A stretch of 64,000 nucleotides of DNA from Limnochorda sp. LNt (lineage in GTDB: Bacteria; Bacillota; Limnochordia; Limnochordales; Geochordaceae). Location: positions 1 through 64,000 of the forward strand of contig NZ_CP141614.1 of assembly GCF_035593265.1 (NCBI RefSeq), written 5' to 3'. Numbering within the stretch: the first letter of the stretch is position 1; every line of letters begins with the position of its first letter. The notes under the pieces are model-generated. The model had not been told where the DNA came from. It ran no database searches and saw nothing but the letters and a program-made list of their open reading frames with translations. Below, in pieces: positions 1-64,000 of the stretch. The translations under genes and the position numbers were made by a program.

Positions 1-1
1 T

Positions 2-1084
2 GACCAGCGATTCGCTACAAGCCCTGTAGCCCAACAGATCCGCCAGCGCCTGCGCGAAGGTGCCCCACAGCAGGTTGCCGAGGCGTTGCGGCGCGTGAAC
101 CCACTCAGTGCCGAAAGCTACTACGTCGAGGCTGGGCAGTGGCTCGGAACCCGAATCGAAGACATCTTGCGGGGGAGTCTGTTCATCGACGGGCTGAAAA
201 AGGGACTCTCCCCGGCGGATGCCGCGGAGCGGGTCCGGCTCTTCCACTTCGACTACCAGGATATTCCCCAGGCCGTTCGTGAGGCTCGGCGTTACGTCGC
301 CCCGTTCATCACCTGGGCGGTCAAGAACATTCCGAACGAGATGGCCAACCTCATCACGCAGCCGAGCAAGTATGCCAGAGTGGAACGGGCCGTGCGGGCA
401 TGGGAAGTGGAGCGGGAAGCGCCCGAAGAAGCCGAGGCGCCGGACTATCTGGCACTGCCCGTGTACGTCGGCAGGGACGCATTGGGGCGGCCCGTTTACA
501 GCAACATCCTGAATACAGTCGCCTTCTACGACCTCGCGGAGTTCCTTCGTAGCCCGGAGGGAATGGGACGGTACATCTTGACTCAGTTCGGCCCCACCGT
601 CACCGTACCCTTCGAGGCGGCCACCAACTACAACCTGTTCACGGGCGAACCTATCTCGGCGCCGGCGCTGAAGGAAGCAGGCATTCCCGACCTGCGGCTG
701 CTGATCGGTCCGATCGCTGGGCAGCCAGAGGGGATGGCTGCGGAGGCCCGAACCGCAGAGGCCCTTCGCACCATTTACCGCCCACTCGACGTCCTCAGTC
801 GGATCACTACGAGCCCGGACATGGAAGGAGCACTCCGGCAGACGCTGACTTCCGTCAGGGGCTACCCCTCCTCACCCTACGAGCCATTTCAGGACGCCTT
901 GGCCCTACGGGATGCTCAACGCGAGCTGGAGCGCCAAGCAAACAATCTGAGGCGGCAATTGCTGGAGTCCTTGCTTTCTGGTAATGAACGCCAGAGGCAA
1001 CTCGTCGAGGCCAGGTTAGCCATGCTGGAGCGCCAGATCGAGTTCCTGGCCCAGCGGGCGCGGGAGGTGGCATCGGGTCAGTGA
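2..1084 (+). CDS. C-terminal part of large phage polyvalent protein, LPD38-like (5' end outside window)
   Basis: The frame is open to the left edge, so the gene is 5'-truncated by the window; the internal TTG at 86 is unlikely to be its start. The visible 360 residues resemble the C-terminal region of giant phage proteins with LPD38-type domains: a short helical segment, a 'FDYQDIP' region, then 'PFITWAVKNIP' and a following 'QPSKYARV', a pattern typical of that domain. The tail (last about 60 residues) is a charged helical or coiled-coil stretch. In phages such proteins are thought to be virion-borne or ejected. The family assignment rests on pattern memory only. Downstream genes run in the same direction. 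Confidence 0.5.
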   Translation, partial: DQRFATSPVAQQIRQRLREGAPQQVAEALRRVNPLSAESYYVEAGQWLGTRIEDILRGSLFIDGLKKGLSPADAAERVRLFHFDYQDIPQAVREARRYVAPFITWAVKNIPNEMANLITQPSKYARVERAVRAWEVEREAPEEAEAPDYLALPVYVGRDALGRPVYSNILNTVAFYDLAEFLRSPEGMGRYILTQFGPTVTVPFEAATNYNLFTGEPISAPALKEAGIPDLRLLIGPIAGQPEGMAAEARTAEALRTIYRPLDVLSRITTSPDMEGALRQTLTSVRGYPSSPYEPFQDALALRDAQRELERQANNLRRQLLESLLSGNERQRQLVEARLAMLERQIEFLAQRAREVASGQ

Positions 1085-1247
1085 GGTCGCTCTAGAGCCG
1101 TCCGCAGCGTCCCGAGACGTGAGCAAGCGAGAGGGGGGTGACAAACCAACAAGACAGGTCAACGACGGCACGGGAAGGGGTCAGGCTGCGCCCATAAGTA
1201 CAACGCCCGACTGCGGCCACAGCCGGGCGGTTAGGGAGTGAGAGAGC

Positions 1248-1496
1248 ATGCGTGTATCCCGCGCCGTCATTATACACGACAGCTCCGCCAGTAACGAGCG
1301 ACTGCACGTCACCCCGCGCTCCGACCACCAGGAAGCGGTAGAGCAACAGTATCCTCGCATCCGGCCAAGAGCCGACAAGTACGAATGGAAGGTCCGCTGC
1401 CCGTACTGTGGCGAGTGGCACTGGCACGGCCCAGGTCCCGGACTCAGGCTTTCGCACTGCCACAAGGGCGTCTACTTCCTCTTGTCACCGACTTGA
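1248..1496 (+). CDS. Small phage-type zinc-binding-like protein
   Basis: This 82-residue protein has a C-terminal core CPYCGEWHWHG, then G-x-R-x-SHC and an aromatic end. Two CxxC cysteines plus later His and Cys suggest a small zinc knuckle of a type often seen as tiny accessory ORFs in phages. The start is an ATG preceded by AGGGAG at 1233-1238. It lies between the polyvalent-protein gene and a DNA-binding protein, in the same orientation. Its function is unknown; the opposite strand is open too, but shows no recognisable motif. Confidence 0.5.
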   Translation: MRVSRAVIIHDSSASNERLHVTPRSDHQEAVEQQYPRIRPRADKYEWKVRCPYCGEWHWHGPGPGLRLSHCHKGVYFLLSPT

Positions 1497-1545
1497 TGGC
1501 TTGACAATTGTTTGATAGGGTTTCAGGCGTGGAGGTGTGTGCCAG

Positions 1546-1770
1546 ATGCCCGCCCCCAAGAAACCGCCCGAAAAGCGTCTAGTCAGCTTAAACGTGTCCG
1601 TAACCCCTAAAGTCAGGAGAACACTGTTGGAGCTTGCTCAAATAGGCCAAAAGTCGGTCAGCGAAGTCACAAGGGCTTGCCTCGCCATCGGTATCGCCGC
1701 ACTTTTGGCCGAAGCCCGAAGACTTGCACGGGAAAAGAACGCTGAAGCACGCCTGAGTAACGAGAAATAA
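1546..1770 (+). CDS. Small ribbon-helix-helix-like DNA-binding protein
   Basis: This 74-residue basic protein has a short strand (LVSLNVSVTP) followed by two helices, the layout of Arc/MetJ-type ribbon-helix-helix proteins. ATG 1546 is preferred over GTG 1537, because GGAGG at 1531-1535 is 10 bases from the ATG but abuts the GTG. The upstream ACAATTGT (1504-1511) is a perfect 8-bp palindrome that could be its own operator. It stands just before the replication protein gene, so regulation of replication or copy number is plausible, but this is inference. Confidence 0.6.
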   Translation: MPAPKKPPEKRLVSLNVSVTPKVRRTLLELAQIGQKSVSEVTRACLAIGIAALLAEARRLAREKNAEARLSNEK

Positions 1771-1839
1771 AAGGCCCGGAGGCGGTGTTCCGGGCCGGGC
1801 GCTGGTAGGTGCGGCAGAAATACGGGAGGTGCAGCACCT

Positions 1840-3762
1840 GTGGGCATAGTAGCAGTAAGAAGGGCCTCTGTCAACCTTTCCCGCTGGGCCTCTGTCTACG
1901 CGCAGCGTGGCTTCTTCCTCATCCCCCTATGCTGGCCCGACGAGCATGGGCAATGCGCCTGTGGACGGGGCCATACCGACCGGAATATCGGAAAGGCGCC
2001 GCTGACTGCCCAAGGCGTCAAGAACTCGTCCGCCAACGCAGACCAGGTTAGGGCCTGGTGGGATAGGCGCCGCGCTGCAAACATCGGCGTGGACCTGGAG
2101 ATGTCCCGCCTCCTCGTCGTGGACTGCGACAATGAGGAGGCTGTCCGGGAGGCCGAATCGCTCGGGCTCGACTCCGCCGCGCCCCGTGTGCTCACGGGCG
2201 GGGGAGGACAGCATGTCTATTTCCGAGCGCCAGAGAACCCAATAACAGCTTCGGCTATCCGTCACGGGAAGAGTAGCAAAATCGACGTTAAGACCGAAGG
2301 TTACACGGTGCTTCCGCCGTCGCTCCACCGCACCGGACGCCGCTACCGCTGGCGAACCAAAGAAGACTTGCTTCGCTTCCTGAGAGGCGATCTTCCGCCG
2401 GCCCCCGAGTGGGCCGTTCGCTGGCTCCGGGAAGCAGTGTTGAAACGACACGGAAGCCCTGAGCTGTTGCCGCCCGAAAACGTGGAGGCACTAGCCAACA
2501 AATGCCTCACAAAACTACCCAAAGTCTGGCGGCAGCGATGGGCTGAGATCCCCGACGAAGATCGCTCGGGATGGGCATTCTCTCTTGGGTGTGCTGCCGT
2601 CGAAGCCGGTGTGACCGACCCGAAGGGGATTGCCGCACTGGTTTTCACGTCGGCAGCCCACAGAGATAAGTTCACCAACCGAGCCGACGGGTGGAAAGAC
2701 GCCATGCGTATCGCCGAACGGGCCTTACAGGAAACAGCGCCAGAAAGCCACGCCGAGCAACCTGCCACCCCTAGCGAACTACCGAAAATCATCTCGGCGC
2801 GGACGCTACTCGGCACGCCCCTACCTGAGCCGAGATGGGCATTTACCGGGATTCTCCCGGAAGGACTGAACATCCTGGCGGGCAAGCCGAAGCTCGGGAA
2901 ATCATGGCTCTGCTTGCAGTTGGCCCTTGCCATCGGAAGTGGCAAGGATCTCGGCGGCTTTAAGGTAGCTGAACAGGGGGAGGCGCTTTATCTTGCCCTC
3001 GAAGACAACCCTCGGCGCCTGAAGAGCCGCATTCTGAAGCTGCGCGGTCCCGGAATCGAAATCATAGGAGGCAAAATCCGTCTACTTAACCTCGAATGGG
3101 ACGCGCCCTCAACCACCTACCTCGCGCTCACCTGGCCGCGGATCGGGGAAGGCGGGGTAGAGGAACTAGAAAGGTGGCTTGACCACCATCCCAGGACTCG
3201 GCTTGTTATCATTGACGTGTTCGACCGCTTCCGGCCCCGCCTCGCCAAGAAAGACAGCGCAAACATCTACCGCGAGGACTACGCCTCCACGGAACAACTA
3301 AAGCAACTCGCCAGCGACAGGCAGATTGCCATTCTGCTGGTGCACCACACCCGCAAGGCAGACGCCAGCGACTGGCTGGACGAAGTATCCGGCTCCACAG
3401 GGCTAACAGGGTCTGTGGACACAACGTGGGTGCTGAAGAGGGCTAGGGGAAAGGCCGATGCCGAGCTTCTTGTCACAGGGCGGGACGTAGAGGAGCAGGC
3501 ATGGGCGCTATCGGTGGACCGGGAGACAGGGCTGTGGCGAATACTCGGCAAGGCTGAGGAGTTTCGGCGCACGAAACAGGAAGACGAAATCCTGGCCGCT
3601 CTTCGACACGGGCCAGCTACACCAGCGGAAATTGCACGGCGGCTCTCTTTGTCGCGCACCACAGTAAAGGTGCGCCTTTATCGCTATGCGGAGCGCGGCA
3701 TAGTCAAATCTGACGCTAATGGCCGCTATTACATCGCGGACACCGGGAGCCGGGACGAATGA
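1840..3762 (+). CDS. Primase-polymerase / RepA-like AAA helicase fusion
   Basis: This 640-residue replication protein starts with a bifunctional primase/polymerase (Prim-Pol) domain: a Cys-containing N-terminus ending in GKAP, the DxD motif LVVDCDN (D95, D97), GGGGQHVYF (H125) and IDVKTEGYTVLPPS. After a helical linker comes a RecA/RepA-type ATPase (AAA_25-like) with Walker A GKPKLGKS (348-355) and Walker B LVIIDV (D459), then LVHHTRK and a GS-rich sensor. The C-terminal 55 residues form a winged helix. The GTG start at 1840 is supported by GGGAGGT at 1824-1830. It probably primes and unwinds element DNA, and the iteron array begins about 100 bases after its stop, which suggests a plasmid- or phage-type origin. 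Confidence 0.88.
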   Translation: MGIVAVRRASVNLSRWASVYAQRGFFLIPLCWPDEHGQCACGRGHTDRNIGKAPLTAQGVKNSSANADQVRAWWDRRRAANIGVDLEMSRLLVVDCDNEEAVREAESLGLDSAAPRVLTGGGGQHVYFRAPENPITASAIRHGKSSKIDVKTEGYTVLPPSLHRTGRRYRWRTKEDLLRFLRGDLPPAPEWAVRWLREAVLKRHGSPELLPPENVEALANKCLTKLPKVWRQRWAEIPDEDRSGWAFSLGCAAVEAGVTDPKGIAALVFTSAAHRDKFTNRADGWKDAMRIAERALQETAPESHAEQPATPSELPKIISARTLLGTPLPEPRWAFTGILPEGLNILAGKPKLGKSWLCLQLALAIGSGKDLGGFKVAEQGEALYLALEDNPRRLKSRILKLRGPGIEIIGGKIRLLNLEWDAPSTTYLALTWPRIGEGGVEELERWLDHHPRTRLVIIDVFDRFRPRLAKKDSANIYREDYASTEQLKQLASDRQIAILLVHHTRKADASDWLDEVSGSTGLTGSVDTTWVLKRARGKADAELLVTGRDVEEQAWALSVDRETGLWRILGKAEEFRRTKQEDEILAALRHGPATPAEIARRLSLSRTTVKVRLYRYAERGIVKSDANGRYYIADTGSRDE

Positions 3763-3868
3763 AATGATTGCTTGCTACCACAGAGGAGGCGGGGGAAACC
3801 AAAAGTGCTAGATACCGTCAAGCTGAAGCTGTTGGTCGGGAAAGGGATGGAGAGGGGCTACAATGCGT

Positions 3869-4013
3869 GTAACCAATGTAACCGCGGTAACTGGTGTAAC
3901 CAGTGTAACCGCTGTAACCGCGGTTACAGGCGGTTACATTTGGGGTGTAACCGCCCCAAAGCGCGTCATGATGCGGGTTTGGCGGGGCGGTTACAGTGGT
4001 TACACCTGGTTAC
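3869..4013. repeat. Iteron array: GTAACC units, 9-bp period, candidate replication origin or centromere
   Basis: Six direct units start at 3869, 3878, 3887 (variant GTAACT), 3896, 3905 and 3914, an exact 9-bp period. The last direct unit is the left half of the perfect palindrome GTAACCGCGGTTAC (3914-3927). Inverted GGTTAC copies follow at 3922, 3932, 3989, 3998 and 4008, and another direct copy at 3947, giving 12 in all. The array lies directly after the primase-helicase gene, where an iteron origin or operator is expected. The intergenic stretch 3763-4120 holds no convincing gene. Confidence 0.8.
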
Positions 4014-4120
4014 AGGTTCCCGAAGCCCGACCGAGGATGAGCGTTAGCTGCTAGCATGACAGCACAAGCCCAGCGACTTTCTCAGTTATGGACACCGTAA
4101 GAGGTGGTGAAGGGTTTACG

Positions 4121-4675
4121 ATGGGAGCCGGGAAGGGCAGCAAACAGCGAAATGATGCAGGTCTGCGCCGGGTAGGGGGTATCAGCCAGCGCGGTGTCGG
4201 AACCGATTTTTCGGAAGCCATTTTCCCGCTTTTTTCGGGGCGTTTGGCGACTCCTGACGACCAGCGGCTCTTTCACCTTGCTATTCTCCGAGCCGTAGCC
4301 AGCGATCCGAGCTTTTATTTGCACCCCCAAGCCATCACGGAACAGGCAATTCGGGAAGCCCTCAAGCAAGATCCGGAGCTTTCCGCGCTGTTTCAGGACC
4401 CGAACCAACCTAAATCCGGCCCCGCCACGGTTGAGGCATTTATCAAGGCGCGTGTGGACGTGGGTAATCCGAAATACCGGGTGGCTATCAAGGACCTCTA
4501 CGCAGCGTACATGGAGTTTTGTGCTAGCAAGCGCATGGTCCCCCGCCCGCGCCGGATATTCGGACACGATCTCCGCACCATCCTGGGTGACATCAAGAAG
4601 ACGCGCCCCGGCCCCAAGAAAGGAAAGCGCCCCGAGTTTTACGTCGGGATCCGCCTTCGCCCCCGTAGCGACTAA
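4121..4675 (+). CDS. Detached primase C-terminal winged-helix-like protein
   Basis: This protein has 184 residues. Its C-terminal half (LYAAYMEFC, then an FGHDLRTI segment, then EFYVGIRLR) follows the pattern of the winged-helix domain at the end of P4/D5-type phage primases (Y-x-x-[FW]C ... F ... L ... GIRL). Here it is a separate protein, while the primase-polymerase and helicase are encoded upstream. ATG 4121 is chosen over ATG 4088, because GAGGTGGTGAAGGG lies just upstream of it and nothing comparable precedes 4088. It may act as an origin- or helicase-binding accessory protein. The assignment is by pattern only. Confidence 0.55.
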   Translation: MGAGKGSKQRNDAGLRRVGGISQRGVGTDFSEAIFPLFSGRLATPDDQRLFHLAILRAVASDPSFYLHPQAITEQAIREALKQDPELSALFQDPNQPKSGPATVEAFIKARVDVGNPKYRVAIKDLYAAYMEFCASKRMVPRPRRIFGHDLRTILGDIKKTRPGPKKGKRPEFYVGIRLRPRSD

Positions 4676-4803
4676 CGCTTTGCGTCGGAGTGATATGGCA
4701 GAAGGGTTTCCCGCCCAAGCGCACGAACCTTGATGGCGGGGACGCAAAGAGAGTGTGGCCACACAATAGCGCCACACAAGTAGCCCGGCGGTGGTGAGCC
4801 GAG

Positions 4804-5520
4804 GTGGGCAACCGCAGCAGTGGGACCGCTGCCACGAAAGCCGAGCCCGTTTGCCGCAGAGTCGGAGGCTTTGCGCTGCGGTTGGCGTCGGTGGCAGGCA
4901 CTATTCTGGGGCTCCTTCTCATCTTTGGTGCTATCGACGTTTCCACAATTGACCGGTGGCTGTTTCCTGCGGACTACTGGCGAGAGCGGGTCAAGGCTCT
5001 AGAAGCGTCAATAGAGGCAAACAACCGGGACATTGTTGCCGCGACCCTTGAGTTGGAGCAGCTACGCCGCACCTCCGATTTGCTGTTAGCCCGAAACCTC
5101 CAGTTTGCCAGCAGCGTCGAAAGGGATCCCGCCAAGGCACCGAAGCTCGCACTTGACCTGACCGCTGCGCAGTGGCGAGTGAGCACGATGGTCTTATCCG
5201 ACCGTCTGCAAAAAGCGAACCGCCTGCGGTCTGAGCTTGAGCACGCCCGAGCTGAAGCGCAGAAGTTCTCGTCGTCTGGCGACCGAGCTTCGCCGCCGTA
5301 TAGAGCACTGTTGAGAAAGGCCATCCCATGGGTGCTGGCAAGCCCGTTTCTGATCGCAGCCCTATGGCTTGTGGTCTACCTTGCCTACGAACTTCTTCAG
5401 CCGCACAGCGAGTATTGGCTTATTTCGCTGGTGTGCTGGTGGCGAAAGCGGTGCTCCGGCTCTCATCGGCGAATCCCCGTGGGGAGTCAGCCCGGTGGCT
5501 CAACTATGGAGTGCCGGTAA
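4804..5520 (+). CDS. Two-span membrane protein with coiled-coil domain
   Basis: This 238-residue protein of unknown function has one hydrophobic segment near residues 28-48 and a second near 173-198. Between them lies a Glu/Arg/Leu-rich helical stretch of about 110 residues, probably a coiled coil outside the membrane. The C-terminus is short and basic. The GTG start at 4804 has GGTGGTGA a few bases upstream. Its last 34 bases overlap the end of the convergent, frameshifted gene on the minus strand. An accessory or superinfection-type role is possible but unproven. Confidence 0.6.
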   Translation: MGNRSSGTAATKAEPVCRRVGGFALRLASVAGTILGLLLIFGAIDVSTIDRWLFPADYWRERVKALEASIEANNRDIVAATLELEQLRRTSDLLLARNLQFASSVERDPAKAPKLALDLTAAQWRVSTMVLSDRLQKANRLRSELEHARAEAQKFSSSGDRASPPYRALLRKAIPWVLASPFLIAALWLVVYLAYELLQPHSEYWLISLVCWWRKRCSGSHRRIPVGSQPGGSTMECR

Positions 5521-5941
5521 TGGCGTCCTGCGAAGCTCGAATACTCCAGCAAGAGGTTCTGTGCTACCTCCTCGCCGCTCGATGGCACGGACTCAGCGGG
5601 GAATCTGAGGCTGACGGGCGGACGGACTCCTGCCGGAAGAAACGCCGTGCGCCACTTCACTTCCGTGGTTGGCTTCCACACTAGCCGCAAATCCAGCGCA
5701 GGGGGCCGTAGTTCTCTAAGTGCAGGTTAAAGCTAATTTCCGTGGAGGCCCGGTCGGCTGAACTTACTACACACGCCACCTGTGGCATGAAGGCGGCTTC
5801 TATTGATTTCCGACTCGCCTCGACGAGTTCACCTGTCAGCTTGACGTATCGCCGGGTGACACACACCAGCACCACCGTAGCGACCTCCGTTGCCGCCGCA
5901 CCACCCGCCTGCACCATTGCGCTGACACCTGTCCAGTCCAC
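5487..5941 (-). pseudogene. Membrane-anchored hypothetical gene broken by one-base frameshift
   Basis: From a GTG at 5941 with AGGAGGTGG upstream, the protein reads an N-terminal membrane segment, the signature YVKLTGELVEASRKS, then a strand region ending LENYGPL, and hits TAG at 5681. A second frame continues straight on (ALDLRLVW ... LPAGVRPPV ... LEYSSFAGRHY) to 5487. Together they look like one member of a common family: a TM segment followed by a domain with an NxGxxPAxDV and L-PGxxxxV pattern. Adding one C to the C5 run (plus-strand G5 at 5701-5705) fuses the frames into 151 residues. It could be a true frameshift, a homopolymer sequencing error, or programmed slippage. Confidence 0.7.
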
Positions 5942-6102
5942 CTTCTCCACCTCCTGCCCGACCAATTCTCGTATCTTGGCCAAGTGCCTGCTGCGTCCCC
6001 ATGCCTGCGACACCACAGCGCGAGCCTGGGAGGGCAGGGAGGGCACGACGGCCCCGAAGACGAAACTGCACGGTGCAAGGCCGTGGAGAGGAGGCCGGGG
6101 AA

Positions 6103-6597
6103 GTGCATAGACCGTCCGCATCGTTGGCTGTGAGCGCACTCATTGTGGTTGCCGTGGCGGGCGTGGCAGTTTCGCAGGGCGTGGGTGAGTTCTTGAAGCC
6201 GGAGACTTCACAGCGATTCGGCTTTTACGACGGCAATAGAATCGCAGCCCAAAGCCAGGCACTGCGGCTTGCTTACTACGCAGGAGCCTACGACGCTCTG
6301 AAGGCTGTGGCGTGGGAGCAGGTTACGATTGCGAACAGCGTCATTCCGCCCACGGCAGCCAACATGACGTTGGCCGAGTGGGCAGAAGCAGATACGTCAA
6401 CGAGGCTCAGGATTGCAGGTGGCGTTGCTGTTTCCCGGCTAACCGCGGCCCTGCTTTTTATTCCACAGGAAACAACGCTAGGGCAGATCGCTGATGTAGT
6501 CGATGCCTACATTGCCTCTCACCCCACCGAGCGCCATAACAACGCTGCGCTCCTCCTGTGGAGGGCACTTGCAGAAGCCACCTTTAAATGGAGATAA
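6103..6597 (+). CDS. Signal-anchored Rap1a/Tai-like protein
   Basis: This protein has 164 residues starting at GTG 6103, with GGAGG 8 bases upstream. Residues about 7-25 are a hydrophobic signal or anchor. The rest is helical: a G-x-Y-x-A region, then 'FIPQETTLGQIADVVDAYI' and 'SHPTERHNNAALLLWRAL', which follows the pattern of the Rap1a/Tai immunity-protein domain (P-x-x-T-x-x-Q ... V-x-x-Y-[IL] ... HP ... AL). The usual disulphide cysteines are missing. In other bacteria such proteins neutralise secreted amidases or peptidases. Here it sits in a mobile element with no obvious toxin in view, so its role is open. Confidence 0.5.
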   Translation: MHRPSASLAVSALIVVAVAGVAVSQGVGEFLKPETSQRFGFYDGNRIAAQSQALRLAYYAGAYDALKAVAWEQVTIANSVIPPTAANMTLAEWAEADTSTRLRIAGGVAVSRLTAALLFIPQETTLGQIADVVDAYIASHPTERHNNAALLLWRALAEATFKWR

Positions 6598-7025
6598 TGG
6601 CCGATGGGGTTTATGCGGGTATGCGGGCAGGGTTCCCTACCTGGGCCGATATTTGCGCGGGCATGAGATAGCAGCCGACAATCCACGGCGTTAGCGGCAG
6701 GGGGCCCCGGCTCGGGTCGGGGGGTCCCCTGCTGACGGGCCGGGGGCGCGCCCCCGGTGGCGCCGGTGGCGGGCAGGGACTGCCGACATCGCGCCCGAAG
6801 AGCCAGCAGTCGGCGCTTGACGGCCCGCTCGACCAGCGCCGACAAACCCACCGGGATCTTCCGGCCCCCGTCGTTCTCCCCAACCGGATGATAGGCGCCC
6901 GCACCAAAACTCACAGGACTCCGCCCGGCCCCGGCGGCGCGCCGAAGCTCCGTCCCCCGCCCGCTCCACTACTATGCTTCCCCTGCCAGTGCCTCCAGAA
7001 AAAGTGCTAGCAAGTGATAGCAGGC
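6598..7025. other. GC-rich stretch without a convincing gene
   Basis: This stretch differs from the rest of the element in being very GC-rich and full of short palindromes, for example GGGGGCGCGCCCCC near 6742 and facing G/C runs at about 6700-6735. A minus-strand frame starting at GTG 6914 (131 codons, down to 6519) has a plausible N-terminal half but poor ribosome-binding context, and it overlaps the end of the Rap1a-like gene. I do not call it. The stretch may hold secondary structures or a second attachment or replication site, but nothing specific can be supported. Confidence 0.4.
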
Positions 7026-7054
7026 TTGACAGCAAGATGTCTTTCTGCTATGGT
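7026..7054 (+). promoter_or_regulatory. Sigma-A-type promoter for small gene
   Basis: TTGACA (7026-7031), a 17-base spacer and TATGGT (7049-7054) form a near-consensus promoter. It points at the 65-residue gene starting at 7088. Confidence 0.75.
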
Positions 7055-7087
7055 GGGCTCAGAATCCCACGAAGGGGGTTGCGGTCG

Positions 7088-7285
7088 ATGTTCGTAGACG
7101 TTGACACCCTGCGAGTTGTGCTGGAGGCGGCGCTGCGGTATGCTCGGATGGTGGGTGGAGACGAAGGGGATGCCGTGGTAGACGTTGTTATGGAGACGGC
7201 ATGGGCCATTGGCGAAGATGTTTACGAAGAGGTGCTTCGAAGCGGGAGCAAGCCGCTCTCAGAGCCCATCGTAATGCCGGTGTAA
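7088..7285 (+). CDS. Small acidic helical protein, unknown
   Basis: This 65-residue protein is rich in Asp, Glu and Val and predicted to be mostly helical. I do not recognise the family. The ATG at 7088 is preceded by AAGGGGG (about 7071-7077) and a strong promoter, and the gene is closed by a clear terminator, so it is a single-gene transcription unit. This compact, strongly expressed layout is common for small regulators or antirepressor-like proteins of mobile elements, but no function can be read from the sequence. Confidence 0.6.
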   Translation: MFVDVDTLRVVLEAALRYARMVGGDEGDAVVDVVMETAWAIGEDVYEEVLRSGSKPLSEPIVMPV

Positions 7286-7304
7286 ATCAACGCGGCCGAG
7301 ATCC

Positions 7305-7340
7305 GGGGCCGCCCTCGCTTCGGGGGCGGCCCCTGTTTTT
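7305..7340 (+). terminator. Rho-independent terminator
   Basis: A ten-base perfect stem GGGGCCGCCC (7305-7314) pairs with GGGCGGCCCC (7324-7333) over a 9-base loop and is followed by TGTTTTT. It ends the small-gene unit. Confidence 0.9.
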
Positions 7341-7356
7341 GTTCGGGCAGAAACAG

Positions 7357-7387
7357 CTTGACATCTTGACATCATTCCTGGTAATCT
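7357..7387 (+). promoter_or_regulatory. Promoter with tandem CTTGACAT repeat
   Basis: CTTGACAT occurs twice in direct succession (7357-7372). The first TTGACA (7358-7363) lies 18 bases from TAATCT (7382-7387), a usable -35/-10 pair for the ribbon-helix-helix gene at 7412. The repeated octamer may also be an operator for that protein (autoregulation, inferred). Confidence 0.5.
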
Positions 7388-7411
7388 GGCGACGAAGGGA
7401 GGGCTGGTTGG

Positions 7412-7642
7412 ATGCCTGACGAAAAGGCTGCCGAGGATGTCGTTCTCTCCATTCGTGTTCCGAAAGAACTTCGGCGCCGAGTGAAGGCGCAGGCCGCCGT
7501 GCTGGACCTTACGGTTCAGGAGGTGATCATCTCGCTGCTAGAAAACTGGCTCGATAAGGTGGAAGCCTCGCAGGGGCCTGCGGAGCAGTCCGCCCGCGGG
7601 GCGAGCCGTGGCAGACAGAAGCCTGGCGCCACCCGAGCCTGA
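7412..7642 (+). CDS. Ribbon-helix-helix (Arc/CopG-like) regulator
   Basis: This 76-residue protein has an N-terminal strand VVLSIRVPKELRRRVK, then helix, turn and helix (LDLTVQEVIISLLENWL), the standard ribbon-helix-helix pattern, followed by a polar disordered tail. Start ATG 7412 has AGGGAGG upstream. It lies immediately before the integrase gene in the same direction, so it could control excision or integration, or its own promoter with the tandem octamer. A toxin partner is not visible. Confidence 0.75.
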   Translation: MPDEKAAEDVVLSIRVPKELRRRVKAQAAVLDLTVQEVIISLLENWLDKVEASQGPAEQSARGASRGRQKPGATRA

Positions 7643-7853
7643 CGCCGGGTATGCGAATGACGAGACCGCGCATCAGCCGAAACTGCGTCAGTGAAGCGGC
7701 CTCTTCTAGCCTACCCAACCCACGTCCCAACCTTCTACGAGTGGCGCGCTTGCCAGCGGGCTGGTCAAAACGCCTGCGACCCCGTTGGTAAAGGTGCCAA
7801 CGAGAAGGAAGGGGCAGAGTCGGAAGCCCATAGCAGGGAGGGGTCAGGCGTCT

Positions 7854-9071
7854 ATGGGCATCTCCCGAACCAAAGACGGGCGGTTTCGGGTCGTTGTGTT
7901 TATGGGCCGGGACCCGGCCACCGGAAAGAAGCTCTTCCACGACACGATCTGCGATACCGAGCGGGAGGCGAAAGCGAAGGAGAAGGAGTGGGAACAGGAG
8001 AAGGCGCAAAAGCGATTCGTCGCTCCGTCCGAGCGGCTGACGGTCAAGGAGTTTCTGGAGCTTTGGCTGAAGAACGACGCTCCGAACACGACAAAGCCCC
8101 GCACCTTGAAGCGATACAAAGAGCTGGTCAACCTGCATATCACCCCCCGACTCGGCGCCGTTCGGCTCGACCTCCTCTCGCCCCAACACGTCAAGCGTCT
8201 GCTGGCCGAGAAGCGAGAGGAAGGGCTGTCAGCCCGAACCTGCCTGCACATCTACCGGGTGCTCCATCGGGCGCTCAATTCGGCGCTGGAGGACGGGCGG
8301 ATAAGCCAAAACGTCTGCGACCGAGTGCGGCCACCGAAGGTAGATGAGAAGCTGCCCGACGGTCTATCGACCGAACAGGTTGATGCTCTGTTACGCGCGG
8401 CTCGGTACATCGAGGGCGAGAGGTTGCCAGACGGCACTAGGGTACAGATACCGAACCCGCTCTACCCGCTCTACCTTACGGCTGTCCACACTGGAATGCG
8501 GCTGGGTGAACTCCTGGGCCTGCGCTGGGCAGACGTGGACCTCGATGTCGGAGTAGCGGTAGTGCAGCAGGCCCTTGTGAAAGCGGGAAGGCAACCCGTC
8601 TTCGACACACCGAAGAACCGGAAACCCCGTGTGGTCCCCCTCTCCCCGGAGGTGATCGAGGCGCTGCGTCAGCTACGGATCGACCAGGAGATTGCCAGGG
8701 CCAATTACTCGCAGCGGGGCAAGCAGTACGGCGCCTTCCCAGGCCACGAGGAGCACGGCCCGCTAGTCTTCTGCCAGGAGAACGGATGGCCGCTCGAACC
8801 AGGCAACCTGACGCAGCGCAACTTCAAGGAATTGCTGAAGAAGGCCGGGCTGCCGAGAGACATCCGCTTTCATGACCTCCGGCACACCTTCGTCTCCCGA
8901 GCTTTGCAGGCAGGGGCAAACCCTCGGGCCGTTAGTGAGATCGTCGGCCACTACGACCCAGGCTTCACGCTGAAGCGGTACGCCCACGCGTTGCCAGAGG
9001 ATACAAGGGAAGCCGTCCGGCGTCTCTCGCAACACCTGCGCCGGACGGCCCCCGAACGGACAGAGGGTTGA
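7854..9071 (+). CDS. int: Tyrosine recombinase (phage-type integrase)
   Basis: This 405-residue site-specific recombinase has a short N-terminal arm-binding domain (AP2/DRBD-like, GISRTKDGRFRVVVFMG), a SAM-like core-binding domain (SERLTVKEFLELWLK onward), and a catalytic domain with Arg in HTGMRLGELLGLRW, Lys in TPKNRKPRVVPL, the HDLRHTF box, a GHYDPG histidine and the Tyr nucleophile in LKRYAHA. All catalytic residues are present, so it should be active. ATG 7854 with GGGAGGGG 10 bases upstream is preferred to earlier GTG starts. It faces tRNA-Arg, its probable target, as expected for phages and ICEs of Bacillota. Confidence 0.95.
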   Translation: MGISRTKDGRFRVVVFMGRDPATGKKLFHDTICDTEREAKAKEKEWEQEKAQKRFVAPSERLTVKEFLELWLKNDAPNTTKPRTLKRYKELVNLHITPRLGAVRLDLLSPQHVKRLLAEKREEGLSARTCLHIYRVLHRALNSALEDGRISQNVCDRVRPPKVDEKLPDGLSTEQVDALLRAARYIEGERLPDGTRVQIPNPLYPLYLTAVHTGMRLGELLGLRWADVDLDVGVAVVQQALVKAGRQPVFDTPKNRKPRVVPLSPEVIEALRQLRIDQEIARANYSQRGKQYGAFPGHEEHGPLVFCQENGWPLEPGNLTQRNFKELLKKAGLPRDIRFHDLRHTFVSRALQAGANPRAVSEIVGHYDPGFTLKRYAHALPEDTREAVRRLSQHLRRTAPERTEG

Positions 9072-9098
9072 GGCCCTCCGTCACCCAAGGCTAAGGCT

Positions 9099-9136
9099 GC
9101 CCGCCCGAGCCTGCCCCCCAAGGGCGGGCTCCTTTG
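9099..9136 (+). terminator. Probable terminator after integrase
   Basis: GCCCGCCC (9099-9106) pairs with GGGCGGGC (9122-9129), followed by TCCTTTGTT. The stem is good, the U tract interrupted. Confidence 0.6.
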
Positions 9137-9198
9137 TTCCCGGCCCTCCCAACCAGCCAGCAGCGAAACCCCGCCACGACGAGCCTCTTCCGGCGACG

Positions 9199-9232
9199 AG
9201 GTTGGGATCCAGGTTGGGATCCGTCCCAACCT
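9199..9232. repeat. Direct and inverted repeats between int and tRNA-Arg (candidate arm sites)
   Basis: AGGTTGGGATCC occurs twice in tandem (9199-9210 and 9211-9222), and the second copy forms a 9-bp perfect inverted repeat, AGGTTGGGA/TCCCAACCT, spanning 9211-9232. The same GTCCCAACCT word occurs on the other side of the integrase at 7724-7733. Short repeats in this position often bind the integrase N-terminal domain. Function is inferred. Confidence 0.5.
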
Positions 9233-9248
9233 GAGCGCCCGTAAATGC

Positions 9249-9325
9249 TGGTGGCCCCGAGAGGACTCGAACCTCCGACACGCGGTTTAGGAAACCGCTG
9301 CTCTATCCGCCTGAGCTACGGGGCC
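9249..9325 (-). tRNA. tRNA-Arg (anticodon CCT), likely integration site
   Basis: The complement folds as a full cloverleaf: acceptor GGCCCCG/CGGGGCC, D stem GCTC/GAGC, anticodon stem GCGGT/ACCGC with loop TTCCTAA (anticodon CCT, reads AGG), T arm with TTCGAGT, discriminator A and encoded CCA. Its 3' end lies toward the integrase, so the element probably integrated there and restored the tRNA end. The chromosome to the right has normal high GC. Confidence 0.95.
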
Positions 9326-9462
9326 ACCGTCTTGCAGCAGCCGACGCGCCGCTCGACCGCCGCACAGGCAGTGTACCACCCATCACCGCCGCGCGCCAAG
9401 GGGCCGCGCCGCCTCCGTGTCGTGCCCGCCACGAGGCCTCGGCCCGACTGCTCCTCAGCCGG

Positions 9463-10494
9463 TTACGGCCGGGCGCCGTACAGCACGCACCGCACCTGGC
9501 GAGACGGGGTGACCGACTGCATCGGGGGCAGAGCCTGGCGACACTCCGGCCTGGCAAACGGGCATCTCGGATGGAACGGGCAGCCAGGCGGCAGCGCGCC
9601 CAGCTCCGGCACGTCTCCGGCGCCCTCCAGGCGCTCCGGCTGCAGGCCCGCCTCGGGCTTGGGCGCTGCACGCTTGAGCAACCGCGTGTACGGATGCAGG
9701 GGCTCGCCAATCACCTCGTCCGCCGGCCCGACCTCGACCAGGTGGCCAGCGTACATCACCGCGATCCGGTCCGACATGTAGCGGGCCGCCGCGAGGTCAT
9801 GGGTGATGAAGATCAGGGAGAGCCCCTCCTGCTCCTTGAGGTCCAGGAGCAGGTTCATCACGTCCAGGCGCACCGAGACGTCCAGCATGGAGGTGGGCTC
9901 GTCGGCCAGGATGAGCCGAGGCCGCACCGCAAGCGCCCGCGCGATGCCGACCCGCTGTCGCTGGCCGCCGCTGAGCTCGTGAGGGTACCGGTCGAAGAAG
10001 GAGCGGGCCGGCGTAAGGCCGCATGCCTCCAGGAGCTCCTCCACCCGGGCCCGCACCCCCTTCCCCGTCGCCAGCCCGTGGACCACGAGGGGGCGAGAGA
10101 GGATGTAGCCCACCGTGTGCACAGGGTTGAGGGAGGCGAAGGGGTCCTGGAAGATCATCTGCACCCGGCGACGGTACGCCAGCAGCTCGCCTCGCGACAG
10201 ACGGGCCGGCACCTCCTGCCCTTCCAGCCAGGTGCGGCCGGCGCTGGGGGTCTCCAGGCGCGCCACCACCCGGGCGAGGGTGCTCTTGCCCGATCCCGAC
10301 TCGCCGACGAGCGCCACCACCTCCCGCGCACCCACGTGCAGATCGACGTGGTTGACCGCCACGAGCACGCGCGTGCGCGGGAATCGCCCGATGCGGAAGC
10401 GCTTGACGAGCCCCCGCACCTCCAAGAGCGCCCGGACGTCCCCGCCGGACGCCACCCGTTGCGCCTCTGCCAAGGCCGGCCGTACGTCACTCAT
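9463..10494 (-). CDS. dppF: Oligopeptide/dipeptide ABC transporter ATPase, DppF/OppF type
   Basis: This 343-residue ABC ATPase has Walker A GESGSGKST, Q-loop FQDPFASLNP, signature LSGGQRQRVGIARAL, Walker B LILADEPTSMLD and the H-loop ITHD. The C-terminal extension GCPFHPRCPFARPECR is the cysteine-containing tail of peptide-importer ATPases. Its start overlaps the end of dppD by 8 bases, so translation is coupled. It is intact, but its partners upstream are damaged (premature stop in dppD, missing most of dppB), so the importer is probably non-functional unless those defects are tolerated. Confidence 0.92.
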   Translation of the reverse strand: MSDVRPALAEAQRVASGGDVRALLEVRGLVKRFRIGRFPRTRVLVAVNHVDLHVGAREVVALVGESGSGKSTLARVVARLETPSAGRTWLEGQEVPARLSRGELLAYRRRVQMIFQDPFASLNPVHTVGYILSRPLVVHGLATGKGVRARVEELLEACGLTPARSFFDRYPHELSGGQRQRVGIARALAVRPRLILADEPTSMLDVSVRLDVMNLLLDLKEQEGLSLIFITHDLAAARYMSDRIAVMYAGHLVEVGPADEVIGEPLHPYTRLLKRAAPKPEAGLQPERLEGAGDVPELGALPPGCPFHPRCPFARPECRQALPPMQSVTPSRQVRCVLYGARP

Positions 10495-11458
10495 GGAGAT
10501 GACACGCCACCCAATGTCCTTCTTCGACCTGCCGCAGACGGGGCCGCACCCGCTCGCACACCCCCGCCACCCGCTGGCTGCAGCGGGGTGCGAAGGGGCA
10601 ACCGGGGCTCTCGCTCGTCAGATCCGGCGGCTGCCCCGCGATGCCGCTCAGGCGTCGGCGAGGCCCCGTCAGGGGCGGGAAGGCCTGCATCAGGCTGCGG
10701 GTGTAGGGATGCATCGGGGAGGCGTAGAGTCGTCGAGAGGGGGCACGTTCGACGATCTCGCCGGCGTACATGATGGCGACGCTGTCGCTCATCTCGACCA
10801 GCAGCGACAGGTCGTGCGTGATGAAGACCACCGAAAAGTCCAGGCGTCGTCACAGCTGGTCGATCTCCTGGAGGATGGTCCTCTGCACCACCACGTCCAG
10901 GGCCGTGGTCGGCTCGTCCATGACGACCAGCCTGGGCTCCAGCGCCAGAGCAGCGGCGATGGCCACTCTCTGGCGCATCCCTCCGCTCAGCTGGTGAGGA
11001 TAGGCATCCAGGAAGCGCGGGGGAAGGTTGACCAGCCGGAACAGCTCCACGGCCCGGGCGTGCAGCCGGCGACGGTCCCTCACCCCGTGGGCGATCATCG
11101 CGTCGAAGATCTGATCCTTCACCCTGGCCACGGGGTTGAGCACGTTCATGGATGCCTGAAAGACGATGGAGAACTCCTGCCAGCGAAGGTGTCGCAACGC
11201 CCGCTGGTCGAGGCGGGTCAGGTCCGTGCCGGCGAACCACACCTTGCCACCGAATACCTTCCCCGGCGGCTGCAGCAACCCGGTCATGGCGAAGGCCAGC
11301 GTCGACTTGCCGCACCCCGACTCTCCGGCGATGCCGAGAAACTCCCCCTGCGCCACGTCGAGGTCGACGTCGCGCACGGCCATCGCGACCCGGCCGCCTT
11401 TGACATAGCCGGCCCGCAAGGCCTCGATCCGCACCAGAGGCTCTCGATGGCCTCTCAA
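10487..11458 (-). pseudogene. dppD: ABC transporter ATPase DppD, interrupted by in-frame TGA
   Basis: One continuous frame of 324 codons encodes a DppD/OppD-type ATPase: Walker A GESGCGKST, signature LSGGMRQRVAIAAAL, Walker B LVVMDEPTTALD, then the H-loop FITHDLSLL and the tail GCPFAPRCSQRV. Codon 203 (10850-10852, between EIDQL and RRLDFSVVFITHD) is TGA. The frame is otherwise intact, so this is a single nonsense change, most simply CGA (Arg) to TGA. Translation would end before the H-loop. The start is TTG 11458, overlapping the dppC stop; GTG a few codons later is an alternative. Restart at GTG 10831 could yield only the last 114 residues. Confidence 0.85.
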
Positions 11459-12291
11459 CCTTGCCTCAGCCGTGGGTTGCTCACCTCATCGATGGCGAAA
11501 TTGATCAGGGCGAACGCGGTACCCAGCATGGCGATGCACAATCCAGGGACGGCCATCCACTGCCACTGGCCCAGGATGATGGCCTGGTTGTTTTGAGCCC
11601 AGTAGAGGATCGTCCCCCAGGTCACCACGTTGACGTTGCCCAGCCCCAAGAACTCCAGCCCTGCCTCGCTCAGCACGGCGTACAGCGCGGCGCCGAAGAA
11701 GTTGGCCACGATGAGGCTGAGCATGTTGGGCAACATCTCGAAGAAGATGATGCGGGCAGGACGCTCGCCCACCACCACCGCCGCCTGCACGAAGTCCCGG
11801 CTCTTGAGGCTCAGCGCCTGGGAACGCAGAACCCGCGCCCCCCAGGCCCATCCCGTCACCGAGATGACCAGCACGATGGGCACCACGCCCTTGACCGTCA
11901 CGTACGCCGCCACCACGATCATGAGCGGCAGACCTGGCAGGACCAGGAAGATGTTGGTGATGGCCGACAGGACCTCGTCCACCAGGCCACCGAAGTAGCC
12001 GGTCGCGAGGCCCACCGCCGTCGACAGCACGGTGGTGGCGGCGCCGGTCACCAGGCCCACCAGCAGCGATAGCCGCGTGCCCCAGATGACCTGCGAGAGG
12101 ACGTCCTGCCCCAGGGCCGTGGTGCCGAGAGGATGCGCCCAGCTGGGCGGCTGGGAGGGTGCGAAGTCCATCGCGGTGGGCGACGCGGGTGCGATGAGCG
12201 GGGCCAGCAGCGCGATCAGCGCGAAGAAGGCCAGGATGGAGGCGCCGGCCATCGCCTTAGGGTGACGCAGGACAGCCCGCGACGTGCTCAC
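11455..12291 (-). CDS. dppC: Dipeptide/oligopeptide ABC transporter permease, DppC type
   Basis: This 278-residue inner-membrane permease has an N-terminal TM (ASILAFFALIALLAPLIAP), the DFAPSQPPSWAHPLGTT-like segment typical of DppC, then BPD-type transmembrane spans. The EAA-like loop is in the region RDFVQAAVVVGERPARIIFFEMLP. The GTG start at 12291 has GGGAGGGG 7 bases upstream and overlaps the dppB stop as GTGA, an operon-style junction. The gene is intact but lies in a decaying operon whose upstream genes (most of dppB and any binding protein) are gone at a rearrangement near 12482. Confidence 0.9.
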   Translation of the reverse strand: MSTSRAVLRHPKAMAGASILAFFALIALLAPLIAPASPTAMDFAPSQPPSWAHPLGTTALGQDVLSQVIWGTRLSLLVGLVTGAATTVLSTAVGLATGYFGGLVDEVLSAITNIFLVLPGLPLMIVVAAYVTVKGVVPIVLVISVTGWAWGARVLRSQALSLKSRDFVQAAVVVGERPARIIFFEMLPNMLSLIVANFFGAALYAVLSEAGLEFLGLGNVNVVTWGTILYWAQNNQAIILGQWQWMAVPGLCIAMLGTAFALINFAIDEVSNPRLRQG

Positions 12292-12482
12292 GACCCAGCC
12301 CCTCCCGTGCGAACCCTCGGATCGAGGAGGGCCAGGGTCAAGTCGGCCAGGAAGTTGGCCCCCAGCACCGTCAGCGATATGAACAGGAAGATGGCCTGCA
12401 TCAAGGGATAGTCCAGGCTGGTCACCGCCTGATACAGGACGAACCCCACGCCGGGATAGGCGAAGACCATCTCGGTCAGCAA
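12288..12482 (-). pseudogene. dppB: C-terminal remnant of DppB permease
   Basis: Only about the last 64 residues remain: LLTEMVFAYPGVGFVLYQAV, a DYPLMQAIFLF span and the ending DLTLALLDPRVR, which are the standard C-terminal blocks of DppB/OppB permeases. Homology stops abruptly at about 12482; the frame beyond is open for some codons but is not permease-like. The missing 5' part (some 250 residues in normal family members) is not found elsewhere in the window. The break coincides with the start of another truncated gene on the opposite strand, so a deletion or inversion junction is likely. Confidence 0.85.
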
Positions 12483-12778
12483 CGGCCGCTGCCCTGGTGC
12501 CCGCCGGCATCTCGCTGTGGGCGTTCTTCCGGTGGGGGTATCAGGCGGCGCGGCACGTGATATTGGCCTTCGTGGTCGTGGTGTTGGGCGTGGTCATGCC
12601 GCTATCGGAGCGCCTGCCCGCCCCGAGGGTCACGAGCCGCGACCTGGCCATGGGAATGGTGACGCAGGGATCGGGCCCCTCCGGGTGGGCCGTCGCCGCC
12701 GCGACCGGCGCCTCGCTGGCCCTGTACCTGCTGGCTGCCGTGGCCGCCTGCCGGGCGCTGCGGACCCGGGAGCTGTGA
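12482..12778 (+). pseudogene. C-terminal remnant of an ABC-2-like permease
   Basis: This frame runs into the junction at about 12482 with no proper start; GTG 12497 is the first start codon. The readable part contains hydrophobic segments (HVILAFVVVVLGVVMPL and GASLALYLLAAVAACRAL) and ends in RTREL, the usual end of ABC-2-type exporter permeases. The N-terminal two thirds are missing. It is head-to-head with the dppB remnant, so both genes lost their 5' halves at the same point. The exporter identity is a guess from the end motif. Confidence 0.5.
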
Positions 12779-12835
12779 GCCGAGGGCCAGGGGAGGGGGC
12801 CCACGAAGCTGTGAGGCCAGCCCCTGGCCGGCCCC

Positions 12836-13855
12836 TCACGCGCCGCGGAAGACGCCCGTGTAGGCGAATAGGGCCGGCGAGCCGCCCGTGTGCAGGAAGA
12901 GCACGTGGTCGCTGCCGCTGAAACGTCCGCGTCGCACCAGGTCGATGAGCCCGGCCATGGCCTTGCCGGTGTAGACGGGGTCCAGCAGGATGGCCTCGGT
13001 GCGCGCCACCATCCGCACCGCCTCCACCATGCCCGGCGTCGGGATCGAGTAGCCGGGCCCCACGTAGTCGTCCAGGCAGACGACCCGCTCCCGGGGGATC
13101 TCCCCTCGCAGCCCCACGTGCTCGGCCGTGCGGTTGGCCAGCTCCCACACCCGGGCCTCCTGCTCGGCCCGACTGCTGCGCACGCTGATGCCGATGACGG
13201 GGATGTCGGCGTGGTGGCCGTGCAGGCCCGCCAGCAGCCCCGCCTGCGTGCCGGCGCTGCCACTGGCGCAGACGATCGCGTCGATGCGCAGCCCCATCTC
13301 GAAGGCCTGGTAGAGCAGCTCCTGCGCGCAGGCCACGTAGCCCGTGGCGCCCACCGCGTTGGAGCCGCCCCCGGGGATGACGTAGGCCTTGCGCCCAGCG
13401 GCGGCCACGTCGGCCGCCTCGGCCTCCATCTCCGCGACCAGGTCCGACCCGGCCGGCACGACCCGGATGCGCTCGGCTCCGAGCAGCTGGTAGAGGAAGT
13501 TGTTGCCGCTGGCTCCCGGGTCGTAGCTGCCGGGTATCCGCTCTTCGAGGATGAGCCGGCAGCGCATCCCCTCGCGCACGGCAGCCGCCAGGGTGAGCCG
13601 GCAGTGGTTGGACTGCACGGCACCGGTGGTGATGAGGGTGTCGGCCCCTTGCGCCAGCGCCTCGGCCACCAGGAACTCCAGCTTGCGCACCTTGTTGCCG
13701 CCGCCGGCCAGGCCCATCAGCAGGTCGTCACGCTTGACGTAGATGGTGGGCCCGCCGAGCGCCGCCGACAGGCGGTCCAGTCGCTCGATGGGCGTGGGAT
13801 GCCCGGGCTCCGTGTAGCGGCGTCGGGCCAACCGGGCCAGATCCACCCCCGCCAC
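12836..13855 (-). CDS. dcyD: D-cysteine desulfhydrase (PLP-dependent)
   Basis: This 339-residue fold-type II PLP enzyme of the ACC-deaminase/D-cysteine desulfhydrase family has the lysine motif GGGNKVRKLEF near residue 53, TTGAVQSNHCR, the phosphate-binding loop CASGSAGTQAG, and the C-terminal PVYTGKAMAGL and LHTGG blocks. It would convert D-cysteine to pyruvate, H2S and ammonia in the cytosol; D-serine or ACC as substrate cannot be excluded. The GTG start at 13855 lies close to the next gene upstream (same strand, 33-base gap), suggesting co-transcription with the AhpD-like gene. Confidence 0.88.
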   Translation of the reverse strand: MAGVDLARLARRRYTEPGHPTPIERLDRLSAALGGPTIYVKRDDLLMGLAGGGNKVRKLEFLVAEALAQGADTLITTGAVQSNHCRLTLAAAVREGMRCRLILEERIPGSYDPGASGNNFLYQLLGAERIRVVPAGSDLVAEMEAEAADVAAAGRKAYVIPGGGSNAVGATGYVACAQELLYQAFEMGLRIDAIVCASGSAGTQAGLLAGLHGHHADIPVIGISVRSSRAEQEARVWELANRTAEHVGLRGEIPRERVVCLDDYVGPGYSIPTPGMVEAVRMVARTEAILLDPVYTGKAMAGLIDLVRRGRFSGSDHVLFLHTGGSPALFAYTGVFRGA

Positions 13856-13888
13856 CCCCCCGCTCGGGCTCGCTCGCCGGCCCGAGAC

Positions 13889-14242
13889 TCACTTGCCCGC
13901 CTGGAACTGGTCCACCGCCGCCATCGCCATCGAGCCATAGACGACCGAGGGCCCGCCGCCCATCATGACCGCCACGGCCACGGTCTCGGCGATCTCCTCC
14001 CGGGTGGCGCCGTGCTCGAGCGCGTCGTGCACGTGGCAGGCGATGCAGCCCTCGCAGCGGACGGCGATGGCGATCCCCAACGCGATGAGCTCCTTTGTCT
14101 TCTCCGACAGCGCGCCGCTGCGCACCGCTGCGTCGTGCAGCGCCTGAAAGCCCTGCATCGTACCGGGGATCGCGCGGCCCAATTCCGACATCCGGCGCAG
14201 GACTTCCTTCTGGAGCTCAGGATACGACGTCGAGCCGCTCAC
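13889..14242 (-). CDS. Carboxymuconolactone decarboxylase / AhpD-like protein
   Basis: This 117-residue all-helical CMD-family protein has the CxxC redox pair in CEGCIACHVHDALEHGAT, the standard AhpD-type active-site signature with the downstream His. Members act as alkylhydroperoxidase partners or gamma-carboxymuconolactone decarboxylases; the CxxC points to a thiol redox role. It lies directly upstream of D-cysteine desulfhydrase on the same strand, so the pair may serve sulfur or thiol stress metabolism (inferred). Confidence 0.88.
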   Translation of the reverse strand: MSGSTSYPELQKEVLRRMSELGRAIPGTMQGFQALHDAAVRSGALSEKTKELIALGIAIAVRCEGCIACHVHDALEHGATREEIAETVAVAVMMGGGPSVVYGSMAMAAVDQFQAGK

Positions 14243-14409
14243 CGATGCCGACCTCCTCGCGCCTCGCCCCGGGGCTCCGGACCCCGGAAGAGCTTGTGAC
14301 TGCGTTCACGCATTCCCGGAAGGGGGGCCGCTCTCCTGCCGTCCGCCACGCTGCGGGTATTGTGTTGCAGCCGTCCGGCCCCGATGATGGGAGCGAAGGA
14401 GGCGTCTCC

Positions 14410-16035
14410 ATGCGTCGTCCCGTCCGTCCCGTCGTCCCGGTGCTCGTATCCGTCGCCGCCCTGGCGGTCGTCTGGTACTTCCGCACCTGGCTTCACGCCC
14501 CCGTCCTCTGGCTCTACGCCACGCCGGCCGTTTTGCAGGCCCTGGTCGTCTGGGCGCTGGTCCACGCGTTGCTGCTGCGCCGCTGGGAACCCCTGACCCG
14601 GGTGCGCGCGGTGCACTGGAAGGATCAGACCGGCGCCTCGCGCACGGGCCACTGGCGCGGGCTGTGGTGGGTGTCGGTGCCGGTCGGGGCCACGCTTGTG
14701 GTGCTGCTGCCGCTTGTCTCCCTGTGGCTGCGCCACGCGGAGCTGGGCCGCATCACCGACTACCAGCCCATCGACCGGCTGCCCGAGTCGGCCTCGCAGA
14801 TCCGGGTGATGCCGGTGGAGGTCGCGCTCCGGCTGGCGCGAGACTCCTTGCAGACCCCCCAGTACGCCCTCGGCCGGCAGGCCCTGGCACCCGTCGACGG
14901 GCGGCTGAGCTGGCAGTTCCTGCTGGTGCCGAGCGCCGCGGTCATCAAGTGGCTGCTGCCGGCGGGCGGCGTGGCGGTAGTGGACGCCACCACCCAGGAG
15001 AAGAACACCCGCCTCCTCCAGCGCCCCCTGCGCCCCGCCGAGGGCATCCACCTGACGGACAACCTCTGGTGGCAGGCGTACCGGCGCCGCTACTTCGTCA
15101 CGGGCGAGAAGCCCTACTACCTCGTCGCGCCGGACGGCGGGATCTGGACCGTCGCCCCCGCCATCGGGTGGCGCTACCGCTGGCGATGGGGCCTGGCCTA
15201 CACGGTGCCCTACTTCGCCGGGGCCTTCGTCGCCTCGCCGGAGGGGGACGTGGCCTTCCTCGAGCCAGAGGCGCTGGCGGCGCATCCCGTCGTCGGCGGC
15301 ACCCGAGTCTTCCCGGAGCGCCTCGCCCGCTGGCTCGCCGAGGCCTACGGCTTTCGCCGGGGGATCGTCAACGCCCTCTTCATCCACCACGACCAGGTGA
15401 AGGTGACCGACGTCGAGCGCGGCGAGGACGGACCCGTCAACCGGCAGCCCTTCCTCATGGCGACGAGGGAGGGCCTCGTGTGGTTCATCAGCGCCGAGCC
15501 GTACGGCCAGAGCCGGGGCGTCTTCAAGGTCTTCCTCGTCGACGCCTCGACGGGGGAGGTGCGGGTGCTGCACCTCCCGCCCGACCAGACGCTGACGGGG
15601 CCGACCCGGGCCATCGACTACGTGCGGCGGGCCAACCCCGTCGTCGACTGGTCGCGCTTCGAGATCATCGAGCCCCTGCCGTTCGTCCGCGACGGCGTGC
15701 TCTACTGGAAGGTGGTGGTGATGCCCCAGGACGCGGCGGGCATCGCCTACCAGGCCTTCGTCGACACGCGCACCAACCACGTCTACGCCGTCGAGTCGGA
15801 CGAGGAGGTGGCGAGGTTCCTCGCGGCGGGCCCCGCCGGCCCGTCGGCGGGTGGCGTGGCACCCGTGCTGGCCGGCGCGCCGCGGATGATGGCGGGAGCA
15901 GCGACCGACGGCCCCGGAGTGCCCGATGGGGCCGAGATCGGGCAGCTTCTCCAGGAGATCCGTGAGCGCCTGGATCGCCTCGAGCGTCTGCTGCAGACCG
16001 TGGAGCCGTCTTTGCCGTCCGAGCCGTCTCCCTGA
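14410..16035 (+). CDS. Large membrane protein of unknown function
   Basis: This 541-residue protein starts at ATG 14410 with AAGGAGG 8-9 bases upstream. Three hydrophobic segments occupy roughly residues 8-26, 35-57 and 88-108. They are followed by a long soluble domain with beta-rich repeats (APDGGIWTV, STGEVRVLHLP, DTRTNHVYAV), and the last 35 residues are a short coiled coil (IGQLLQEIRERLDRLERLLQ) after a Gly/Ala/Pro linker. I do not recognise the family; parts of the soluble region recall PepSY-like modules, but no signature is clear. It stands alone, divergent from the AhpD-like gene. Confidence 0.8.
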   Translation: MRRPVRPVVPVLVSVAALAVVWYFRTWLHAPVLWLYATPAVLQALVVWALVHALLLRRWEPLTRVRAVHWKDQTGASRTGHWRGLWWVSVPVGATLVVLLPLVSLWLRHAELGRITDYQPIDRLPESASQIRVMPVEVALRLARDSLQTPQYALGRQALAPVDGRLSWQFLLVPSAAVIKWLLPAGGVAVVDATTQEKNTRLLQRPLRPAEGIHLTDNLWWQAYRRRYFVTGEKPYYLVAPDGGIWTVAPAIGWRYRWRWGLAYTVPYFAGAFVASPEGDVAFLEPEALAAHPVVGGTRVFPERLARWLAEAYGFRRGIVNALFIHHDQVKVTDVERGEDGPVNRQPFLMATREGLVWFISAEPYGQSRGVFKVFLVDASTGEVRVLHLPPDQTLTGPTRAIDYVRRANPVVDWSRFEIIEPLPFVRDGVLYWKVVVMPQDAAGIAYQAFVDTRTNHVYAVESDEEVARFLAAGPAGPSAGGVAPVLAGAPRMMAGAATDGPGVPDGAEIGQLLQEIRERLDRLERLLQTVEPSLPSEPSP

Positions 16036-16111
16036 AGAAGGCCCCGGGCCCGCTCACGCGGAACGTTGGGGCATGGGCCCGGCGCCCGCATGGGGACGAG
16101 GAGACGGACGC

Positions 16112-16975
16112 GTGACTCGCAGGCTCACCCGAGCAGACGACACACCCGCCCGAGGCCGCCAGGACATGGCCGCGCCCCGCCCGCCGGTCAAGTGGGCCGG
16201 TGGCAAGGGCGGGCTCCTGGCCAGCTTCCAACCGCTGTTTCCCAGGCAGCCGTGGGAGCTCTACGTGGAGCCGTTCGTGGGGGGTGGCGCGGTCTTCTTC
16301 CACCTGCGGCCCGAGCGCGCCGTGCTCATCGATAACAACGAGGAGCTCATCAACTTCTACTGCGTGGTGCGGGACCGGCTCGACGAGCTCCTGGCTGACC
16401 TGCGCCGGCACCAAAACGCGGCGGCCTACTACTACCGCATCCGTGCCCTCGACCCGGCCCGACTCGACCCGGTCGCGCGGGCCTCCCGCTTCCTGTACCT
16501 CAACAAGACGGGATACAACGGGCTTTGGCGGGTCAACGCGCGAGGGCAGCACAACGTCCCCTTCGGCCGCTACAAGAACCCCACCATCGTCGACGAGTCC
16601 AACCTTGGCCGTGTGAGCCAGGCGCTGGCGCGAGCCGAGATCCGGCTCGGCGACTTCACGCTGGCCCTGGAGCACGCAGGGCCCGGCACGTTCGTCTACC
16701 TGGATCCGCCGTACCACCCGCTCTCGCCGACCGCCCGCTTCACGGCCTACACCAAGGCGGGCTTCACCGAAGAAGACCAGCGGCGCCTGGCCGAGCTCTT
16801 CCGGGAGCTGGACCGGCGGGGGTGCTTGCTGATGTTGAGCAACTCCGACACCCCCCTCATCCGGGAGCTGTACGCCGGCTACGACATCCGGGTGATCTAC
16901 GCGCGCCGTGCCATCAACTGCCGGGCCGACGGACGGGGGCCCATCTCGGAGCTGGTGATCCGCAACTACGCCTGA
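16112..16975 (+). CDS. dam: Dam-type DNA adenine N6-methyltransferase
   Basis: This 287-residue class D12 N6-adenine methylase has the N-terminal KWAGGKG motif, the AdoMet-binding EPFVGGGAVFF, DNNEELINFY, the central NKTGYNGLWRVN block and the catalytic DPPY (in FVYLDPPYHPLS). The family (Dam, DpnM) methylates adenine in GATC or related sites. No restriction enzyme is beside it, so it is either orphan (regulatory or repair) or part of a dispersed system. GTG 16112 has GAGGAG 8 bases upstream; ATG 16166 is an alternative start directly before the core domain. Confidence 0.92.
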   Translation: MTRRLTRADDTPARGRQDMAAPRPPVKWAGGKGGLLASFQPLFPRQPWELYVEPFVGGGAVFFHLRPERAVLIDNNEELINFYCVVRDRLDELLADLRRHQNAAAYYYRIRALDPARLDPVARASRFLYLNKTGYNGLWRVNARGQHNVPFGRYKNPTIVDESNLGRVSQALARAEIRLGDFTLALEHAGPGTFVYLDPPYHPLSPTARFTAYTKAGFTEEDQRRLAELFRELDRRGCLLMLSNSDTPLIRELYAGYDIRVIYARRAINCRADGRGPISELVIRNYA

Positions 16976-17027
16976 GGGTGGATCCGCCGGGCGGCTCGCT
17001 CCCGTATGGATCGTCGAGAGGGACCGG

Positions 17028-17687
17028 ATGGCGGAGCATGACTGGGCCCGTGAGGCGGGCGGCAGGGTGTCGTCCGTGAAGGAGCCCTGGCGCCGGCAGC
17101 TGCCGCGAGCGGAGACCGACGTGATGGCCCGCCTGGCGGCGGGCGACGTACGCGCGCTCGAGGAGCTCTACGACAGGCACGCCGCCGCCCTTTACGGGAT
17201 GCTCGGCCGGCTCGTCCCCGACCGGCGGGACCGGGAGGAGATCTTGCAGGAGACGTTCGTCGCCGTGTGGCGCCACGCCGACACCTACGACGGCCGGCGG
17301 GGCTCCGTGCACACCTGGCTGTTTGCCATCGCCCACCGCAAGGCCATCGACCGCCTGCGCGCCCAGCGCAGCCGGCCTGCCGAGACGCCGATGGACCCCC
17401 TCGTCACGGTCCCGGTCGGGCAGGAGGCCGAGGTCGACGGCCTTTACCGCGTCGACCCGACCGCGGACGGGGCCCAGGCCTCCGAGCAGCGGCAAGCGGT
17501 GATGCGCGCGCTCATGGGGCTCCCGGCCGAACAGCGTGACGTGGTGGTCATGGCCTACCTGATGGGGTATTCGTCGACCGAGATCGCCGAGCTTCGACGT
17601 CTGCCGGTGGGCACGGTCAAGAGCCGGATGCAACGGGCGCTCGCCCGGCTGCGCCGGCTGCTGGGCCCCGAGGAGGTGGGCCCGTGA
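17028..17687 (+). CDS. ECF-family RNA polymerase sigma factor
   Basis: This 219-residue sigma-70-family factor has region 2 (DVRALEELYDRHAAALYGM through WRHADTYDGRRGSVHTWLF) and region 4 (LPAEQRDVVVMAYLMGYSSTEIA, then PVGTVKSRMQRALARLR), with region 3 missing as in ECF factors. The last codons overlap the next gene (GTGA at 17684), which encodes its zinc-containing anti-sigma factor. The arrangement resembles SigK/RskA-type pairs that respond to redox or envelope stress. The DNA target is not evident; I saw no clear ECF promoter upstream of the pair. Confidence 0.93.
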   Translation: MAEHDWAREAGGRVSSVKEPWRRQLPRAETDVMARLAAGDVRALEELYDRHAAALYGMLGRLVPDRRDREEILQETFVAVWRHADTYDGRRGSVHTWLFAIAHRKAIDRLRAQRSRPAETPMDPLVTVPVGQEAEVDGLYRVDPTADGAQASEQRQAVMRALMGLPAEQRDVVVMAYLMGYSSTEIAELRRLPVGTVKSRMQRALARLRRLLGPEEVGP

Positions 17688-18469
17688 CCTGCTCGCGCGT
17701 GCGGGCCCTGGCCGGGGCCTACGCGTTGGACGCGCTGGAGGCGGCCGAGCGCGAGGCGGTCGAGCGCCACCTCGACGTCTGCCCTGCATGCCGGGCCTTC
17801 ACGGCAGAGCATGCCGACGCCGCGGCGGCACTGGCCAGGCTGGTCCCGCCCGAGGCGCCTCCTCCCGAGCTGCGTGCCCGCGTTGTGGCCCTGGCAAAGG
17901 CTCGTCGGCAGCCGCCGCCGGCGGCCACCGGGCGGGCGGCGCGGCCGTCGATCGGGCACGCCTGGCATGTGGCCGCCGCTGTGGCACTGCTGGCGCTGGG
18001 CTGGGCGGCGGGGCGGTGGGCCGCGTGGGCCCCCGGCCGGGGCGACGCTGCCCTGCAAGAGGAGCTCCGTCGGGTGCGCCTGGAGCGTGAGCTGTGGCAG
18101 GGTCTGGCCGCCCCAGGCGGCTCCGTCGCTGCTCTGTCGACCGATCCGGGGCTCTCGGGCGTCGTGGCGCTGGCCTCGGTGCTGGGCGACCAAAACGGCT
18201 GCTGGGTGCGGCTCGTCGCCGACGGGTTGCCGGATCCGGGCCCGGGGCAGCGCTACGTGGTGCGCGTCCGCACGCTGGACGCGACGCCGGATCTCGCCCG
18301 ACCCCTGCCCCAGGTGGCGCCGGGCCGCTGGGAGCTGGCGACCCGCATCGACGTGCCGCCGGACCGGCTGGGTGCGGTGGAGGTGGTCGTGACGGGCGAG
18401 GATGGGGGCGAACCACCGCCTCGCCGCATCGCGTGGGGCTACCTGTGGGCGGACGGGGAGGGCTGGTAG
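17684..18469 (+). CDS. Membrane anti-sigma factor (zinc-finger, RskA-like)
   Basis: This 261-residue protein has an N-terminal anti-sigma domain with the H-x3-C-x2-C motif (HLDVCPACRAF, about residues 30-37) that binds the sigma factor. One transmembrane helix follows (VAAAVALLALGWAAGRW, about 93-112), then an extracytoplasmic beta-rich RskA-like domain (GQRYVVRVRTLD ... VTGEDGGEPP). It overlaps the sigma gene by 4 bases, so the two are made together. Release of the sigma factor by regulated proteolysis is the family norm, not shown here. Confidence 0.9.
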   Translation: MTCSRVRALAGAYALDALEAAEREAVERHLDVCPACRAFTAEHADAAAALARLVPPEAPPPELRARVVALAKARRQPPPAATGRAARPSIGHAWHVAAAVALLALGWAAGRWAAWAPGRGDAALQEELRRVRLERELWQGLAAPGGSVAALSTDPGLSGVVALASVLGDQNGCWVRLVADGLPDPGPGQRYVVRVRTLDATPDLARPLPQVAPGRWELATRIDVPPDRLGAVEVVVTGEDGGEPPPRRIAWGYLWADGEGW

Positions 18470-18490
18470 GGCGGCCCCCCGGCCGACGAG

Positions 18491-18922
18491 TCATCCGCCC
18501 ATCTCCCTCCCGACCAGCACCACCCCCGCCACGATCAGCAGGGCACCCAGCACCACCTGCCACGAGACGGGCTCCCGCAGCCAAAGCGAGGCCACGGCCA
18601 CCGTGGCCAGCGGGGAGGCGGCCATCACCAGCGCGACGGTGGAGGCCTCCCCCTGCTTGAGGGCCGCGTAGTAGGCGAGGTCGCCCGCCAGCGTCGCCAG
18701 CAGGGCCTCGATGCCGATGGGCATCCACGCCTGGATCGGCACCCGCTCGAGCCGGGGCCACGCCCCGCTGCCGATGACGAAGCCCACCACGATGGCCGAA
18801 GCCATCAGGGTGCGCAGAGCCAGCCCGACCACCGGGTCGACCCCGGCCAGGCCGATCTTGCCGGCAACCGGTGCGATCCCCCAGCAGAGCGCGCCGACCA
18901 CCGCGAGCGCCAGGACGGACAA
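18491..18922 (-). CDS. EamA/DMT-family half-size transporter
   Basis: This 143-residue hydrophobic protein has about five transmembrane helices and one EamA repeat (GALCWGIAPVAGKIGL at the N-terminus, SPLATVAVASLWLREPVSWQVVLGALLIVAGV at the C-terminus). Typical DMT transporters have two such repeats; half-size forms act as dimers. The start is TTG 18922 with GAGGGGG upstream. Substrate unknown. It is convergent with the anti-sigma gene. Confidence 0.85.
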   Translation of the reverse strand: MSVLALAVVGALCWGIAPVAGKIGLAGVDPVVGLALRTLMASAIVVGFVIGSGAWPRLERVPIQAWMPIGIEALLATLAGDLAYYAALKQGEASTVALVMAASPLATVAVASLWLREPVSWQVVLGALLIVAGVVLVGREMGG

Positions 18923-19036
18923 CGCGGACGCCCCCTCGATGCCGTTCGTGGGCAGGCTATGTGAGGCGAGGCCGTACGCATGACGGCCGAGCCCGCGGGC
19001 ATACCGCTACTGGGGTCCGGCGAGGTCGACGAGATA

Positions 19037-20362
19037 ATGTGGGTCACGGTGCAGGCAAGGCGGATGGTGCTGGCCGTCGCCGTGCTGGCGGTGACGGCAG
19101 GGATCGTGTGGTGGGGCGTCCGAGCCATGCGAAGCGGTCAGGACCGGGCTGCGCCCGAGGCGCTGCCCGAGGCGCAGGCGGAGCGCACCTCCCCTCCGGA
19201 CGGCGCGGCGGCCCGGGCGGACGACCCCGTGGCGGCGCTGCGCCGCATCCTCGACGCCCGGGCCCAGGCTCTGGTCGCCTTCGACGAGGCCCCGCTGCGC
19301 GAGCACTACGACCTCGAGTCCGACCCCGGCCAGTGGGCGCTCGAGCACGAGCAGCGCCGCCTGCGCTACCTGCGGGCCTGGACCGACCGGCGCCGGCTCC
19401 AGATGGTCAGCGCCCGCTCGGACGTGCGGGTGACCAACCAGCGGGTATCGGGCGACGAGGCGTGGCTGAGCGTGGTGCAGTCCACCCGGCTGGGCTACGT
19501 CTACCGCGACGATCCCTCGCTGACCAAGCACCTCTTCGGCATCGGCACCCGCCATGCCATCCAGATGGTGCGCGAGGACGGCCGGTGGGTCATCCGGCGC
19601 GACTGGTACACCGACCCCCTGGACGAGGACACGCTCGTCCCCGAGGTGACTCCCGCCGACGTGGCGGCCTCGGGCGGCATCCTCGAGCCGCTGGCCCGGC
19701 TGCAGGCCCTGGGTGCGCCACGCTGCTCCCCACCCGCGGTGGACGGCGGCGAGACGCTCGTGCCCGGCATCCTGGTGGGGTTCTGGAAGTGGCTGTGGAG
19801 GCTGGTCCCCCTGTCGTCCCGGGCCGCGAGCCGGGAAGTCGCGTACGACCGTGACAAGGCCGTCGCCTACGCCCGCACCTATTGCGGGGGCGCCTGGGGG
19901 TGCGGCAACGGCGGCCGCTACAACCCCGCCTACAGGGACTACACCGACGTGGGCGGTGACTGCACCAACTTCGCCTCGCAGGTACTCCACGCCGGGGGCC
20001 TCCCCATGGACGGCACCTGGTACTACCGCCGCGACGGTGGGAGCCGGGCATGGGTGCAGACCACGGGGCTGCTGTCGTACCTGCTCGACACCGGACGGGC
20101 CCGCCTCCTGGCACGGGGGACCTACGCCGACGTCGTCAAGGCCTCCGACCGCTTCCCCGAGGGCACCATCCATGCGCTGGAGCCGGGTGATCTCATCGCC
20201 TACCAGGAGCAGGGTCGCGTCGTCCACTTCGCGGTGGTGACGGGGCAGGATTTTCGCGGCTACGTCGTGGTCGACTCCCACACCGCCGACCGGCGCGCGG
20301 TGCCGTGGGACGTGGGGTGGGACCAGGGCACGGTCTACTGGCTGCTGTCGATGCGCGACTGA
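19037..20362 (+). CDS. Membrane-anchored protein with C-terminal putative amidase domain
   Basis: This protein has 441 residues from ATG 19037; ATG 18980 would add 19 residues before the anchor. Residues about 10-27 form an N-terminal membrane anchor. A middle domain carries charged helices and a VRVTNQRVSGDEAWLSV beta region, like sequences found before amidase domains of Bacillota. From YDRDKAVAYARTYC onward the C-terminal part matches the putative amidase (Amidase_6, PF12671) pattern with Cys in GGDCTNFASQVL, a WYYRRDGGSRAW block and His in GRVVHFAVVTG. It is probably a secreted cell-wall-associated hydrolase. Confidence 0.85.
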   Translation: MWVTVQARRMVLAVAVLAVTAGIVWWGVRAMRSGQDRAAPEALPEAQAERTSPPDGAAARADDPVAALRRILDARAQALVAFDEAPLREHYDLESDPGQWALEHEQRRLRYLRAWTDRRRLQMVSARSDVRVTNQRVSGDEAWLSVVQSTRLGYVYRDDPSLTKHLFGIGTRHAIQMVREDGRWVIRRDWYTDPLDEDTLVPEVTPADVAASGGILEPLARLQALGAPRCSPPAVDGGETLVPGILVGFWKWLWRLVPLSSRAASREVAYDRDKAVAYARTYCGGAWGCGNGGRYNPAYRDYTDVGGDCTNFASQVLHAGGLPMDGTWYYRRDGGSRAWVQTTGLLSYLLDTGRARLLARGTYADVVKASDRFPEGTIHALEPGDLIAYQEQGRVVHFAVVTGQDFRGYVVVDSHTADRRAVPWDVGWDQGTVYWLLSMRD

Positions 20363-20934
20363 GTCCGCCCGCCGAAGTGTTCGCGGGTCAGCACCATGAC
20401 GTGCGAGACCACGCCGTTGAGGTGGTCGATCTGGCCGTCCTCGACGAAGCCCAGGGCTCGCAGCGCCTGCTCGAGCACGGGGTTGGTGGACAGGCACTCC
20501 ACCAGTACCCGCTCCAGGCCCATCTCGTCGAAGACGTAGCGCAAGAGGGTGCGCAACCCGTCCGTCAGGTAGGCGGCCACCGCCTCGGGCCCCCGCTCCC
20601 TGATCTCCGGGTCGCCCAGGAGCGCCTCGATCCAGGCCTCGCCCTGGCGAGGATCGATGCTGTGCAGGTCGAAGTCGCCGATGTAGCGGCCGGACTCGTC
20701 CTCCATGGCGATCTGGCGGCTGTGGGGGTCGGCTGCCAGGGTCGCGAACCAGCTGCGGATGTCGTAGGGCGTGCGCTGCCCGACCGTGGTGCCGACGGTG
20801 GCAATCTGTACGTCGGGATCGTTGGTCATGGCGAGGCGCGCCGGCAGATCGGCCTCCGACAGGCACCGCAACCGCACCCGCTCCCCCGCCCGGCTCCACT
20901 CGCCCGCGATGGCCTCGAGCGCATGCTGATCCAT
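20335..20934 (-). CDS. GNAT-family N-acetyltransferase
   Basis: This 199-residue protein has the RimJ/RimL-type layout: an N-terminal VRLRCLSEADLPARLAMTNDPDVQ, IGDFDLHSIDPRQGEAWIEALLGD, GPEAVAAYLTDGLRTLLRYVFDEMGLERV (acetyl-CoA-binding region) and the closing STNPVLEQALRALGFVEDG. ATG 20932-20934 is chosen because the N-terminal domain begins shortly after it. Its 3' end overlaps the convergent amidase gene by 28 bases. The acceptor is unknown: protein N-terminus, ribosomal protein or small molecule. Confidence 0.88.
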   Translation of the reverse strand: MDQHALEAIAGEWSRAGERVRLRCLSEADLPARLAMTNDPDVQIATVGTTVGQRTPYDIRSWFATLAADPHSRQIAMEDESGRYIGDFDLHSIDPRQGEAWIEALLGDPEIRERGPEAVAAYLTDGLRTLLRYVFDEMGLERVLVECLSTNPVLEQALRALGFVEDGQIDHLNGVVSHVMVLTREHFGGRTQSRIDSSQ

Positions 20935-21020
20935 GCTCCGCCACCCTCGTCGACGCGCCGTCCGACGCGGTCGTCTCGTGGACATTGTAACCGCCCGGCC
21001 GGGCCGGGCACGGGGGCCCA

Positions 21021-21031
21021 TATGCTATAAT
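21021..21031 (+). promoter_or_regulatory. Extended -10 promoter of tRNA-Ser(TGA)
   Basis: TATGCTATAAT contains a perfect TATAAT (21026-21031) with the TG extension. No clear -35 lies upstream. It is 60 bases before the tRNA. Confidence 0.65.
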
Positions 21032-21091
21032 GCAGGCAGCGCCACCCAAGCCGGGAGCCCGCAGGGCCCAGCGTGAGGGTGGGCGCGACGC

Positions 21092-21183
21092 GGAGGGGTG
21101 TCTGAGCGGACGAAAGAGGCGGTCTTGAAAACCGTTGAGGGCCTTGGGTCCCTCCGGGGGTTCGAATCCCTCCCCCTCCGCCA
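21092..21183 (+). tRNA. tRNA-Ser (anticodon TGA)
   Basis: This is a class II tRNA of 92 bases: acceptor GGAGGGG/CCCCTCC, anticodon stem GCGGT/ACCGT with loop CTTGAAA (anticodon TGA), a long variable arm (GAGGG ... CCCTC), T loop TTCGAAT, discriminator G and encoded CCA. Together with the tRNA-Ser(GCT) 1 kb away and serS it forms a small serine-decoding cluster. Confidence 0.97.
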
Positions 21184-21237
21184 CGATGTCGTCGGGATCG
21201 CACGTCGCGTTCCGGGGGTTGTGGGGGGCCGTTTCTG

Positions 21238-21972
21238 GTGCCGCCGCCCGTTGCGGTCGTCTCGGACATCCACGCCAATCTCCCGGCGCTCCAGGCCGTG
21301 CTGGCCGACATGGCCGCCTTTGCGCCTGCCACCATCTACAACCTCGGCGACACCGTGGGCTACGGGCCCGACCCGGAGGCGAGCGTCGACTGGGCCCGCG
21401 AGCACGCAGCCGTCTCCTTGATGGGCAACCACGACGCCGCCTGCGTGGGGCAGCTGGGGCTCGAGTGGTTCAACCCGTGGGCGCGCGAGGCCGTGGAGTG
21501 GACCTTCGCGCGGCTCGGCTCCGACCGGCGGCGATGGCTGGCGGCCCGGCCCTCGACCTACCGGCTGGTACTCGGAGGCCTGCGCATCCTGCTGGCCCAC
21601 GGCACGCCCCGTCACCCGGTCACCGAGTACATCAGCGGCGACGCGGCGGCCCAGCTGTTGCGCGACCAGGACCCGGGGTGGGACGTCTGCCTCGTCGGCC
21701 ACACGCACCTGATGGGCGTCTACACCCGCAGCGGCTACCGGCCCCTCTTCGAGAGCACCGAGATCCCCCTCGTTACGCCGTGCATCGTCAACGCCGGCAG
21801 CGTCGGTCAACCCCGGGACGGGCGCCCCGAAGCGGGCTACGTCCTGGTCGACGCGGACGGCGGACGGCTCGTCGTGCGGCGTGTCGCCTACGCTGTCCAA
21901 GTCACCCAGCAGGCCATCCTGGACGCTGGCCTGCCATCCATCCTGGCCGAGAGGCTGGCCGTCGGGCGGTAG
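21238..21972 (+). CDS. Calcineurin-like metallophosphoesterase (YfcE/MJ0936-type)
   Basis: This 244-residue two-metal phosphoesterase carries all motifs in order: SDIHANLPAL (DxH), NLGDTVGYGPDP (GD), LMGNHDAACV (GNHD), ILLAHGTPR (GH-like) and LVGHTHLMGVY (GHTH). The protein is close in plan to small phosphodiesterases of Bacillota and archaea. The natural substrate is unknown. The start is GTG 21238, preceded by a G-rich stretch and lying 54 bases after the tRNA-Ser CCA. It probably has its own or the tRNA's transcription. Confidence 0.92.
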   Translation: MPPPVAVVSDIHANLPALQAVLADMAAFAPATIYNLGDTVGYGPDPEASVDWAREHAAVSLMGNHDAACVGQLGLEWFNPWAREAVEWTFARLGSDRRRWLAARPSTYRLVLGGLRILLAHGTPRHPVTEYISGDAAAQLLRDQDPGWDVCLVGHTHLMGVYTRSGYRPLFESTEIPLVTPCIVNAGSVGQPRDGRPEAGYVLVDADGGRLVVRRVAYAVQVTQQAILDAGLPSILAERLAVGR

Positions 21973-22226
21973 CCTCACCCCTTTTCTCAGGCCGGATTCG
22001 CCTGCATGGACCGGGATCGGAAGAGCCACCTGTACCTTCCCCGACTTCTACCTGCCCGACCGCGACCTATGTTGGCCGCTCCGAGCAAGGGGTCGGTAGA
22101 CATGGTCGACGTACTGGGAATGGCTCGTCGGGAGCCCCATGCGCTGCGGGAGCCGGGAGCACCGACGGGACCTTGCCGACACGAGACGGAGCGTGACGAC
22201 GTCCGGCGGTGAGAAGGGGATAAGAA

Positions 22227-22319
22227 TGGCGGAAGGGGCGGGATTCGAACCCGCGAGGCGCCTTTGAGGGCGCCCACCGGTTTAGCAAACCGGCCGCTTG
22301 GCCCCTAGCGAACCCTTCC
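22227..22319 (-). tRNA. tRNA-Ser (anticodon GCT)
   Basis: The complement folds as a class II tRNA of 93 bases: acceptor GGAAGGG/CCCTTCC, D stem CGCT/AGCG, anticodon stem CCGGT/ACCGG with loop TTGCTAA (anticodon GCT), long variable arm GGGCGCC/GGCGCC, T arm GCGGG TTCGAAT CCCGC, discriminator G and encoded CCA. The stretch 21973-22226 before it holds no visible gene. Confidence 0.97.
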
Positions 22320-22331
22320 GCGGCTGCGTCA

Positions 22332-22361
22332 AGTCTAGCATCTGCTCCTGCGCGGTGTCAA
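22332..22361 (-). promoter_or_regulatory. Promoter of tRNA-Ser(GCT)
   Basis: On the minus strand a perfect TTGACA (22356-22361) and TAGACT (22332-22337) are separated by 18 bases, 12 bases before the tRNA 5' end. Confidence 0.7.
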
Positions 22362-22475
22362 CGGCGGCACCCGTGGGGTACGCGCCCGCGCGCAGCACCA
22401 TCCTCGGCTTGCGGCCACGATCGGCGCTGCCTCGGCGGCGTCCCTGCAGGAGAGCACGGTGCGTTGCGCCGGATC

Positions 22476-23813
<1,338 letters not shown>

Positions 23814-23834
23814 TCAACCGATCGCGCCCGCTCG

Positions 23835-25355
23835 TCACGGCCGCGGCTGGCTACGCACCTCCGGGCGGGTGGTATCCGGGGAGACTGGCACGCCCAGCCC
23901 ACCGAGCCTGCCCCGCCTCCAGGCGACCCGGCGCCAACGCAACCCGCTCCAGTGCGCGAAGAGTGCGAGCGCCCCCAGGCGCAAGAGCCCGGAGATGGCC
24001 ATCACCGGTACCGTGCCCATCCACTCCGCCATCACGCCCCCCAGGATGGGCGCCGCCGATGCGGCGATGCCCACCCCCAGGTTGAAGACGGCGACATAGG
24101 AGGGTCGACGGCTATCGGGCGTCACCTCCAGGACGAGATTGAAGGCCGCCAGGTTGTACCCCGCCCAGGCGATCCCGCCCAGGAGATTGATGGCCACGAC
24201 CCAGCCGGGGGACGGGATGACCGCCCACCACAGGGGCAACAGGGCCGCCCCGATCCCGGACCAGATCATGACCGGGCGCTGCCCGACCCTGTCGCACAGT
24301 CGGCCCCACTGCCGCTGCCCCAGAATGGTGGTGAGAAAGGTGGCACCGTTGGCGATACCCCACAGCTCCGGCGTGCCGTGCAACGCCTCGGTGAAGTGGA
24401 CGGGGAAGAGCGCGGCCGGCAAGTTGACAGCCGCGGTCCACAGGAAGGCCGAGACCGCGTACTCGTAGAAGCCGGGCGCCTCTCGGCGCCACTGCGCCGG
24501 CCCCCCTACCAGCCAGTCGGAGCCGAAGGGCCGTCGCCTGGACGGACCCTCGGGAGTGGCGGCCGCTCCCGCGGGTGCGGCCTCTGTGCGGGGCCGGGCG
24601 GCCGATGGGGCGGCGCTGCGTTGACGCGGCTCGTGGATGGGCAGGATCACCACCAGGGACGCCAGGCCCACCAACCACGCCGCGCCGAAGGCAAGCGCGT
24701 AGCCCTCCGGGTATCCCATCGCCTCGATGAGGAAGCCCGCCACCACCGAGGCGGCCAGCGCCACGCCGTTGGCCAGGAGGTTGCGCATGCCGAAGTAGGA
24801 ACCCCGCCACGAGCGGTGCGTCAGGTCCGCCATCAGAGCGGTCCAGGCGGGGACCGCCACCGCCATGCCGAGCCCTCGCAGGCCGGTCAGGAGCAGCAGG
24901 GCCAGGATGAGCTGCTGCCGGTCGTGGATGAACCACGGCAAAAGCGCCATCGGCAGCCATACCCACCGCACCACCGAGTTGCCCAGCAACCACAGAGGCT
25001 TGTTGCGCCCCTTACGCTCCGCCAGCCGCCCGAAGGGGATCTGCAAGGCATTGGCCAGCAGGTTGGGGATGGCGGTCAGCAGGCTGACGTGCAACGCGGA
25101 GGCACCGGCGGCCACGGCGAAGAGGGGGACGTAGTTGATGGCGAAGTTCTCGCTGGCCGCGGCCAGGGTGCCCTCGGCCGTACTGTAAAGGAGGGACCGT
25201 GCCAGCCTCCGGGGCCCCTCGGGACGATGCCCGCGCCGGAAGCTGCCGGCAAAGGGCCAAAAACCCTTCGCCAGGACCAACCCGCCCACCCGCCCCGACC
25301 TCTCTCCCTGCTGGATGGCGGTGGGGATCTTATCCCCGCCCTCCAGGGGATGCAA
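23835..25355 (-). CDS. MFS transporter
   Basis: This protein of up to 506 residues has about 12 transmembrane helices and an MFS-type loop after helix 2 (GRLAERKGRNKPLWLLGN). A charged Ala/Pro-rich cytoplasmic loop sits in the middle, and a second half begins at FYEYAVSAFLWTAAVNLPAALFP. The start is uncertain: TTG 25355 gives the longest form, while a later GTG preceded by GGAGAGAGG would drop about 23 residues. Substrate unknown; the architecture suits drug or sugar-type efflux. It runs in the same direction as serS and the por operon. Confidence 0.87.
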   Translation of the reverse strand: MHPLEGGDKIPTAIQQGERSGRVGGLVLAKGFWPFAGSFRRGHRPEGPRRLARSLLYSTAEGTLAAASENFAINYVPLFAVAAGASALHVSLLTAIPNLLANALQIPFGRLAERKGRNKPLWLLGNSVVRWVWLPMALLPWFIHDRQQLILALLLLTGLRGLGMAVAVPAWTALMADLTHRSWRGSYFGMRNLLANGVALAASVVAGFLIEAMGYPEGYALAFGAAWLVGLASLVVILPIHEPRQRSAAPSAARPRTEAAPAGAAATPEGPSRRRPFGSDWLVGGPAQWRREAPGFYEYAVSAFLWTAAVNLPAALFPVHFTEALHGTPELWGIANGATFLTTILGQRQWGRLCDRVGQRPVMIWSGIGAALLPLWWAVIPSPGWVVAINLLGGIAWAGYNLAAFNLVLEVTPDSRRPSYVAVFNLGVGIAASAAPILGGVMAEWMGTVPVMAISGLLRLGALALFAHWSGLRWRRVAWRRGRLGGLGVPVSPDTTRPEVRSQPRP

Positions 25356-25412
25356 GCCCCCGGCAGCCGCCCCCGCCGGGCTCGAACGCTGGAAAAGGGG
25401 CGGCCGGGCCGC

Positions 25413-26363
25413 TCAGGCCCGGCTCGCCGCCTTGCCGTCGACCGCCTGCCCTGCCTTGGCCAGCAGGGCCTCCCACTGCTCGTCGACGTCGCGCTGGATG
25501 GCCGCCAGGAGCTGGCCGCTCTTGTCCTGGAAGACGTGGCGGAAGCGCTCCTGCGGACGCAGGTACTCCTCCACGGGGAGCTTCTGCTTGGGCACGTAGG
25601 TGACGTGCCACTGGCCGTGGTCCACCTCGAAGAGGGGCCACGCACACGTCTCCGCGGCCAGCTCCGCCATCCGGACCGTCATGGCCGGGTCGGTCCCCCA
25701 GCCCAGCCGGCAGGGCGCCAGCACATTGATGAAGGCCGGGCCGTCCACCTCCATCGCGCGCCTCACCTTGCGGGTCAGATCCTGCCAGTGAGCGATGGTG
25801 GACTGCGCCACGTAGGGAATGCCGTGGGCGGCCAGGATGGCCGTCAGGTCCTTGCGGCGCTGGAGCTTGCCCGGGACCGCCTCCCCGGCGGGCGAGGTGG
25901 TGGTGGAGGCGCCGTAGGGCGTCGCCGACGAGCGCTGGATGCCCGTGTTCATGTAGGCCTGGTTGTCGTAGCAGACGTACAAGAACCGGTGCCCTCGCTC
26001 CACGGCCCCCGAGAGGCTCTGCAGGCCGATGTCGTAGGTGCCGCCGTCACCGCCGAAGGCGACGAAGCGGATCTCCCGGTCGATCTTGCCCTGTCGGCGC
26101 AGCGCCCGGTAGGCGGCCTCGACCCCCGAGATGGTGGCAGCAGCGTTTTCGAAGGCGTTGTGAATGAAGGGCACGGTCCACGCCGTGTTGGGATAGGTCG
26201 TGGTCGTGACCTCCATGCAGCCCGTGGCCCCCGCCACCACCACGGGCTCCTCGATGGACATCAGCACCAACCGCACCGCCTGCGGGAAGCCGCAGCCGGC
26301 GCAGGCGCTGTGACCGCCCGTCAACGGGTTGGGCCGGCGTGCCAGCTCTTTAAGCGTCGGCAT
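25413..26363 (-). CDS. porB: 2-oxoacid:ferredoxin oxidoreductase, beta subunit
   Basis: This 316-residue beta subunit binds thiamine diphosphate and one Fe-S cluster. Visible motifs are HSACAGCGF and GATGCME (cluster cysteines), the TPP motif GGDGGTYDIGLQSLS ending in YDNQAYMNTG, and a later conserved cysteine in LAPCRLGWG. This is the pyruvate-type enzyme (pyruvate + CoA + oxidised ferredoxin to acetyl-CoA, CO2 and reduced ferredoxin); a 2-oxoisovalerate-type substrate cannot be ruled out. Last gene of a four-gene operon, 7 bases after porA. The start ATG 26361-26363 has GAGGACGAG upstream. Confidence 0.93.
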   Translation of the reverse strand: MPTLKELARRPNPLTGGHSACAGCGFPQAVRLVLMSIEEPVVVAGATGCMEVTTTTYPNTAWTVPFIHNAFENAAATISGVEAAYRALRRQGKIDREIRFVAFGGDGGTYDIGLQSLSGAVERGHRFLYVCYDNQAYMNTGIQRSSATPYGASTTTSPAGEAVPGKLQRRKDLTAILAAHGIPYVAQSTIAHWQDLTRKVRRAMEVDGPAFINVLAPCRLGWGTDPAMTVRMAELAAETCAWPLFEVDHGQWHVTYVPKQKLPVEEYLRPQERFRHVFQDKSGQLLAAIQRDVDEQWEALLAKAGQAVDGKAASRA

Positions 26364-26370
26364 CTCGTCC

Positions 26371-27612
26371 TCACCTCTCCCGTACGCCCAGGTAGCGGAC
26401 GCTGAGGGCCGCCTCCGCCGCGACGGCGGCATGGTCGGCCCGGGCACGCTCGGCCAGCTGGCCGAGGTCGTCATAGACCGCGGCGATCATTTCCGGGGTT
26501 ATGTCGCGGCCGCCGAGCCCGTAGACGTACCCCGTCATGACGGGCGCCTGCGGCAGCCCGTACAGCGCCGCCTTGGTCTCGGCGAACAGGGGGCCGCCCA
26601 GGCCTGCGTACGAGTCGGCCCGATCCAGCACAGCCACCGCCCGCGCCCGTCCCAGCAGGTCCCGCAGGTTGCGGGCGGGGAACGGCCGGAAGACCCGCAC
26701 CTTGACCAGGCCCGCCTTGACGCCGCGGCCTCGCAGCTCGTCGATGACGTCCTTGGCGGTGCCGGCCGTGGAGCCGATGGCCACGATGACCAGCTCGGCG
26801 TCCTCCATGCGGTAGGGCTCGGTCAGGCCGTAGTACCGACCCGTCAGCCGGCCGAACTCCTCGCCCACGTCGGCGATGATCCGGGCCGACCGCCGGACCG
26901 CCTCCGCCAGCTGGCGCTTCACCTCGAAGTAGCTGTTTTGCAGCGCCAGCGCCCCCACCGTCATGGGATGGTCGACGTCGAGCAGGTAGCGCTCGGGCCG
27001 GTACTCCCCGACGAAGGCCCGCACCTCGTCGTCGGTCAGCACCTCGACGATCTCCATGCCGTGGGTGATGATGAAGCCGTCCTGTCCCACCAGCACCGGT
27101 ACCCGCACCTCGGGGTGCTCGGCGATGCGCACGGCCTGGATCAGGTCGTCGTAGGCCTCCTGGGCGTTTTCGGCGTAGAGGTGGATCCAGCCCGCATCGC
27201 GAGAGCCCATGGTGTCGCTGTGATCACCGTGGATGTTGATGGGGCCCGACAGCGCCCGGTTGGCCACCGGCATGACGATGGGCAGCCGGTAGCCCGCCGC
27301 CACGTACAGGATCTCGTGCATCAGGGCGAAGCCGGGGCCTGACGTGGCCGTCATGGCACGGGCGCCTGCGGCCGAGGCTCCCACCACGGCGCTCAGCGCC
27401 GAGTGCTCGCTCTCCACGGGTACGAACTCGGTCTGCACCACCCCATCGGCTACGAACCGGGCGAATCGCATGACGATGTCGGTCTGCGGCGTGATGGGGT
27501 AGGCGGCGACCACATCGGGGTGGATCTGCCGCATCGCCTCGGCCGTCGCCTCGGCGCCCGTCATGGTCACGCGTCGCCGCTCCGTGATGCGGTACGCCTC
27601 CGTGGTGGCCAT
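26371..27612 (-). CDS. porA: 2-oxoacid:ferredoxin oxidoreductase, alpha subunit
   Basis: This 413-residue alpha subunit has the YPITPQTDIV motif, EFVPVESEHSALSAVVGASAAGAR, TATSGPGFALMHE and the C-terminal transketolase-like domain (VKVRVFRPFPARNLRDLL, VLDRADSYAGLGGPLF). These are diagnostic for the PorA family. The ATG shares bases with the porD stop (TGATG at 27610-27614), so translation is coupled. The subunit binds substrate and, with PorB, forms the TPP active site. Confidence 0.95.
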   Translation of the reverse strand: MATTEAYRITERRRVTMTGAEATAEAMRQIHPDVVAAYPITPQTDIVMRFARFVADGVVQTEFVPVESEHSALSAVVGASAAGARAMTATSGPGFALMHEILYVAAGYRLPIVMPVANRALSGPINIHGDHSDTMGSRDAGWIHLYAENAQEAYDDLIQAVRIAEHPEVRVPVLVGQDGFIITHGMEIVEVLTDDEVRAFVGEYRPERYLLDVDHPMTVGALALQNSYFEVKRQLAEAVRRSARIIADVGEEFGRLTGRYYGLTEPYRMEDAELVIVAIGSTAGTAKDVIDELRGRGVKAGLVKVRVFRPFPARNLRDLLGRARAVAVLDRADSYAGLGGPLFAETKAALYGLPQAPVMTGYVYGLGGRDITPEMIAAVYDDLGQLAERARADHAAVAAEAALSVRYLGVRER

Positions 27613-27950
27613 CAGGCCTCGCCTCCCTCTGGCACCATCTCGATGGCGTGCACCTTGGGCGGGCAGACCTGGGCGCAGATGCCACAGCCCTTGCAGTGGT
27701 CGTAGTCGATGCCCGTCACCTTCTCGCCGTCGAGCAGGACGGCCGAGTCGGGACACCAGATCCAGCACCGCAGGCAGTGGATGCACCGGCTCAGCTCCAG
27801 CACCGGCATCGACCCGGTGCGCCACGCCCCGGTCTTGACGCGGGCGGCCGTGCCACCCTGGGGGATGAGGCCAGCCTCGGCCATCTCGGTCCACGGCAGG
27901 GTGACGCTGGCCTCCCTCTCGATGAAGGCCGCTCCTCGGGAGGGGTTCAT
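27612..27950 (-). CDS. porD: 2-oxoacid:ferredoxin oxidoreductase, delta (ferredoxin-like) subunit
   Basis: This 112-residue subunit carries two [4Fe-4S] clusters with cysteine motifs CIHCLRCWIWCP and CKGCGICAQVCPP in the C-terminal half. A 50-residue N-terminal extension contains the typical PorD 'TGAWR' segment. It passes electrons from the TPP site to ferredoxin. It is directly adjacent to porG (no gap) and overlaps porA. Confidence 0.95.
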   Translation of the reverse strand: MNPSRGAAFIEREASVTLPWTEMAEAGLIPQGGTAARVKTGAWRTGSMPVLELSRCIHCLRCWIWCPDSAVLLDGEKVTGIDYDHCKGCGICAQVCPPKVHAIEMVPEGGEA

Positions 27951-28523
27951 CTACGCCGACACCTCCTCATAGGCCTGGCGGATCGCCTCGAGGTTGGCGT
28001 CGACCACCTGCGGGCGATTGCGGAACTTGTGCTGCAGGTTGTCCCGCATGGCCTCGAGGAAGGACTCCTTGGGCAGCAGGCCGGTGGCGGCCACCAGAGC
28101 CCCCAGCATGGGCGTGTTGGGGATGTTGCGCTTCAAGGTGGCCATGGCGATGCGGGCGGCGTCCACCGTCAGCACCCGTACGGGACGGCCGTCGAGGCCC
28201 AGCCGCTCGCGCACCTCGGCGGGCGCTCGGCCCGTGTTGACCAGGATCAGCCCGTCATCGGGCACCCCCGCCCCCAGATCCACCGCCGAGGCCAGGGTCA
28301 GGTCCAGCACCACCACGTACCGGGGATGCGTCACCGGCGCGTGGAGCCGGATGGGCTGGTCGGCCACCCGGTTGTAGGCCACCACGGGCGCCCCGGTGCG
28401 CTCGGGCCCGTACTCCGGGAAGGCCTGCACGTACTTGCCGGTGGTGGCCAGGGCTTCGCCCAGCAAGAAGGCCGCGGTCTTGGCCCCCTGGCCACCCCTC
28501 CCGTGCCAGCGTATCTCCAGCAT
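27951..28523 (-). CDS. porG: 2-oxoacid:ferredoxin oxidoreductase, gamma subunit
   Basis: This 190-residue gamma subunit starts MLEIRWHGRGGQGAKTAA, the family hallmark, then YVQAFPEYGPERTGAPV and IPNTPMLGALVAATGLL. It is the first gene of the porG-porD-porA-porB operon and is preceded by a strongly palindromic operator about 75 bases upstream, suggesting redox or carbon control of the whole operon. Start ATG 28521-28523. Confidence 0.95.
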   Translation of the reverse strand: MLEIRWHGRGGQGAKTAAFLLGEALATTGKYVQAFPEYGPERTGAPVVAYNRVADQPIRLHAPVTHPRYVVVLDLTLASAVDLGAGVPDDGLILVNTGRAPAEVRERLGLDGRPVRVLTVDAARIAMATLKRNIPNTPMLGALVAATGLLPKESFLEAMRDNLQHKFRNRPQVVDANLEAIRQAYEEVSA

Positions 28524-28598
28524 CGGGCAACCCCTCTCGCTTCCCGCGCGCCCGGGCGGCCCACCCGCCCGAGCATGCTGGGTTTCTACGGTTGGCAT

Positions 28599-28618
28599 AT
28601 TGTGAACGCCGTCACAAT
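28599..28618 (-). promoter_or_regulatory. Palindromic operator upstream of por operon (Rex- or CRP/FNR-like)
   Basis: ATTGTGA and TCACAAT form a perfect inverted repeat around six bases. The core fits both the Rex consensus of Bacillota (TTGTGA-N6-TCACAA) and the CRP/FNR half-sites (TGTGA-N6-TCACA). It lies upstream of porG with no other gene between. The 28524-28758 intergenic stretch also has an A7 run (T7 on the minus strand, 28627-28634) after a weak GCGC stem, which might terminate glyA. Confidence 0.75.
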
Positions 28619-28758
28619 CGACCCCACAAAAAAAGCGCCCTGGCCACTCGCGCGCACGAGCCTCCTGTACCGCCACCTCCTCGGGCCCATCGCACCAGTC
28701 CCTCGCCCGTCGCCATCGACACTGCCGGGCACCGGCGCCGACCCGGCCGGAGGCCCGC

Positions 28759-30054
28759 TCACCACGCCCGGCCGGCGTAGACCGGAAACGACCGGCAAAG
28801 CGCCCGCACCTCGCCCCTGACCCGCTCCCGGCGGGCCTCGTCGTGGGGGTGGCTGAGGACCTCGTCGATGAGGGTCGCGATGAGCCCCATCTCGTTGGGC
28901 CCCATCCCTCGCGTGGTGACCGCCGGCGTGCCGATCCGGATGCCGCTGGCCACGGTCGGGGGGTGCGGGTCGAAGGGAATGGCGTTTTTGTTGACCGTGA
29001 TGCCCGCCGCATCCAGCGTCTGCTCGGCCTGCTTGCCCGTCAGCCCTCGGGAGCGCTGGACGTCGACCAGCATCAGGTGGTTGTCGGTGCCGCCCGAGAC
29101 GAGCCGGTAGCCACGCTCCATCAGGGCGTCGGCCAGCGCCTGGGCGTTGGCCACCACCTGGCGCTGATAGGCCCGCCACTCGGGGCTCAGGGCCTCCTTG
29201 AGAGCGACAGCCTTGGCGGCGATGACGTGCATCAGCGGGCCGCCCTGCATGCCCGGGAAGACGGCCCGGTCCACGGCCTTGCCCAGCGCCCCCCGGCAGA
29301 AGATGAGGCCTCCCCGCGGCCCCCGCAGGGTCTTGTGGGTGGTGGTGGTGACGTACTCGGCGTGGGGGATGGGGCTCGGGTGGACACCCGCCGCCACCAG
29401 GCCGGCGATGTGGGCCATGTCGACCATGAGGGCGGCGCCCACGTCGTCGGCGATCTGCCGCAACGCCACGAAGTCGATGACCCGCGGGTAGGCGCTGGCG
29501 CCGGCCACGATGAGTCGGGGGCGGTGCTGGCGCGCCAGCTCGGCCACCTGGTCGTAGTCGATCTGCTCCGTGTCGGGGCGGACGCCGTAGTGTACGAAGC
29601 GAAACCAGGCGCCCGACACGTTGACCGGGCTGCCGTGGGTCAGGTGCCCGCCGTGGGCCAGGTCCATGCCCAGCACCGTGTCACCGGGCTCGAGCGCGGC
29701 GAAGTAGACGGCGGCGTTGGCCTGGGCGCCGGAGTGGGGCTGCACGTTGACGTGCTCGGCCCCGAAGAGCTGGCGTGCCCGCTCGATGGCCAGGCGCTCC
29801 ACCACGTCGACGAACTCGCAGCCTCCGTAGTAGCGCCGGCCCGGCAGCCCCTCGGCGTACTTGTTGGTCAGCACCGACCCCTGGGCTCGCATCACGGCGG
29901 GACTCGCGTAGTTTTCGGACGCGATGAGCTCCAGGTGCTCCTCCTGGCGACGAAGCTCCTCCCGGATGGCGTCGGCTACCTCCGGATCGACGGCGGCGAT
30001 GACCGGATCCGCCTCGGTGACGGCGCTCGGAGCCGGATGGCGGGCTTGCGTCAA
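28759..30054 (-). CDS. glyA: Serine hydroxymethyltransferase
   Basis: This 431-residue PLP enzyme interconverts serine and glycine with tetrahydrofolate. Motifs: [61 protein letters not shown] and the lysine loop [18 protein letters not shown] 30054 (AAAGGGG 7 bases upstream) is preferred to GTG 30093, because that GTG overlaps a good -10 element and could not be translated from that promoter. Full-length and apparently active. Its product, one-carbon units and glycine, links with the nearby serine functions only loosely. Confidence 0.96.
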
Positions 30055-30091
30055 GGGGCCGCCCCTTTCGTCTCGACGTCGCTCGCCCTTC

Positions 30092-30118
30092 ACTATAGCA
30101 CAGCACCGACGATGTCAG
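30092..30118 (-). promoter_or_regulatory. glyA promoter
   Basis: On the minus strand CTGACA (30113-30118) and TATAGT (30092-30097) are 15 bases apart. The -10 overlaps an upstream GTG, which fixes the true glyA start downstream. Confidence 0.6.
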
Positions 30119-30182
30119 AAGGGGCGACCGCCCGGGACGGCCGCCCCTCGCGGCGATGCCGGCGTGTGGACGGGCCCTGCCC

Positions 30183-31580
30183 TCAGCGGGGCAACTCGGG
30201 CAGCGCGGCCAGCGCCTGCTCGACCAGCTCGGCCGGGTACTCGTAGTCCTCCAGCTGGCCGGCCAGGTAGGCGTCGTAGGCACCGAGGTCGAAGTGGCCG
30301 TGCCCGCTGAGCCCGAACAGGATGACCCGCTCCAGACCCTCCTCGCGGGCCCGCACGGCCTCGTCGATGGCCGCCCGCACCGCATGGGCCGACTCCGGCG
30401 CGGGCAGCAATCCCTCCGTGCGTGCGAACTGGATGGCCGCCTCGAAGACGGCCCGCTGCGGGTAGGCCCGCGCCCCGATGAGGCCGTCCTCGTACAGGCG
30501 CGAGATCAGCGGCGAGTCGCCGTGGTAGCGCAGGCCTCCTGCGTGGATCCCCGGCGGCACGAAGGTGTGCCCCAGGGTGTACATGTGCAAGAGCGGGGTC
30601 AACCCCGCCGTGTCGCCGAAGTCGTAGCGAAGCTTGCCCTTGGTCAGCGTGGGGCAGGCGGTGGGCTCCACCGCGAGGACCTCGACCTGCCGGCGGCCCT
30701 GCAGACGGTCCATCAGGAAGGGGAAGGCCAGGCCGCCGAAGTTGCTGCCGCCGCCCACGCATCCGATGACGACGTCGGGATACTCCCCCACCAGAGCCAG
30801 TTGCTCGCGGGCCTCGAGCCCGATGACGGTCTGGTGCAAGAGCACGTGGTTGAGCACGCTGCCCAGGGAGTAGTTGGTGTCGGGGTGGGTCGCCGCGTCC
30901 TCCACCGCCTCGCTGATGGCGATGCCCAGGCTGCCGGGCGAGTCGGGGGACTCGGCCAGCACCTTGCGGCCCGCCTGGGTCAGCGATGTGGGGCTCGCAT
31001 GCACCTCGGCACCCCAGACCTGCATCAGCGAGCGGCGATAGGGCTTCTGGTGGTAGCTGACCTTGACCATGTAGACGGTGCACGCCAGGCCAAACTGCGC
31101 GCAGGCGAAGGCCAGAGCCGATCCCCACTGGCCCGCTCCCGTCTCGGTGGCCAGCCGGCGGATGCCCTCCTGCTGGTTGTAGTAGGCCTGCGCCACCGCC
31201 GTGTTGGGCTTGTGGCTGCCGGCAGGGCTGGTCCCCTCGTACTTGTAGTAGATGCGCGCCGGGGTCCGCAGGGCCTGCTCGAGCCGGATGGCCCGGTAGA
31301 GGGGCGTCGGCCGCCAGAGCCGGTAGATGTCGAGCACCGGCTCGGGGATCTCGATCCAGCGCTCCGTCGTCATCTCCTGCTCGATGAGCGATCGCGGGAA
31401 GATGGGGGCCAGGTCCTCGGGCGTCACGGGCTTGCCGGTGGCCGGGTGCAGCGGCGGCTCGGGCAGCCGGGGCATGTCCGCGGCCACGTTGTACCACCGG
31501 CGGGGCAGCGCGCGCTCGTCGAGGACGATGGCGCGGGCCGTCGAACCACTGGGCGACGGTCGAACCGGGTAGGAGGACAC
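30183..31580 (-). CDS. trpB: Tryptophan synthase beta chain, TrpB2-type
   Basis: This 465-residue PLP enzyme is of the long TrpB2 class: an N-terminal [11 protein letters not shown], then [15 protein letters not shown], the lysine motif [46 protein letters not shown] and [22 protein letters not shown]. TrpB2 enzymes often act without TrpA, condensing indole (or phosphoserine/serine) to tryptophan. No trpA is nearby. GTG 31580 is chosen; an ATG a few bases upstream is in another frame. GGAG lies about 11 bases before the GTG. Confidence 0.94.
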
Positions 31581-31743
31581 GGGGCATCGAGCTCCTTTCT
31601 GGTCTGGTCTCGTCTCGCCGGCCTCGGCTCCGCTCGCGTCTCGTCCGGTCGGAGAGGGCTGCGGGCTCAAGCGCAGGCTGGGGGGCACTACGAGCCGATC
31701 CTTCGACCCGGTGGGGGTGCTTCCTGCCACGAGGGGGATGGGG

Positions 31744-32418
31744 ATGAGCGGTCTAGCGCTGCGGGTGCTGACCGTGACGGTCGGCGAGCTGCAGGCCAAT
31801 AGCTACCTCTTGCTGGACGACGAGAGCAGGAAGGCGGTGGTCATCGACCCCGGCGACGAGCCCGAGCGGATCCTGCAGGCCCTACAGGGCTATCGGGTGC
31901 AGTGGATCCTGGCGACCCACGGACACTTCGACCACGTGGGTGCCGTCCGGGCCGTCAAGGAGGCGACGGGGGCGCCCTTCGCCATGCACCCCGGCGATCT
32001 CGAGATGCTCCGCTACGCGTCCGACGCCGCCCAGCTCTTCACCGGGCGCGCGGTGCCGACCCCGCCCGACCCCGACGGGCCGTTGCGAGGCGGTCAGGTG
32101 CTGCAGGTGGGGCCGGCCACCCTGGAGGTGCGCCACACCCCCGGTCACAGTCCGGGCAGCGTCAGCCTGGTGCTGCGCGCGCCGGGCCCCGGTTCCCTCG
32201 AGGGCGGCGTTCGAGGGGTCTTCTCCGGTGACGCCCTCTTCGCCGGCAGCATCGGGCGCGCCGACATGCCAGGCGGCGACCACGAGACGCTTTTGGCCTC
32301 CATCCGGCGGCGGCTGCTGGTGCTGCCCGACGACTGCCCGGTATGGCCGGGCCACGGGCCTGCCACCACCATCGGCCAGGAGAGGCGCACCAACCCCTTC
32401 CTGGCGGGGTCGGGCTGA
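31744..32418 (+). CDS. Metallo-beta-lactamase-fold hydrolase (glyoxalase II-like)
   Basis: This 224-residue protein has the metal-binding [15 protein letters not shown] motif, the second-ligand region [13 protein letters not shown], the bridging Asp in [13 protein letters not shown] and the last His in [15 protein letters not shown]. The N-terminal [11 protein letters not shown] and the overall length match the YcbL/GloB-like subgroup, which hydrolyses thioesters such as glutathione or bacillithiol adducts. ATG 31744 lies within a G-rich ribosome-binding context. Divergent from trpB2. Confidence 0.92.
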
Positions 32419-32516
32419 GACGCGCCGGCCCGACGCTGTCCCAGGCCAAGCCCGACAGAGCGTTGGCGGGGGCTCCTGCCTTCGGCGAGCCCCGCCGTCG
32501 GGGAGCGGGCCCGGGG

Positions 32517-32879
32517 TCAGCGGTCGGCTTCGGGCCGGCCCTCGAGGAGTCGCTCGAGGATCCGGAGGTGGGAGCGCTCCATCTCCCGCACGCTGGTCAA
32601 GAGCGTCACAGTCTGGCTGCGGGCCAGGCGTCGCAGCTCCTGCAGGAGCGACTGGGCCTCCTCGGTCTGCAGGGCCTGGAGGTACGCCTGCTCGAAGGCC
32701 TCGGCGTCGATGGCGTCCTGCAGCCACGGCGCCAGCAGCCGGGGCGGCACCCCCAGGGCCCGGTACCAGCGGTCCACCGCCGTCTTGGGCACCCCACGCG
32801 GCCAGTAGTAGGTGACCAGGACTCGCAGTCCGTCGTCGGGCTCGGGCGGATCGTAGACCCGCTTGACCCGGATCCCCAT
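32517..32879 (-). CDS. DUF488 family protein
   Basis: This 120-residue protein has the DUF488 layout: RVKRVYDPPEPDDGLRVLV, the YWPRG motif, W-x-x-x-LGV/P, and a C-terminal LARSQTVTLLTSVREMERSH strand-helix that usually holds a Cys or Ser for possible catalysis. Biochemical function of the family is unknown; some members are proposed to be nucleases or to bind DNA. Stands alone between convergent and divergent neighbours. Confidence 0.88.
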   Translation of the reverse strand: MGIRVKRVYDPPEPDDGLRVLVTYYWPRGVPKTAVDRWYRALGVPPRLLAPWLQDAIDAEAFEQAYLQALQTEEAQSLLQELRRLARSQTVTLLTSVREMERSHLRILERLLEGRPEADR

Positions 32880-33015
32880 GGGTGTGCACCTCCCGCTCCC
32901 TCATGGCGATTCTATCTCATCGGGGGTGCCCGCCCACGAACGTTCCGGGCGGCGGGGAAGCGAATGGGACCCCGCCACCCGCAACTTCACCCTCTTGCGA
33001 CACCCTCGGGTCGCG

Positions 33016-34785
33016 TCAGCCCGCGAACTGGATGGCCTGCCCTGCGACGATGTACCAGGTCACGAAGAGCGCGTTGAGGAAGGCGCCCGGGTAGATGGTC
33101 CCGGTCCTCCGGAACAGGTACGTGGAGAGCACGGCCGCGACGGCGAGCAAGGGCAGGAACTGATACGCTACGATGCCGAGGAGCGGCTCCGTAGGGAAGA
33201 AGAGTCGTTCCGTGAGCTTGAGGGTGCCGACCTGCAGGGCCACCAGCACCGCCAGTCCGAGCACCGCGACGAGGCCGTTGGCCACCATCCAGACCCAACG
33301 GGTGGTCGACTCCTTGCCATACTCGGGCAGGCGGAGTTGGCCGTGGAGGGCCATGCTCCATACCACGAAGAAGGCCGCGAAGGGCACCAGGAACCTCAAG
33401 AAGATGAGGAAGCGACGGACGTCCATCGGCTTGAGCGCCACGACCCAGAACCGGAAGTCCACCAGGAACGCCCACTGCACCAGGGACAGCAGGGCATGGG
33501 TGGCGGCCGTCACGATCACCGCCAGCAGGAGCGCCCGACCCAGGTAGCGCCACCCTGCGACGCCCGCACCGGCCGTCGACAGACCGTAGGCGCGGGCCCC
33601 GCCGCCCCGACGGCGCCCCCAGAGGAGGTGCCAGGCCCCGAAGAGCACGAGCGCGATGCCCGCGTTGAGAAGGGCCCACACCATGAATCCGATGGTCAGC
33701 GACTGGGGCCAGAAGGCGGAGGTGGGTATCCACTGGTTGCCCAGGTGCTGGAATCGGAAGAACGTGATGGCCGGGATGGCGGTGGTCAGCATCGCGCCGA
33801 CGACCCAGCCGGCTCTCGACGTGTCCACGGCCGGCGGCAGCGCCTTGACAAGCCCCTTGAAGTAGGGAGTGTCCAGGAGGAGGCCAGCCAGCCCGAACAA
33901 GAAGAGCACTGCCCCCACCAACCCCAGCGTCGTGCCCAGTTCCTTCCACGGCCAGATCTGGTCGGAGGGGTCCAGGGGTCGCGGCGCGGGGATAGATGCC
34001 TGCACGAAGTCGAGCGCGTTGCCGATGGCCTCCCGCGAGAGGTGGGCGCCCGGGTGCGTCGTGTCGGGGATGTAGAGCATGCGGGCCGTCTCGGCCCCGA
34101 AGTCTCCGTACAGGCGGTACGGCTCCACCTCCTCGGACGTGCCGAAGGCTGTCCGGAGCTTGGCGCTCCTCACGATGTCACGAGCCCGTGGCACTCCCCA
34201 CATGAGCTGCGCGAACTCGTCGTATCGGCTGAAGACCACGCCGACGTTGAACTTACCATCGGGCAGGATGCGGGGAGCTCCCAGGGTCTCCGAGGACGAC
34301 CCCACCAGGACCACCGTCTTCACGAGCTCGGGAAGGCGGTCGGCAGCGGCCAACACCGACCAGCCGCCCATCGAGTGCCCTTCGACGCCGATGCGGCCGG
34401 CGTCGACGAAGGGCAGGGACGCCAGGAACCGCAAGCCGTCGTAGGCACCTCGCGACAGGTCGCCGCCGATGGGGTCCGAATACCCGTGGCCCGCCATGTC
34501 CATCGACAGCGTGACGTAGCCCCGCCGAGCGAACTCGATGGCAAATCCGCTCTGCGTCTCACGGGAGTTGATGTAGCCGTGCATGAGCAGCAGGCCCGGT
34601 GCCGGCGTGCGGTTGGTCGCGTTGGCCGGCACGTACAGCAGGCCGCTGAGCATGCGCCCGTCCTGACCCGCGAAGCGGGCGTCAGTCACCCGAACGTCCC
34701 CTCCTGCGGTCTGGACCCAACTCGCTAGCCAGCCTCCGACGAGCACGATGGCCACTGCCAGCGCCACCAGCGTGTAACGTCTCAT
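33016..34785 (-). CDS. Alpha/beta hydrolase fused to a multi-span membrane domain
   Basis: This protein has 589 residues from ATG 34783-34785. Residues 5-24 are a membrane anchor. Residues about 30-290 form an alpha/beta hydrolase with LLLMHGYINS (oxyanion loop), MDMAGHGYSD and the nucleophile elbow VEGHSMGGWS; a final His is probably the TTHPGAH one. After about residue 310 come some eight hydrophobic helices (GLVGAVLFLFGLAGLLL to NALFVTWYIVAGQAI). The hydrolase would thus lie outside the cytoplasm, tethered to a membrane domain of unknown function. Convergent with nothing; divergent from the sugar ABC genes, with a large hairpin in its leader. Confidence 0.85.
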   Translation of the reverse strand: MRRYTLVALAVAIVLVGGWLASWVQTAGGDVRVTDARFAGQDGRMLSGLLYVPANATNRTPAPGLLLMHGYINSRETQSGFAIEFARRGYVTLSMDMAGHGYSDPIGGDLSRGAYDGLRFLASLPFVDAGRIGVEGHSMGGWSVLAAADRLPELVKTVVLVGSSSETLGAPRILPDGKFNVGVVFSRYDEFAQLMWGVPRARDIVRSAKLRTAFGTSEEVEPYRLYGDFGAETARMLYIPDTTHPGAHLSREAIGNALDFVQASIPAPRPLDPSDQIWPWKELGTTLGLVGAVLFLFGLAGLLLDTPYFKGLVKALPPAVDTSRAGWVVGAMLTTAIPAITFFRFQHLGNQWIPTSAFWPQSLTIGFMVWALLNAGIALVLFGAWHLLWGRRRGGGARAYGLSTAGAGVAGWRYLGRALLLAVIVTAATHALLSLVQWAFLVDFRFWVVALKPMDVRRFLIFLRFLVPFAAFFVVWSMALHGQLRLPEYGKESTTRWVWMVANGLVAVLGLAVLVALQVGTLKLTERLFFPTEPLLGIVAYQFLPLLAVAAVLSTYLFRRTGTIYPGAFLNALFVTWYIVAGQAIQFAG

Positions 34786-34815
34786 CTCACGTCTGGCCTC
34801 CTTCCCCTGGAAAGG

Positions 34816-34863
34816 GAGACCCGGGCCGCGGAACCCCACCGGGTCCCAGCCGGCCCGGGTCTC
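34816..34863. repeat. 13-bp perfect inverted repeat in the leader of the hydrolase gene
   Basis: GAGACCCGGGCCG (34816-34828) and CGGCCCGGGTCTC (34851-34863) match perfectly over a 22-base loop. On the minus strand the hairpin lies just upstream of the AAGGAGG of the hydrolase gene, so it could control its translation or be a protein-binding site. No U tract follows in either direction. The rest of the 34786-35103 intergenic stretch shows no gene. Confidence 0.7.
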
Positions 34864-35103
34864 TCCACGTACTCCCCCGATGCCGTCTGTGAGTCCTGGG
34901 CGCTGCCCAGTCTTCGGTCGAATGTATTTCGCGTGCGTGAGGCCGTTACCTGCTATCGATGGCTCTTGCCGGGACGCCCCGCGGACAGCTTCTGGCTTCC
35001 CGCAACGGGGGAAGGAACCCGGCGGGGCCAGCGACGAACCTCCCGCACCAGTCCCGTCCACCAGTCCCATCGGCAAGCCTCGACAGAAGGAGCTGAGGGC
35101 ACC

Positions 35104-36474
35104 TTGCGTAGCACGAGACGGCTCGTCTGCCTGGCGTGCGGGGTCCTGCTGGGGCTGCTGGGCACCCTCCAGCCGGGGCCGGCGCTGGCCGAGGAGCGGC
35201 CCATCACCATCACGTGGTGGATCAACCCGTGGCGCATCGCCCCTCCCGACCTGCAGCCGGATCAGGCCCCCACCGCCGAGGACTTCCCACGGTGGATCTC
35301 CCAGGAGTTCATGAAGCGCCACCCCAACGTCACGGTGCGCTACGAGGTCCTGACCAACCAGGGCTTCGACCAGAAGGTGGCGGCCGCCATCCTGGCCGGC
35401 AACCCGCCCGACGTGCTGCGGCCCATCAACTTCCGACAGGAGTGGGTGCGCCAGGGCCTGCTGGAGCCCATCGACCCGTACCTGACGCCCTTCGACTGGG
35501 AGGACTTCTACGACTACGCCCTCGACGAGGGCAAGGTGGGCGACCACTACTACCTCTTCCCGTGGAACAACAGCAACAACGGCATGGGCTCCACCCTCCT
35601 GCTCAACCCGCGCATGTTCGCCCAGCGCGGCGTCGCCCTGCCGCCGCTGCCCGACCGGGCGTGGACCATGGACGAGTTCATGGAGGCGGCCCGCAAGCTC
35701 TCCTATGACACCAACGGCGACGGGGTCAACGACTACTACGCCCTGGCCATGTCGGCCCGCATGGACCTGATGAACAACCTGGCCTGGTTCCACATCTTCG
35801 GGGCGCGCTACGTCGACGAGCAGCAGCGCCGCTTCGTCCTCAACAGCCCCGAGGGCGTGCGGGCCCTCACGTGGATGGTGGACGCCATCCACAAGGAGCG
35901 CATCGCGCCCCCCGGCGCCGAGGGCATGGGCATCTACGACGTCATCAACCTCTTCCACCAGCAGCGCATCGCCATCGGCTACGGCGGCCCCTACGAGATC
36001 GGGCGCATCGATCGCTACCTCAAGGAGGGGCGCATCCAGGAGAAGTTCCCGGCCCACGTGGCCCAGTTCCCCCACTTCCCCGAGATCGGGCCGGTGGCCT
36101 ATCACACCAGCGGGGGCTTCGTGGTCTTCAAGCAGGCCGACCCGTACAAGCGGGAGATGGTGATGGAGTTCGTCCGCTTCCTCACCAACCCCGAAAACAT
36201 GAAGCTGCTGCGCTCGCTGCTGTACGTGACGGCCCGCAAGTCGGTCAACGAGGGGCTGTACGAGGGCTACGAGTTCGAGGACGAGATCGACGTCTACCTG
36301 CGCGCCATCGAACACGGCATCCCCTACTTCGGTAGCGCCGAGCTCGACACCACGCCTGCCGACAACCACTTCATCGCCATGCTGGAGGCGGCCTTCAGCC
36401 GCAACCGCACGCCGCGGCAGGCGCTGGACGAGTTCGTCGCGCAGGCCAACCGTCTGGTCTTCCGGGGGCGTTAG
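35104..36474 (+). CDS. Extracellular solute-binding protein of sugar ABC importer
   Basis: This 456-residue family-1 solute-binding protein (MalE/UgpB type) starts at TTG 35104 with AAGGAG upstream. The N-terminus is a signal peptide ending ALA-EE; no lipobox is obvious. The mature part has ITWWINPW, RHPNVTVRYEVLT, AAAILAGNPPDVLRP, an AMSARMDLMNN segment and FVVFKQADPYKREMVMEFVRFL. Two permease genes follow. The ligand is probably an oligosaccharide or glycoside, but it cannot be read from the sequence. Confidence 0.92.
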   Translation: MRSTRRLVCLACGVLLGLLGTLQPGPALAEERPITITWWINPWRIAPPDLQPDQAPTAEDFPRWISQEFMKRHPNVTVRYEVLTNQGFDQKVAAAILAGNPPDVLRPINFRQEWVRQGLLEPIDPYLTPFDWEDFYDYALDEGKVGDHYYLFPWNNSNNGMGSTLLLNPRMFAQRGVALPPLPDRAWTMDEFMEAARKLSYDTNGDGVNDYYALAMSARMDLMNNLAWFHIFGARYVDEQQRRFVLNSPEGVRALTWMVDAIHKERIAPPGAEGMGIYDVINLFHQQRIAIGYGGPYEIGRIDRYLKEGRIQEKFPAHVAQFPHFPEIGPVAYHTSGGFVVFKQADPYKREMVMEFVRFLTNPENMKLLRSLLYVTARKSVNEGLYEGYEFEDEIDVYLRAIEHGIPYFGSAELDTTPADNHFIAMLEAAFSRNRTPRQALDEFVAQANRLVFRGR

Positions 36475-36506
36475 GGCCCGCGCAAGGCCCCTTCGCGAAG
36501 CGACGG

Positions 36507-37415
36507 ATGGGAGGTCGAGGCACGACGAACGGCGGGATGCCGGCACGCGCCCTGGCCAGGCGCCTCTACCAGGACCGCTGGGCCTACCTTTTCTTGTTGC
36601 CGAGCCTGGGCTTCTTCGCGGTCTTCTTCCTGGTGCCGGTGGCCTGGGGCGCGGTCTTGAGCGTGCTGGACTACCGGCCGCTGAGCAGCCAGTGGGTGGG
36701 CCTCGACAACTACCGCTACGTGCTGACCGACTGGCTCTTCTGGCGGTCGCTGGCCAACAACCTCTACTACGCGGCGGGCGTGGTGCCGCTGTGGCTGGGC
36801 AAGGCGCTTTTCGTGGCGGCCGTCATCTTCCCGTTTCGCAAACCCCTGCAAAACCTCTACAAGACGGCCTTCTACCTGCCCCACGTCACCTCCGCCGTCA
36901 TCATCTCCATGATCTGGCTCTGGATCTACAACCCGCCCTTCGGGCTGCTCAACTACCTGCTCAAGACGCCGGGCTTCGCCTGGCTGGGCAACACCCTGAC
37001 CGCGATGCCGGCCCTCATCTTGATGCAGGTGATCATGGGGGGCGGCTCCACCATCGTCCTCATCTCGGCGGCCATGGGCAGCATCCCGGGCGACTATTAC
37101 GAGGCGGCGGAGATCGACGGGGCGACCAAGGTGCAGCAGTTCGTGCGCATCACGCTGCCGCTGCTCAAGCCGACCATGCTCTACCTGCTGGTGATGGGCA
37201 CCATCTCCTCCTTCCAGGTCTTCACCAACGTCTACCTGATGACCCGGGGAGGGCCCCAGTTCTCGACCATCACCATCGGCTACCTGATTTACGAGACGGC
37301 CTTCACCTTCTACGAGTTCGGGACGGCCTCGGCCATGGCGATGGTGCTGTTCGCCATCGTCTTCGCCGTGGCCCTCGTGCAGTTTCGGTGGCTGGCGACG
37401 GACGTCGAGTACTGA
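36507..37415 (+). CDS. Sugar ABC transporter permease (MalF/UgpA type)
   Basis: This 302-residue inner-membrane permease has six predicted helices, starting AYLFLLPSLGFFAVFFLVPVAWG, and the EAA loop YYEAAEIDGATKVQQFVRITLPLLKP that docks with the ATPase. ATG 36507 is used; ATG 36537 after AACGGCGGG is an alternative. 32 bases after the binding-protein gene and followed by the second permease, forming a standard importer unit. Confidence 0.93.
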   Translation: MGGRGTTNGGMPARALARRLYQDRWAYLFLLPSLGFFAVFFLVPVAWGAVLSVLDYRPLSSQWVGLDNYRYVLTDWLFWRSLANNLYYAAGVVPLWLGKALFVAAVIFPFRKPLQNLYKTAFYLPHVTSAVIISMIWLWIYNPPFGLLNYLLKTPGFAWLGNTLTAMPALILMQVIMGGGSTIVLISAAMGSIPGDYYEAAEIDGATKVQQFVRITLPLLKPTMLYLLVMGTISSFQVFTNVYLMTRGGPQFSTITIGYLIYETAFTFYEFGTASAMAMVLFAIVFAVALVQFRWLATDVEY

Positions 37416-37473
37416 CGGGCCCTCGCCGGCCGCCACAGGAGGCGATCCGCAGCGTGACGGGAGACGCACCTCC

Positions 37474-38355
37474 ATGCGCTTTGTGAGCGGCGCCCATCCG
37501 GCCCTGAGCCTGCCGGCCCGTCGGACCTGGGTGCTGCGCATCTCGGGCGGCCGGGTGGTAGCGGTGGCGGCCGTGAGCGTCCTGGCGGCCCTGGCCGTCA
37601 TCCCCCTCTACTGGATGGTGGTCACGGCCCTGCAGACGCCGCAGCTGTCCATGCGCTTCCCGCCCGAGATCTGGCCGTCGCAGCCGACGCTCGACAACTT
37701 CCGCCTCTTCTTCCAGCGGCCCTACGTGGGCCGGTGGAGCGTCAACAGCCTGGTGGTGGCCAGCAGCGTGACCGTGGCGGTGGTGCTGGTCTCCACCCTG
37801 GCCGGCTACACCTTCGCCAAGAAGCGGTTCCTGGGACGCAACCTCCTCTTCTGGATCTACGTGGGCTCCATGATGGTGCCCGGGCAGGTGACGCTGATCC
37901 CCCTGTACATCCTGGCGACCCGGATGGGGCTGCAGGACACCTACCTGGGGCTCATCTTCCCGGCCGTGGCGGCGCCCTTCGGCACCTTCCTGATGAAGCA
38001 GTTCCTGCAGACGCTGCCTTCGGAGATCCTGGACGCGGCGCGCATCGACGGGTGCAGCGAGTTCGGGATCTTCCACCGGGTGGTGATGCCGCTGGCCAAG
38101 CCGGGCATGGCCGTGCTGGCCATCTTCACGTTCGTGGAACAGTGGAACGACTTCCTGTGGCCGCTGGTCATCACCAATCGCGCCGCGATGCGCACGCTGT
38201 CGGTGGGGCTGGCGCTGGTGCAGGAGGAGGTGCCGCTGGCCTTCAATCTGCTGATGGCCGCGGCGACCTACGCGGCCGTGCCGATGCTGGTGGTCTTCCT
38301 GGCCTTCCAGCGATACTTCTTGCAGGGGGTCACCGTGGGGGCCCTCAAGGGCTGA
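37474..38355 (+). CDS. Sugar ABC transporter permease (MalG/UgpE type)
   Basis: This 293-residue permease has the MalG-type layout: first helix AAVSVLAALAVIPLYWMVVTAL, the FFQRPYVGRWSVNSL segment, and the EAA loop ILDAARIDGCSEFGIFHRVVMPLAKPG. It closes the importer unit. No ATPase gene follows, so the system must use a shared ATPase (MsmX/MalK-type) encoded elsewhere, as is common in Bacillota. Confidence 0.93.
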   Translation: MRFVSGAHPALSLPARRTWVLRISGGRVVAVAAVSVLAALAVIPLYWMVVTALQTPQLSMRFPPEIWPSQPTLDNFRLFFQRPYVGRWSVNSLVVASSVTVAVVLVSTLAGYTFAKKRFLGRNLLFWIYVGSMMVPGQVTLIPLYILATRMGLQDTYLGLIFPAVAAPFGTFLMKQFLQTLPSEILDAARIDGCSEFGIFHRVVMPLAKPGMAVLAIFTFVEQWNDFLWPLVITNRAAMRTLSVGLALVQEEVPLAFNLLMAAATYAAVPMLVVFLAFQRYFLQGVTVGALKG

Positions 38356-38688
38356 AGAGCGGACGCTCACGATGCGGGGCGGACGAGAGGAGTCGAGACC
38401 GGGCGTCGGCGAGGCGGGTCGGGACGGGCAGCCTCCTTCGCGATCGGCGCTTCGGGGGACGGCTGCGGGGTAGACCCGGGGGGCGCCAACCGTCGAGGCC
38501 GCCCGCCTTCGACCTATACACACGGTGCATTGTTACCTTACCAGGCGCCGACCCCGTCCCTGCAGGGTCACCCGTCCCTGGCATCGCGGGACATCTGGCC
38601 CTCGCCGGGAGGACATTTGTCATGCCGCAGGCGTCCCGGGCCGCAACGCCCCGTAGCTGAGGCAATGAGGCGGACTTCGTCGCCCCCG
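38356..38688. other. Intergenic stretch, nothing recognised
   Basis: I see no gene with plausible start and codon pattern in this 333-base stretch between the permease and the trxB promoter. A minus-strand open frame (38345-38665) is rich in Arg and Pro and looks like a GC artefact. Confidence 0.5.
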
Positions 38689-38717
38689 TTGACCTCCCCT
38701 ACCCCCTAGGGTATATT
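38689..38717 (+). promoter_or_regulatory. Promoter of thioredoxin reductase-like gene
   Basis: TTGACC (38689-38694), 17 bases, TATATT (38712-38717): a good vegetative promoter about 48 bases before the start codon. Confidence 0.75.
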
Positions 38718-38764
38718 GCCAACCGGACGACTCCCTTCTCCATCACGAGGGGGACGGTGCACCC

Positions 38765-39751
38765 ATGGAGTGGACCATCGACCTGGAGGCGACGGCGGAG
38801 GCCGACGTCGCCCAGGTCTACGACGTCATCGTCATCGGCGGCGGGCCCGCGGGCCTGAGCGCCGCCCTCTACACGGCCCGGGCGGGCCTTCGCACCCTGG
38901 TGCTCGACAAGAGCCCCCGGGCCAGCGCCCTCGGCATGACCGAGCGGATCGAGAACTACCCCGGCGTCCCCGGGGCCCTCAGCGGGCTCGAGCTGCTGGA
39001 CCGGCTACGGGAGCAGGCGCGCCACTTCGGGGCCGATGTCGTCACCGCTCAGGTGCTGTCGTCGGACGTGACCGTCGAGCCCAATGAGGTCATCGCCTCC
39101 ACGGGCACCTACCGGGGCCGGGCGGTCATCGTGGCCACCGGCGCCATGGCGCGCAAGCAGGCGCTGCCCGGCGAGGAGGCCTTCGTAGGGCGGGGAGTCA
39201 GCTACTGTGCTACCTGCGACGCCGCCTTCTTCCGGGGTCAGGAGGTGGCCGTCATCGGCGACAACGATGAGGCCGTGGAGGAGGCGCTGCACCTGGGGCG
39301 GTTCGCCTCCGCCGTGCACGTGGTGCTCCCGACCGGTCGCTTCAAGGCCGACCCCGAGCTGGTGGCGCGCCTCGAGTCATTGGACCCGGTGCGGGTCCTG
39401 CCGGGCCACCGGGTGACCGCCATCTTCGGCAACGGCCGGGTCGAAGGCATCCGGCTGCGCCCCCGCACCGGCGGGCAGGAATCGGTGCTGCCCGTGCGCG
39501 GCGTCTTCGTCTACCTTCAGGGCAACCGCCCGGCCATCGACTTCCTGCACGGCGCCGTCAGCACGGACCCGTCGGGCTGCGTGCGGGTCGACGAGCAGCT
39601 GCAGACCTCGGTGCCGGGCGTCTTCGCCGCCGGCGACGTACTCTGCCGGCGGGTGCGCCAGGCGGTGCTGGCGGCCGCCGATGGGGCGCTGGCGGCCATG
39701 GCCGCGGAGCGGTACCTGTCGGGCCGTCAGGCCTTGCGCTCGCAATGGTAG
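38765..39751 (+). CDS. trxB: Thioredoxin reductase-like FAD/NAD(P) oxidoreductase
   Basis: This 328-residue flavoprotein has the FAD-binding GGGPAGLSAALYTARAG, GTYRGRAVIVATGAM, the redox-active CATCD, an NAD(P)-binding VAVIGDNDEAVEEALHLG and the closing FAD motif TSVPGVFAAGDV. The NADPH loop has GDND in place of the usual GGGxSA, so cofactor or activity may differ (ferredoxin-dependent or NADH-type reductases show such changes). ATG 38765. The unusual N-terminal 20 residues precede the first strand. Confidence 0.9.
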   Translation: MEWTIDLEATAEADVAQVYDVIVIGGGPAGLSAALYTARAGLRTLVLDKSPRASALGMTERIENYPGVPGALSGLELLDRLREQARHFGADVVTAQVLSSDVTVEPNEVIASTGTYRGRAVIVATGAMARKQALPGEEAFVGRGVSYCATCDAAFFRGQEVAVIGDNDEAVEEALHLGRFASAVHVVLPTGRFKADPELVARLESLDPVRVLPGHRVTAIFGNGRVEGIRLRPRTGGQESVLPVRGVFVYLQGNRPAIDFLHGAVSTDPSGCVRVDEQLQTSVPGVFAAGDVLCRRVRQAVLAAADGALAAMAAERYLSGRQALRSQW

Positions 39752-39769
39752 GCCACAGGGTCACCCGGC

Positions 39770-40933
39770 TCAGGCCAGCGCCGCAGCCACGGCGTTGTGG
39801 AAGGCAGGCCGCAGCTGCAGGATGGCCTCGTTTTGACGGGTGGGGTGCACCCGGTTGGTGAGGAGCACGCAGTAGAGGTCCCGGTCGGGATCGATCCACA
39901 GGGACGTGCCGGTGAAGCCGGTGTGGCCGTAAGCGCGGGGCGACAGCAGGTCGCCCGCGGACGAGTCGGGGTTGTCGCCCCGCAAGGCCCAGCCCAGGCC
40001 CCTGGGCTCTCCGTTGCGGGAGGTGTGGTCCTGGATCATCGCCTCGACGGCGGCCTCGCTCAGCACCCGGACCCCCTCCCGCCGGCCGCGCCCCAGCATC
40101 ATCTGCGCGAACCGGGCCGTGTCGAGCGCTGTGGAGAAGAGCCCCGCGTTACCCGACACCCCGCCGAGGAAGTAGGCGTTTTCGTCGTGCACCTCGCCCC
40201 GCACGATCCGGCGCCGGATCGGGCAGTACTCGGTGGGCGCGCAACGGTCGCGCAGCGCCGGCCCGGGCCGATAGGTCGTGGCGGTCATGCCCAGGGGCTC
40301 GTAGACCCAGCGGGCAGCCAGCTGATCCAGCCCCTGGCCCGTGATGCGCTCCATCGCGAGCCCCAGCAGGATGAAGCCCATGCAACTGTACGTGACGCGC
40401 TGGCCCGGGGCCGCCTCGAGGGGCAGGCTCATCAGGCGCTGCTCCATCCGGGGCCGGCACCCCTCGGGCCCGCCGCACCCCTCGTACAGTGCATGCCACG
40501 CCGGCAGCCCCGAGGTGTGGGTCAGCAGGTGCACCACGCGCACCCGGCCCCGCGCCTCCTCACCCTGGGCGAACTCAGGGAGGTAGCGGCTCACCGGGGC
40601 GCCCAGGCTCATGCGGCCCTCCTCCACCAGGCGCATGGCGACGACCGCCGTGGCCATGACCTTGGTGACGGAGGCCATGTCGAAGAGGGCGTCGGTCCTC
40701 ATGGGCTCCCGCTGCGGCAACAGCGCCATCGAGCCCACCGCGACGGGCCCCACCGGCTCTCCCCGGCCCCGACCCACCACCAGCACCGCGCCCGGGATGC
40801 ACCCGTCGGCCGCGGCCTCGGCCACCCGCTCCAGGGCCACCTGCAGCCGATCGGGATCGAAGCCCGCCTGCGCGGCACGCTCGCGCACGATGTCGTCCAC
40901 GCCGCTGGGCATACGCCGCTCGTGCCTTGACAT
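39770..40933 (-). CDS. Serine hydrolase, beta-lactamase class C / esterase family
   Basis: This 387-residue cytoplasmic protein (no signal peptide seen) carries the SxxK motif in FDMASVTKVMATAVV, the YxN-like Tyr in QRVTYSCMGFILLG, and a C-terminal GHTGFTGTSLWID block equivalent to KTG. Such proteins act as esterases, D-aminopeptidases or peptidoglycan-related hydrolases. Its ATG (40931-40933) is divergent from tyrS with only about 50 bases between, so the two share a promoter region. Confidence 0.9.
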   Translation of the reverse strand: MSRHERRMPSGVDDIVRERAAQAGFDPDRLQVALERVAEAAADGCIPGAVLVVGRGRGEPVGPVAVGSMALLPQREPMRTDALFDMASVTKVMATAVVAMRLVEEGRMSLGAPVSRYLPEFAQGEEARGRVRVVHLLTHTSGLPAWHALYEGCGGPEGCRPRMEQRLMSLPLEAAPGQRVTYSCMGFILLGLAMERITGQGLDQLAARWVYEPLGMTATTYRPGPALRDRCAPTEYCPIRRRIVRGEVHDENAYFLGGVSGNAGLFSTALDTARFAQMMLGRGRREGVRVLSEAAVEAMIQDHTSRNGEPRGLGWALRGDNPDSSAGDLLSPRAYGHTGFTGTSLWIDPDRDLYCVLLTNRVHPTRQNEAILQLRPAFHNAVAAALA

Positions 40934-40983
40934 CCTCTCGCCGCCGTGGTACGCGTCGGCTGATGGGGAGGTCGTCGCGACCC

Positions 40984-42228
40984 ATGCCGACGCCGGGTGT
41001 GCTGCCCTTCCTGCGGGAGCGCGGCCTGGTGGCCCAGGTGACGCACGAGGAGGCGCTCCGGGAGCTGCTCGACCGCGAGCCTGTCACCGTCTACTGCGGC
41101 TTCGATCCCACGGCCGACAGCCTCCACGTGGGTCACCTGCGTCCCATCATGCTCCTGATGCACCTGCAGCGCTTCGGGCACCGGCCCGTCGCCCTGGTCG
41201 GCGGCGGCACCGCGATGGTGGGCGATCCGACCGGCAAGACGGAGGCCCGTCCCATCCTCTCCCGCTCGGTCATCGAGGCGCACGCGCAACGATTCAAGGC
41301 GCAGCTGGCGCGTTTCCTCGACTTCTCCGAGGGCCGAGCCCTGATGGTGGACAACACCGAGTGGCTGCTGCCGCTCAACTACCTGGCCTTCCTGCGCGAG
41401 GTGGGCTCGCAGTTCTCCGTCAACCAGATGCTGACGGCCGAGGCCTTCCGCACCCGCATGGAGCGCGGGCTGTCGTTCCTGGAGTTCAACTACATGCTCC
41501 TGCAGGCCTACGACTACCTGACGCTCTACCGGCGCTACGGCTGTCGCCTGCAGGTCGGCGGCGACGATCAGTGGTCCAACATCCTCGCCGGGGTCGACCT
41601 GATCCGCCGCCTGGAGAGGGGCCAAGCCTACGCCCTGACCTGCCCGCTGGCGGTGACGGCCAGCGGCCGCAAGATGGGCAAGACGGAGGCGGGCGCTGTC
41701 TGGCTGGATCCTGCCAAGACCAGCCCCTATGACTTCTTCCAGTTCTGGCGCAGCGTCGACGACGCCGACGTGCCCGCCTTCCTGGCGGTCTACACCCTGT
41801 TGCCCCTCGACGAGGTGCGCCGGCTCGCCGAGCGCACCGGCGCCGCCATCAACGAGGCCAAGAAGGTGCTCGCCTACGAGGTGACCCGTCTGGTGCACGG
41901 CGAGGCGGCGGCCCGCCAGGCTCGGGAGGCGGCCGAGGCGCTCTTCGAGTCCGACGGCGGGCAGGCGCGGGCCGTCGAGGGGGCGCCCACCACCGAGCTG
42001 CGACGCGCCGAGGCCGAGGCAGGCGTCGCCCTGCTGGATCTGCTGGTGGAGACGGGACTGGCGCCCTCCAAGAGCGAGGGGCGCCGCCTGGTGCTCCAGG
42101 GCGGCGTCTACCTCAACGAGGTGCGGGTGGGTGAGCCTACCTACACCGTCACGCTGGGAGACTTCCGGGACGGGCGGCTCCTTTTGCGCAAGGGCAAGAA
42201 AGTCTATCGCCAGGTGGTCGTACGCTGA
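40984..42228 (+). CDS. tyrS: Tyrosine-tRNA ligase
   Basis: This 414-residue class I synthetase has the HIGH-type motif LHVGHLRP, GGDDQWSNILAG for tyrosine binding, the KMSKS equivalent GRKMGKTEAGAVWLD and a C-terminal S4 domain (GLAPSKSEGRRLVLQGGVYLNEVRV) that binds the tRNA. GGGGAGG lies 12-18 bases upstream of ATG 40984; ATG 40963 would add seven residues. No T-box leader fits in the 50-base gap to the divergent gene. Confidence 0.96.
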   Translation: MPTPGVLPFLRERGLVAQVTHEEALRELLDREPVTVYCGFDPTADSLHVGHLRPIMLLMHLQRFGHRPVALVGGGTAMVGDPTGKTEARPILSRSVIEAHAQRFKAQLARFLDFSEGRALMVDNTEWLLPLNYLAFLREVGSQFSVNQMLTAEAFRTRMERGLSFLEFNYMLLQAYDYLTLYRRYGCRLQVGGDDQWSNILAGVDLIRRLERGQAYALTCPLAVTASGRKMGKTEAGAVWLDPAKTSPYDFFQFWRSVDDADVPAFLAVYTLLPLDEVRRLAERTGAAINEAKKVLAYEVTRLVHGEAAARQAREAAEALFESDGGQARAVEGAPTTELRRAEAEAGVALLDLLVETGLAPSKSEGRRLVLQGGVYLNEVRVGEPTYTVTLGDFRDGRLLLRKGKKVYRQVVVR

Positions 42229-42246
42229 GCCCGCTACCCACGCGCG

Positions 42247-42756
42247 TCAGCCCTCCCACTCGAAGACGTCGACGGGCACCATCAGCGTCACCATGCGGTC
42301 GGCCCGCACCACCGTCAGCTTGACCCAGGCGTCACCCCGGTGGCGCGCCAGGCGAGCCCGGAGTTGGGCATCGTTGGTGACCGGGTCGCCCTCTACGGCC
42401 ACGATGATGTCGAGGGGCTGCAGCAGCACCGTCACGCCAGGGCTGTCGTCGGCCACCTCGATCTCGGTCACCAGCGCGCCCTGGTGATAGCGCAGCTTGT
42501 AGCGGGACGCGACGGAGGGCGTCATGGTGACGACCCGCACGTAGCTGCGCTTCTTGAGATGGCCCGGGGGGATGCGGGCCAGGCCGGGCGAGCGCGGGTC
42601 CGGCGTCACGACCACCACGGGACGCTCGGAGACCGTCTCCCGACGCTGGAGGCCATAGGCCGCCAACCCGACCAGGGCCACCATCAGCAGCAACACGAGA
42701 GCGCCGCTGTCGTAGAGCACGACCTGCCCGCCACCACGCCCGCGACGCCGAGTCAT
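42247..42756 (-). CDS. Membrane-anchored PDZ-domain protein
   Basis: This 169-residue protein has a basic N-terminus and one transmembrane helix (SGALVLLLMVALVGLAAYGL, about residues 19-39). A C-terminal PDZ-like domain (SPGVTVLLQPLDIIVAVEGDPVTNDAQLRARLARHRGDAWVKL) resembles those of HtrA or SpoIVB-type proteins, but without a protease domain. ATG 42754-42756 follows GGGGGAACGGGGAG. Likely a substrate- or partner-recognition protein outside the membrane; partner unknown. Confidence 0.8.
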   Translation of the reverse strand: MTRRRGRGGGQVVLYDSGALVLLLMVALVGLAAYGLQRRETVSERPVVVVTPDPRSPGLARIPPGHLKKRSYVRVVTMTPSVASRYKLRYHQGALVTEIEVADDSPGVTVLLQPLDIIVAVEGDPVTNDAQLRARLARHRGDAWVKLTVVRADRMVTLMVPVDVFEWEG

Positions 42757-42932
42757 CTCCCCGTTCCCCCTCCAGTGGATGCCAAGGCCGATGCGGCACG
42801 GGGGCCGGCGTGCGGGCCCCCAGGCAGACAGGTTCGACACGGTCCCGGGTCAACTGGGGGCCGACATGGCCCCCGACCGGATCGGCATAGCTCTATGCAG
42901 GATGCCAGTTTGAGGAGCACGGGAGGGCCGGG

Positions 42933-43208
42933 ATGCCCGAGGAGCGCGTCGTCTCGGGAATGGCGCTGCTGCGCCTGTTGTCGGCCACCCTCGAGATCAC
43001 CGCCGCCATCCTGATGGTGCGCTCGGGGCGGGTGGCCGACGCGGTGCGGATCAACGGCCTGCTGGGCCTGGTGGGGCCCCTGGTGCTGGCATCGGTGACG
43101 GCCCTCGGGCTGGCCGGACTGGCGGAGGCGGGCCGGCTCTCGCCGGCCCGCCTGGCGATCCTGGCGGTGGCGGTGCTGCTCATCTTCCTCTCGGTGCGGC
43201 AGCGCTGA
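42933..43208 (+). CDS. yqhV: YqhV-like small membrane protein (DUF2619)
   Basis: This 91-residue protein has three hydrophobic segments, the start LLRLLSATLEITAAILMVR and the loop VRINGLLGLVGPLVLA, which fit the YqhV/DUF2619 family of Bacillota. In Bacillus it lies with the spoIIIA sporulation genes; its own function is unknown. Here it is isolated, convergent with the DASS transporter. Its presence supports a spore-former ancestry. Confidence 0.8.
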   Translation: MPEERVVSGMALLRLLSATLEITAAILMVRSGRVADAVRINGLLGLVGPLVLASVTALGLAGLAEAGRLSPARLAILAVAVLLIFLSVRQR

Positions 43209-43223
43209 GGGGCGCCCGCCCCC

Positions 43224-44669
43224 TCACCAGAGGCCCAGCACCTTCCACCACAGCCCTCCGATGCCCAGCCAGACGACGACGTGCACCAGGGAGAGCACCA
43301 GGCCGTACTTCCACCAGGTCCCCTGGTCCACGTAGCCCGCCCCGAAGTAGATGGGAGCCGGGCCGGTGCCGTAGTGGGTGAGGCAGGCGTTGAGGCTGGA
43401 GAAGACACCCAGCGCGATGGCCACCAGGTAGGGCGGCGCGCCCAGAGCGATGGCCACCGCCGCCAGGGGCACGAAGAAAGCCGTCACGTGCGCCGTCATG
43501 CTGGCGATGAAGTAGTGCAGGTACAGGTAGACCAGCACCACCGCCACCATCACCACGACCCAGCTGCCCACGCCCCCCAGGGTTCCCTGCACGGCGTCGG
43601 CCAGGGCCTTGATGATGCCCCATTTGGTCAGCCCGTTGGCCAGGGAGACCAGGCCGCCGAACCAGACCAGCGCGTCCCAGCCGCCGCTCTCGCCCAGGAC
43701 GTCCTGCCAGCCGACGACACCCAGCACGATGAGCAGCGAGACGCCCGCCAGGGCGACGGCGGTCTCGTGCAGCCGGGTCCACTGGCTGGTGGCCCACAGC
43801 ACCAGCGTCAGCAAGAAGATGGCCAGCATGATGCGCTCGCCCCGGGACATGGGACCCATGGCCCGCAGCTCCCGGTCGGCGAGGCGGGGCGCCTCGGGCG
43901 AGACGGTCACCTCGGGTGGGTAGAGGCGGTAGAGCAGGTAGGGCACCAGGGCCAGGGCGATGAGCCCCGGCACCACGGCCGCCGTCACCCACCCCAGCCA
44001 CGTGATCTCCACGCCGAAGTTGCGGCGGGCCAGCTCCGCCACCAGCGGGGCCGGCGCCACCGACGTCAGGAACATAGCGGATGTGACCAGATTGGCCTGA
44101 TACTCGGTGATCATCAGGAAGGCCCCGGCCTTGCGGGCCGTGGGCCCCGGCTCCGAGCCGAAGCTGGCCGCCAGGCTGCGCACCACCGGGAAGAGGATGC
44201 CCCCCGCCCGGGCCGTGTTGGAGGGCGTGGCGGGGGCGATGATCAGGTCGCTGGCGGCGATGGCGTAGGAGAGCCCCAGCGTGCTGCGGCCGAAGCTGCG
44301 GATCATCAGGTAGGAGATGCGCCGACCCAGACCGGTCTTGATGAAGCCACGGGCGAAGAGGAAGGCCGAGACGATGAGCCACACCGTCGTGTTGGCGAAG
44401 CCGGTGAGGGCCTCCCCCATGGTCAGGGTGGTGCTGAGGGCGCTGACCGTCACCCCCAGGATGACCACCGCGCCCTGGGGCAGCGGCTGCAGGATGAGCC
44501 CGAGGATGGTGCCGACGAAGATCCCCAGCATGCGCATGGCCCCTGCCTGCAGGCCCCACAGGGGTGGCGCGGCTGCGATGATCAGGGCCGCCGCGATGGG
44601 CAGCCCGGCCCTCCACAAGAGCGACGTCCGCCGGGGGACGGACGGCTCGGGCCTGGAAACTGTCGCCAT
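43224..44669 (-). CDS. DASS-family (SLC13-type) anion symporter
   Basis: This 481-residue membrane protein has about 12-13 helices and the paired helical-hairpin motifs of the divalent anion/sodium symporters (APATPSNTARAGGILFPV in the first half, SLNACLTHYGTGPAPIYFGAGY in the second). Likely substrates are citrate, malate, 2-oxoglutarate or other C4/C6 dicarboxylates. ATG 44667-44669 has GGGAGGT 10 bases upstream. It may be co-transcribed with asnS, 135 bases away on the same strand. Confidence 0.92.
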   Translation of the reverse strand: MATVSRPEPSVPRRTSLLWRAGLPIAAALIIAAAPPLWGLQAGAMRMLGIFVGTILGLILQPLPQGAVVILGVTVSALSTTLTMGEALTGFANTTVWLIVSAFLFARGFIKTGLGRRISYLMIRSFGRSTLGLSYAIAASDLIIAPATPSNTARAGGILFPVVRSLAASFGSEPGPTARKAGAFLMITEYQANLVTSAMFLTSVAPAPLVAELARRNFGVEITWLGWVTAAVVPGLIALALVPYLLYRLYPPEVTVSPEAPRLADRELRAMGPMSRGERIMLAIFLLTLVLWATSQWTRLHETAVALAGVSLLIVLGVVGWQDVLGESGGWDALVWFGGLVSLANGLTKWGIIKALADAVQGTLGGVGSWVVVMVAVVLVYLYLHYFIASMTAHVTAFFVPLAAVAIALGAPPYLVAIALGVFSSLNACLTHYGTGPAPIYFGAGYVDQGTWWKYGLVLSLVHVVVWLGIGGLWWKVLGLW

Positions 44670-44804
44670 AGGCGTCGACCTCCCGCGGCACCGGATGCGA
44701 CCCGATCGGACCCGTGCCGACGGGACCTTCGTGCTCGTGCTCGTGGGATCCTTCACAACCCCGCCCCGCGCCACCCCCTGTCCGAGGCAGCGTGCGCCGG
44801 TGCG

Positions 44805-46112
44805 TCAAGGATAGAGCCGGTAGAGCATCCGGGGGAAGGGGATGGCCTCCCGCACGTGGGCCAGCCCGCAGATCCAGGCCAGCACACGCTCGATGCCCAT
44901 CCCAAAGCCGGCGTGGGGCACCGAGCCGTACCGCCGCAGGTCCACGTACCACTCGTAGGCCTCGCGGGGCAGGCGTTGCTCTTCCATCCGCCGGAGCAGC
45001 AGGTCGAGGTCGTCGATGCGCTGGCCGCCCCCGATGATCTCGCCGTAGCCCTCGGGCGCCAGCAGGTCGACCCCCAGCACCACCTCGGGGCGCGCGGGGT
45101 CGGGCTTCATGTAGAAGGCCTTGATGTGCGCCGGATAGTGGGTGACGAAGACGGGCCGGTCGAAGGCCCGAGCCAGGACCGTCTCCTCGTCGCCCCCGAA
45201 GTCCGCGCCCCACTCCACCGGTGCGCCCTCTCGCCGCAGGATCTCGATGGCCTGGTCGTACGTGATCCGGGCGAAGGGTGGTTTGACCCGCTCCAGCGGC
45301 GCCGTGTCGCGCTCGAGCAGGGCCAGCTCCGGGCGGTGGCGCTCCAGCACGCGCTCGACGACCCAGGTCACCAGCTCCTCCGCCAGGCGCACGATGTCGT
45401 CCAGCTCCGCGTACGCCACCTCCGGCTCGACCATCCAGAATTCCATCAGGTGCCGGCGTGTCTTGGACCTCTCGGCGCGGAAGGTCGGGCCGAAGCAGTA
45501 GACCCGGCCGAAGGCCATCGCGGCCGCCTCCATGTAGAGCTGGCCGCTCTGGCTCAGGTAGGCGGGCGTGCCGAAGTAGTCGGTGCTGAAGAGAGCGGTG
45601 GTCCCCTCCACCGAGGCGGGCGTCAGGATGGGGGCGTCGACCAGCACGAAGCCCCGCGAGTCGAAGAAGTCGCGTACCGCCCCCACCAGGGTGCTGCGGA
45701 TGCGCAGGATGGCGTGCTGGCGTCGGCTGCGCAGCCACAGGTGCCGGTGGTCCATCAAGAAGTCGACGCCGTGCTCCTTGGGCGTGATGGGATACTCCCG
45801 CGCGACCTGCACCACCTCGAGCCCCGTCACGGCCAGCTCGTAGCCCCCCGGCGCCCGGGCATCGGCCCTGACCAGCCCCGCCACCTTGACGGAGGACTCC
45901 TGAGTGAGGGACGTGGCCGCCGCCCAGACGGACTCGGGGACGTCCCGCTGGGAGACCACCGACTGCAGGATGCCGGTGCCGTCCCTCACCAGCACGAAGA
46001 CCAGCCGTCCGCTCGAGCGGCTGTTGTAGACCCACCCCCAGACCTCCACCTCCTGGCCGACGTAGCGCCCGATCTCGTCGATGAAGACCCGGGGACCCTT
46101 GCCGTCCATCAC
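44805..46112 (-). CDS. asnS: Asparagine-tRNA ligase
   Basis: This 435-residue class IIb synthetase has an N-terminal OB-fold anticodon domain ([20 protein letters not shown]) and a catalytic core with [25 protein letters not shown] (motif 2, with the FWMVEPE typical of AsnRS) and motif 3 [16 protein letters not shown]. An AspRS of the non-discriminating type is the main alternative, but the WMVEPE stretch and length favour AsnRS. It starts 13 bases upstream-strand of the YlbF-family gene, suggesting an operon order rtcB-ylbF-asnS on the minus strand. Confidence 0.93.
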
Positions 46113-46125
46113 GCGCCTCTTCCCC

Positions 46126-46629
46126 TCACGGTTGGCCGGGCACCCAGAGCTTGGGTCGCGCCAGCGTCACCCGCCCGCCCGGCTGGATGCCGCCTGGCCC
46201 CTCCGTCGCGCCCGTCTGGCCTGCTGACGGCGTGGCTGGCACGCCGCCCCCCTCCACCTCGTCGGGGAGGGCGGGCAGCTGCAGCGCCTCCTCGAGGGCG
46301 CCCACCACCGCTGCCATCAGGCCCGCGTAGGCCATCTCGGCCTGCAACAGGGCCCGCACGTATGGGTTGTAGGTCACCACCTCGGCCACCTTCTCCAGCT
46401 CCTCCAGCTCCTGGGGGCTGGGCGTCTCCCCCCGGCGGCTCTTCTCCGCCAGCTGCCGCTCCCGACGGCGCAGGTCCCGCAACATGATGCGGGCCGCCTC
46501 GTGCCGCCCGATCTCCTCCCTGGCCTGCCTCAGCTGCTCGACCTCGGGCAGGTTCGACAGAAGCCGCGCCAGGGTGTGGATGGCCTCGGATATTTCCCGG
46601 GGAATCCCGGCCTGCGCCGACTGGTCCAT
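46126..46629 (-). CDS. YlbF/YmcA-family protein
   Basis: This 167-residue protein has an N-terminal all-helical YlbF/YmcA domain ([27 protein letters not shown] ... [19 protein letters not shown]), followed by a Gly/Pro-rich tail of about 45 residues. In Bacillus subtilis YlbF, YmcA and YaaT form the RicAFT complex that tunes RNase Y and sporulation or competence; cysteine residues that bind Fe-S clusters there are not visible here. It lies between rtcB and asnS on the same strand. Confidence 0.88.
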
Positions 46630-46659
46630 GGCACGCCGCCCCTCTCCGCGTGACCGACG

Positions 46660-48093
46660 TCAGTCGCCCTCGCCCTTGATGACGGCCAGCGGCCGCAACC
46701 TGGCCACCTTGCGGGTGAGGCCGATCTCCGCCAGGGTGTCGACCACCGCGTCGATGTCCTTGTAGGCGCCGGGAGCCTCGTCGGCGATGGCGCGCACGTC
46801 GGCCACGTTGTAGAGCACCTCGCCCAGGCTGGCCTGCAGCCTCTCCCGGCTGAACTGCCGGCGGGCCTCGGCTCGCGACAGCACGCGGCCCGCCCCGTGA
46901 TTGGCGGAGGTGAAGGTCTCCTCGATGCCGGGCAACCCGACCGCGACGTACGAGGCCGTGCCCATGCTGCCGGGCATCAGCACGGGATGCCCGGAGGCCA
47001 CGTAGCGGCGCGGGTTGACGGGGTGGCCGGCGGGCAGGGCCCGCGTGGCACCCTTGCGGTGCACCAGAAGCCGCCGGCCGAAGTGCTCCTCGAACTTGGC
47101 GATGTTGTGAGCCACGTCGTAGACCACTCGCATGCCCAGCGCCTCCCACGACTGGCCCAGCACCTCGGCGAAGGCCTCCCGGATGTCGTGGGTCATCAGC
47201 TGGCGATTGGCGAAGGCGAAGTTGATGGCGCAGTGCATGGCCCCCAGGTACCGCCGCCCCAGGGCCGAGTCGATGGGAGCGGCGGCCAGGCCCCGTGAAG
47301 GCAGCGCGATCCCGTGCCGGGAGGCCTCCTGGGCCATGGCTCCGGCGTAGTCGGCGCAGATCTGGTGGCCGAAGCCCCGGCTGCCCGAGTGCACCAGCAC
47401 CGTCAACTGCCCTTCGAAGAGGCCGAACCTCTCGGCCAGCCGGGCATCCAGCACCCGCTCCACGTAGCCGATCTCGATGAAGTGGTTGCCACCGCCCACG
47501 GTGGCCAGCTGGTCCGCGCGCTCGAGCGCCTCTCGGCTGACGGCGTCGGGGTCGGCCCCGGCGACCCGTCCGTACTGCTCGGTCGCCTCCACATCGTCCG
47601 GCGTGCCGTAACCCAGCTCCACCAAGCGCGCGCCGCCCCCCACCAGGATCTCGGGCAGGCGCGACGCCAGCTCCCGGTGACGGGAGCGCTTGCCGACCCC
47701 GGCTGGGATCCGCCGCTCCACCGCCTCCATCAGCTGGCGCAGGCGTTGACGGGATGCGTCGGAGCGGGCCAGGTCCGACCGGATCAGGCGCACGCCGCAG
47801 TTGATGTCGTAGCCGACGGCCCCCGCCGATACGACGCCCGTGCGAGCGTCGGTGGCCACCACCCCGCCGATGGGCAGGCCGAAGCCCTGGTGGATGTCGG
47901 GCATCCCCACGACCCGGTGTACGACGCCCGGCAGCGAGGCCGCGTCGGCCAGCTGCTGTAACGCCACGGGCTCGTCGAAGTCGCGGCGCAAGCTCTCGTT
48001 GAGATAGACGTAGGCGTCGACCCGCATGGCGCCCTGGCGGGCCAGGCGGTAGCGATTGGGTCCCGCGGGCTCCAGTGCGAGGCCCATGGTCAT
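46660..48093 (-). CDS. rtcB: RNA 3'-phosphate/2',3'-cyclic phosphate ligase RtcB
   Basis: This 477-residue RNA ligase joins 3'-phosphate or cyclic phosphate ends to 5'-OH ends with GTP. Visible metal and guanylate motifs: MPDIHQGFGLPIGG, YDINCGVRL (conserved metal Cys), VGGGNHFIEI, VLVHSGSRGFGHQ, MHCAINFAFANRQ, VYDVAHNIAK and the His nucleophile in FTSANHGAGRVLSR. Length is normal and all key residues are present. No archease is nearby. In bacteria it repairs stress-cleaved RNA. Confidence 0.95.
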   Translation of the reverse strand: MTMGLALEPAGPNRYRLARQGAMRVDAYVYLNESLRRDFDEPVALQQLADAASLPGVVHRVVGMPDIHQGFGLPIGGVVATDARTGVVSAGAVGYDINCGVRLIRSDLARSDASRQRLRQLMEAVERRIPAGVGKRSRHRELASRLPEILVGGGARLVELGYGTPDDVEATEQYGRVAGADPDAVSREALERADQLATVGGGNHFIEIGYVERVLDARLAERFGLFEGQLTVLVHSGSRGFGHQICADYAGAMAQEASRHGIALPSRGLAAAPIDSALGRRYLGAMHCAINFAFANRQLMTHDIREAFAEVLGQSWEALGMRVVYDVAHNIAKFEEHFGRRLLVHRKGATRALPAGHPVNPRRYVASGHPVLMPGSMGTASYVAVGLPGIEETFTSANHGAGRVLSRAEARRQFSRERLQASLGEVLYNVADVRAIADEAPGAYKDIDAVVDTLAEIGLTRKVARLRPLAVIKGEGD

Positions 48094-48136
48094 GGCTCAC
48101 CTCCGGGACCGCCTCGCGCGGCCCGGGCCGCGACGG

Positions 48137-50587
<2,451 letters not shown>

Positions 50588-50626
50588 TGAGCAAGCCTCC
50601 GTCCGGCGTGCGGTCGTGCCTGGGCG

Positions 50627-52630
<2,004 letters not shown>

Positions 52631-52957
52631 TCAGGCCCCCCGGCGCCGGCGCCGTCCAGCACGACGGCGGCCCCGGCCGACGACCACGGGCGACCCGTCG
52701 CCGTCCCGCTCGCCCGACCAGGGCATGCTGGCGCGGCGACGCAGCGTCATGGGAGAGATGGGGGAGACGTAGAGGCGACCGGGCGTCACCACCAGCGAGG
52801 TGCCGACCCCGTCCCCTACCCAGGTGACGGCGACGTGGTCACCCGACCCCAGGATCTTGTCGAGAGCGAGACCGCGCCGCTGCAGGGCCGCCAGATCCAC
52901 GATGGCGACCACGTCCCGAGCCCGGATCACCACGTCGTCTCCCAAGTGGACGTACAC
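52631..52957 (-). CDS. remB: RemB/YaaB-like protein (DUF370)
   Basis: This 108-residue protein's first 75 residues fit DUF370 (MYVHLGDDVVIRARDVVAIVDL ... SLVVTPGRLYVSPISPMTLRRR). The tail is Arg/Gly-rich, longer than usual and probably disordered. In Bacillus subtilis YaaB/RemB sits between recF and gyrB, exactly as here, and its relative RemA regulates biofilm matrix genes by binding DNA. The position strengthens the call. Confidence 0.9.
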   Translation of the reverse strand: MYVHLGDDVVIRARDVVAIVDLAALQRRGLALDKILGSGDHVAVTWVGDGVGTSLVVTPGRLYVSPISPMTLRRRASMPWSGERDGDGSPVVVGRGRRRAGRRRRRGA

Positions 52958-53005
52958 GCCGCACTCGCCTCCGTCGAAGACCTCTTGGAGCCGGCCGGCC
53001 GCCCA

Positions 53006-54151
53006 TCAGCGGCCCGGAACAAGTTCCAGCCGACCGGCCGAAACCCTCCATGTCCTGCCCGGAGCGCCGGGAGAGGGGCCCGCGCCCTCCAGCAGCGACG
53101 CCTCGGTAGCCGTGATGAAGGTCTGCGCCTCGGCGGGCAGGACGGTCAGGAGCCGACGCCGGCGCAGCTCGTCGAGCTCCGAGGTGACGTCGTCCAGCAG
53201 CAACACCGGCGCCTCCCCCAGCCGGGCCCGCATCCACTCCCACGCCGCCACGAACAGCGCCACCGCCGCCATCCGCTGCTGCCCTCGGGAGCCGTAGTGA
53301 CGCAGATCGGTCTCGCCCGCGCGCACCACGAGGTCGTCCCGGTGGGGCCCCGCCAGCGTCACGCCCCGGGCCCGCTCCGCGACCCGTAGCGCCTGGAGCC
53401 GTCGCAGCAGCCCCTCCCGGACGGCCTCCGCGTCGGGTGACCCCGAGGGTCCGATGTCGTAGCGTGCCTGGTAGGCCACCTCCAGGGGGGCACCGTCGCC
53501 CGCCATGCGCTGGTAGACGAGGGAGGCGACGGGCGCCAGATCGCGTAGCAGCCCCAGGCGGCCCACCACCAGCTCCGCCCCGCTCTGCGCAAGCTCCTCG
53601 TCCCATATCGCCAGCAGGGCCGCCGACGCCGAGGCCCCTTTGACGGCCGCGCGCAAGAGCCCGTTTCGCTGGCGCAGCACCTGGACGTAGCGCAACAGGC
53701 CCGCCCGGTAGAGGGGATCGGCCTGCGCCAGGATCAGATCGATGAAGCGCCGGCGATGGGCCGGGCCGCCCCGTACCACGTCCACCTCGTCGGGCGAGAA
53801 CCACAGCGCTGCCAGCGTGCCGAGCACGTCGGCATGGCGCGTGATGGCCTTGCCGTTGATGCGAAAAAGCCGGCCGCCCGGCCGCAAGTCGAGGCGCAGA
53901 TCGCGCTCGGCTCCCGTGGCGTCCAAGGAGAGCCGCGCCTCCACCACGGCCTGGGGGTGGCCGAACCGGATCATGGCCCGGGGGTCGCTGGCTCGAGGGG
54001 AGCGGGCACCTCCAAGCACCCAGATGGCCTCGAGGAGGTTGGTCTTGCCCTGCGCGTTGGGGCCGACGACGAGGTTGAGACGGGGGTGCGGCTCGAGCTC
54101 CACGGACTCGTAGTTGCGAAACTGCGCCACCCGCAGCGAGACGATCCTCAC
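53006..54151 (-). CDS. recF: DNA recombination/repair protein RecF
   Basis: This 381-residue SMC-like ATPase has Walker A in VVGPNAQGKTNLLEAI, an ABC-type signature region HYGSRGQQRMAAVALFVA and Walker B VLLLDDVTSELD. It loads RecA at gaps with RecO and RecR. Three bases after the S4-domain gene and 48 before remB, in the usual Bacillota order. Confidence 0.96.
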   Translation of the reverse strand: MRIVSLRVAQFRNYESVELEPHPRLNLVVGPNAQGKTNLLEAIWVLGGARSPRASDPRAMIRFGHPQAVVEARLSLDATGAERDLRLDLRPGGRLFRINGKAITRHADVLGTLAALWFSPDEVDVVRGGPAHRRRFIDLILAQADPLYRAGLLRYVQVLRQRNGLLRAAVKGASASAALLAIWDEELAQSGAELVVGRLGLLRDLAPVASLVYQRMAGDGAPLEVAYQARYDIGPSGSPDAEAVREGLLRRLQALRVAERARGVTLAGPHRDDLVVRAGETDLRHYGSRGQQRMAAVALFVAAWEWMRARLGEAPVLLLDDVTSELDELRRRRLLTVLPAEAQTFITATEASLLEGAGPSPGAPGRTWRVSAGRLELVPGR

Positions 54152-54154
54152 GGC

Positions 54155-54382
54155 TCAGCCCAGCCGCGCGATGACGACGAACTGCCCTCGGCCCACCACT
54201 TCCACCTCGTCACCCGGGTAGAGCTTTCGCGAGCGCCGCAACTCCCTCAGGCCGTTGACCTTGACCAGGCCGCGCGCCACCAGCGTCTTGGCCTCTCCGC
54301 CCGTGCGAGCGGCCCCGCTCAGCTTGAGGAACTGCTGCAGCTCGATGGGCTCGACCCGGATGCTGACAGGGACGGCTGCCAC
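54155..54382 (-). CDS. yaaA: S4-domain RNA-binding protein YaaA
   Basis: This 75-residue protein is almost entirely an S4 domain (IELQQFLKLSGAARTGGEAKTLVARG, VKVNGLRELRRSRKLYPGDEV). The gene between dnaN and recF encodes this family throughout Bacillota; a ribosome-assembly or RNA-binding role has been proposed. It shares the dnaN-recF transcript. Confidence 0.93.
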   Translation of the reverse strand: MAAVPVSIRVEPIELQQFLKLSGAARTGGEAKTLVARGLVKVNGLRELRRSRKLYPGDEVEVVGRGQFVVIARLG

Positions 54383-54409
54383 GCGACCTTCGCCTCCCCG
54401 GGACGCCGG

Positions 54410-55540
54410 TTAGCCCGTGCGCCACGGCATCACTATATAGCGGTATCCAGGATCGCCGGCGATCCGGAAGGTGCCCTGGCGGGCAGGATCGCCCAGCTCC
54501 AGCTCTACCTCCTCCTCGTCGAAGGCCTTGAGAAACTCTTCCAGGAAGCGGGCCTGGTAGGCGACGGTGAAACCCGGCCCCTCGGCGTACGCCTCGACCC
54601 TCTCCTCTCCCTCGCCGGAGTCGGCCACAGCGCTGCGCAAGAGCACCTGGCCCTCCTCCACGGAGATCTGGACGACCGCGGGCCCACGGCGGCTCAAGAG
54701 GGCGACCCGCTGCACCGCATCGAGCAAGGAGGGCCGCCGGAACCGCACCCGGCTCGGGAGGTCGTCCAGGAAGACCTGCCGGTACGGCGGGAAGTTGCCC
54801 TCGATGAGGCGGGTGGTGAGGCGAGCGGTGGTCACCTCGAGCTCCGCCAGACGCTCGCCCAGGGAGAGGCTCACCGCGATGTCGGGATCCACCGAGGCGC
54901 ACATCCGCCGCATCTCCTCCAGCGCACGGGCCGGCAAGATGGCACGAGGGGAGAAAAGCCCCGCGTTGCCGAAGGGCGTGAGCCCGGCGATGGGGATCTC
55001 GCGGTAGGCGAGCCGTGAGCTGTCGGTGGCCACCAGCCGCAGGAGCCCCTCTTCGCTCTCGAGCAAGACGCCACTCAGCACGGGGCGCTGGTCCGAGACC
55101 GCGCTGGCGAAGCGACACTGCGTGATGGCACGTGCCAGGTCGCCTGCCGGCAGTTGCACCCGCCAACCATCGGCCAGCTGCGGTAGCTCCGGAAACTCGT
55201 CGGCCGCCATCGAGACCAGGGAGAATCGCGAGCCCCCGGCTCTCACCTCGAACACCTGGCCGTCGGCGCCCGACCGCAGGCCCACGTCCTGCCCCTGCAG
55301 CCGCCGCACCAGGGCCGAGAAGAGCCGGGCATCCACGACCCTCTCCCCCGGCTCCTCGACGAGGGCCTCCACGCCTGCCGAGACGGACATCTCCAGGTCG
55401 GTGGCGGCCAGCTCCAGGCGCCCGCCGGCGGCGTGGAGCCGGACGCCCCCCAGCACGGGCAGGTTCTCGCCGGTGGCGGCTGCCCGCTCGGCCAGGGCCA
55501 GGGCCGTGGCGAGGCGCTCACGAGCACATGTGACGATCAT
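54410..55540 (-). CDS. dnaN: DNA polymerase III beta sliding clamp
   Basis: This 376-residue protein has three repeated clamp domains. Marks include MIVTCARERLATALALAERAAATGENLPVLGGV, SGVLLESEEGLLRLVATDSSRLAY and the C-terminal GDPGYRYIVMPWR (with YxxMPxR clamp end). The ring tethers DNA polymerase and many partner proteins. It starts 321 bases after dnaA, a spacing that fits an origin segment in between. Confidence 0.97.
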   Translation of the reverse strand: MIVTCARERLATALALAERAAATGENLPVLGGVRLHAAGGRLELAATDLEMSVSAGVEALVEEPGERVVDARLFSALVRRLQGQDVGLRSGADGQVFEVRAGGSRFSLVSMAADEFPELPQLADGWRVQLPAGDLARAITQCRFASAVSDQRPVLSGVLLESEEGLLRLVATDSSRLAYREIPIAGLTPFGNAGLFSPRAILPARALEEMRRMCASVDPDIAVSLSLGERLAELEVTTARLTTRLIEGNFPPYRQVFLDDLPSRVRFRRPSLLDAVQRVALLSRRGPAVVQISVEEGQVLLRSAVADSGEGEERVEAYAEGPGFTVAYQARFLEEFLKAFDEEEVELELGDPARQGTFRIAGDPGYRYIVMPWRTG

Positions 55541-55861
55541 GGGCGGGATGGCTCCTCTCCGGTCGATCTGCTGAAGACGACGATCTGGTCCGACCTATCG
55601 GACCAAGGACCCCATGGCCAAGACAGTAGAGGTCCCAGTAAGGCCTGTGCAAAGAGTGGACAACGGCGGGCGTCCCGGTGCGACGCTCCTCGGCGGGGTC
55701 GGGAGCTGTGGAAGGACCGCTCGGCGCCACGTGGAGAGGGTGGGGACGGCGCGGCGGCGCGTCTCGAGACCGTCCGTGGCTGTGGGCAACGGGGGCGATC
55801 TGTCCACAGGATTTCGATGGTCGGTCACATCCTATCCACGCGATTCGCACCACGGTCTCGA
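55541..55861. other. dnaA-dnaN intergenic region, candidate part of oriC
   Basis: This 321-base stretch has several degenerate DnaA-box-like 9-mers: CTGTCCACA (55800-55808), CTATCCACG (55832-55840), and on the other strand TGTGGGCAA (55781-55789) and AGTGGACAA (about 55656). All have two mismatches to TTATCCACA. A relatively AT-richer patch lies around 55800-55850. It may be one arm of a bipartite origin. Confidence 0.6.
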
Positions 55862-57232
55862 TCAAGGGCGCGTGAGCCGCTGACGCAGGTGGCGCAGCAG
55901 ATCGGCGATGGCTGGGTCGCGGCGGGCCAGGCTCTGCACCTTGTCCACCGCGTGCAGCACCGTCGAGTGGTCGCGCCCGCCGAACTGCTCGCCGATGTGC
56001 GGGAGCGAGGCCTGGGTCAGTTCCCGGCAGAGGAACATGGCGATCTGGCGAGCCAGGGCCAGCTCCCGGGCCCGGCTCTTGCCCTTGAGCTGGGCGGGGG
56101 TGAGGCCGAAGTGCTCGCTGACGACGCTCTGGATGCGGTCGATGGTGACCGCACGGTGCTGCGACTCGGCCAGGTCCCGCAGCGCCTCGATGGCCAGGTC
56201 GAGGGTCGGGGGCGTGCCCGCCAGCCTCGAGGCCGTGGCCACCTTGCGCAGGGCCCCCTCGAGCACCCGGATGTTGGAGCGGATCACCTCGGCGACGTAG
56301 CGCAGCACGTCGTCGGGCATCTCGAGCCCGTCCGCCTCGCAGCGCTTGCGCAGGATGGCCAGGCGCGTCTCGAAGTCGGGCGGCTGGATGTCGGCCAGCA
56401 GGCCCCAGGCGAAGCGCGAGCGCAGGCGCTCCTCCAGCTTGGGGATCTCCGACGGGGGCCGGTCGCTGGAGAGGACGATCTGGCGACCCGCCTCGTAAAG
56501 CGTGTTGAAGGTGTGGAAGAACTCCTCCTGCGTGCTCTCCTTGCCGGCGGCGAAGTGGACGTCGTCGAGGAGCAGCACGTCCAGCGATCGGTAGCGATTG
56601 CGAAACTCGGGCATGCTGCGGCGCTGCAGCGAGTCGACCAGGTCGTTGGTGAAGGCCTCGGTGGTGACGTACAGCACCTTCATCCTGGGGCGGGTGCGCG
56701 CCAGCTCGTGGGCCACGGCCTGCATGAGGTGCGTCTTGCCCAATCCCACCCCGCCGTAGAGGAAGAGGGGATTGTAGGGGCCACCCGGGTTGGAGACCAC
56801 CCCCAGGCAGGCCGAGTAGGCGAAGCGATTGCCGTTGCCGACGACGAAGCTGTCGAAGGTGTAGCGAGGGTTGAGACCGATGGCGGCCGGGAGGGCCTCC
56901 TCGTCGGCCGGTCGCACCCCGTCGCGGGAGGCCGATGGGGGATCGATGGGCACGCCCCCGACCGACGGCGCGGGGGGCACCTCGCCAGGGGTGACCAGCT
57001 GCACCGAGCAGGGCCGGCCCGTCAGGGAGGAGAGGATCGCATCCAGGGCGCTGCCGTAGCGGGAGCGGACCCAGTCACGGGTGAACGGATCCGGCACCTC
57101 CACCAGCAGGCGGGGGCCGTCCATTGCGAGGGGCCGGGCCCCCTTGAGCCACGCGTCGAAGCCAGGGCTCACCCCCTCACGTTCGACGACGATCGAGACC
57201 GTGGTATGCCATAGGTCAGACAATGAGCCCAT
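55862..57232 (-). CDS. dnaA: Chromosomal replication initiator DnaA
   Basis: This 456-residue AAA+ protein has an N-terminal domain I (LSDLWHTTVSIVVEREGV), a variable linker, Walker A GGVGLGKTHLMQA, Walker B DVLLLDDVHF, sensor motifs and the domain IV DNA-binding helix-turn-helix with GGRDHSTVLHAV. ATG 57230-57232 has GGAGGG 6 bases upstream. Together with neighbouring boxes and the dnaN-gyrA and rpmH-parB arms, it marks the replication origin. Confidence 0.98.
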   Translation of the reverse strand: MGSLSDLWHTTVSIVVEREGVSPGFDAWLKGARPLAMDGPRLLVEVPDPFTRDWVRSRYGSALDAILSSLTGRPCSVQLVTPGEVPPAPSVGGVPIDPPSASRDGVRPADEEALPAAIGLNPRYTFDSFVVGNGNRFAYSACLGVVSNPGGPYNPLFLYGGVGLGKTHLMQAVAHELARTRPRMKVLYVTTEAFTNDLVDSLQRRSMPEFRNRYRSLDVLLLDDVHFAAGKESTQEEFFHTFNTLYEAGRQIVLSSDRPPSEIPKLEERLRSRFAWGLLADIQPPDFETRLAILRKRCEADGLEMPDDVLRYVAEVIRSNIRVLEGALRKVATASRLAGTPPTLDLAIEALRDLAESQHRAVTIDRIQSVVSEHFGLTPAQLKGKSRARELALARQIAMFLCRELTQASLPHIGEQFGGRDHSTVLHAVDKVQSLARRDPAIADLLRHLRQRLTRP

Positions 57233-57327
57233 CTTCTGCCCTCCAGGTCATTGGCCGTCGGCCCTCCGGGCCGACGCGGCCAGGCCTCTGACCGGGCCAG
57301 GCACGCCCCCGCGATGGTGATGCGCGC

Positions 57328-58230
57328 TCAGGCCAGCGAGTGGGGCGAAAGTCCGCCCGCCCGCTGGCTCAGCAACTGCTCGACAGCCGCCGCGCCCTCG
57401 GCAGTGAGCCGGCGCTTGCCGGACCCGTTGGGTGCGACCAGCCCCAGCCCCTCCAGGACCACCAGCTCGCGGAAGGCGGTGGTCAAGCTCATCCGGAGGT
57501 GCTGGGAGGCGGCGCTGGGCCCTATCTCTCCCAGGTCGGCAGCGAGGAGGAGCAACCGCCGCTGACGGGCCGTGAGAGCCTCGACGCCACGACGAGAAGG
57601 GGCGGTCGGGACGCAGGCCGGCGCCGCCGCCACGGAAGCCGCGGCCGAAGGGGCCGCCCTTCGCGGCGAGAGGGTGACGACGGTACCGCCGGCCAGGTTG
57701 TCGTCGATGCGCAGCTCCCCGCCGACGCGCTCCATCAACGCGGTCGCGATGGTGAGGCCGGAGCCCACGCCACGGATGTACCGGCGCATCTGCGCCGTGG
57801 CGGTGGTGAAGCCCGGGAGCAGGGCCCGCTGCTTATCGGGGATGCCGGGGCCCTGATCGGAGACGGTCACCGAGCCGTCGGGCGCGATGGAGACCGTGGC
57901 CAGCTGGAAGTGAGCGTGGATCAGGTTTTCGACCACCGCGACCACGGCCTCGGCCGGAACGGGGCTGCCCACATCCCTGACCCATTGCGCGCTGCGCCGG
58001 CAGGCCTCGACCAATAGCGCGCCCGTCTCGGTCGCGCAGACATCGTAGACGGCCGGCAAGCCCCCCTCGGGTGGGTAGACGGCCAGCCGCACGCTGAGCG
58101 AGGCCGAGGAGTCGCTGGGCTGGAGCCGGGCGGCGGGGGTGAAGGAGACCAGGCGCGCGTCGTCCGCGGCGTCCCTTGCCTCCACCGATGGAAATCGGAT
58201 GAGCGAGTGCGAGCGCACGGATGTCTCCAT
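57328..58230 (-). CDS. GHKL ATPase / winged-helix protein beside dnaA
   Basis: This protein has 300 residues from ATG 58228-58230. The middle part (about 90-205) is an anti-sigma or histidine-kinase-type ATPase without a phosphorylatable His: N box [11 protein letters not shown]1 box [11 protein letters not shown]2 box [13 protein letters not shown]. An Ala/Pro linker leads to a C-terminal winged helix ([17 protein letters not shown] ... [13 protein letters not shown]). The N-terminal 80 residues are unrecognised. Between dnaA and rpmH, inside the apparent origin region and transcribed with dnaA direction. It may be an ATP-switched DNA-binding regulator. No family name comes to mind with confidence. 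Confidence 0.75.
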
Positions 58231-58645
58231 GTCGGCGTCCCGGCCTCTTCTAGGCGCCTCCTTCGGGGGCGGCGAAAAGCTGAGAAAAGGTCGACAGGGC
58301 ACGGCACGCGGCGGGCCAATATCCACAATATCCCCGGGTTATCCACAGCTCGTTTTCGCCCCAGCAAGCCTCGACGGGGCCGCGCGAGCAGGCCCGCGGG
58401 CGCGAGGAGAGAAGGTCGTCGGGCTCGCACACCCCGTGAAAAGTGAAGGTCCGCGCGGCTCTCACAACGACCGTCCCCCATCCCCCTGCCCGGTCGGCGG
58501 CGCTTTTCGCACAGGCTACCCACAGCTTGTCGACGGGAGAGTGCACAGGCAGAGCCGGCCGCTCGACCGGGCAATCGTGAGTCTAAGAGGGAGGGGGGAG
58601 GCCAGGCAAGGGGTCCCAAGAGCCGGGGCGGCGGACGGGCAGGCG
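58231..58645. other. Intergenic region upstream of rpmH with DnaA boxes, candidate oriC
   Basis: A perfect DnaA box TTATCCACA lies at 58339-58347, a near match ATATCCACA at 58319-58327 and CTACCCACA at 58516-58524, all in the same direction. A locally AT-richer segment (58319-58347) is unusual for this GC-rich sequence. With the dnaA-dnaN region this forms a two-part origin around dnaA and its neighbour gene. No parS-like 16-mer was found here by eye. Confidence 0.7.
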
Positions 58646-58675
58646 TTGACGTTCCGAAAAGCCCAGGGCTATAAT
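58646..58675 (+). promoter_or_regulatory. rpmH-rnpA promoter
   Basis: TTGACG (58646-58651), 18 bases, perfect TATAAT (58670-58675). Transcription would begin near 58682, before both rpmH and the TTG at 58690. Confidence 0.85.
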
Positions 58676-58689
58676 CGAACCTGCCGCTT

Positions 58690-59265
58690 TTGGCGCCGAC
58701 AGCGTCTCATCACGCCAGAGGCCCCATCCGGGGTGGCTTCGGAGCATTTCGGAGGAGTTCGAAAGAGCATGAAAAGAACGTTCCAGCCGAAGCGCCGCCA
58801 TCGCCGACGGGTCCACGGGTTTCTCCGGAGGATGTCCACGCCTGGCGGGCGGAAGGTGTTGAAGCGCCGGCGGGCCAAGGGCCGGGCCCGCTTGACCGTG
58901 CGCTGAGCGGCCGGCGGTGGGGGCCAGGGCTCTACCGTCTGGTGGTCCGGCGCGACTTCGATCGGGTCTTTCGCTCGGGGCGGCGTGGGGCTACGCACCT
59001 GGTGACCGCATGGGCAGCGCCAGGGCCGTGTGCAGGTGTGCGGGTCGGCTTCGCGGTGGGCCGCCGGGTCGGCAAGGCGGTGACACGCAACCGCGTCCGC
59101 CGGCGCCTGCGGGAGGCGCTCCGGCTGGAGCTTGAGGGCGTGCGGCCCGGGACGGACGTGGTCCTCTCGGCGCGCCCGGGTTGTCGCGACGCCGAATTCA
59201 GCGAACTGAGGGAAGCGCTACGGACTGCACTGAAGCGAGCGGGCGCATGGGTCGGCTCCGCATGA
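58690..59265 (+). CDS. rnpA: Ribonuclease P protein component, frame overlapping the whole of rpmH; start unsettled
   Basis: The conserved core begins at [16 protein letters not shown] (about 58930) and includes [27 protein letters not shown], the RNR signature of RnpA; the end is at 59265. Between 58690 and the core the only ordinary start codon is TTG 58690; GTG 58942 would cut off the RL residues that align with other RnpA proteins. The frame stays open across all of rpmH, giving a 191-residue protein with an N-terminal extension, as known in Thermus. A CTG or other rare start after rpmH is the alternative. The last bases overlap yidD (ATGA). Confidence 0.85.
58769..58906 (+). CDS. rpmH: 50S ribosomal protein L34
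   Basis: This 45-residue basic protein begins [18 protein letters not shown] and ends [17 protein letters not shown], the classic L34 sequence. GGAGGAG at 58751-58757 is about 11 bases upstream of the ATG. It starts the rpmH-rnpA-yidD-yidC-jag operon from a strong promoter. It lies entirely inside the open rnpA frame. Confidence 0.97.
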
Positions 59266-59492
59266 GCGGGGGCGGTTCGCCTCTCGGGCGGGGTCTGGCT
59301 GCCGTGGTGGGCGTCTACCGGCGGTGGATCTCGCCCTGGACGCCGCCTGTCTGCCGCTTCTATCCCAGTTGCTCTGCCTATGCCGAGGAGGCCTTGGTGC
59401 GGCACGGGGCCGTAAAGGGGACGTGGCTCGCCCTGCGACGGATCGCCCGGTGTCATCCGTGGCACCCCGGCGGATACGACCCCGTCCCTTGA
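59262..59492 (+). CDS. yidD: Membrane protein insertion efficiency factor YidD
   Basis: This 76-residue protein has the YidD hallmark [28 protein letters not shown] and the ending [13 protein letters not shown], with conserved cysteines. ATG 59262 overlaps the rnpA stop as ATGA; ATG 59247 is also possible. It aids membrane protein insertion near YidC. Confidence 0.95.
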
Positions 59493-59537
59493 GGCGCGCT
59501 CCCAGGGGTCACGCGCAGAGAGGCGGTAGGGGCGACC

Positions 59538-60158
59538 GTGGATCAACTGGCCAATGGACTGTGGTGGCTGCTCGAGCAGCTGCGGGCCGTGACCGGCAAC
59601 TACGGGCTGGCGGTCATCGGGCTGACGCTCCTGGTGCGGTTGGTGCTGTTGCCCCTGGGGGTGGCGCAGTTTCGAGCCCTCGAGGGGCAAAAGCGCATCC
59701 AGCCCCAGCTGCAGGAGCTGCAGAAGAAGTACAAGGATCGCCCCCAAGAGCTCCAGCGCCGCATGATGGAGCTCTACCGGGAGCAGAAGATCAATCCCTT
59801 CGGTGGCTGCCTCCCGTCGCTGCTGCAGCTTCCCATCCTGTGGGGACTCTTCCTCGCCTTGCGGCGGCTCCCAGAGGGGAGCCTGTTCCTTGTCTGGGAT
59901 CTGAGCGTGCGCGACCCCTACCTCGTCTGGCCCATCCTCACGGGCTGGTCCCAGTACATATCGATGAAGGTGTCGCTCACGGATCCCCGGCAGGGGCAGA
60001 CCATGCTGATCATGTCCTTGGTCAGCGCCGTCTTCGCGGCCAGCTTTCCGACGGGGCTGGCGCTGTACTGGACCGTGAGCAGCCTGTTCACGTACGCCCA
60101 GTACTGGTTCTTCCAGCGGCGGCTGGTGGAGGCGAGAGGAGGCGTCAGGGCTTCATGA
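59538..60158 (+). CDS. yidC: Membrane protein insertase YidC/SpoIIIJ
   Basis: This 206-residue short-form insertase starts at GTG 59538. It has the hydrophilic-groove helix YGLAVIGLTLLVRLVLLPLG with the essential Arg, the coiled C1 loop (QKRIQPQLQELQKKYKDRPQELQRRM), NPFGGCLPSLLQLPILWGLF and ASFPTGLALYWTVSSLFTYAQ. No lipoprotein signal is visible at the N-terminus. Overlaps jag by ATGA. Confidence 0.96.
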   Translation: MDQLANGLWWLLEQLRAVTGNYGLAVIGLTLLVRLVLLPLGVAQFRALEGQKRIQPQLQELQKKYKDRPQELQRRMMELYREQKINPFGGCLPSLLQLPILWGLFLALRRLPEGSLFLVWDLSVRDPYLVWPILTGWSQYISMKVSLTDPRQGQTMLIMSLVSAVFAASFPTGLALYWTVSSLFTYAQYWFFQRRLVEARGGVRAS

Positions 60159-60946
60159 GTGCCCCTCGCTCCGTCGTCAAGTCCGGACGCAACGTGGAGG
60201 AGGCGCTGGAGGCCGCGCTCGACGAGCTGGGCGTCGAGCGTGACGAGGTGGTCGTGGAGGTGCTCGAGGAGGCCAACAAGGGCCTGCTGGGCTGGATCGG
60301 GGGGCGGCTGGCGCGGGTGCGGGTGACGGTCAAGCATCCCGGGACCGAGCCGGAGCCCCATCCGGACGGTCATGCCGATGGCGAGGAGCCCGCCCGGGGT
60401 ACCACCTCCGGCGAGGAGGGCGATCGCGAGCGGCTGGAGCGCGGCCGCACCTTCGTGCGAGAGGTGATCCGGCTGATGGGGATCCCCGGTGCCGTCGAGA
60501 CGCGGCGCATGGGGCCGGGCGCCTATCAGCTCAACGTGGTCTCCGAGCGGGCGGGGTTGCTCATCGGCCATCGGGGCCAGACGCTCAACGCGTTGCAGTA
60601 CCTGGCCAACGTGGTGGCCAACCGGGAGCACGGGCCCGAGCCGTTGAGGCTGGTACTGGACGCCGGCGACTACCGGCGCCGGCGAGAGGCGGCCTTGCGG
60701 CAGGTCGCGCAGCAGGCGGCACGGCGGGTGCGCCAGGAGCGGCGGCGGGTGGCGCTGGAGCCGATGAGCGCCGCGGAGCGCCGGATCGTCCACCTCGCGC
60801 TCAAGGACGACCCGGCGGTGGCGACCCGCTCCGAGGGCGAGGAGCCCCATCGCCGGGTGGTGATCTTTCCGAAGGGGGAGGAGCAGCTGCCTGCCGGGCA
60901 GCGACCACGCGGCCGGTCGACGACGCGCAGGGCGGGGCCGTCGTAG
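60155..60946 (+). CDS. jag: RNA-binding protein Jag/KhpB (SpoIIIJ-associated)
   Basis: This 263-residue protein has an N-terminal Jag domain (SVVKSGRNVEEALEAALDELGV ... KGLLGWIGGRLARV), a charged linker, a KH domain (LIGHRGQTLNALQYLANVVAN) and an R3H domain (RRRVALEPMSAAERRIVHLAL). With KhpA, Jag/KhpB binds RNA and affects cell division and elongation. ATG 60155 overlaps yidC. Confidence 0.95.
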   Translation: MSAPRSVVKSGRNVEEALEAALDELGVERDEVVVEVLEEANKGLLGWIGGRLARVRVTVKHPGTEPEPHPDGHADGEEPARGTTSGEEGDRERLERGRTFVREVIRLMGIPGAVETRRMGPGAYQLNVVSERAGLLIGHRGQTLNALQYLANVVANREHGPEPLRLVLDAGDYRRRREAALRQVAQQAARRVRQERRRVALEPMSAAERRIVHLALKDDPAVATRSEGEEPHRRVVIFPKGEEQLPAGQRPRGRSTTRRAGPS

Positions 60947-60958
60947 GTTGGGGCGTCA

Positions 60959-60984
60959 GGGGGCGGCCGGTGACGGCCGCCCCC
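60959..60984. terminator. Very stable GNRA-capped hairpin between jag and rsmG
   Basis: GGGGGCGGCCG (60959-60969) pairs perfectly with CGGCCGCCCCC (60974-60984) over the loop GTGA, a GNRA tetraloop. It starts 12 bases after the jag stop and ends 5 bases before the rsmG ATG. There is no U tract, so it could be a transcript 3'-end stabiliser, a partial terminator or a translational control element for rsmG. Confidence 0.7.
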
Positions 60985-60989
60985 TCGTC

Positions 60990-61751
60990 ATGGAGGCGAG
61001 GGGTGTGGAGCGGGGCGAGGTGGAGGCCCTCGTCGAGGGGGCCGGGGCGCTCGGTGTCGAAATTGCCATCGACATGGCGAGGAAGTTAGGCCAGCTAACG
61101 TCCCTGCTGCTCGAGGCCAATCGCAGGACCAACCTGACCGCCGTGCGTGACCGGCGCGAGGTGCTGGTCAAGCACCATCTCGACTCCCTCTCCCTGGGCC
61201 GGTGGATCGGGCCCGAGGCCCGCGGCGCCGTCGTGGACGTGGGCAGCGGGGCCGGCTTCCCGGGGCTGGTCATCGCCGTCGTCCGGCCCCAGTTGCGGGT
61301 GGTCCTCGTGGAGTCCGTGCTGCGCAAGACCCTCTTCCTCGAGGAGGCGGTGGGAGTGCTGGGGCTCCCCAACGTCCGGGTGGTGCGTGAGCGGGCCGAG
61401 CAGCTGGGCCGGGATCCGAGCTGGCGGGAGCGCTTCGACTTCGCGACCATCCGGGCGGTGGGGAGCCTGGCGCTGAGCCTGGAGCTGTGCGCACCGCTGC
61501 TGAGACCGGGTGGGGTGGCGCTGGTGATGAAGGGGCCGCGCTTCGTCGATGAGTGGGAGGCGGGGCGGCGGATCGCGCCCGCGCTGGGCTTGGCGGAGCC
61601 GCAGGCCCATCGGCTGGAGCTGCCGGGCCCCATCGAGCGGGTGGTCATCACTTCGCGCAAGGAGGCCGCGACGCCGGCGGCGTTTCCGCGTCGTCCCGGC
61701 CAGCTGGGACGCGTCTCGGGTTTTAGCGAGAGGAAGGCGGACAGGCCTTGA
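60990..61751 (+). CDS. rsmG: 16S rRNA (guanine-527-N7) methyltransferase RsmG
   Basis: This protein has up to 253 residues. The AdoMet motif VVDVGSGAGFPGLVIA, FATIRAVGSL and the N-terminal NLTAVRDRREVLVKHHLDSL mark the family. It methylates G527 of 16S rRNA; loss gives low-level streptomycin resistance. ATG 60990 directly follows the hairpin and lacks a ribosome-binding site; GTG 61005 with GGAGGCGAGG upstream may be the true start. mnmE and mnmG, which often precede it, are not here. Confidence 0.94.
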   Translation: MEARGVERGEVEALVEGAGALGVEIAIDMARKLGQLTSLLLEANRRTNLTAVRDRREVLVKHHLDSLSLGRWIGPEARGAVVDVGSGAGFPGLVIAVVRPQLRVVLVESVLRKTLFLEEAVGVLGLPNVRVVRERAEQLGRDPSWRERFDFATIRAVGSLALSLELCAPLLRPGGVALVMKGPRFVDEWEAGRRIAPALGLAEPQAHRLELPGPIERVVITSRKEAATPAAFPRRPGQLGRVSGFSERKADRP

Positions 61752-61809
61752 AGAATGCGGCCAACCAGCCCGGCTCATAGTCGGCGGGCAAGGAGGCGCA
61801 GACGGACGC

Positions 61810-62676
61810 GTGAGATTGGGAGAGCTGCTGCGGGGCAAGGCGACGGCCACGTCCAAGCCCATCCCGGCGGCGGAGGGCGGCGTGGAGGTCCAGTGGATCG
61901 AGACCGCCCAGATCCGTCCGGGGCGTTACCAGCCCCGGCGCAGCCTGCCCGAGGCCGAGCTCGAGGAGCTGGCCCGGTCCATCCAGGAGCACGGTGTGCT
62001 GCAGCCCATCCTCGTGCGGCGGGTCGAGGATGGCTATGAGCTGGTGGCGGGCGAGCGGCGCTGGCGGGCAGCTCAGATGGCCGGCCTGGCCAGGGTGCCG
62101 GCCATCGTACGGGATGCCGACGACCGGACGGCGGCCGAGTGGGCCCTCATCGAAAACCTGCAGCGCGCCGAGCTCCACTTCCTGGAGCAGGCGGAGGGCT
62201 TCCGCCGCGTGATGGAGGAGTTCGGCCTGACGCAAGAGGAGCTGGCGCGGCGGCTCGGGTGCAGCCAGGGAGCCATCGCCAACAAGCTGCGCCTGCTGCG
62301 ACTGCCCGAGGAGGTGCGGGCCGTCATCCGCGAGCGGGGCCTCGGGGAGCGTCAGAGCCGGAGTCTGCTCCGCCTGGAGGACCCCGGGCAGCAGCTTGAG
62401 GCGGTCAAGGCCATCGCGGAGCGCCAGCTCAGCGCCGAGGAGAGCGAGCGTCTGGTCGAGGGGCTGCTGCAGGGTCGGGCGCGGCGGCGACGCGTACGGG
62501 CCGTCTACGGGGATGCCCGGATCTTCGTCAACGGGCTGCGCCAAGTGGTGCGTCAGGCCCGCAAGGCGGGGTTCGAAGCAGCTCTGGAGGAAGGCGAGGA
62601 CGACGCGGCGTGGACCTTCGTCGTCAAGTTGGCCAAGGCCAAGTCGTCCGGGCGCGAGCGGCGCGGAAGGAGTTGA
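61810..62676 (+). CDS. noc: ParB-family nucleoid occlusion protein (Noc-like)
   Basis: This 288-residue protein has the ParB/Spo0J nuclease-like N-terminal domain: IRPGRYQPRRSLPEAELEELARSIQEHGVLQPILVR, the CTP-binding ERRWRAAQMAGL, ENLQRAELHFLEQAEGFRRVM and the helix-turn-helix LTQEELARRLGCSQGAIANKLRLL. A second ParB follows parA, so this upstream copy is most likely Noc by position, which in Bacillus blocks division over the chromosome. GTG 61810 has GGAGGCG about 10 bases upstream. Confidence 0.88.
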   Translation: MRLGELLRGKATATSKPIPAAEGGVEVQWIETAQIRPGRYQPRRSLPEAELEELARSIQEHGVLQPILVRRVEDGYELVAGERRWRAAQMAGLARVPAIVRDADDRTAAEWALIENLQRAELHFLEQAEGFRRVMEEFGLTQEELARRLGCSQGAIANKLRLLRLPEEVRAVIRERGLGERQSRSLLRLEDPGQQLEAVKAIAERQLSAEESERLVEGLLQGRARRRRVRAVYGDARIFVNGLRQVVRQARKAGFEAALEEGEDDAAWTFVVKLAKAKSSGRERRGRS

Positions 62677-62685
62677 ACGAGGAGA

Positions 62686-63477
62686 TTGGCTCGGATCCTG
62701 GCGGTGGTCAATCAAAAGGGCGGGGTCGGCAAGAGCACGACCGCGGTCAACCTCGCCGCCTACCTGGCCGTGGCGGGGCACCGGGTGCTCCTGGTGGACG
62801 TCGATCCCCAGGGCAATGCCACCACGGGCGTGGGGATCGACAAGCGGGGGCTGCCCGCCTGCATCTACCACGTCTTGATGGGGGAGCAGCCCATCGAGGC
62901 CATCATCCGGCCGACGGAGGTGGCGGGGCTGGAGGTGGCGCCGGCTACCATCGACCTGGCGGGCGCGGAGATCGAGCTGGTCAGCGCGCTCTCCCGTGAG
63001 TTTCGGCTCAAGCGCGGGCTGGAGCCCGTCGAGGACGGCTACGACTACGTCATCATCGACTCGCCCCCGTCGCTGGGGCTGCTGACCCTCAACGGCATGG
63101 CGGCGGCCCACAAGGTGCTGGTGCCCATCCAGTGCGAGTTTTACGCGCTGGAGGGGCTGAGCCAGCTGATGCGCACCGTGGAGATGGTGAGGGAGCACCT
63201 CAACCCCGATCTCGGCGTCGCGGGGGTGGTGCTGACGATGTACGACTCTCGCACCAACCTCTCGCAGCAGGTGGTGGAGGACGTGCGCTCCTTCTTCGAG
63301 GGGCGGGTGCGGGTCTTCGAGACCCTGATCCCTCGAAACGTCCGACTCACCGAGGCGCCGAGCTACGGCAAGCCCATCGTCCTGTACGACCCCCAGTGCC
63401 GGGGGGCCGAGGCCTATCGCTCCCTGGCGGAGGAGGTGATGCGGTATGAGCCGTCAAGCGCTCGGGCGAGGGCTTAG
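62686..63477 (+). CDS. parA: Chromosome partitioning ATPase ParA/Soj
   Basis: This 263-residue MinD/ParA-type ATPase begins ARILAVVNQKGGVGKSTTAVNLAAYLA (deviant Walker A), then VDVDPQGNATTGVG, YVIIDSPPSLGLLTLN and the conserved MYDSRTNLSQQV. TTG 62686 has GAGGAG upstream. It works with ParB to segregate the origin and controls DnaA in Bacillus. It overlaps parB by 32 bases. Confidence 0.97.
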   Translation: MARILAVVNQKGGVGKSTTAVNLAAYLAVAGHRVLLVDVDPQGNATTGVGIDKRGLPACIYHVLMGEQPIEAIIRPTEVAGLEVAPATIDLAGAEIELVSALSREFRLKRGLEPVEDGYDYVIIDSPPSLGLLTLNGMAAAHKVLVPIQCEFYALEGLSQLMRTVEMVREHLNPDLGVAGVVLTMYDSRTNLSQQVVEDVRSFFEGRVRVFETLIPRNVRLTEAPSYGKPIVLYDPQCRGAEAYRSLAEEVMRYEPSSARARA

Positions 63478-64000
63478 GGCGCTGATACCGGAGAGCGCGA
63501 CGTCCCGGCCCGAGGGCGGGCGGCTGCGCGAGGTGGCCATCGGCGAGGTGGCGCCCAATCCCTACCAGCCCCGCCGCGAGTTCGCGGACGATGAGCTGCA
63601 GGAGCTGGCGGCCTCCATCCGGGCGCACGGCGTGCTGGAGCCCGTGGTGGTCCGTCCGGTCGTCGGGCGAGAGCCGGTGCGCTACGAGCTGGTGGTGGGC
63701 GAGCGCCGGTGGCGGGCGGCTCAGCTGGCGGGCCTGACGAGCCTCCCCGCCGTGGTGCGTCCGGTGGAGGATCGCGAGATGCTGCAGATGGCCCTGGTGG
63801 AAAACCTGCAACGGGAGGATCTCAATCCCCTCGAGGAGGCCGAGGCCTACCGCCGGCTGATGGACGAGTTCGGCCTGAGCCAGGACGACGTGGCGCAGGC
63901 GGTGGGGCGCAAGCGGCCCACGGTGGCCAACACCCTGCGGCTGCTGGAGCTGGAGCCCGAGATCCGGGAGGCCTTGCGGGCCGGCCGGCTCAGCGCAGGA
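63446..64000 (+). CDS. parB: Chromosome partitioning protein ParB/Spo0J (3' end outside window)
   Basis: The gene runs off the right edge after 185 codons. It begins MSRQALGRGLRALIPE, the usual ParB start, then VAPNPYQPRREFADDELQELAASIRAHGV, GERRWRAAQLAGL, ENLQREDLNPLEEAEAYRRLM and the helix-turn-helix LSQDDVAQAVGRKRPTVANTLRLL. ATG 63446-63448 lies inside the end of parA with GGAGGAGG about 10 bases upstream. ParB binds parS sites near the origin and slides as a CTP clamp. Confidence 0.96.
   Translation, partial: MSRQALGRGLRALIPESATSRPEGGRLREVAIGEVAPNPYQPRREFADDELQELAASIRAHGVLEPVVVRPVVGREPVRYELVVGERRWRAAQLAGLTSLPAVVRPVEDREMLQMALVENLQREDLNPLEEAEAYRRLMDEFGLSQDDVAQAVGRKRPTVANTLRLLELEPEIREALRAGRLSAG

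Follow-up and report, generated by a model that had tools for sequence, protein, structure and literature searches.

The 640-aa primase-helicase gene of a mobile element integrated at a tRNA gene is followed by an array of 11 TGTAACC/GGTTACA sites, and this array is likely to be the cis replication origin (the iteron region) of the element, bound by the C-terminal winged helix of the primase-helicase itself. The array, its position after the gene, the domain make-up of the encoded protein and the recurrence of arrays at the 3' ends of related helicase genes are direct observations. The reading as an origin draws on the fact that the array is far above chance, unique in the genome and part of an element with its own integrase, on the recurrence of 3'-end arrays both in loci selected by protein and in loci selected by DNA, on precedents that share the layout (PICI, SCCmec Cch2 and pRN1, together with P4 crr), and on a winged helix modelled at high confidence. 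According to the mechanism that we propose, the primase-helicase would recognise TGTAACC via its C-terminal winged helix, copies of it would assemble on the opposed iteron sets and load as ring helicases, the loaded rings would open DNA nearby, and the fused Prim-Pol domain would make the primers. An earlier note on this DNA had already proposed a candidate origin next to the Prim-Pol/helicase, a proposal now supported by the 3'-end arrays at related replication genes.

The analysis concerned a window of 64,000 nucleotides, bases 1-64000 of a genome that consists of a 3.02 Mb single contig. As read from the sequence, the 11 sites (6 rightward, 5 leftward) lie within 147 bp, at 3868-4014, and all 11 carry the full 7-mer TGTAACC/GGTTACA: GTAACC starts on the plus strand at 3869, 3878, 3896, 3905, 3914 and 3947, and GGTTAC, for the minus strand, at 3922, 3932, 3989, 3998 and 4008. 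Along the array there follow one another the forward set, the palindrome, two inverted copies, one forward copy and three opposed copies, and the features are collected in the table below. The earlier note had described six GTAACC units at a strict 9-bp period, meeting a perfect 14-bp palindrome and continuing as inverted copies. The spacing of the six units was confirmed, but only five of them are exact, the third (3887) reading GTAACT; the strict period holds for the forward set and is lost in the inverted copies, where the steps are 10 bp (3922, 3932) or 9 and 10 bp (3989, 3998, 4008); the palindrome is indeed perfect but 16 bp long; and the inverted copies after it are present as five GGTTACA sites at 3922-4014. 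The inverted pair further downstream holds one forward iteron in its left arm and one inverted iteron in its right arm, and the single-strand fold of 3860-4020 reaches a z of -6.9, mostly due to the inverted iterons.

Table. Coordinates of the array and of the neighbouring features of the element (positions of the window).
Feature	Position	Strand	Remarks
77-aa protein	1537..1770	+	upstream of helicase gene; weak Arc-like (ribbon-helix-helix) match, E 0.0055
Replication protein, 640 aa	1840..3762	+	Prim-Pol, RepA-like ring helicase (AAA_25), C-terminal winged helix; proposed origin binder
V-T-x reading frame, 63 aa	3863..4054	+	across the array; probably no gene here
Forward iteron set	3868..3919	+	six units spaced exactly 9 bp, TGTAACC with third unit GTAACT
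Perfect 16-bp palindrome	3913..3928		TGTAACCGCGGTTACA; junction of forward and inverted sites; read from sequence
Two inverted iterons	3922..3938	-	10 bp apart (3922, 3932)
Inverted pair	3946..3995		12-bp arms 3946-3957 and 3984-3995, 12/12 bp paired
Opposed set	3989..4014	-	three inverted iterons at 9 and 10 bp (3989, 3998, 4008)
195-aa protein	4088..4675	+	RFX/Pox_D5-like C-terminal winged helix; rival binder or regulator
76-aa ribbon-helix-helix protein	7412..7642	+	adjoins the integrase
Tyrosine integrase of the element	7785..9071	+	
Right attachment repeat, 45 bp	9249..9293		3' part of tRNA-Arg(CCT); exact copy at contig 3012019-3012063

A chance origin of the array was rejected, since it packs 11 TGTAACC sites into 150 bp, whereas none of 100 Markov-shuffled windows exceeded 2. 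For other 6-mers elsewhere in the window the best value is 5 per 150 bp, and any 6-mer in 20 shuffles reaches up to 6. In the 3.02 Mb genome, GTAACCNNNGTAACC occurs at 4 places, all of them in this array, and the mirrored version of the paired pattern has 0 occurrences across the same 3.02 Mb. The array lies between the 640-aa replication gene and the 195-aa gene, beginning 105 bp past the stop of the helicase gene and ending 73 bp ahead of ATG 4088, in an intergenic stretch with a GC content of 53-58% (vs 69% for the window). The lowest-GC 40 bp (45%) start at 3794, ahead of the array, and the spacer between the iteron sets is GC-rich.

The element that hosts the array measures about 16.6 kb, spans the contig start and is bounded by exact 45-bp tRNA-Arg repeats; the integrase beside the tRNA gene and the direct repeat of the tRNA 3' part identify it as a tRNA-integrated element. 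It looks phage-derived from its gene content: one large protein combines a LysM domain with matches to transglycosylase/endolysin, another protein gives a weak tail-fibre match, and a transposase-like gene stands near the left end (L202 13249-14805, contig 3012588-3014144; DDE match at E 0.019, below the cut-off). No capsid or terminase gene was seen among those element proteins scanned, which were a subset. Another ORF of 198 aa (6001-6597 of the window) gave a Rap1a immunity-protein match barely over the cut-off (28.7 vs 27.7 bits) and could, judging from this match, possibly be a cargo gene.

The 640-aa protein matches Prim-Pol (1.5e-30) and AAA_25 (3e-27) in Pfam, with weak C-terminal helix-turn-helix matches. 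The structure model of residues 300-640, built with 41 sequences (mean pLDDT 89.7), presents a RecA-type core and, C-terminal to it, a winged helix of three helices. Compared with RSF1010 RepA, the helicase core is related both in sequence (5.2e-15) and in fold (Z 22.2, rmsd 2.9, 218 aligned residues), which places it among the RepA-type hexameric helicases of the RSF1010 RepA family, and the protein is therefore not of the SF3 helicase type of P4. The fold comparison took in the helicase core only and says little on the winged helix; with this query, no P4 or RFX structure stood among the fold matches listed. RSF1010 has separate primase and initiator proteins and iterons of about 20 bp, whereas primase, helicase and winged helix are fused in the window. 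Likewise, the array departs from the classical iteron plasmids, with their Rep protein and iterons of 20-22 bp, by its 7-bp unit and 9-bp period.

In P4 crr, PICI/SaPI, SCCmec Cch2 and pRN1, the primase-helicase gene is immediately followed by a cis region, and by analogy the array of the window would seem to resemble these systems. The alpha protein of P4 is an SF3-type helicase. Like the window, P4 has short iterons of both orientations just past the end of its primase-helicase gene (crr, NC_001609), the first two 9 bp apart and the others at 10, 11 and 18 bp, but its iteron TGTTCACC resembles TGTAACC without being the same, it has a second, distant ori, and its helicase differs from the AAA_25 domain with RSF1010 RepA fold found here; identity with the P4 replicon was rejected on the basis of helicase type and iteron. 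For PICI, the account in PMC6092414 describes a pri-rep-ori unit tested on a plasmid, with the ori immediately 3' of rep and opposed iteron sets (the same arrangement as in the window, where the array stands 105 bp past the stop); in PICI/SaPI, however, these sets flank an AT-rich stretch in place of the GC-rich spacer of the window, and the primase, helicase and binder belong to a different helicase type. The C-terminal domain of SCCmec Cch2 is described as binding iterons downstream of its gene (PMC7581432), which again corresponds to the window, but these iterons are AAGTG, three in 23 bp, and the helicase is MCM-like with a separate polymerase/primase. On the Sulfolobus plasmid pRN1, a small regulator gene and a Prim-Pol helicase gene precede a required structured region, as reported in PMC4234260; that region is a 100-nt stem-loop with no iteron array and the helicase is SF3. 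The order of genes may recur in the window, where the 77-aa ORF upstream of the Prim-Pol gene has its weak Arc-like match (E 0.0055). The satellite presented in PMC7145576 uses a different, RepA_N-type system. The open-access literature searched yielded no account of GTAACC iterons next to a primase gene, which is no proof of their being unpublished.

Relatives of the helicase are encoded in 171 viral stretches, of which the best 80 were kept and 79 scored (L323 had no stop codon in its locus). An array was called when the commonest 7-mer, counted on both strands from -450 to +750 around the stop codon, exceeded the maximum of 40 shuffles by at least 2. By this test, 27 of the 79 loci present an array at the 3' end of the helicase gene and 52 have none at the threshold used, as compared with 0/73 upstream and 0/67 distal control regions (the remaining ones being too short for scoring). 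All 27 arrays hold both orientations; 14 lie past the stop, 9 in the coding end and 4 straddle the stop. The objection foreseen in the earlier note, that arrays might be missing from related elements with the same replication gene, was thereby answered, for arrays of any motif. Its more specific suggestion, GTAACC arrays downstream of Prim-Pol/RepA genes in relatives, was borne out at the homologues L138, L169, L236 and L237 (L138 and L169 had been found via the motif), but elsewhere the motif is frequently another: motifs vary widely among the arrays of helicase relatives, and GTAACC was rejected as a marker of the helicase family. Within the same phylum, 35 of 398 genomes gave a helicase match and 20 regions were taken for analysis. 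Among these, L236 and L237 hold the GTAACC-type arrays named above; other motifs stand close to the stop in L235, L239 and L240, and about 600 bp past it in L238; the array signal is small or absent in L234, L242, L243 and L253; eight short RepA helicases with a traced gene showed no standout array; and no gene was traced in L246 and L252. A comparable element in a genome of the same family (G002; L201 8839-9120) presents, in the same order, a Prim-Pol/DUF927 protein, an array with TGTCCCGG sites of either orientation, a protein related to the 195-aa one and an integrase.

The spacing of sites was taken from the 27 protein-selected arrays, since in GTAACC-selected arrays it is biased toward 9 by the search pattern. 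Among their 125 same-strand gaps of at most 20 bp, 61 are of 9 bp and 102 of 8-11 bp; gaps of 9 bp account for 27 of 45 inside genes and for 34 of 80 past stops, where 66 of 80 measure 8-11 bp. The 9-bp period, which the earlier note had held to be unusual, is thus the modal one in this class and is also found between annotated P4 crr iterons. Because 9 bp is modal outside genes too, alongside 8 and 10 bp, a coding origin of the period was rejected and we infer that the bound protein, not the genetic code, sets the spacing of iterons. The Val-Thr-x (V-T-x) repeat that the earlier note had read in one frame, from a period that is a multiple of 3, does exist as a 63-aa ORF; coding nevertheless does not account for the period, the 8- and 10-bp gaps outside genes breaking the tripeptide frame.

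Arrays were also selected by DNA, using a two-sided pattern of two sites, 60-90 bp and two inverted sites, which matches 39 viral stretches and 37 genome stretches. Control patterns matched 2 viral stretches (mirror order), 8 (another scramble) and 52 (the related motif GTCACC), and the scrambles may include genuine arrays of other motifs. An initial scan had given at least 29 two-sided arrays among the 120 viral stretches listed, the remaining 91 being one-sided (mostly repeat-coding genes by their spacing) or below threshold. The resulting 101 loci combine these 29, among the matches listed, with the 39 viral (4 shared with the 29) and 37 genome stretches; loci from one scan are not independent, and 98 of the 101 arrays are distinct. 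The nearest ORF of at least 300 aa turns its 3' end toward the array in 64 loci, its 5' end in 11 and covers the array in 3, while 23 have no such ORF within 1 kb. More than half (52/101) fall in three helicase clusters, named from scans of array-adjacent ORFs and representatives: VapE-like (21), DUF927 with a Cch helix-turn-helix (16) and DUF5906/D5 (15). In 45 of 50 genes of these clusters the array edge lies at most 100 bp from the stop, and in 14 of the 50 a GTAACC provides the TAA stop codon. Two of the loci found in this way, L138 (6.5e-40) and L169 (1.3e-19), encode helicases related to that of the window. Profile comparison of the clusters gave a probability of 6.8% for VapE-like vs D5 and 0.7% for Cch vs D5, and 99.4% for D5 vs the DUF5906 cluster, as expected from shared members; with no clear link in these comparisons, the idea of one winged-helix family behind all GTAACC arrays was rejected. 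One-sided loci, e.g., L046, L076 and L103, hold long runs of GTAACC on a single strand, spaced by multiples of 9 bp; these runs probably encode Val-Thr-x repeats of large phage proteins, a source of the pattern that is coding and independent.

Concerning the protein that would bind TGTAACC, we favour the winged helix of the helicase because arrays follow the helicase family where no RFX/D5-type protein is detected, because the C-terminal domain of SCCmec Cch2 is reported to bind its iterons (PMC7581432), and because the similarity of motifs tracks winged-helix identity. The co-variation set comprised 35 loci minus L324, L330 and L332, which had no aligned winged helix, and eight of its motifs were hand-assigned. 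In Mantel comparisons, motif similarity correlated with winged-helix identity (r 0.277, p 0.0002, n=32) as against r 0.008 for the helicase core; without the motif-selected L138 and L169 the values were 0.265 vs 0.211, and with automatic motifs only (n=23) 0.134 vs 0.097. The co-variation therefore appears modest, and not clearly above that of the core once the two motif-selected loci are left out. In the recognition helix, lysine accompanies ACC-type motifs in 11 of 14 cases and arginine in 2 of 10 (Fisher p 0.011, or 0.030 without L138 and L169, in a test chosen after looking).

The array could also be an origin whose main binder is the 195-aa RFX/P4-like winged-helix protein, either as a partner of the initiator or as a copy-number regulator competing for the iterons, which we regard as rather unlikely, but as a serious competitor all the same. 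P4 has a small regulator, Cnr, which acts on the alpha protein, and a Cnr-like regulatory role of the 195-aa protein is possible by analogy. Its RFX_DNA_binding and Pox_D5 matches are below the cut-off, but its relative in G002, the only one besides the genome itself among 60 relatives, passes the RFX cut-off (28.1 vs 27 bits) and likewise sits between an array-bearing primase gene and an integrase gene; in L170 a domain of the same type stops 3 bp short of the GTAACC array, the sequence GTAACC agrees with GTNRCC, given in PMC5752003 as the RFX half site, and the P4 origin-binding domain is described as resembling RFX1 (PMC10516667). On the other hand, the G002 relative accompanies another motif, TGTCCCGG; L138 shares the motif of the window, and its only other downstream ORF of at least 80 aa (202 aa) matches HicB/CopG instead; and the domain profile found no member in the helicase relatives L255-L334, although 27 of 79 have arrays, with an ORF filter that also missed the window's own copy. 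Relatives of the 195-aa protein were found neither in viral contigs, plasmids and phages nor, by sequence, in the PDB, and its AlphaFold2 model (pLDDT 42) was unusable. An operator or partition site for a ribbon-helix-helix protein, or a control region of the 195-aa gene, would agree with the ribbon-helix-helix matches of two small proteins of the element and with the distance of 73 bp to ATG 4088, but is improbable given that related arrays lie inside the helicase coding end (9/27) or within 100 bp of the stop (45/50), whatever the position of the next gene.

Two further explanations do without a replication role for the array. It might be mainly a coding repeat, translated as a V-T-x peptide or as the tail of the helicase: a possible ribosome-binding site (GGAGAGG) precedes ATG 3863, the helicase frame has no further stop between its TGA and 4047, and in several relatives the array is in frame within the helicase tail (V-T-x in L169 and L236, S-I-H and V-H-P in L239, T-G-D in L306), unlike that of the window, which sits past the stop codon. 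This is extremely unlikely, since about half of the sites are inverted, 8- and 10-bp gaps also occur in arrays past the stop, and the open helicase frame is a weak sign, two of three frames of such an array being open by construction; nothing but the GGAGAGG backs a peptide, and the 63-aa ORF has no Pfam or PHROG match. Alternatively, the array would be a dispersed repeat like those of Bacteroidales, which account for 17 of the 37 genome stretches matched by the two-sided pattern, some genomes with several each, and whose neighbours scanned at eight loci included no replication gene but housekeeping or unknown genes (enolase, beta-galactosidase, CobD and similar). These loci contradict GTAACC as a sure sign of replication genes, an idea that was rejected. 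For the window, however, a dispersed repeat is very improbable: the array is single-copy in this genome and within the replication module, and viral arrays adjoin replication genes. The Bacteroidales loci themselves (L128-L130, L134, L136, L137, L142, L144, L146-L148, L150, L151, L154, L155, L157 and L163) present opposed GTAACC arrays, several with AT-rich centres.

Beyond the origin proposed for this element, the wider survey, with its arrays in coding tails and its changing motif, is more interesting than the single array. Tentatively, there may be one replicator design across unrelated mobile-element helicases, in which iterons of about 9 bp, frequently TGTNACC-like, stand at the 3' end of the initiator gene, move over time into its coding tail, where they read as tripeptide repeats, and out again, and have a motif that co-evolves with the C-terminal winged helix. 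The modal spacing of 9 and 8 bp is close to 8.75 bp, which is five sixths of a 10.5-bp turn and the value to expect if successive subunits of a hexamer, 60 degrees apart, took one site each; the forward set of the window counts six units. The survey suggests a simple rule for finding mobile-element origins, namely to inspect the final bases of the primase-helicase gene and the DNA immediately beyond, and suggests to annotators that V-T-x and similar tripeptide tails on phage helicases are translated origin DNA. It also extends to RepA-type helicases the layout seen in P4, PICI and SCC, and offers natural winged helix/iteron pairs from which a recognition code could be read. In L294, AAGTGTC iterons 9-10 bp apart surround the helicase stop and resemble the AAGTG iterons reported for SCCmec Cch2.

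Follow-up and report, generated by a model that had tools for sequence, protein, structure and literature searches.

The gene at 57328–58230 of the window (the whole 64,000-nucleotide stretch of Limnochorda sp. LNt DNA that was analysed) encodes a GHKL ATPase joined to a winged helix, and throughout its family it occupies an exclusive place directly before dnaA. The protein has two domains, intact ATP-site motifs and conserved recognition-helix and wing residues, and the gene has mostly been inherited vertically together with dnaA. We infer, with a probability of about one half, that the product regulates the dnaA operon or oriC by binding DNA under the control of ATP. In such a mechanism, the GHKL domain would be an ATP-binding switch that governs the winged helix, and the winged helix would act on the stretch rich in DnaA boxes that immediately precedes its own gene. 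Binding of ATP would alter either the pairing of the protein or the arrangement of its two domains, and with that its grip on the dnaA promoter or oriC; dnaA expression and/or orisome assembly would then be tuned to the state of the cell.

Domain architecture and predicted fold

The gene and the parts of its product map as follows:

57328–58230, minus strand: GHKL-winged-helix gene (300 aa; ATG at 58230, stop at 57328–57330)
57658–58107, minus strand: GHKL/Bergerat ATPase domain, residues 42–191 (Pfam HATPase_c, fold match, invariant motif residues)
57913–57939, minus strand: N box AVVENLIHA, residues 98–106 (residue 98 is Ala in the window protein)
57355–57597, minus strand: MarR/IclR/TrmB-like winged helix, residues 212–292 (recognition helix and wing conserved)

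A sequence-only reading of this DNA had proposed a GHKL ATPase, lacking a phosphorylation His and joined to a winged helix; all three points were borne out. Pfam HATPase_c matched residues 96–190 of the window protein (E 1.3e-11; 45.4 bits, cut-off 26.4). An AlphaFold2 model of the same protein, made from a 27-row alignment (mean pLDDT 80, pTM 0.55), has two confident domains with a disordered linker (195–208) between them; residues 1–40 are also disordered. Residues 42–191 of the model resemble GHKL ATPases, the best match being 3lmm_C (Z 15.2, 148 residues, rmsd 2.9; VIA-align), and residues 212–300 resemble MarR-type winged helices (2rdp, Z 13.6, rmsd 1.8, 84 residues). We also modelled a compact actinobacterial homolog (256 aa, mean pLDDT 85). 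Its GHKL domain matched 3lmm with Z 15.1 and its winged helix matched MarR-type folds with Z ~12–13; comparison of the predicted structure with SpoIIAB (1til) gave Z 11.4 over 127 residues (rmsd 3.0).

No histidine-phosphotransfer domain lies ahead of the ATPase: there was no HisKA match among 27 family members and no phospho-acceptor domain, and the window model begins with the Bergerat strands. A sensor histidine kinase was ruled out by this absence of a phospho-acceptor His and of a DHp/HisKA domain. A MarR family regulator proper, which would be recognised by its own dimerisation helices and a score above the Pfam cut-off, was likewise ruled out: the window protein gave no MarR match at E ≤ 1, and its best helix-turn-helix match was IclR, whose 14.9 bits fall short of the cut-off of 22. 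Weak Pfam matches to MarR/IclR/TrmB/Csa3-type winged helices recur across the family members. A defence-system reading was rejected, PADLOC having returned weak Csa3/CARF winged-helix matches alone (E 0.07).

Conservation of the ATP site and the putative DNA-binding surface

Residue conservation was read from 104 non-redundant homologs together with the window sequence. Across the 104 homologs, N102, H105, D125, G127, G129, G140, G154, G158 and G171 are invariant save in one truncated sequence, and the window protein itself carries the N, DxGxG and GxGxG/L motifs of the GHKL superfamily in an HATPase fold. In GyrB and SpoIIAB, the Glu at N minus 4 is the general base. That Glu is present as E98 in 100 of the 104 homologs, and most of the family therefore probably cycles through ATP hydrolysis; the window protein, in contrast, has Ala98. 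Three relatives from the same family of genomes share the Ala: L003 and L005, which are in the 104-homolog set, and L004, from its own sequence. A switch in the window's own family would therefore rely on binding and exchanging ATP. Judged by GyrB mutants of the E42A type, the comparison for Ala98, the window protein should bind ATP yet hydrolyse it poorly. This natural Glu-to-Ala change would let a switch that only binds ATP be compared directly with one that hydrolyses it.

In the winged helix, a recognition helix of the form S-x-[ST]-T-A-[FY]-R-[DE]-L and a GKR wing are conserved. The conserved positions are T251, R254, L256 and L259 in the predicted recognition helix and K272-R273 in the wing; conservation extends across phyla, with R254 in 99/104 homologs and R273 in 97/104. 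Distant Bacillota homologs share 54–59% identity with the window protein in the winged helix, against about 35–45% in the ATPase domain. The conserved reading surface argues for a DNA target that may itself be conserved.

The gene is not found apart from dnaA

Loss of linkage to dnaA in relatives had been named beforehand as a result that could refute the sequence-only reading, and linkage proved complete in 110 distinct genes. dnaA lies directly downstream and co-directional in 100 of these homologs, while at the remaining 10 the contig stops before dnaA would be reached; six of those contigs belong to assemblies whose first gene is dnaA. Adjacency was therefore 100/100 at loci with enough flank, and there was no counterexample among the 110. 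A search of 101 relatives produced strong full-length matches in several families, and a scan of GTDB r220 contigs produced 29 strong homologs; in both cases, all were beside dnaA where the contig extends there. The 29 come from Bacillota, Actinomycetes/Actinomycetota (including Candidatus Hakubella and Thermoleophilia) and Armatimonadetes (including CSP1-3). Many of the sampled genomes are MAGs, and single-contig or near-complete chromosomes (e.g. G000, G002, G703, G662 and G510) have the same arrangement.

The gap to dnaA is ~6–20 bp in about 25 loci and 30–120 bp in most others. The short gaps in relatives suggest one operon with the GHKL-winged-helix gene at its head; the gene is thus probably the first in the dnaA operon and would be co-transcribed with it.

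The origin of L193 (G641:C1:2216269-2222724) is rearranged, with the order recF(−), dnaN(−), gene(+), dnaA(+), rpmH(+), and the gene–dnaA pair is intact. At the Actinomycetota loci L154–L157, L159, L165, L172, L191 and L192, the gap to dnaA is about 200–490 bp rather than <120 bp, often together with a much longer linker between ATPase and winged helix, the frames reaching 524 aa. At these loci the long gap may have become the new site of the origin.

DNA of the surrounding origin region

The slot of the gene in the window is laid out as follows:

55541–55861: gap between dnaA and dnaN, the second candidate half of the origin (no DnaA box at 0–1 mismatch)
55862–57232, minus strand: dnaA (tblastn matches to dnaA of all relatives)
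57233–57327: gap between the GHKL-winged-helix gene and dnaA (95 bp; no promoter-like site)
58319–58347, plus strand: origin block with two DnaA boxes, ATATCCACA at 58319–58327 and TTATCCACA at 58339–58347, ~90–115 bp upstream of the GHKL-winged-helix gene
58646–58675, plus strand: sigma-A-type rpmH promoter, TTGACG-18-TATAAT, the second conserved element of the rpmH–gene gap
58769–58906, plus strand: rpmH (L34), divergent, at the far border of the slot

The reading frame is present between dnaA and rpmH, where it had been placed, and the remark that it lies outside the standard Bacillus block is supported. Past the gene, dnaA, then dnaN, yaaA, recF, gyrB and gyrA follow in the same direction; rpmH, rnpA, yidC, jag, rsmG, parB and soj diverge on the other side. 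GC skew switches from negative to positive at the place of the gene. The rpmH promoter is the sole promoter-like site in 55300–59000, and no Rfam match (RNA element) was found in 55000–59500.

A position between two DnaA-box regions had also been claimed. This held on the rpmH side, which has good boxes, but not for 55541–55861, the box-free half listed above. Although the window contains only three DnaA boxes with ≤1 mismatch, against 2.3 expected by chance, the pair at 58319–58347 is credible because it is kept in all four family members and because boxes are strongly enriched in the same gap across 81 loci. The word TATCCACA occurs in 60 of 81 non-redundant rpmH–gene gaps (1.0 expected), and the gene therefore borders the origin region. 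Footprinting of four same-family genomes left the DnaA-box block and the rpmH promoter as the only conserved blocks.

Read together with its equivalents in L003, L004 and L005, the block at 58319–58347 has the form TGTGGATAAC-C(T/C)GGGGATAT-TGTGGATAT and is almost fully conserved in the four genomes. It comprises three DnaA-box-like repeats with a spacing of about 10 bp, just upstream of the GHKL-winged-helix gene, and could possibly serve DnaA autoregulation of the operon.

An operator for the winged helix was sought by k-mer enrichment in the 81 non-redundant rpmH–gene gaps, raw and with DnaA boxes masked. No family-wide operator, palindromic or other, was found in these gaps. With the boxes masked, the enriched words left were the rpmH promoter (TTGACA...TATAAT) and a clade-limited CAGCTAG. 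The latter sits about 8–11 bp after a DnaA box (TGTGGATAA) in several clades (rpmH–gene gaps of L013–L018, L021, L022, L038, L049, L058, L116, L122, L124 and L137), and resembles what would be the GC-rich/DnaA-trio part of a basal unwinding system.

Distribution and inheritance

With phyla assigned from linked contigs, the family was found in 35 of 398 sampled Bacillota genomes at E ≤ 1e-20, nearly always in single copy, in 119/296 sampled genomes of Actinomycetota (the phylum of G470) and in 38/43 of the phylum of G459, which includes CSP1-3-labelled genomes. The same query, which matches in other phyla, found no member in Chloroflexota (0/151) or Cyanobacteriota (0/98), where divergent members might escape it. 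The three-phylum range may derive either from a common ancestor or from spread with origin blocks.

In the gene-less relatives that we compared (L194, L195, L197, L198, L200, L202–L206, L208 and L209), rpmH and dnaA are neighbours roughly 0.3–0.7 kb apart and the slot is empty. In three of them, L205, L208 and L209 (G006, G009 and G011; same order, family f4), the N-terminal region of DnaA is longer or interrupted, with a weak or split match to residues 1–117 of the window DnaA; the longer region may be an expanded domain II.

FastTree trees of the GHKL-winged-helix family and of DnaA were built for 89 loci. The two trees have 48 of 86 splits in common; among the 45 well-supported family splits, 32 are common to the DnaA tree and 3 are in conflict with it. 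The Mantel r between the two was 0.49, with a permutation maximum of 0.25. The shared splits and the Mantel correlation show that the gene has been mostly co-inherited with dnaA.

Proposed regulation of dnaA and the alternatives

A regulator of the dnaA operon or oriC is favoured by the complete adjacency to dnaA, the 6–20 bp gaps and an upstream gap rich in DnaA boxes, and equally by the invariant ATP motifs, the conserved winged helix with its MarR-like fold and the agreement of the tree with that of DnaA. Against it, the gaps hold no family operator, winged helices can also bind protein, and the gene is missing from 363/398 Bacillota and ~60% of Actinomycetota. From this absence it follows that the gene is not essential to replication control generally. 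In the main alternative, which is somewhat unlikely, the protein would be a direct partner of DnaA or the orisome that alters DnaA oligomerisation or ATP state, the winged helix being a docking or general DNA-binding module. Strict adjacency and co-inheritance suit a physical partner, as does the failure to find an operator motif in the rpmH–gene gaps, and the known Bacillus regulators YabA, Soj and SirA target DnaA directly (PMC5295017); however, what is conserved in the second domain is its recognition helix and GKR wing, a pattern that speaks for contact with a specific DNA sequence. The patchy presence, with many relatives lacking the gene, would also suit a passenger that is tied to dnaA by position alone, through origin gene dosage or an unbroken old operon, and has some other target. 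The dnaA–rpmH order is among the most stable in bacteria, so a passenger could last there. We nevertheless consider this improbable: other passengers relocate, yet 0/110 copies are away from dnaA, the L193 pair is intact despite reshuffled rpmH, dnaN and recF, and the gap measures just 6–20 bp in some lineages.

The ATPase domain also invites comparison with anti-sigma factors or partner-switch serine kinases of the SpoIIAB/RsbW type. The GHKL fold of the compact homolog does align (1til, Z 11.4) and the E-x-x-x-N motif agrees with the SpoIIAB N box, but DIP2311 is the closer fit (Z 15.1), the SpoIIAB model (TIGR01925) gives 23 bits where its cut-off is 135, and the general base is absent from the window protein. 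Furthermore, such kinases share operons with their targets, and no gene for a sigma factor or STAS antagonist is nearby; an anti-sigma role is thus very improbable. The suggested coupling to sporulation entry fared worse still. Using the Spo0A model with its curated cut-off on 28 bearers and nine gene-less relatives, Spo0A was above cut-off in the window genome and most Bacillota bearers, as a sporulation switch at the origin would have it, but nine of the 28 bearers fell below (G107, G111, G458, G460, G461, G470, G482, G578 and G703, including several Actinomycetota and one CSP1-3 genome) while all nine gene-less relatives were above. On these scores, a sporulation link as a general function was rejected, and we regard such a switch as scarcely credible.

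Replication timing outside E. coli and B. subtilis is largely open, and the known DnaA regulators are missing from many bacteria. A gene that occurs in single copy, stays with dnaA throughout three phyla and joins an ATP sensor to a DNA-binding domain is a testable candidate for initiation control; as it marks the origin slot, it could double as an evolutionary marker. More tentatively, the family may be an ancient class of replication-initiation regulator, in which an ATP-reading GHKL ATPase would act on the origin via a winged helix. The family would have passed down with dnaA in three phyla (Bacillota, Actinomycetota and that of CSP1-3) while disappearing from the model organisms, which would explain why classical genetics missed it.

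Comparison with known systems

NCBIfam, Pfam and PADLOC contain no model for the whole GHKL-winged-helix protein, and no description of the family was found in the open-licence literature; a report outside that scope is possible. A GHKL domain with a winged helix is a known kind of combination, and there is a real chance that this one represents a new class of initiation regulator. Among solved structures, the nearest fold belongs to DIP2311 (PDB 3lmm), a Corynebacterium diphtheriae protein with several domains, one of them a GHKL ATPase. A two-domain Foldseek alignment (E 1.5e-7 over 274 columns) points to a shared order, with the GHKL domain ahead of a C-terminal one. DIP2311 differs in its long additional N-terminal stretch, the match beginning at its residue 235, and is only ~15% identical to the window protein. 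It is COG2865-type, and no dnaA linkage is known for it.

SpoIIAB/RsbW share the GHKL fold without a phospho-His domain and, with most homologs, the E-x-x-x-N N box; SpoIIAB differs in having no winged helix, and the window protein is far below the cut-off for that family, has no sigma partner nearby and has Ala for Glu. Residues 212–300 have a fold like that of MarR/IclR/TrmB/Csa3 regulators (Z ~12–13.6), but the winged helix is joined here to an ATPase rather than to a ligand domain or MarR dimerisation helices. The known initiation regulators of Bacillus are YabA, Soj/ParA, SirA, Spo0A, DnaD and DnaB, with no GHKL protein among them (PMC5295017). The window protein would act on the same step as YabA, Soj/ParA, SirA, Spo0A and DnaD, and Soj is likewise ATP-switched, but none of these five belongs to the GHKL ATPases or is encoded immediately ahead of dnaA. 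DciA, a helicase operator encoded in the replication operon of many phyla, is a similar case of a small replication gene recognised partly via its conserved recF/gyrB neighbourhood (PMC5109545), although it is a different protein in a different slot, between recF and gyrB.
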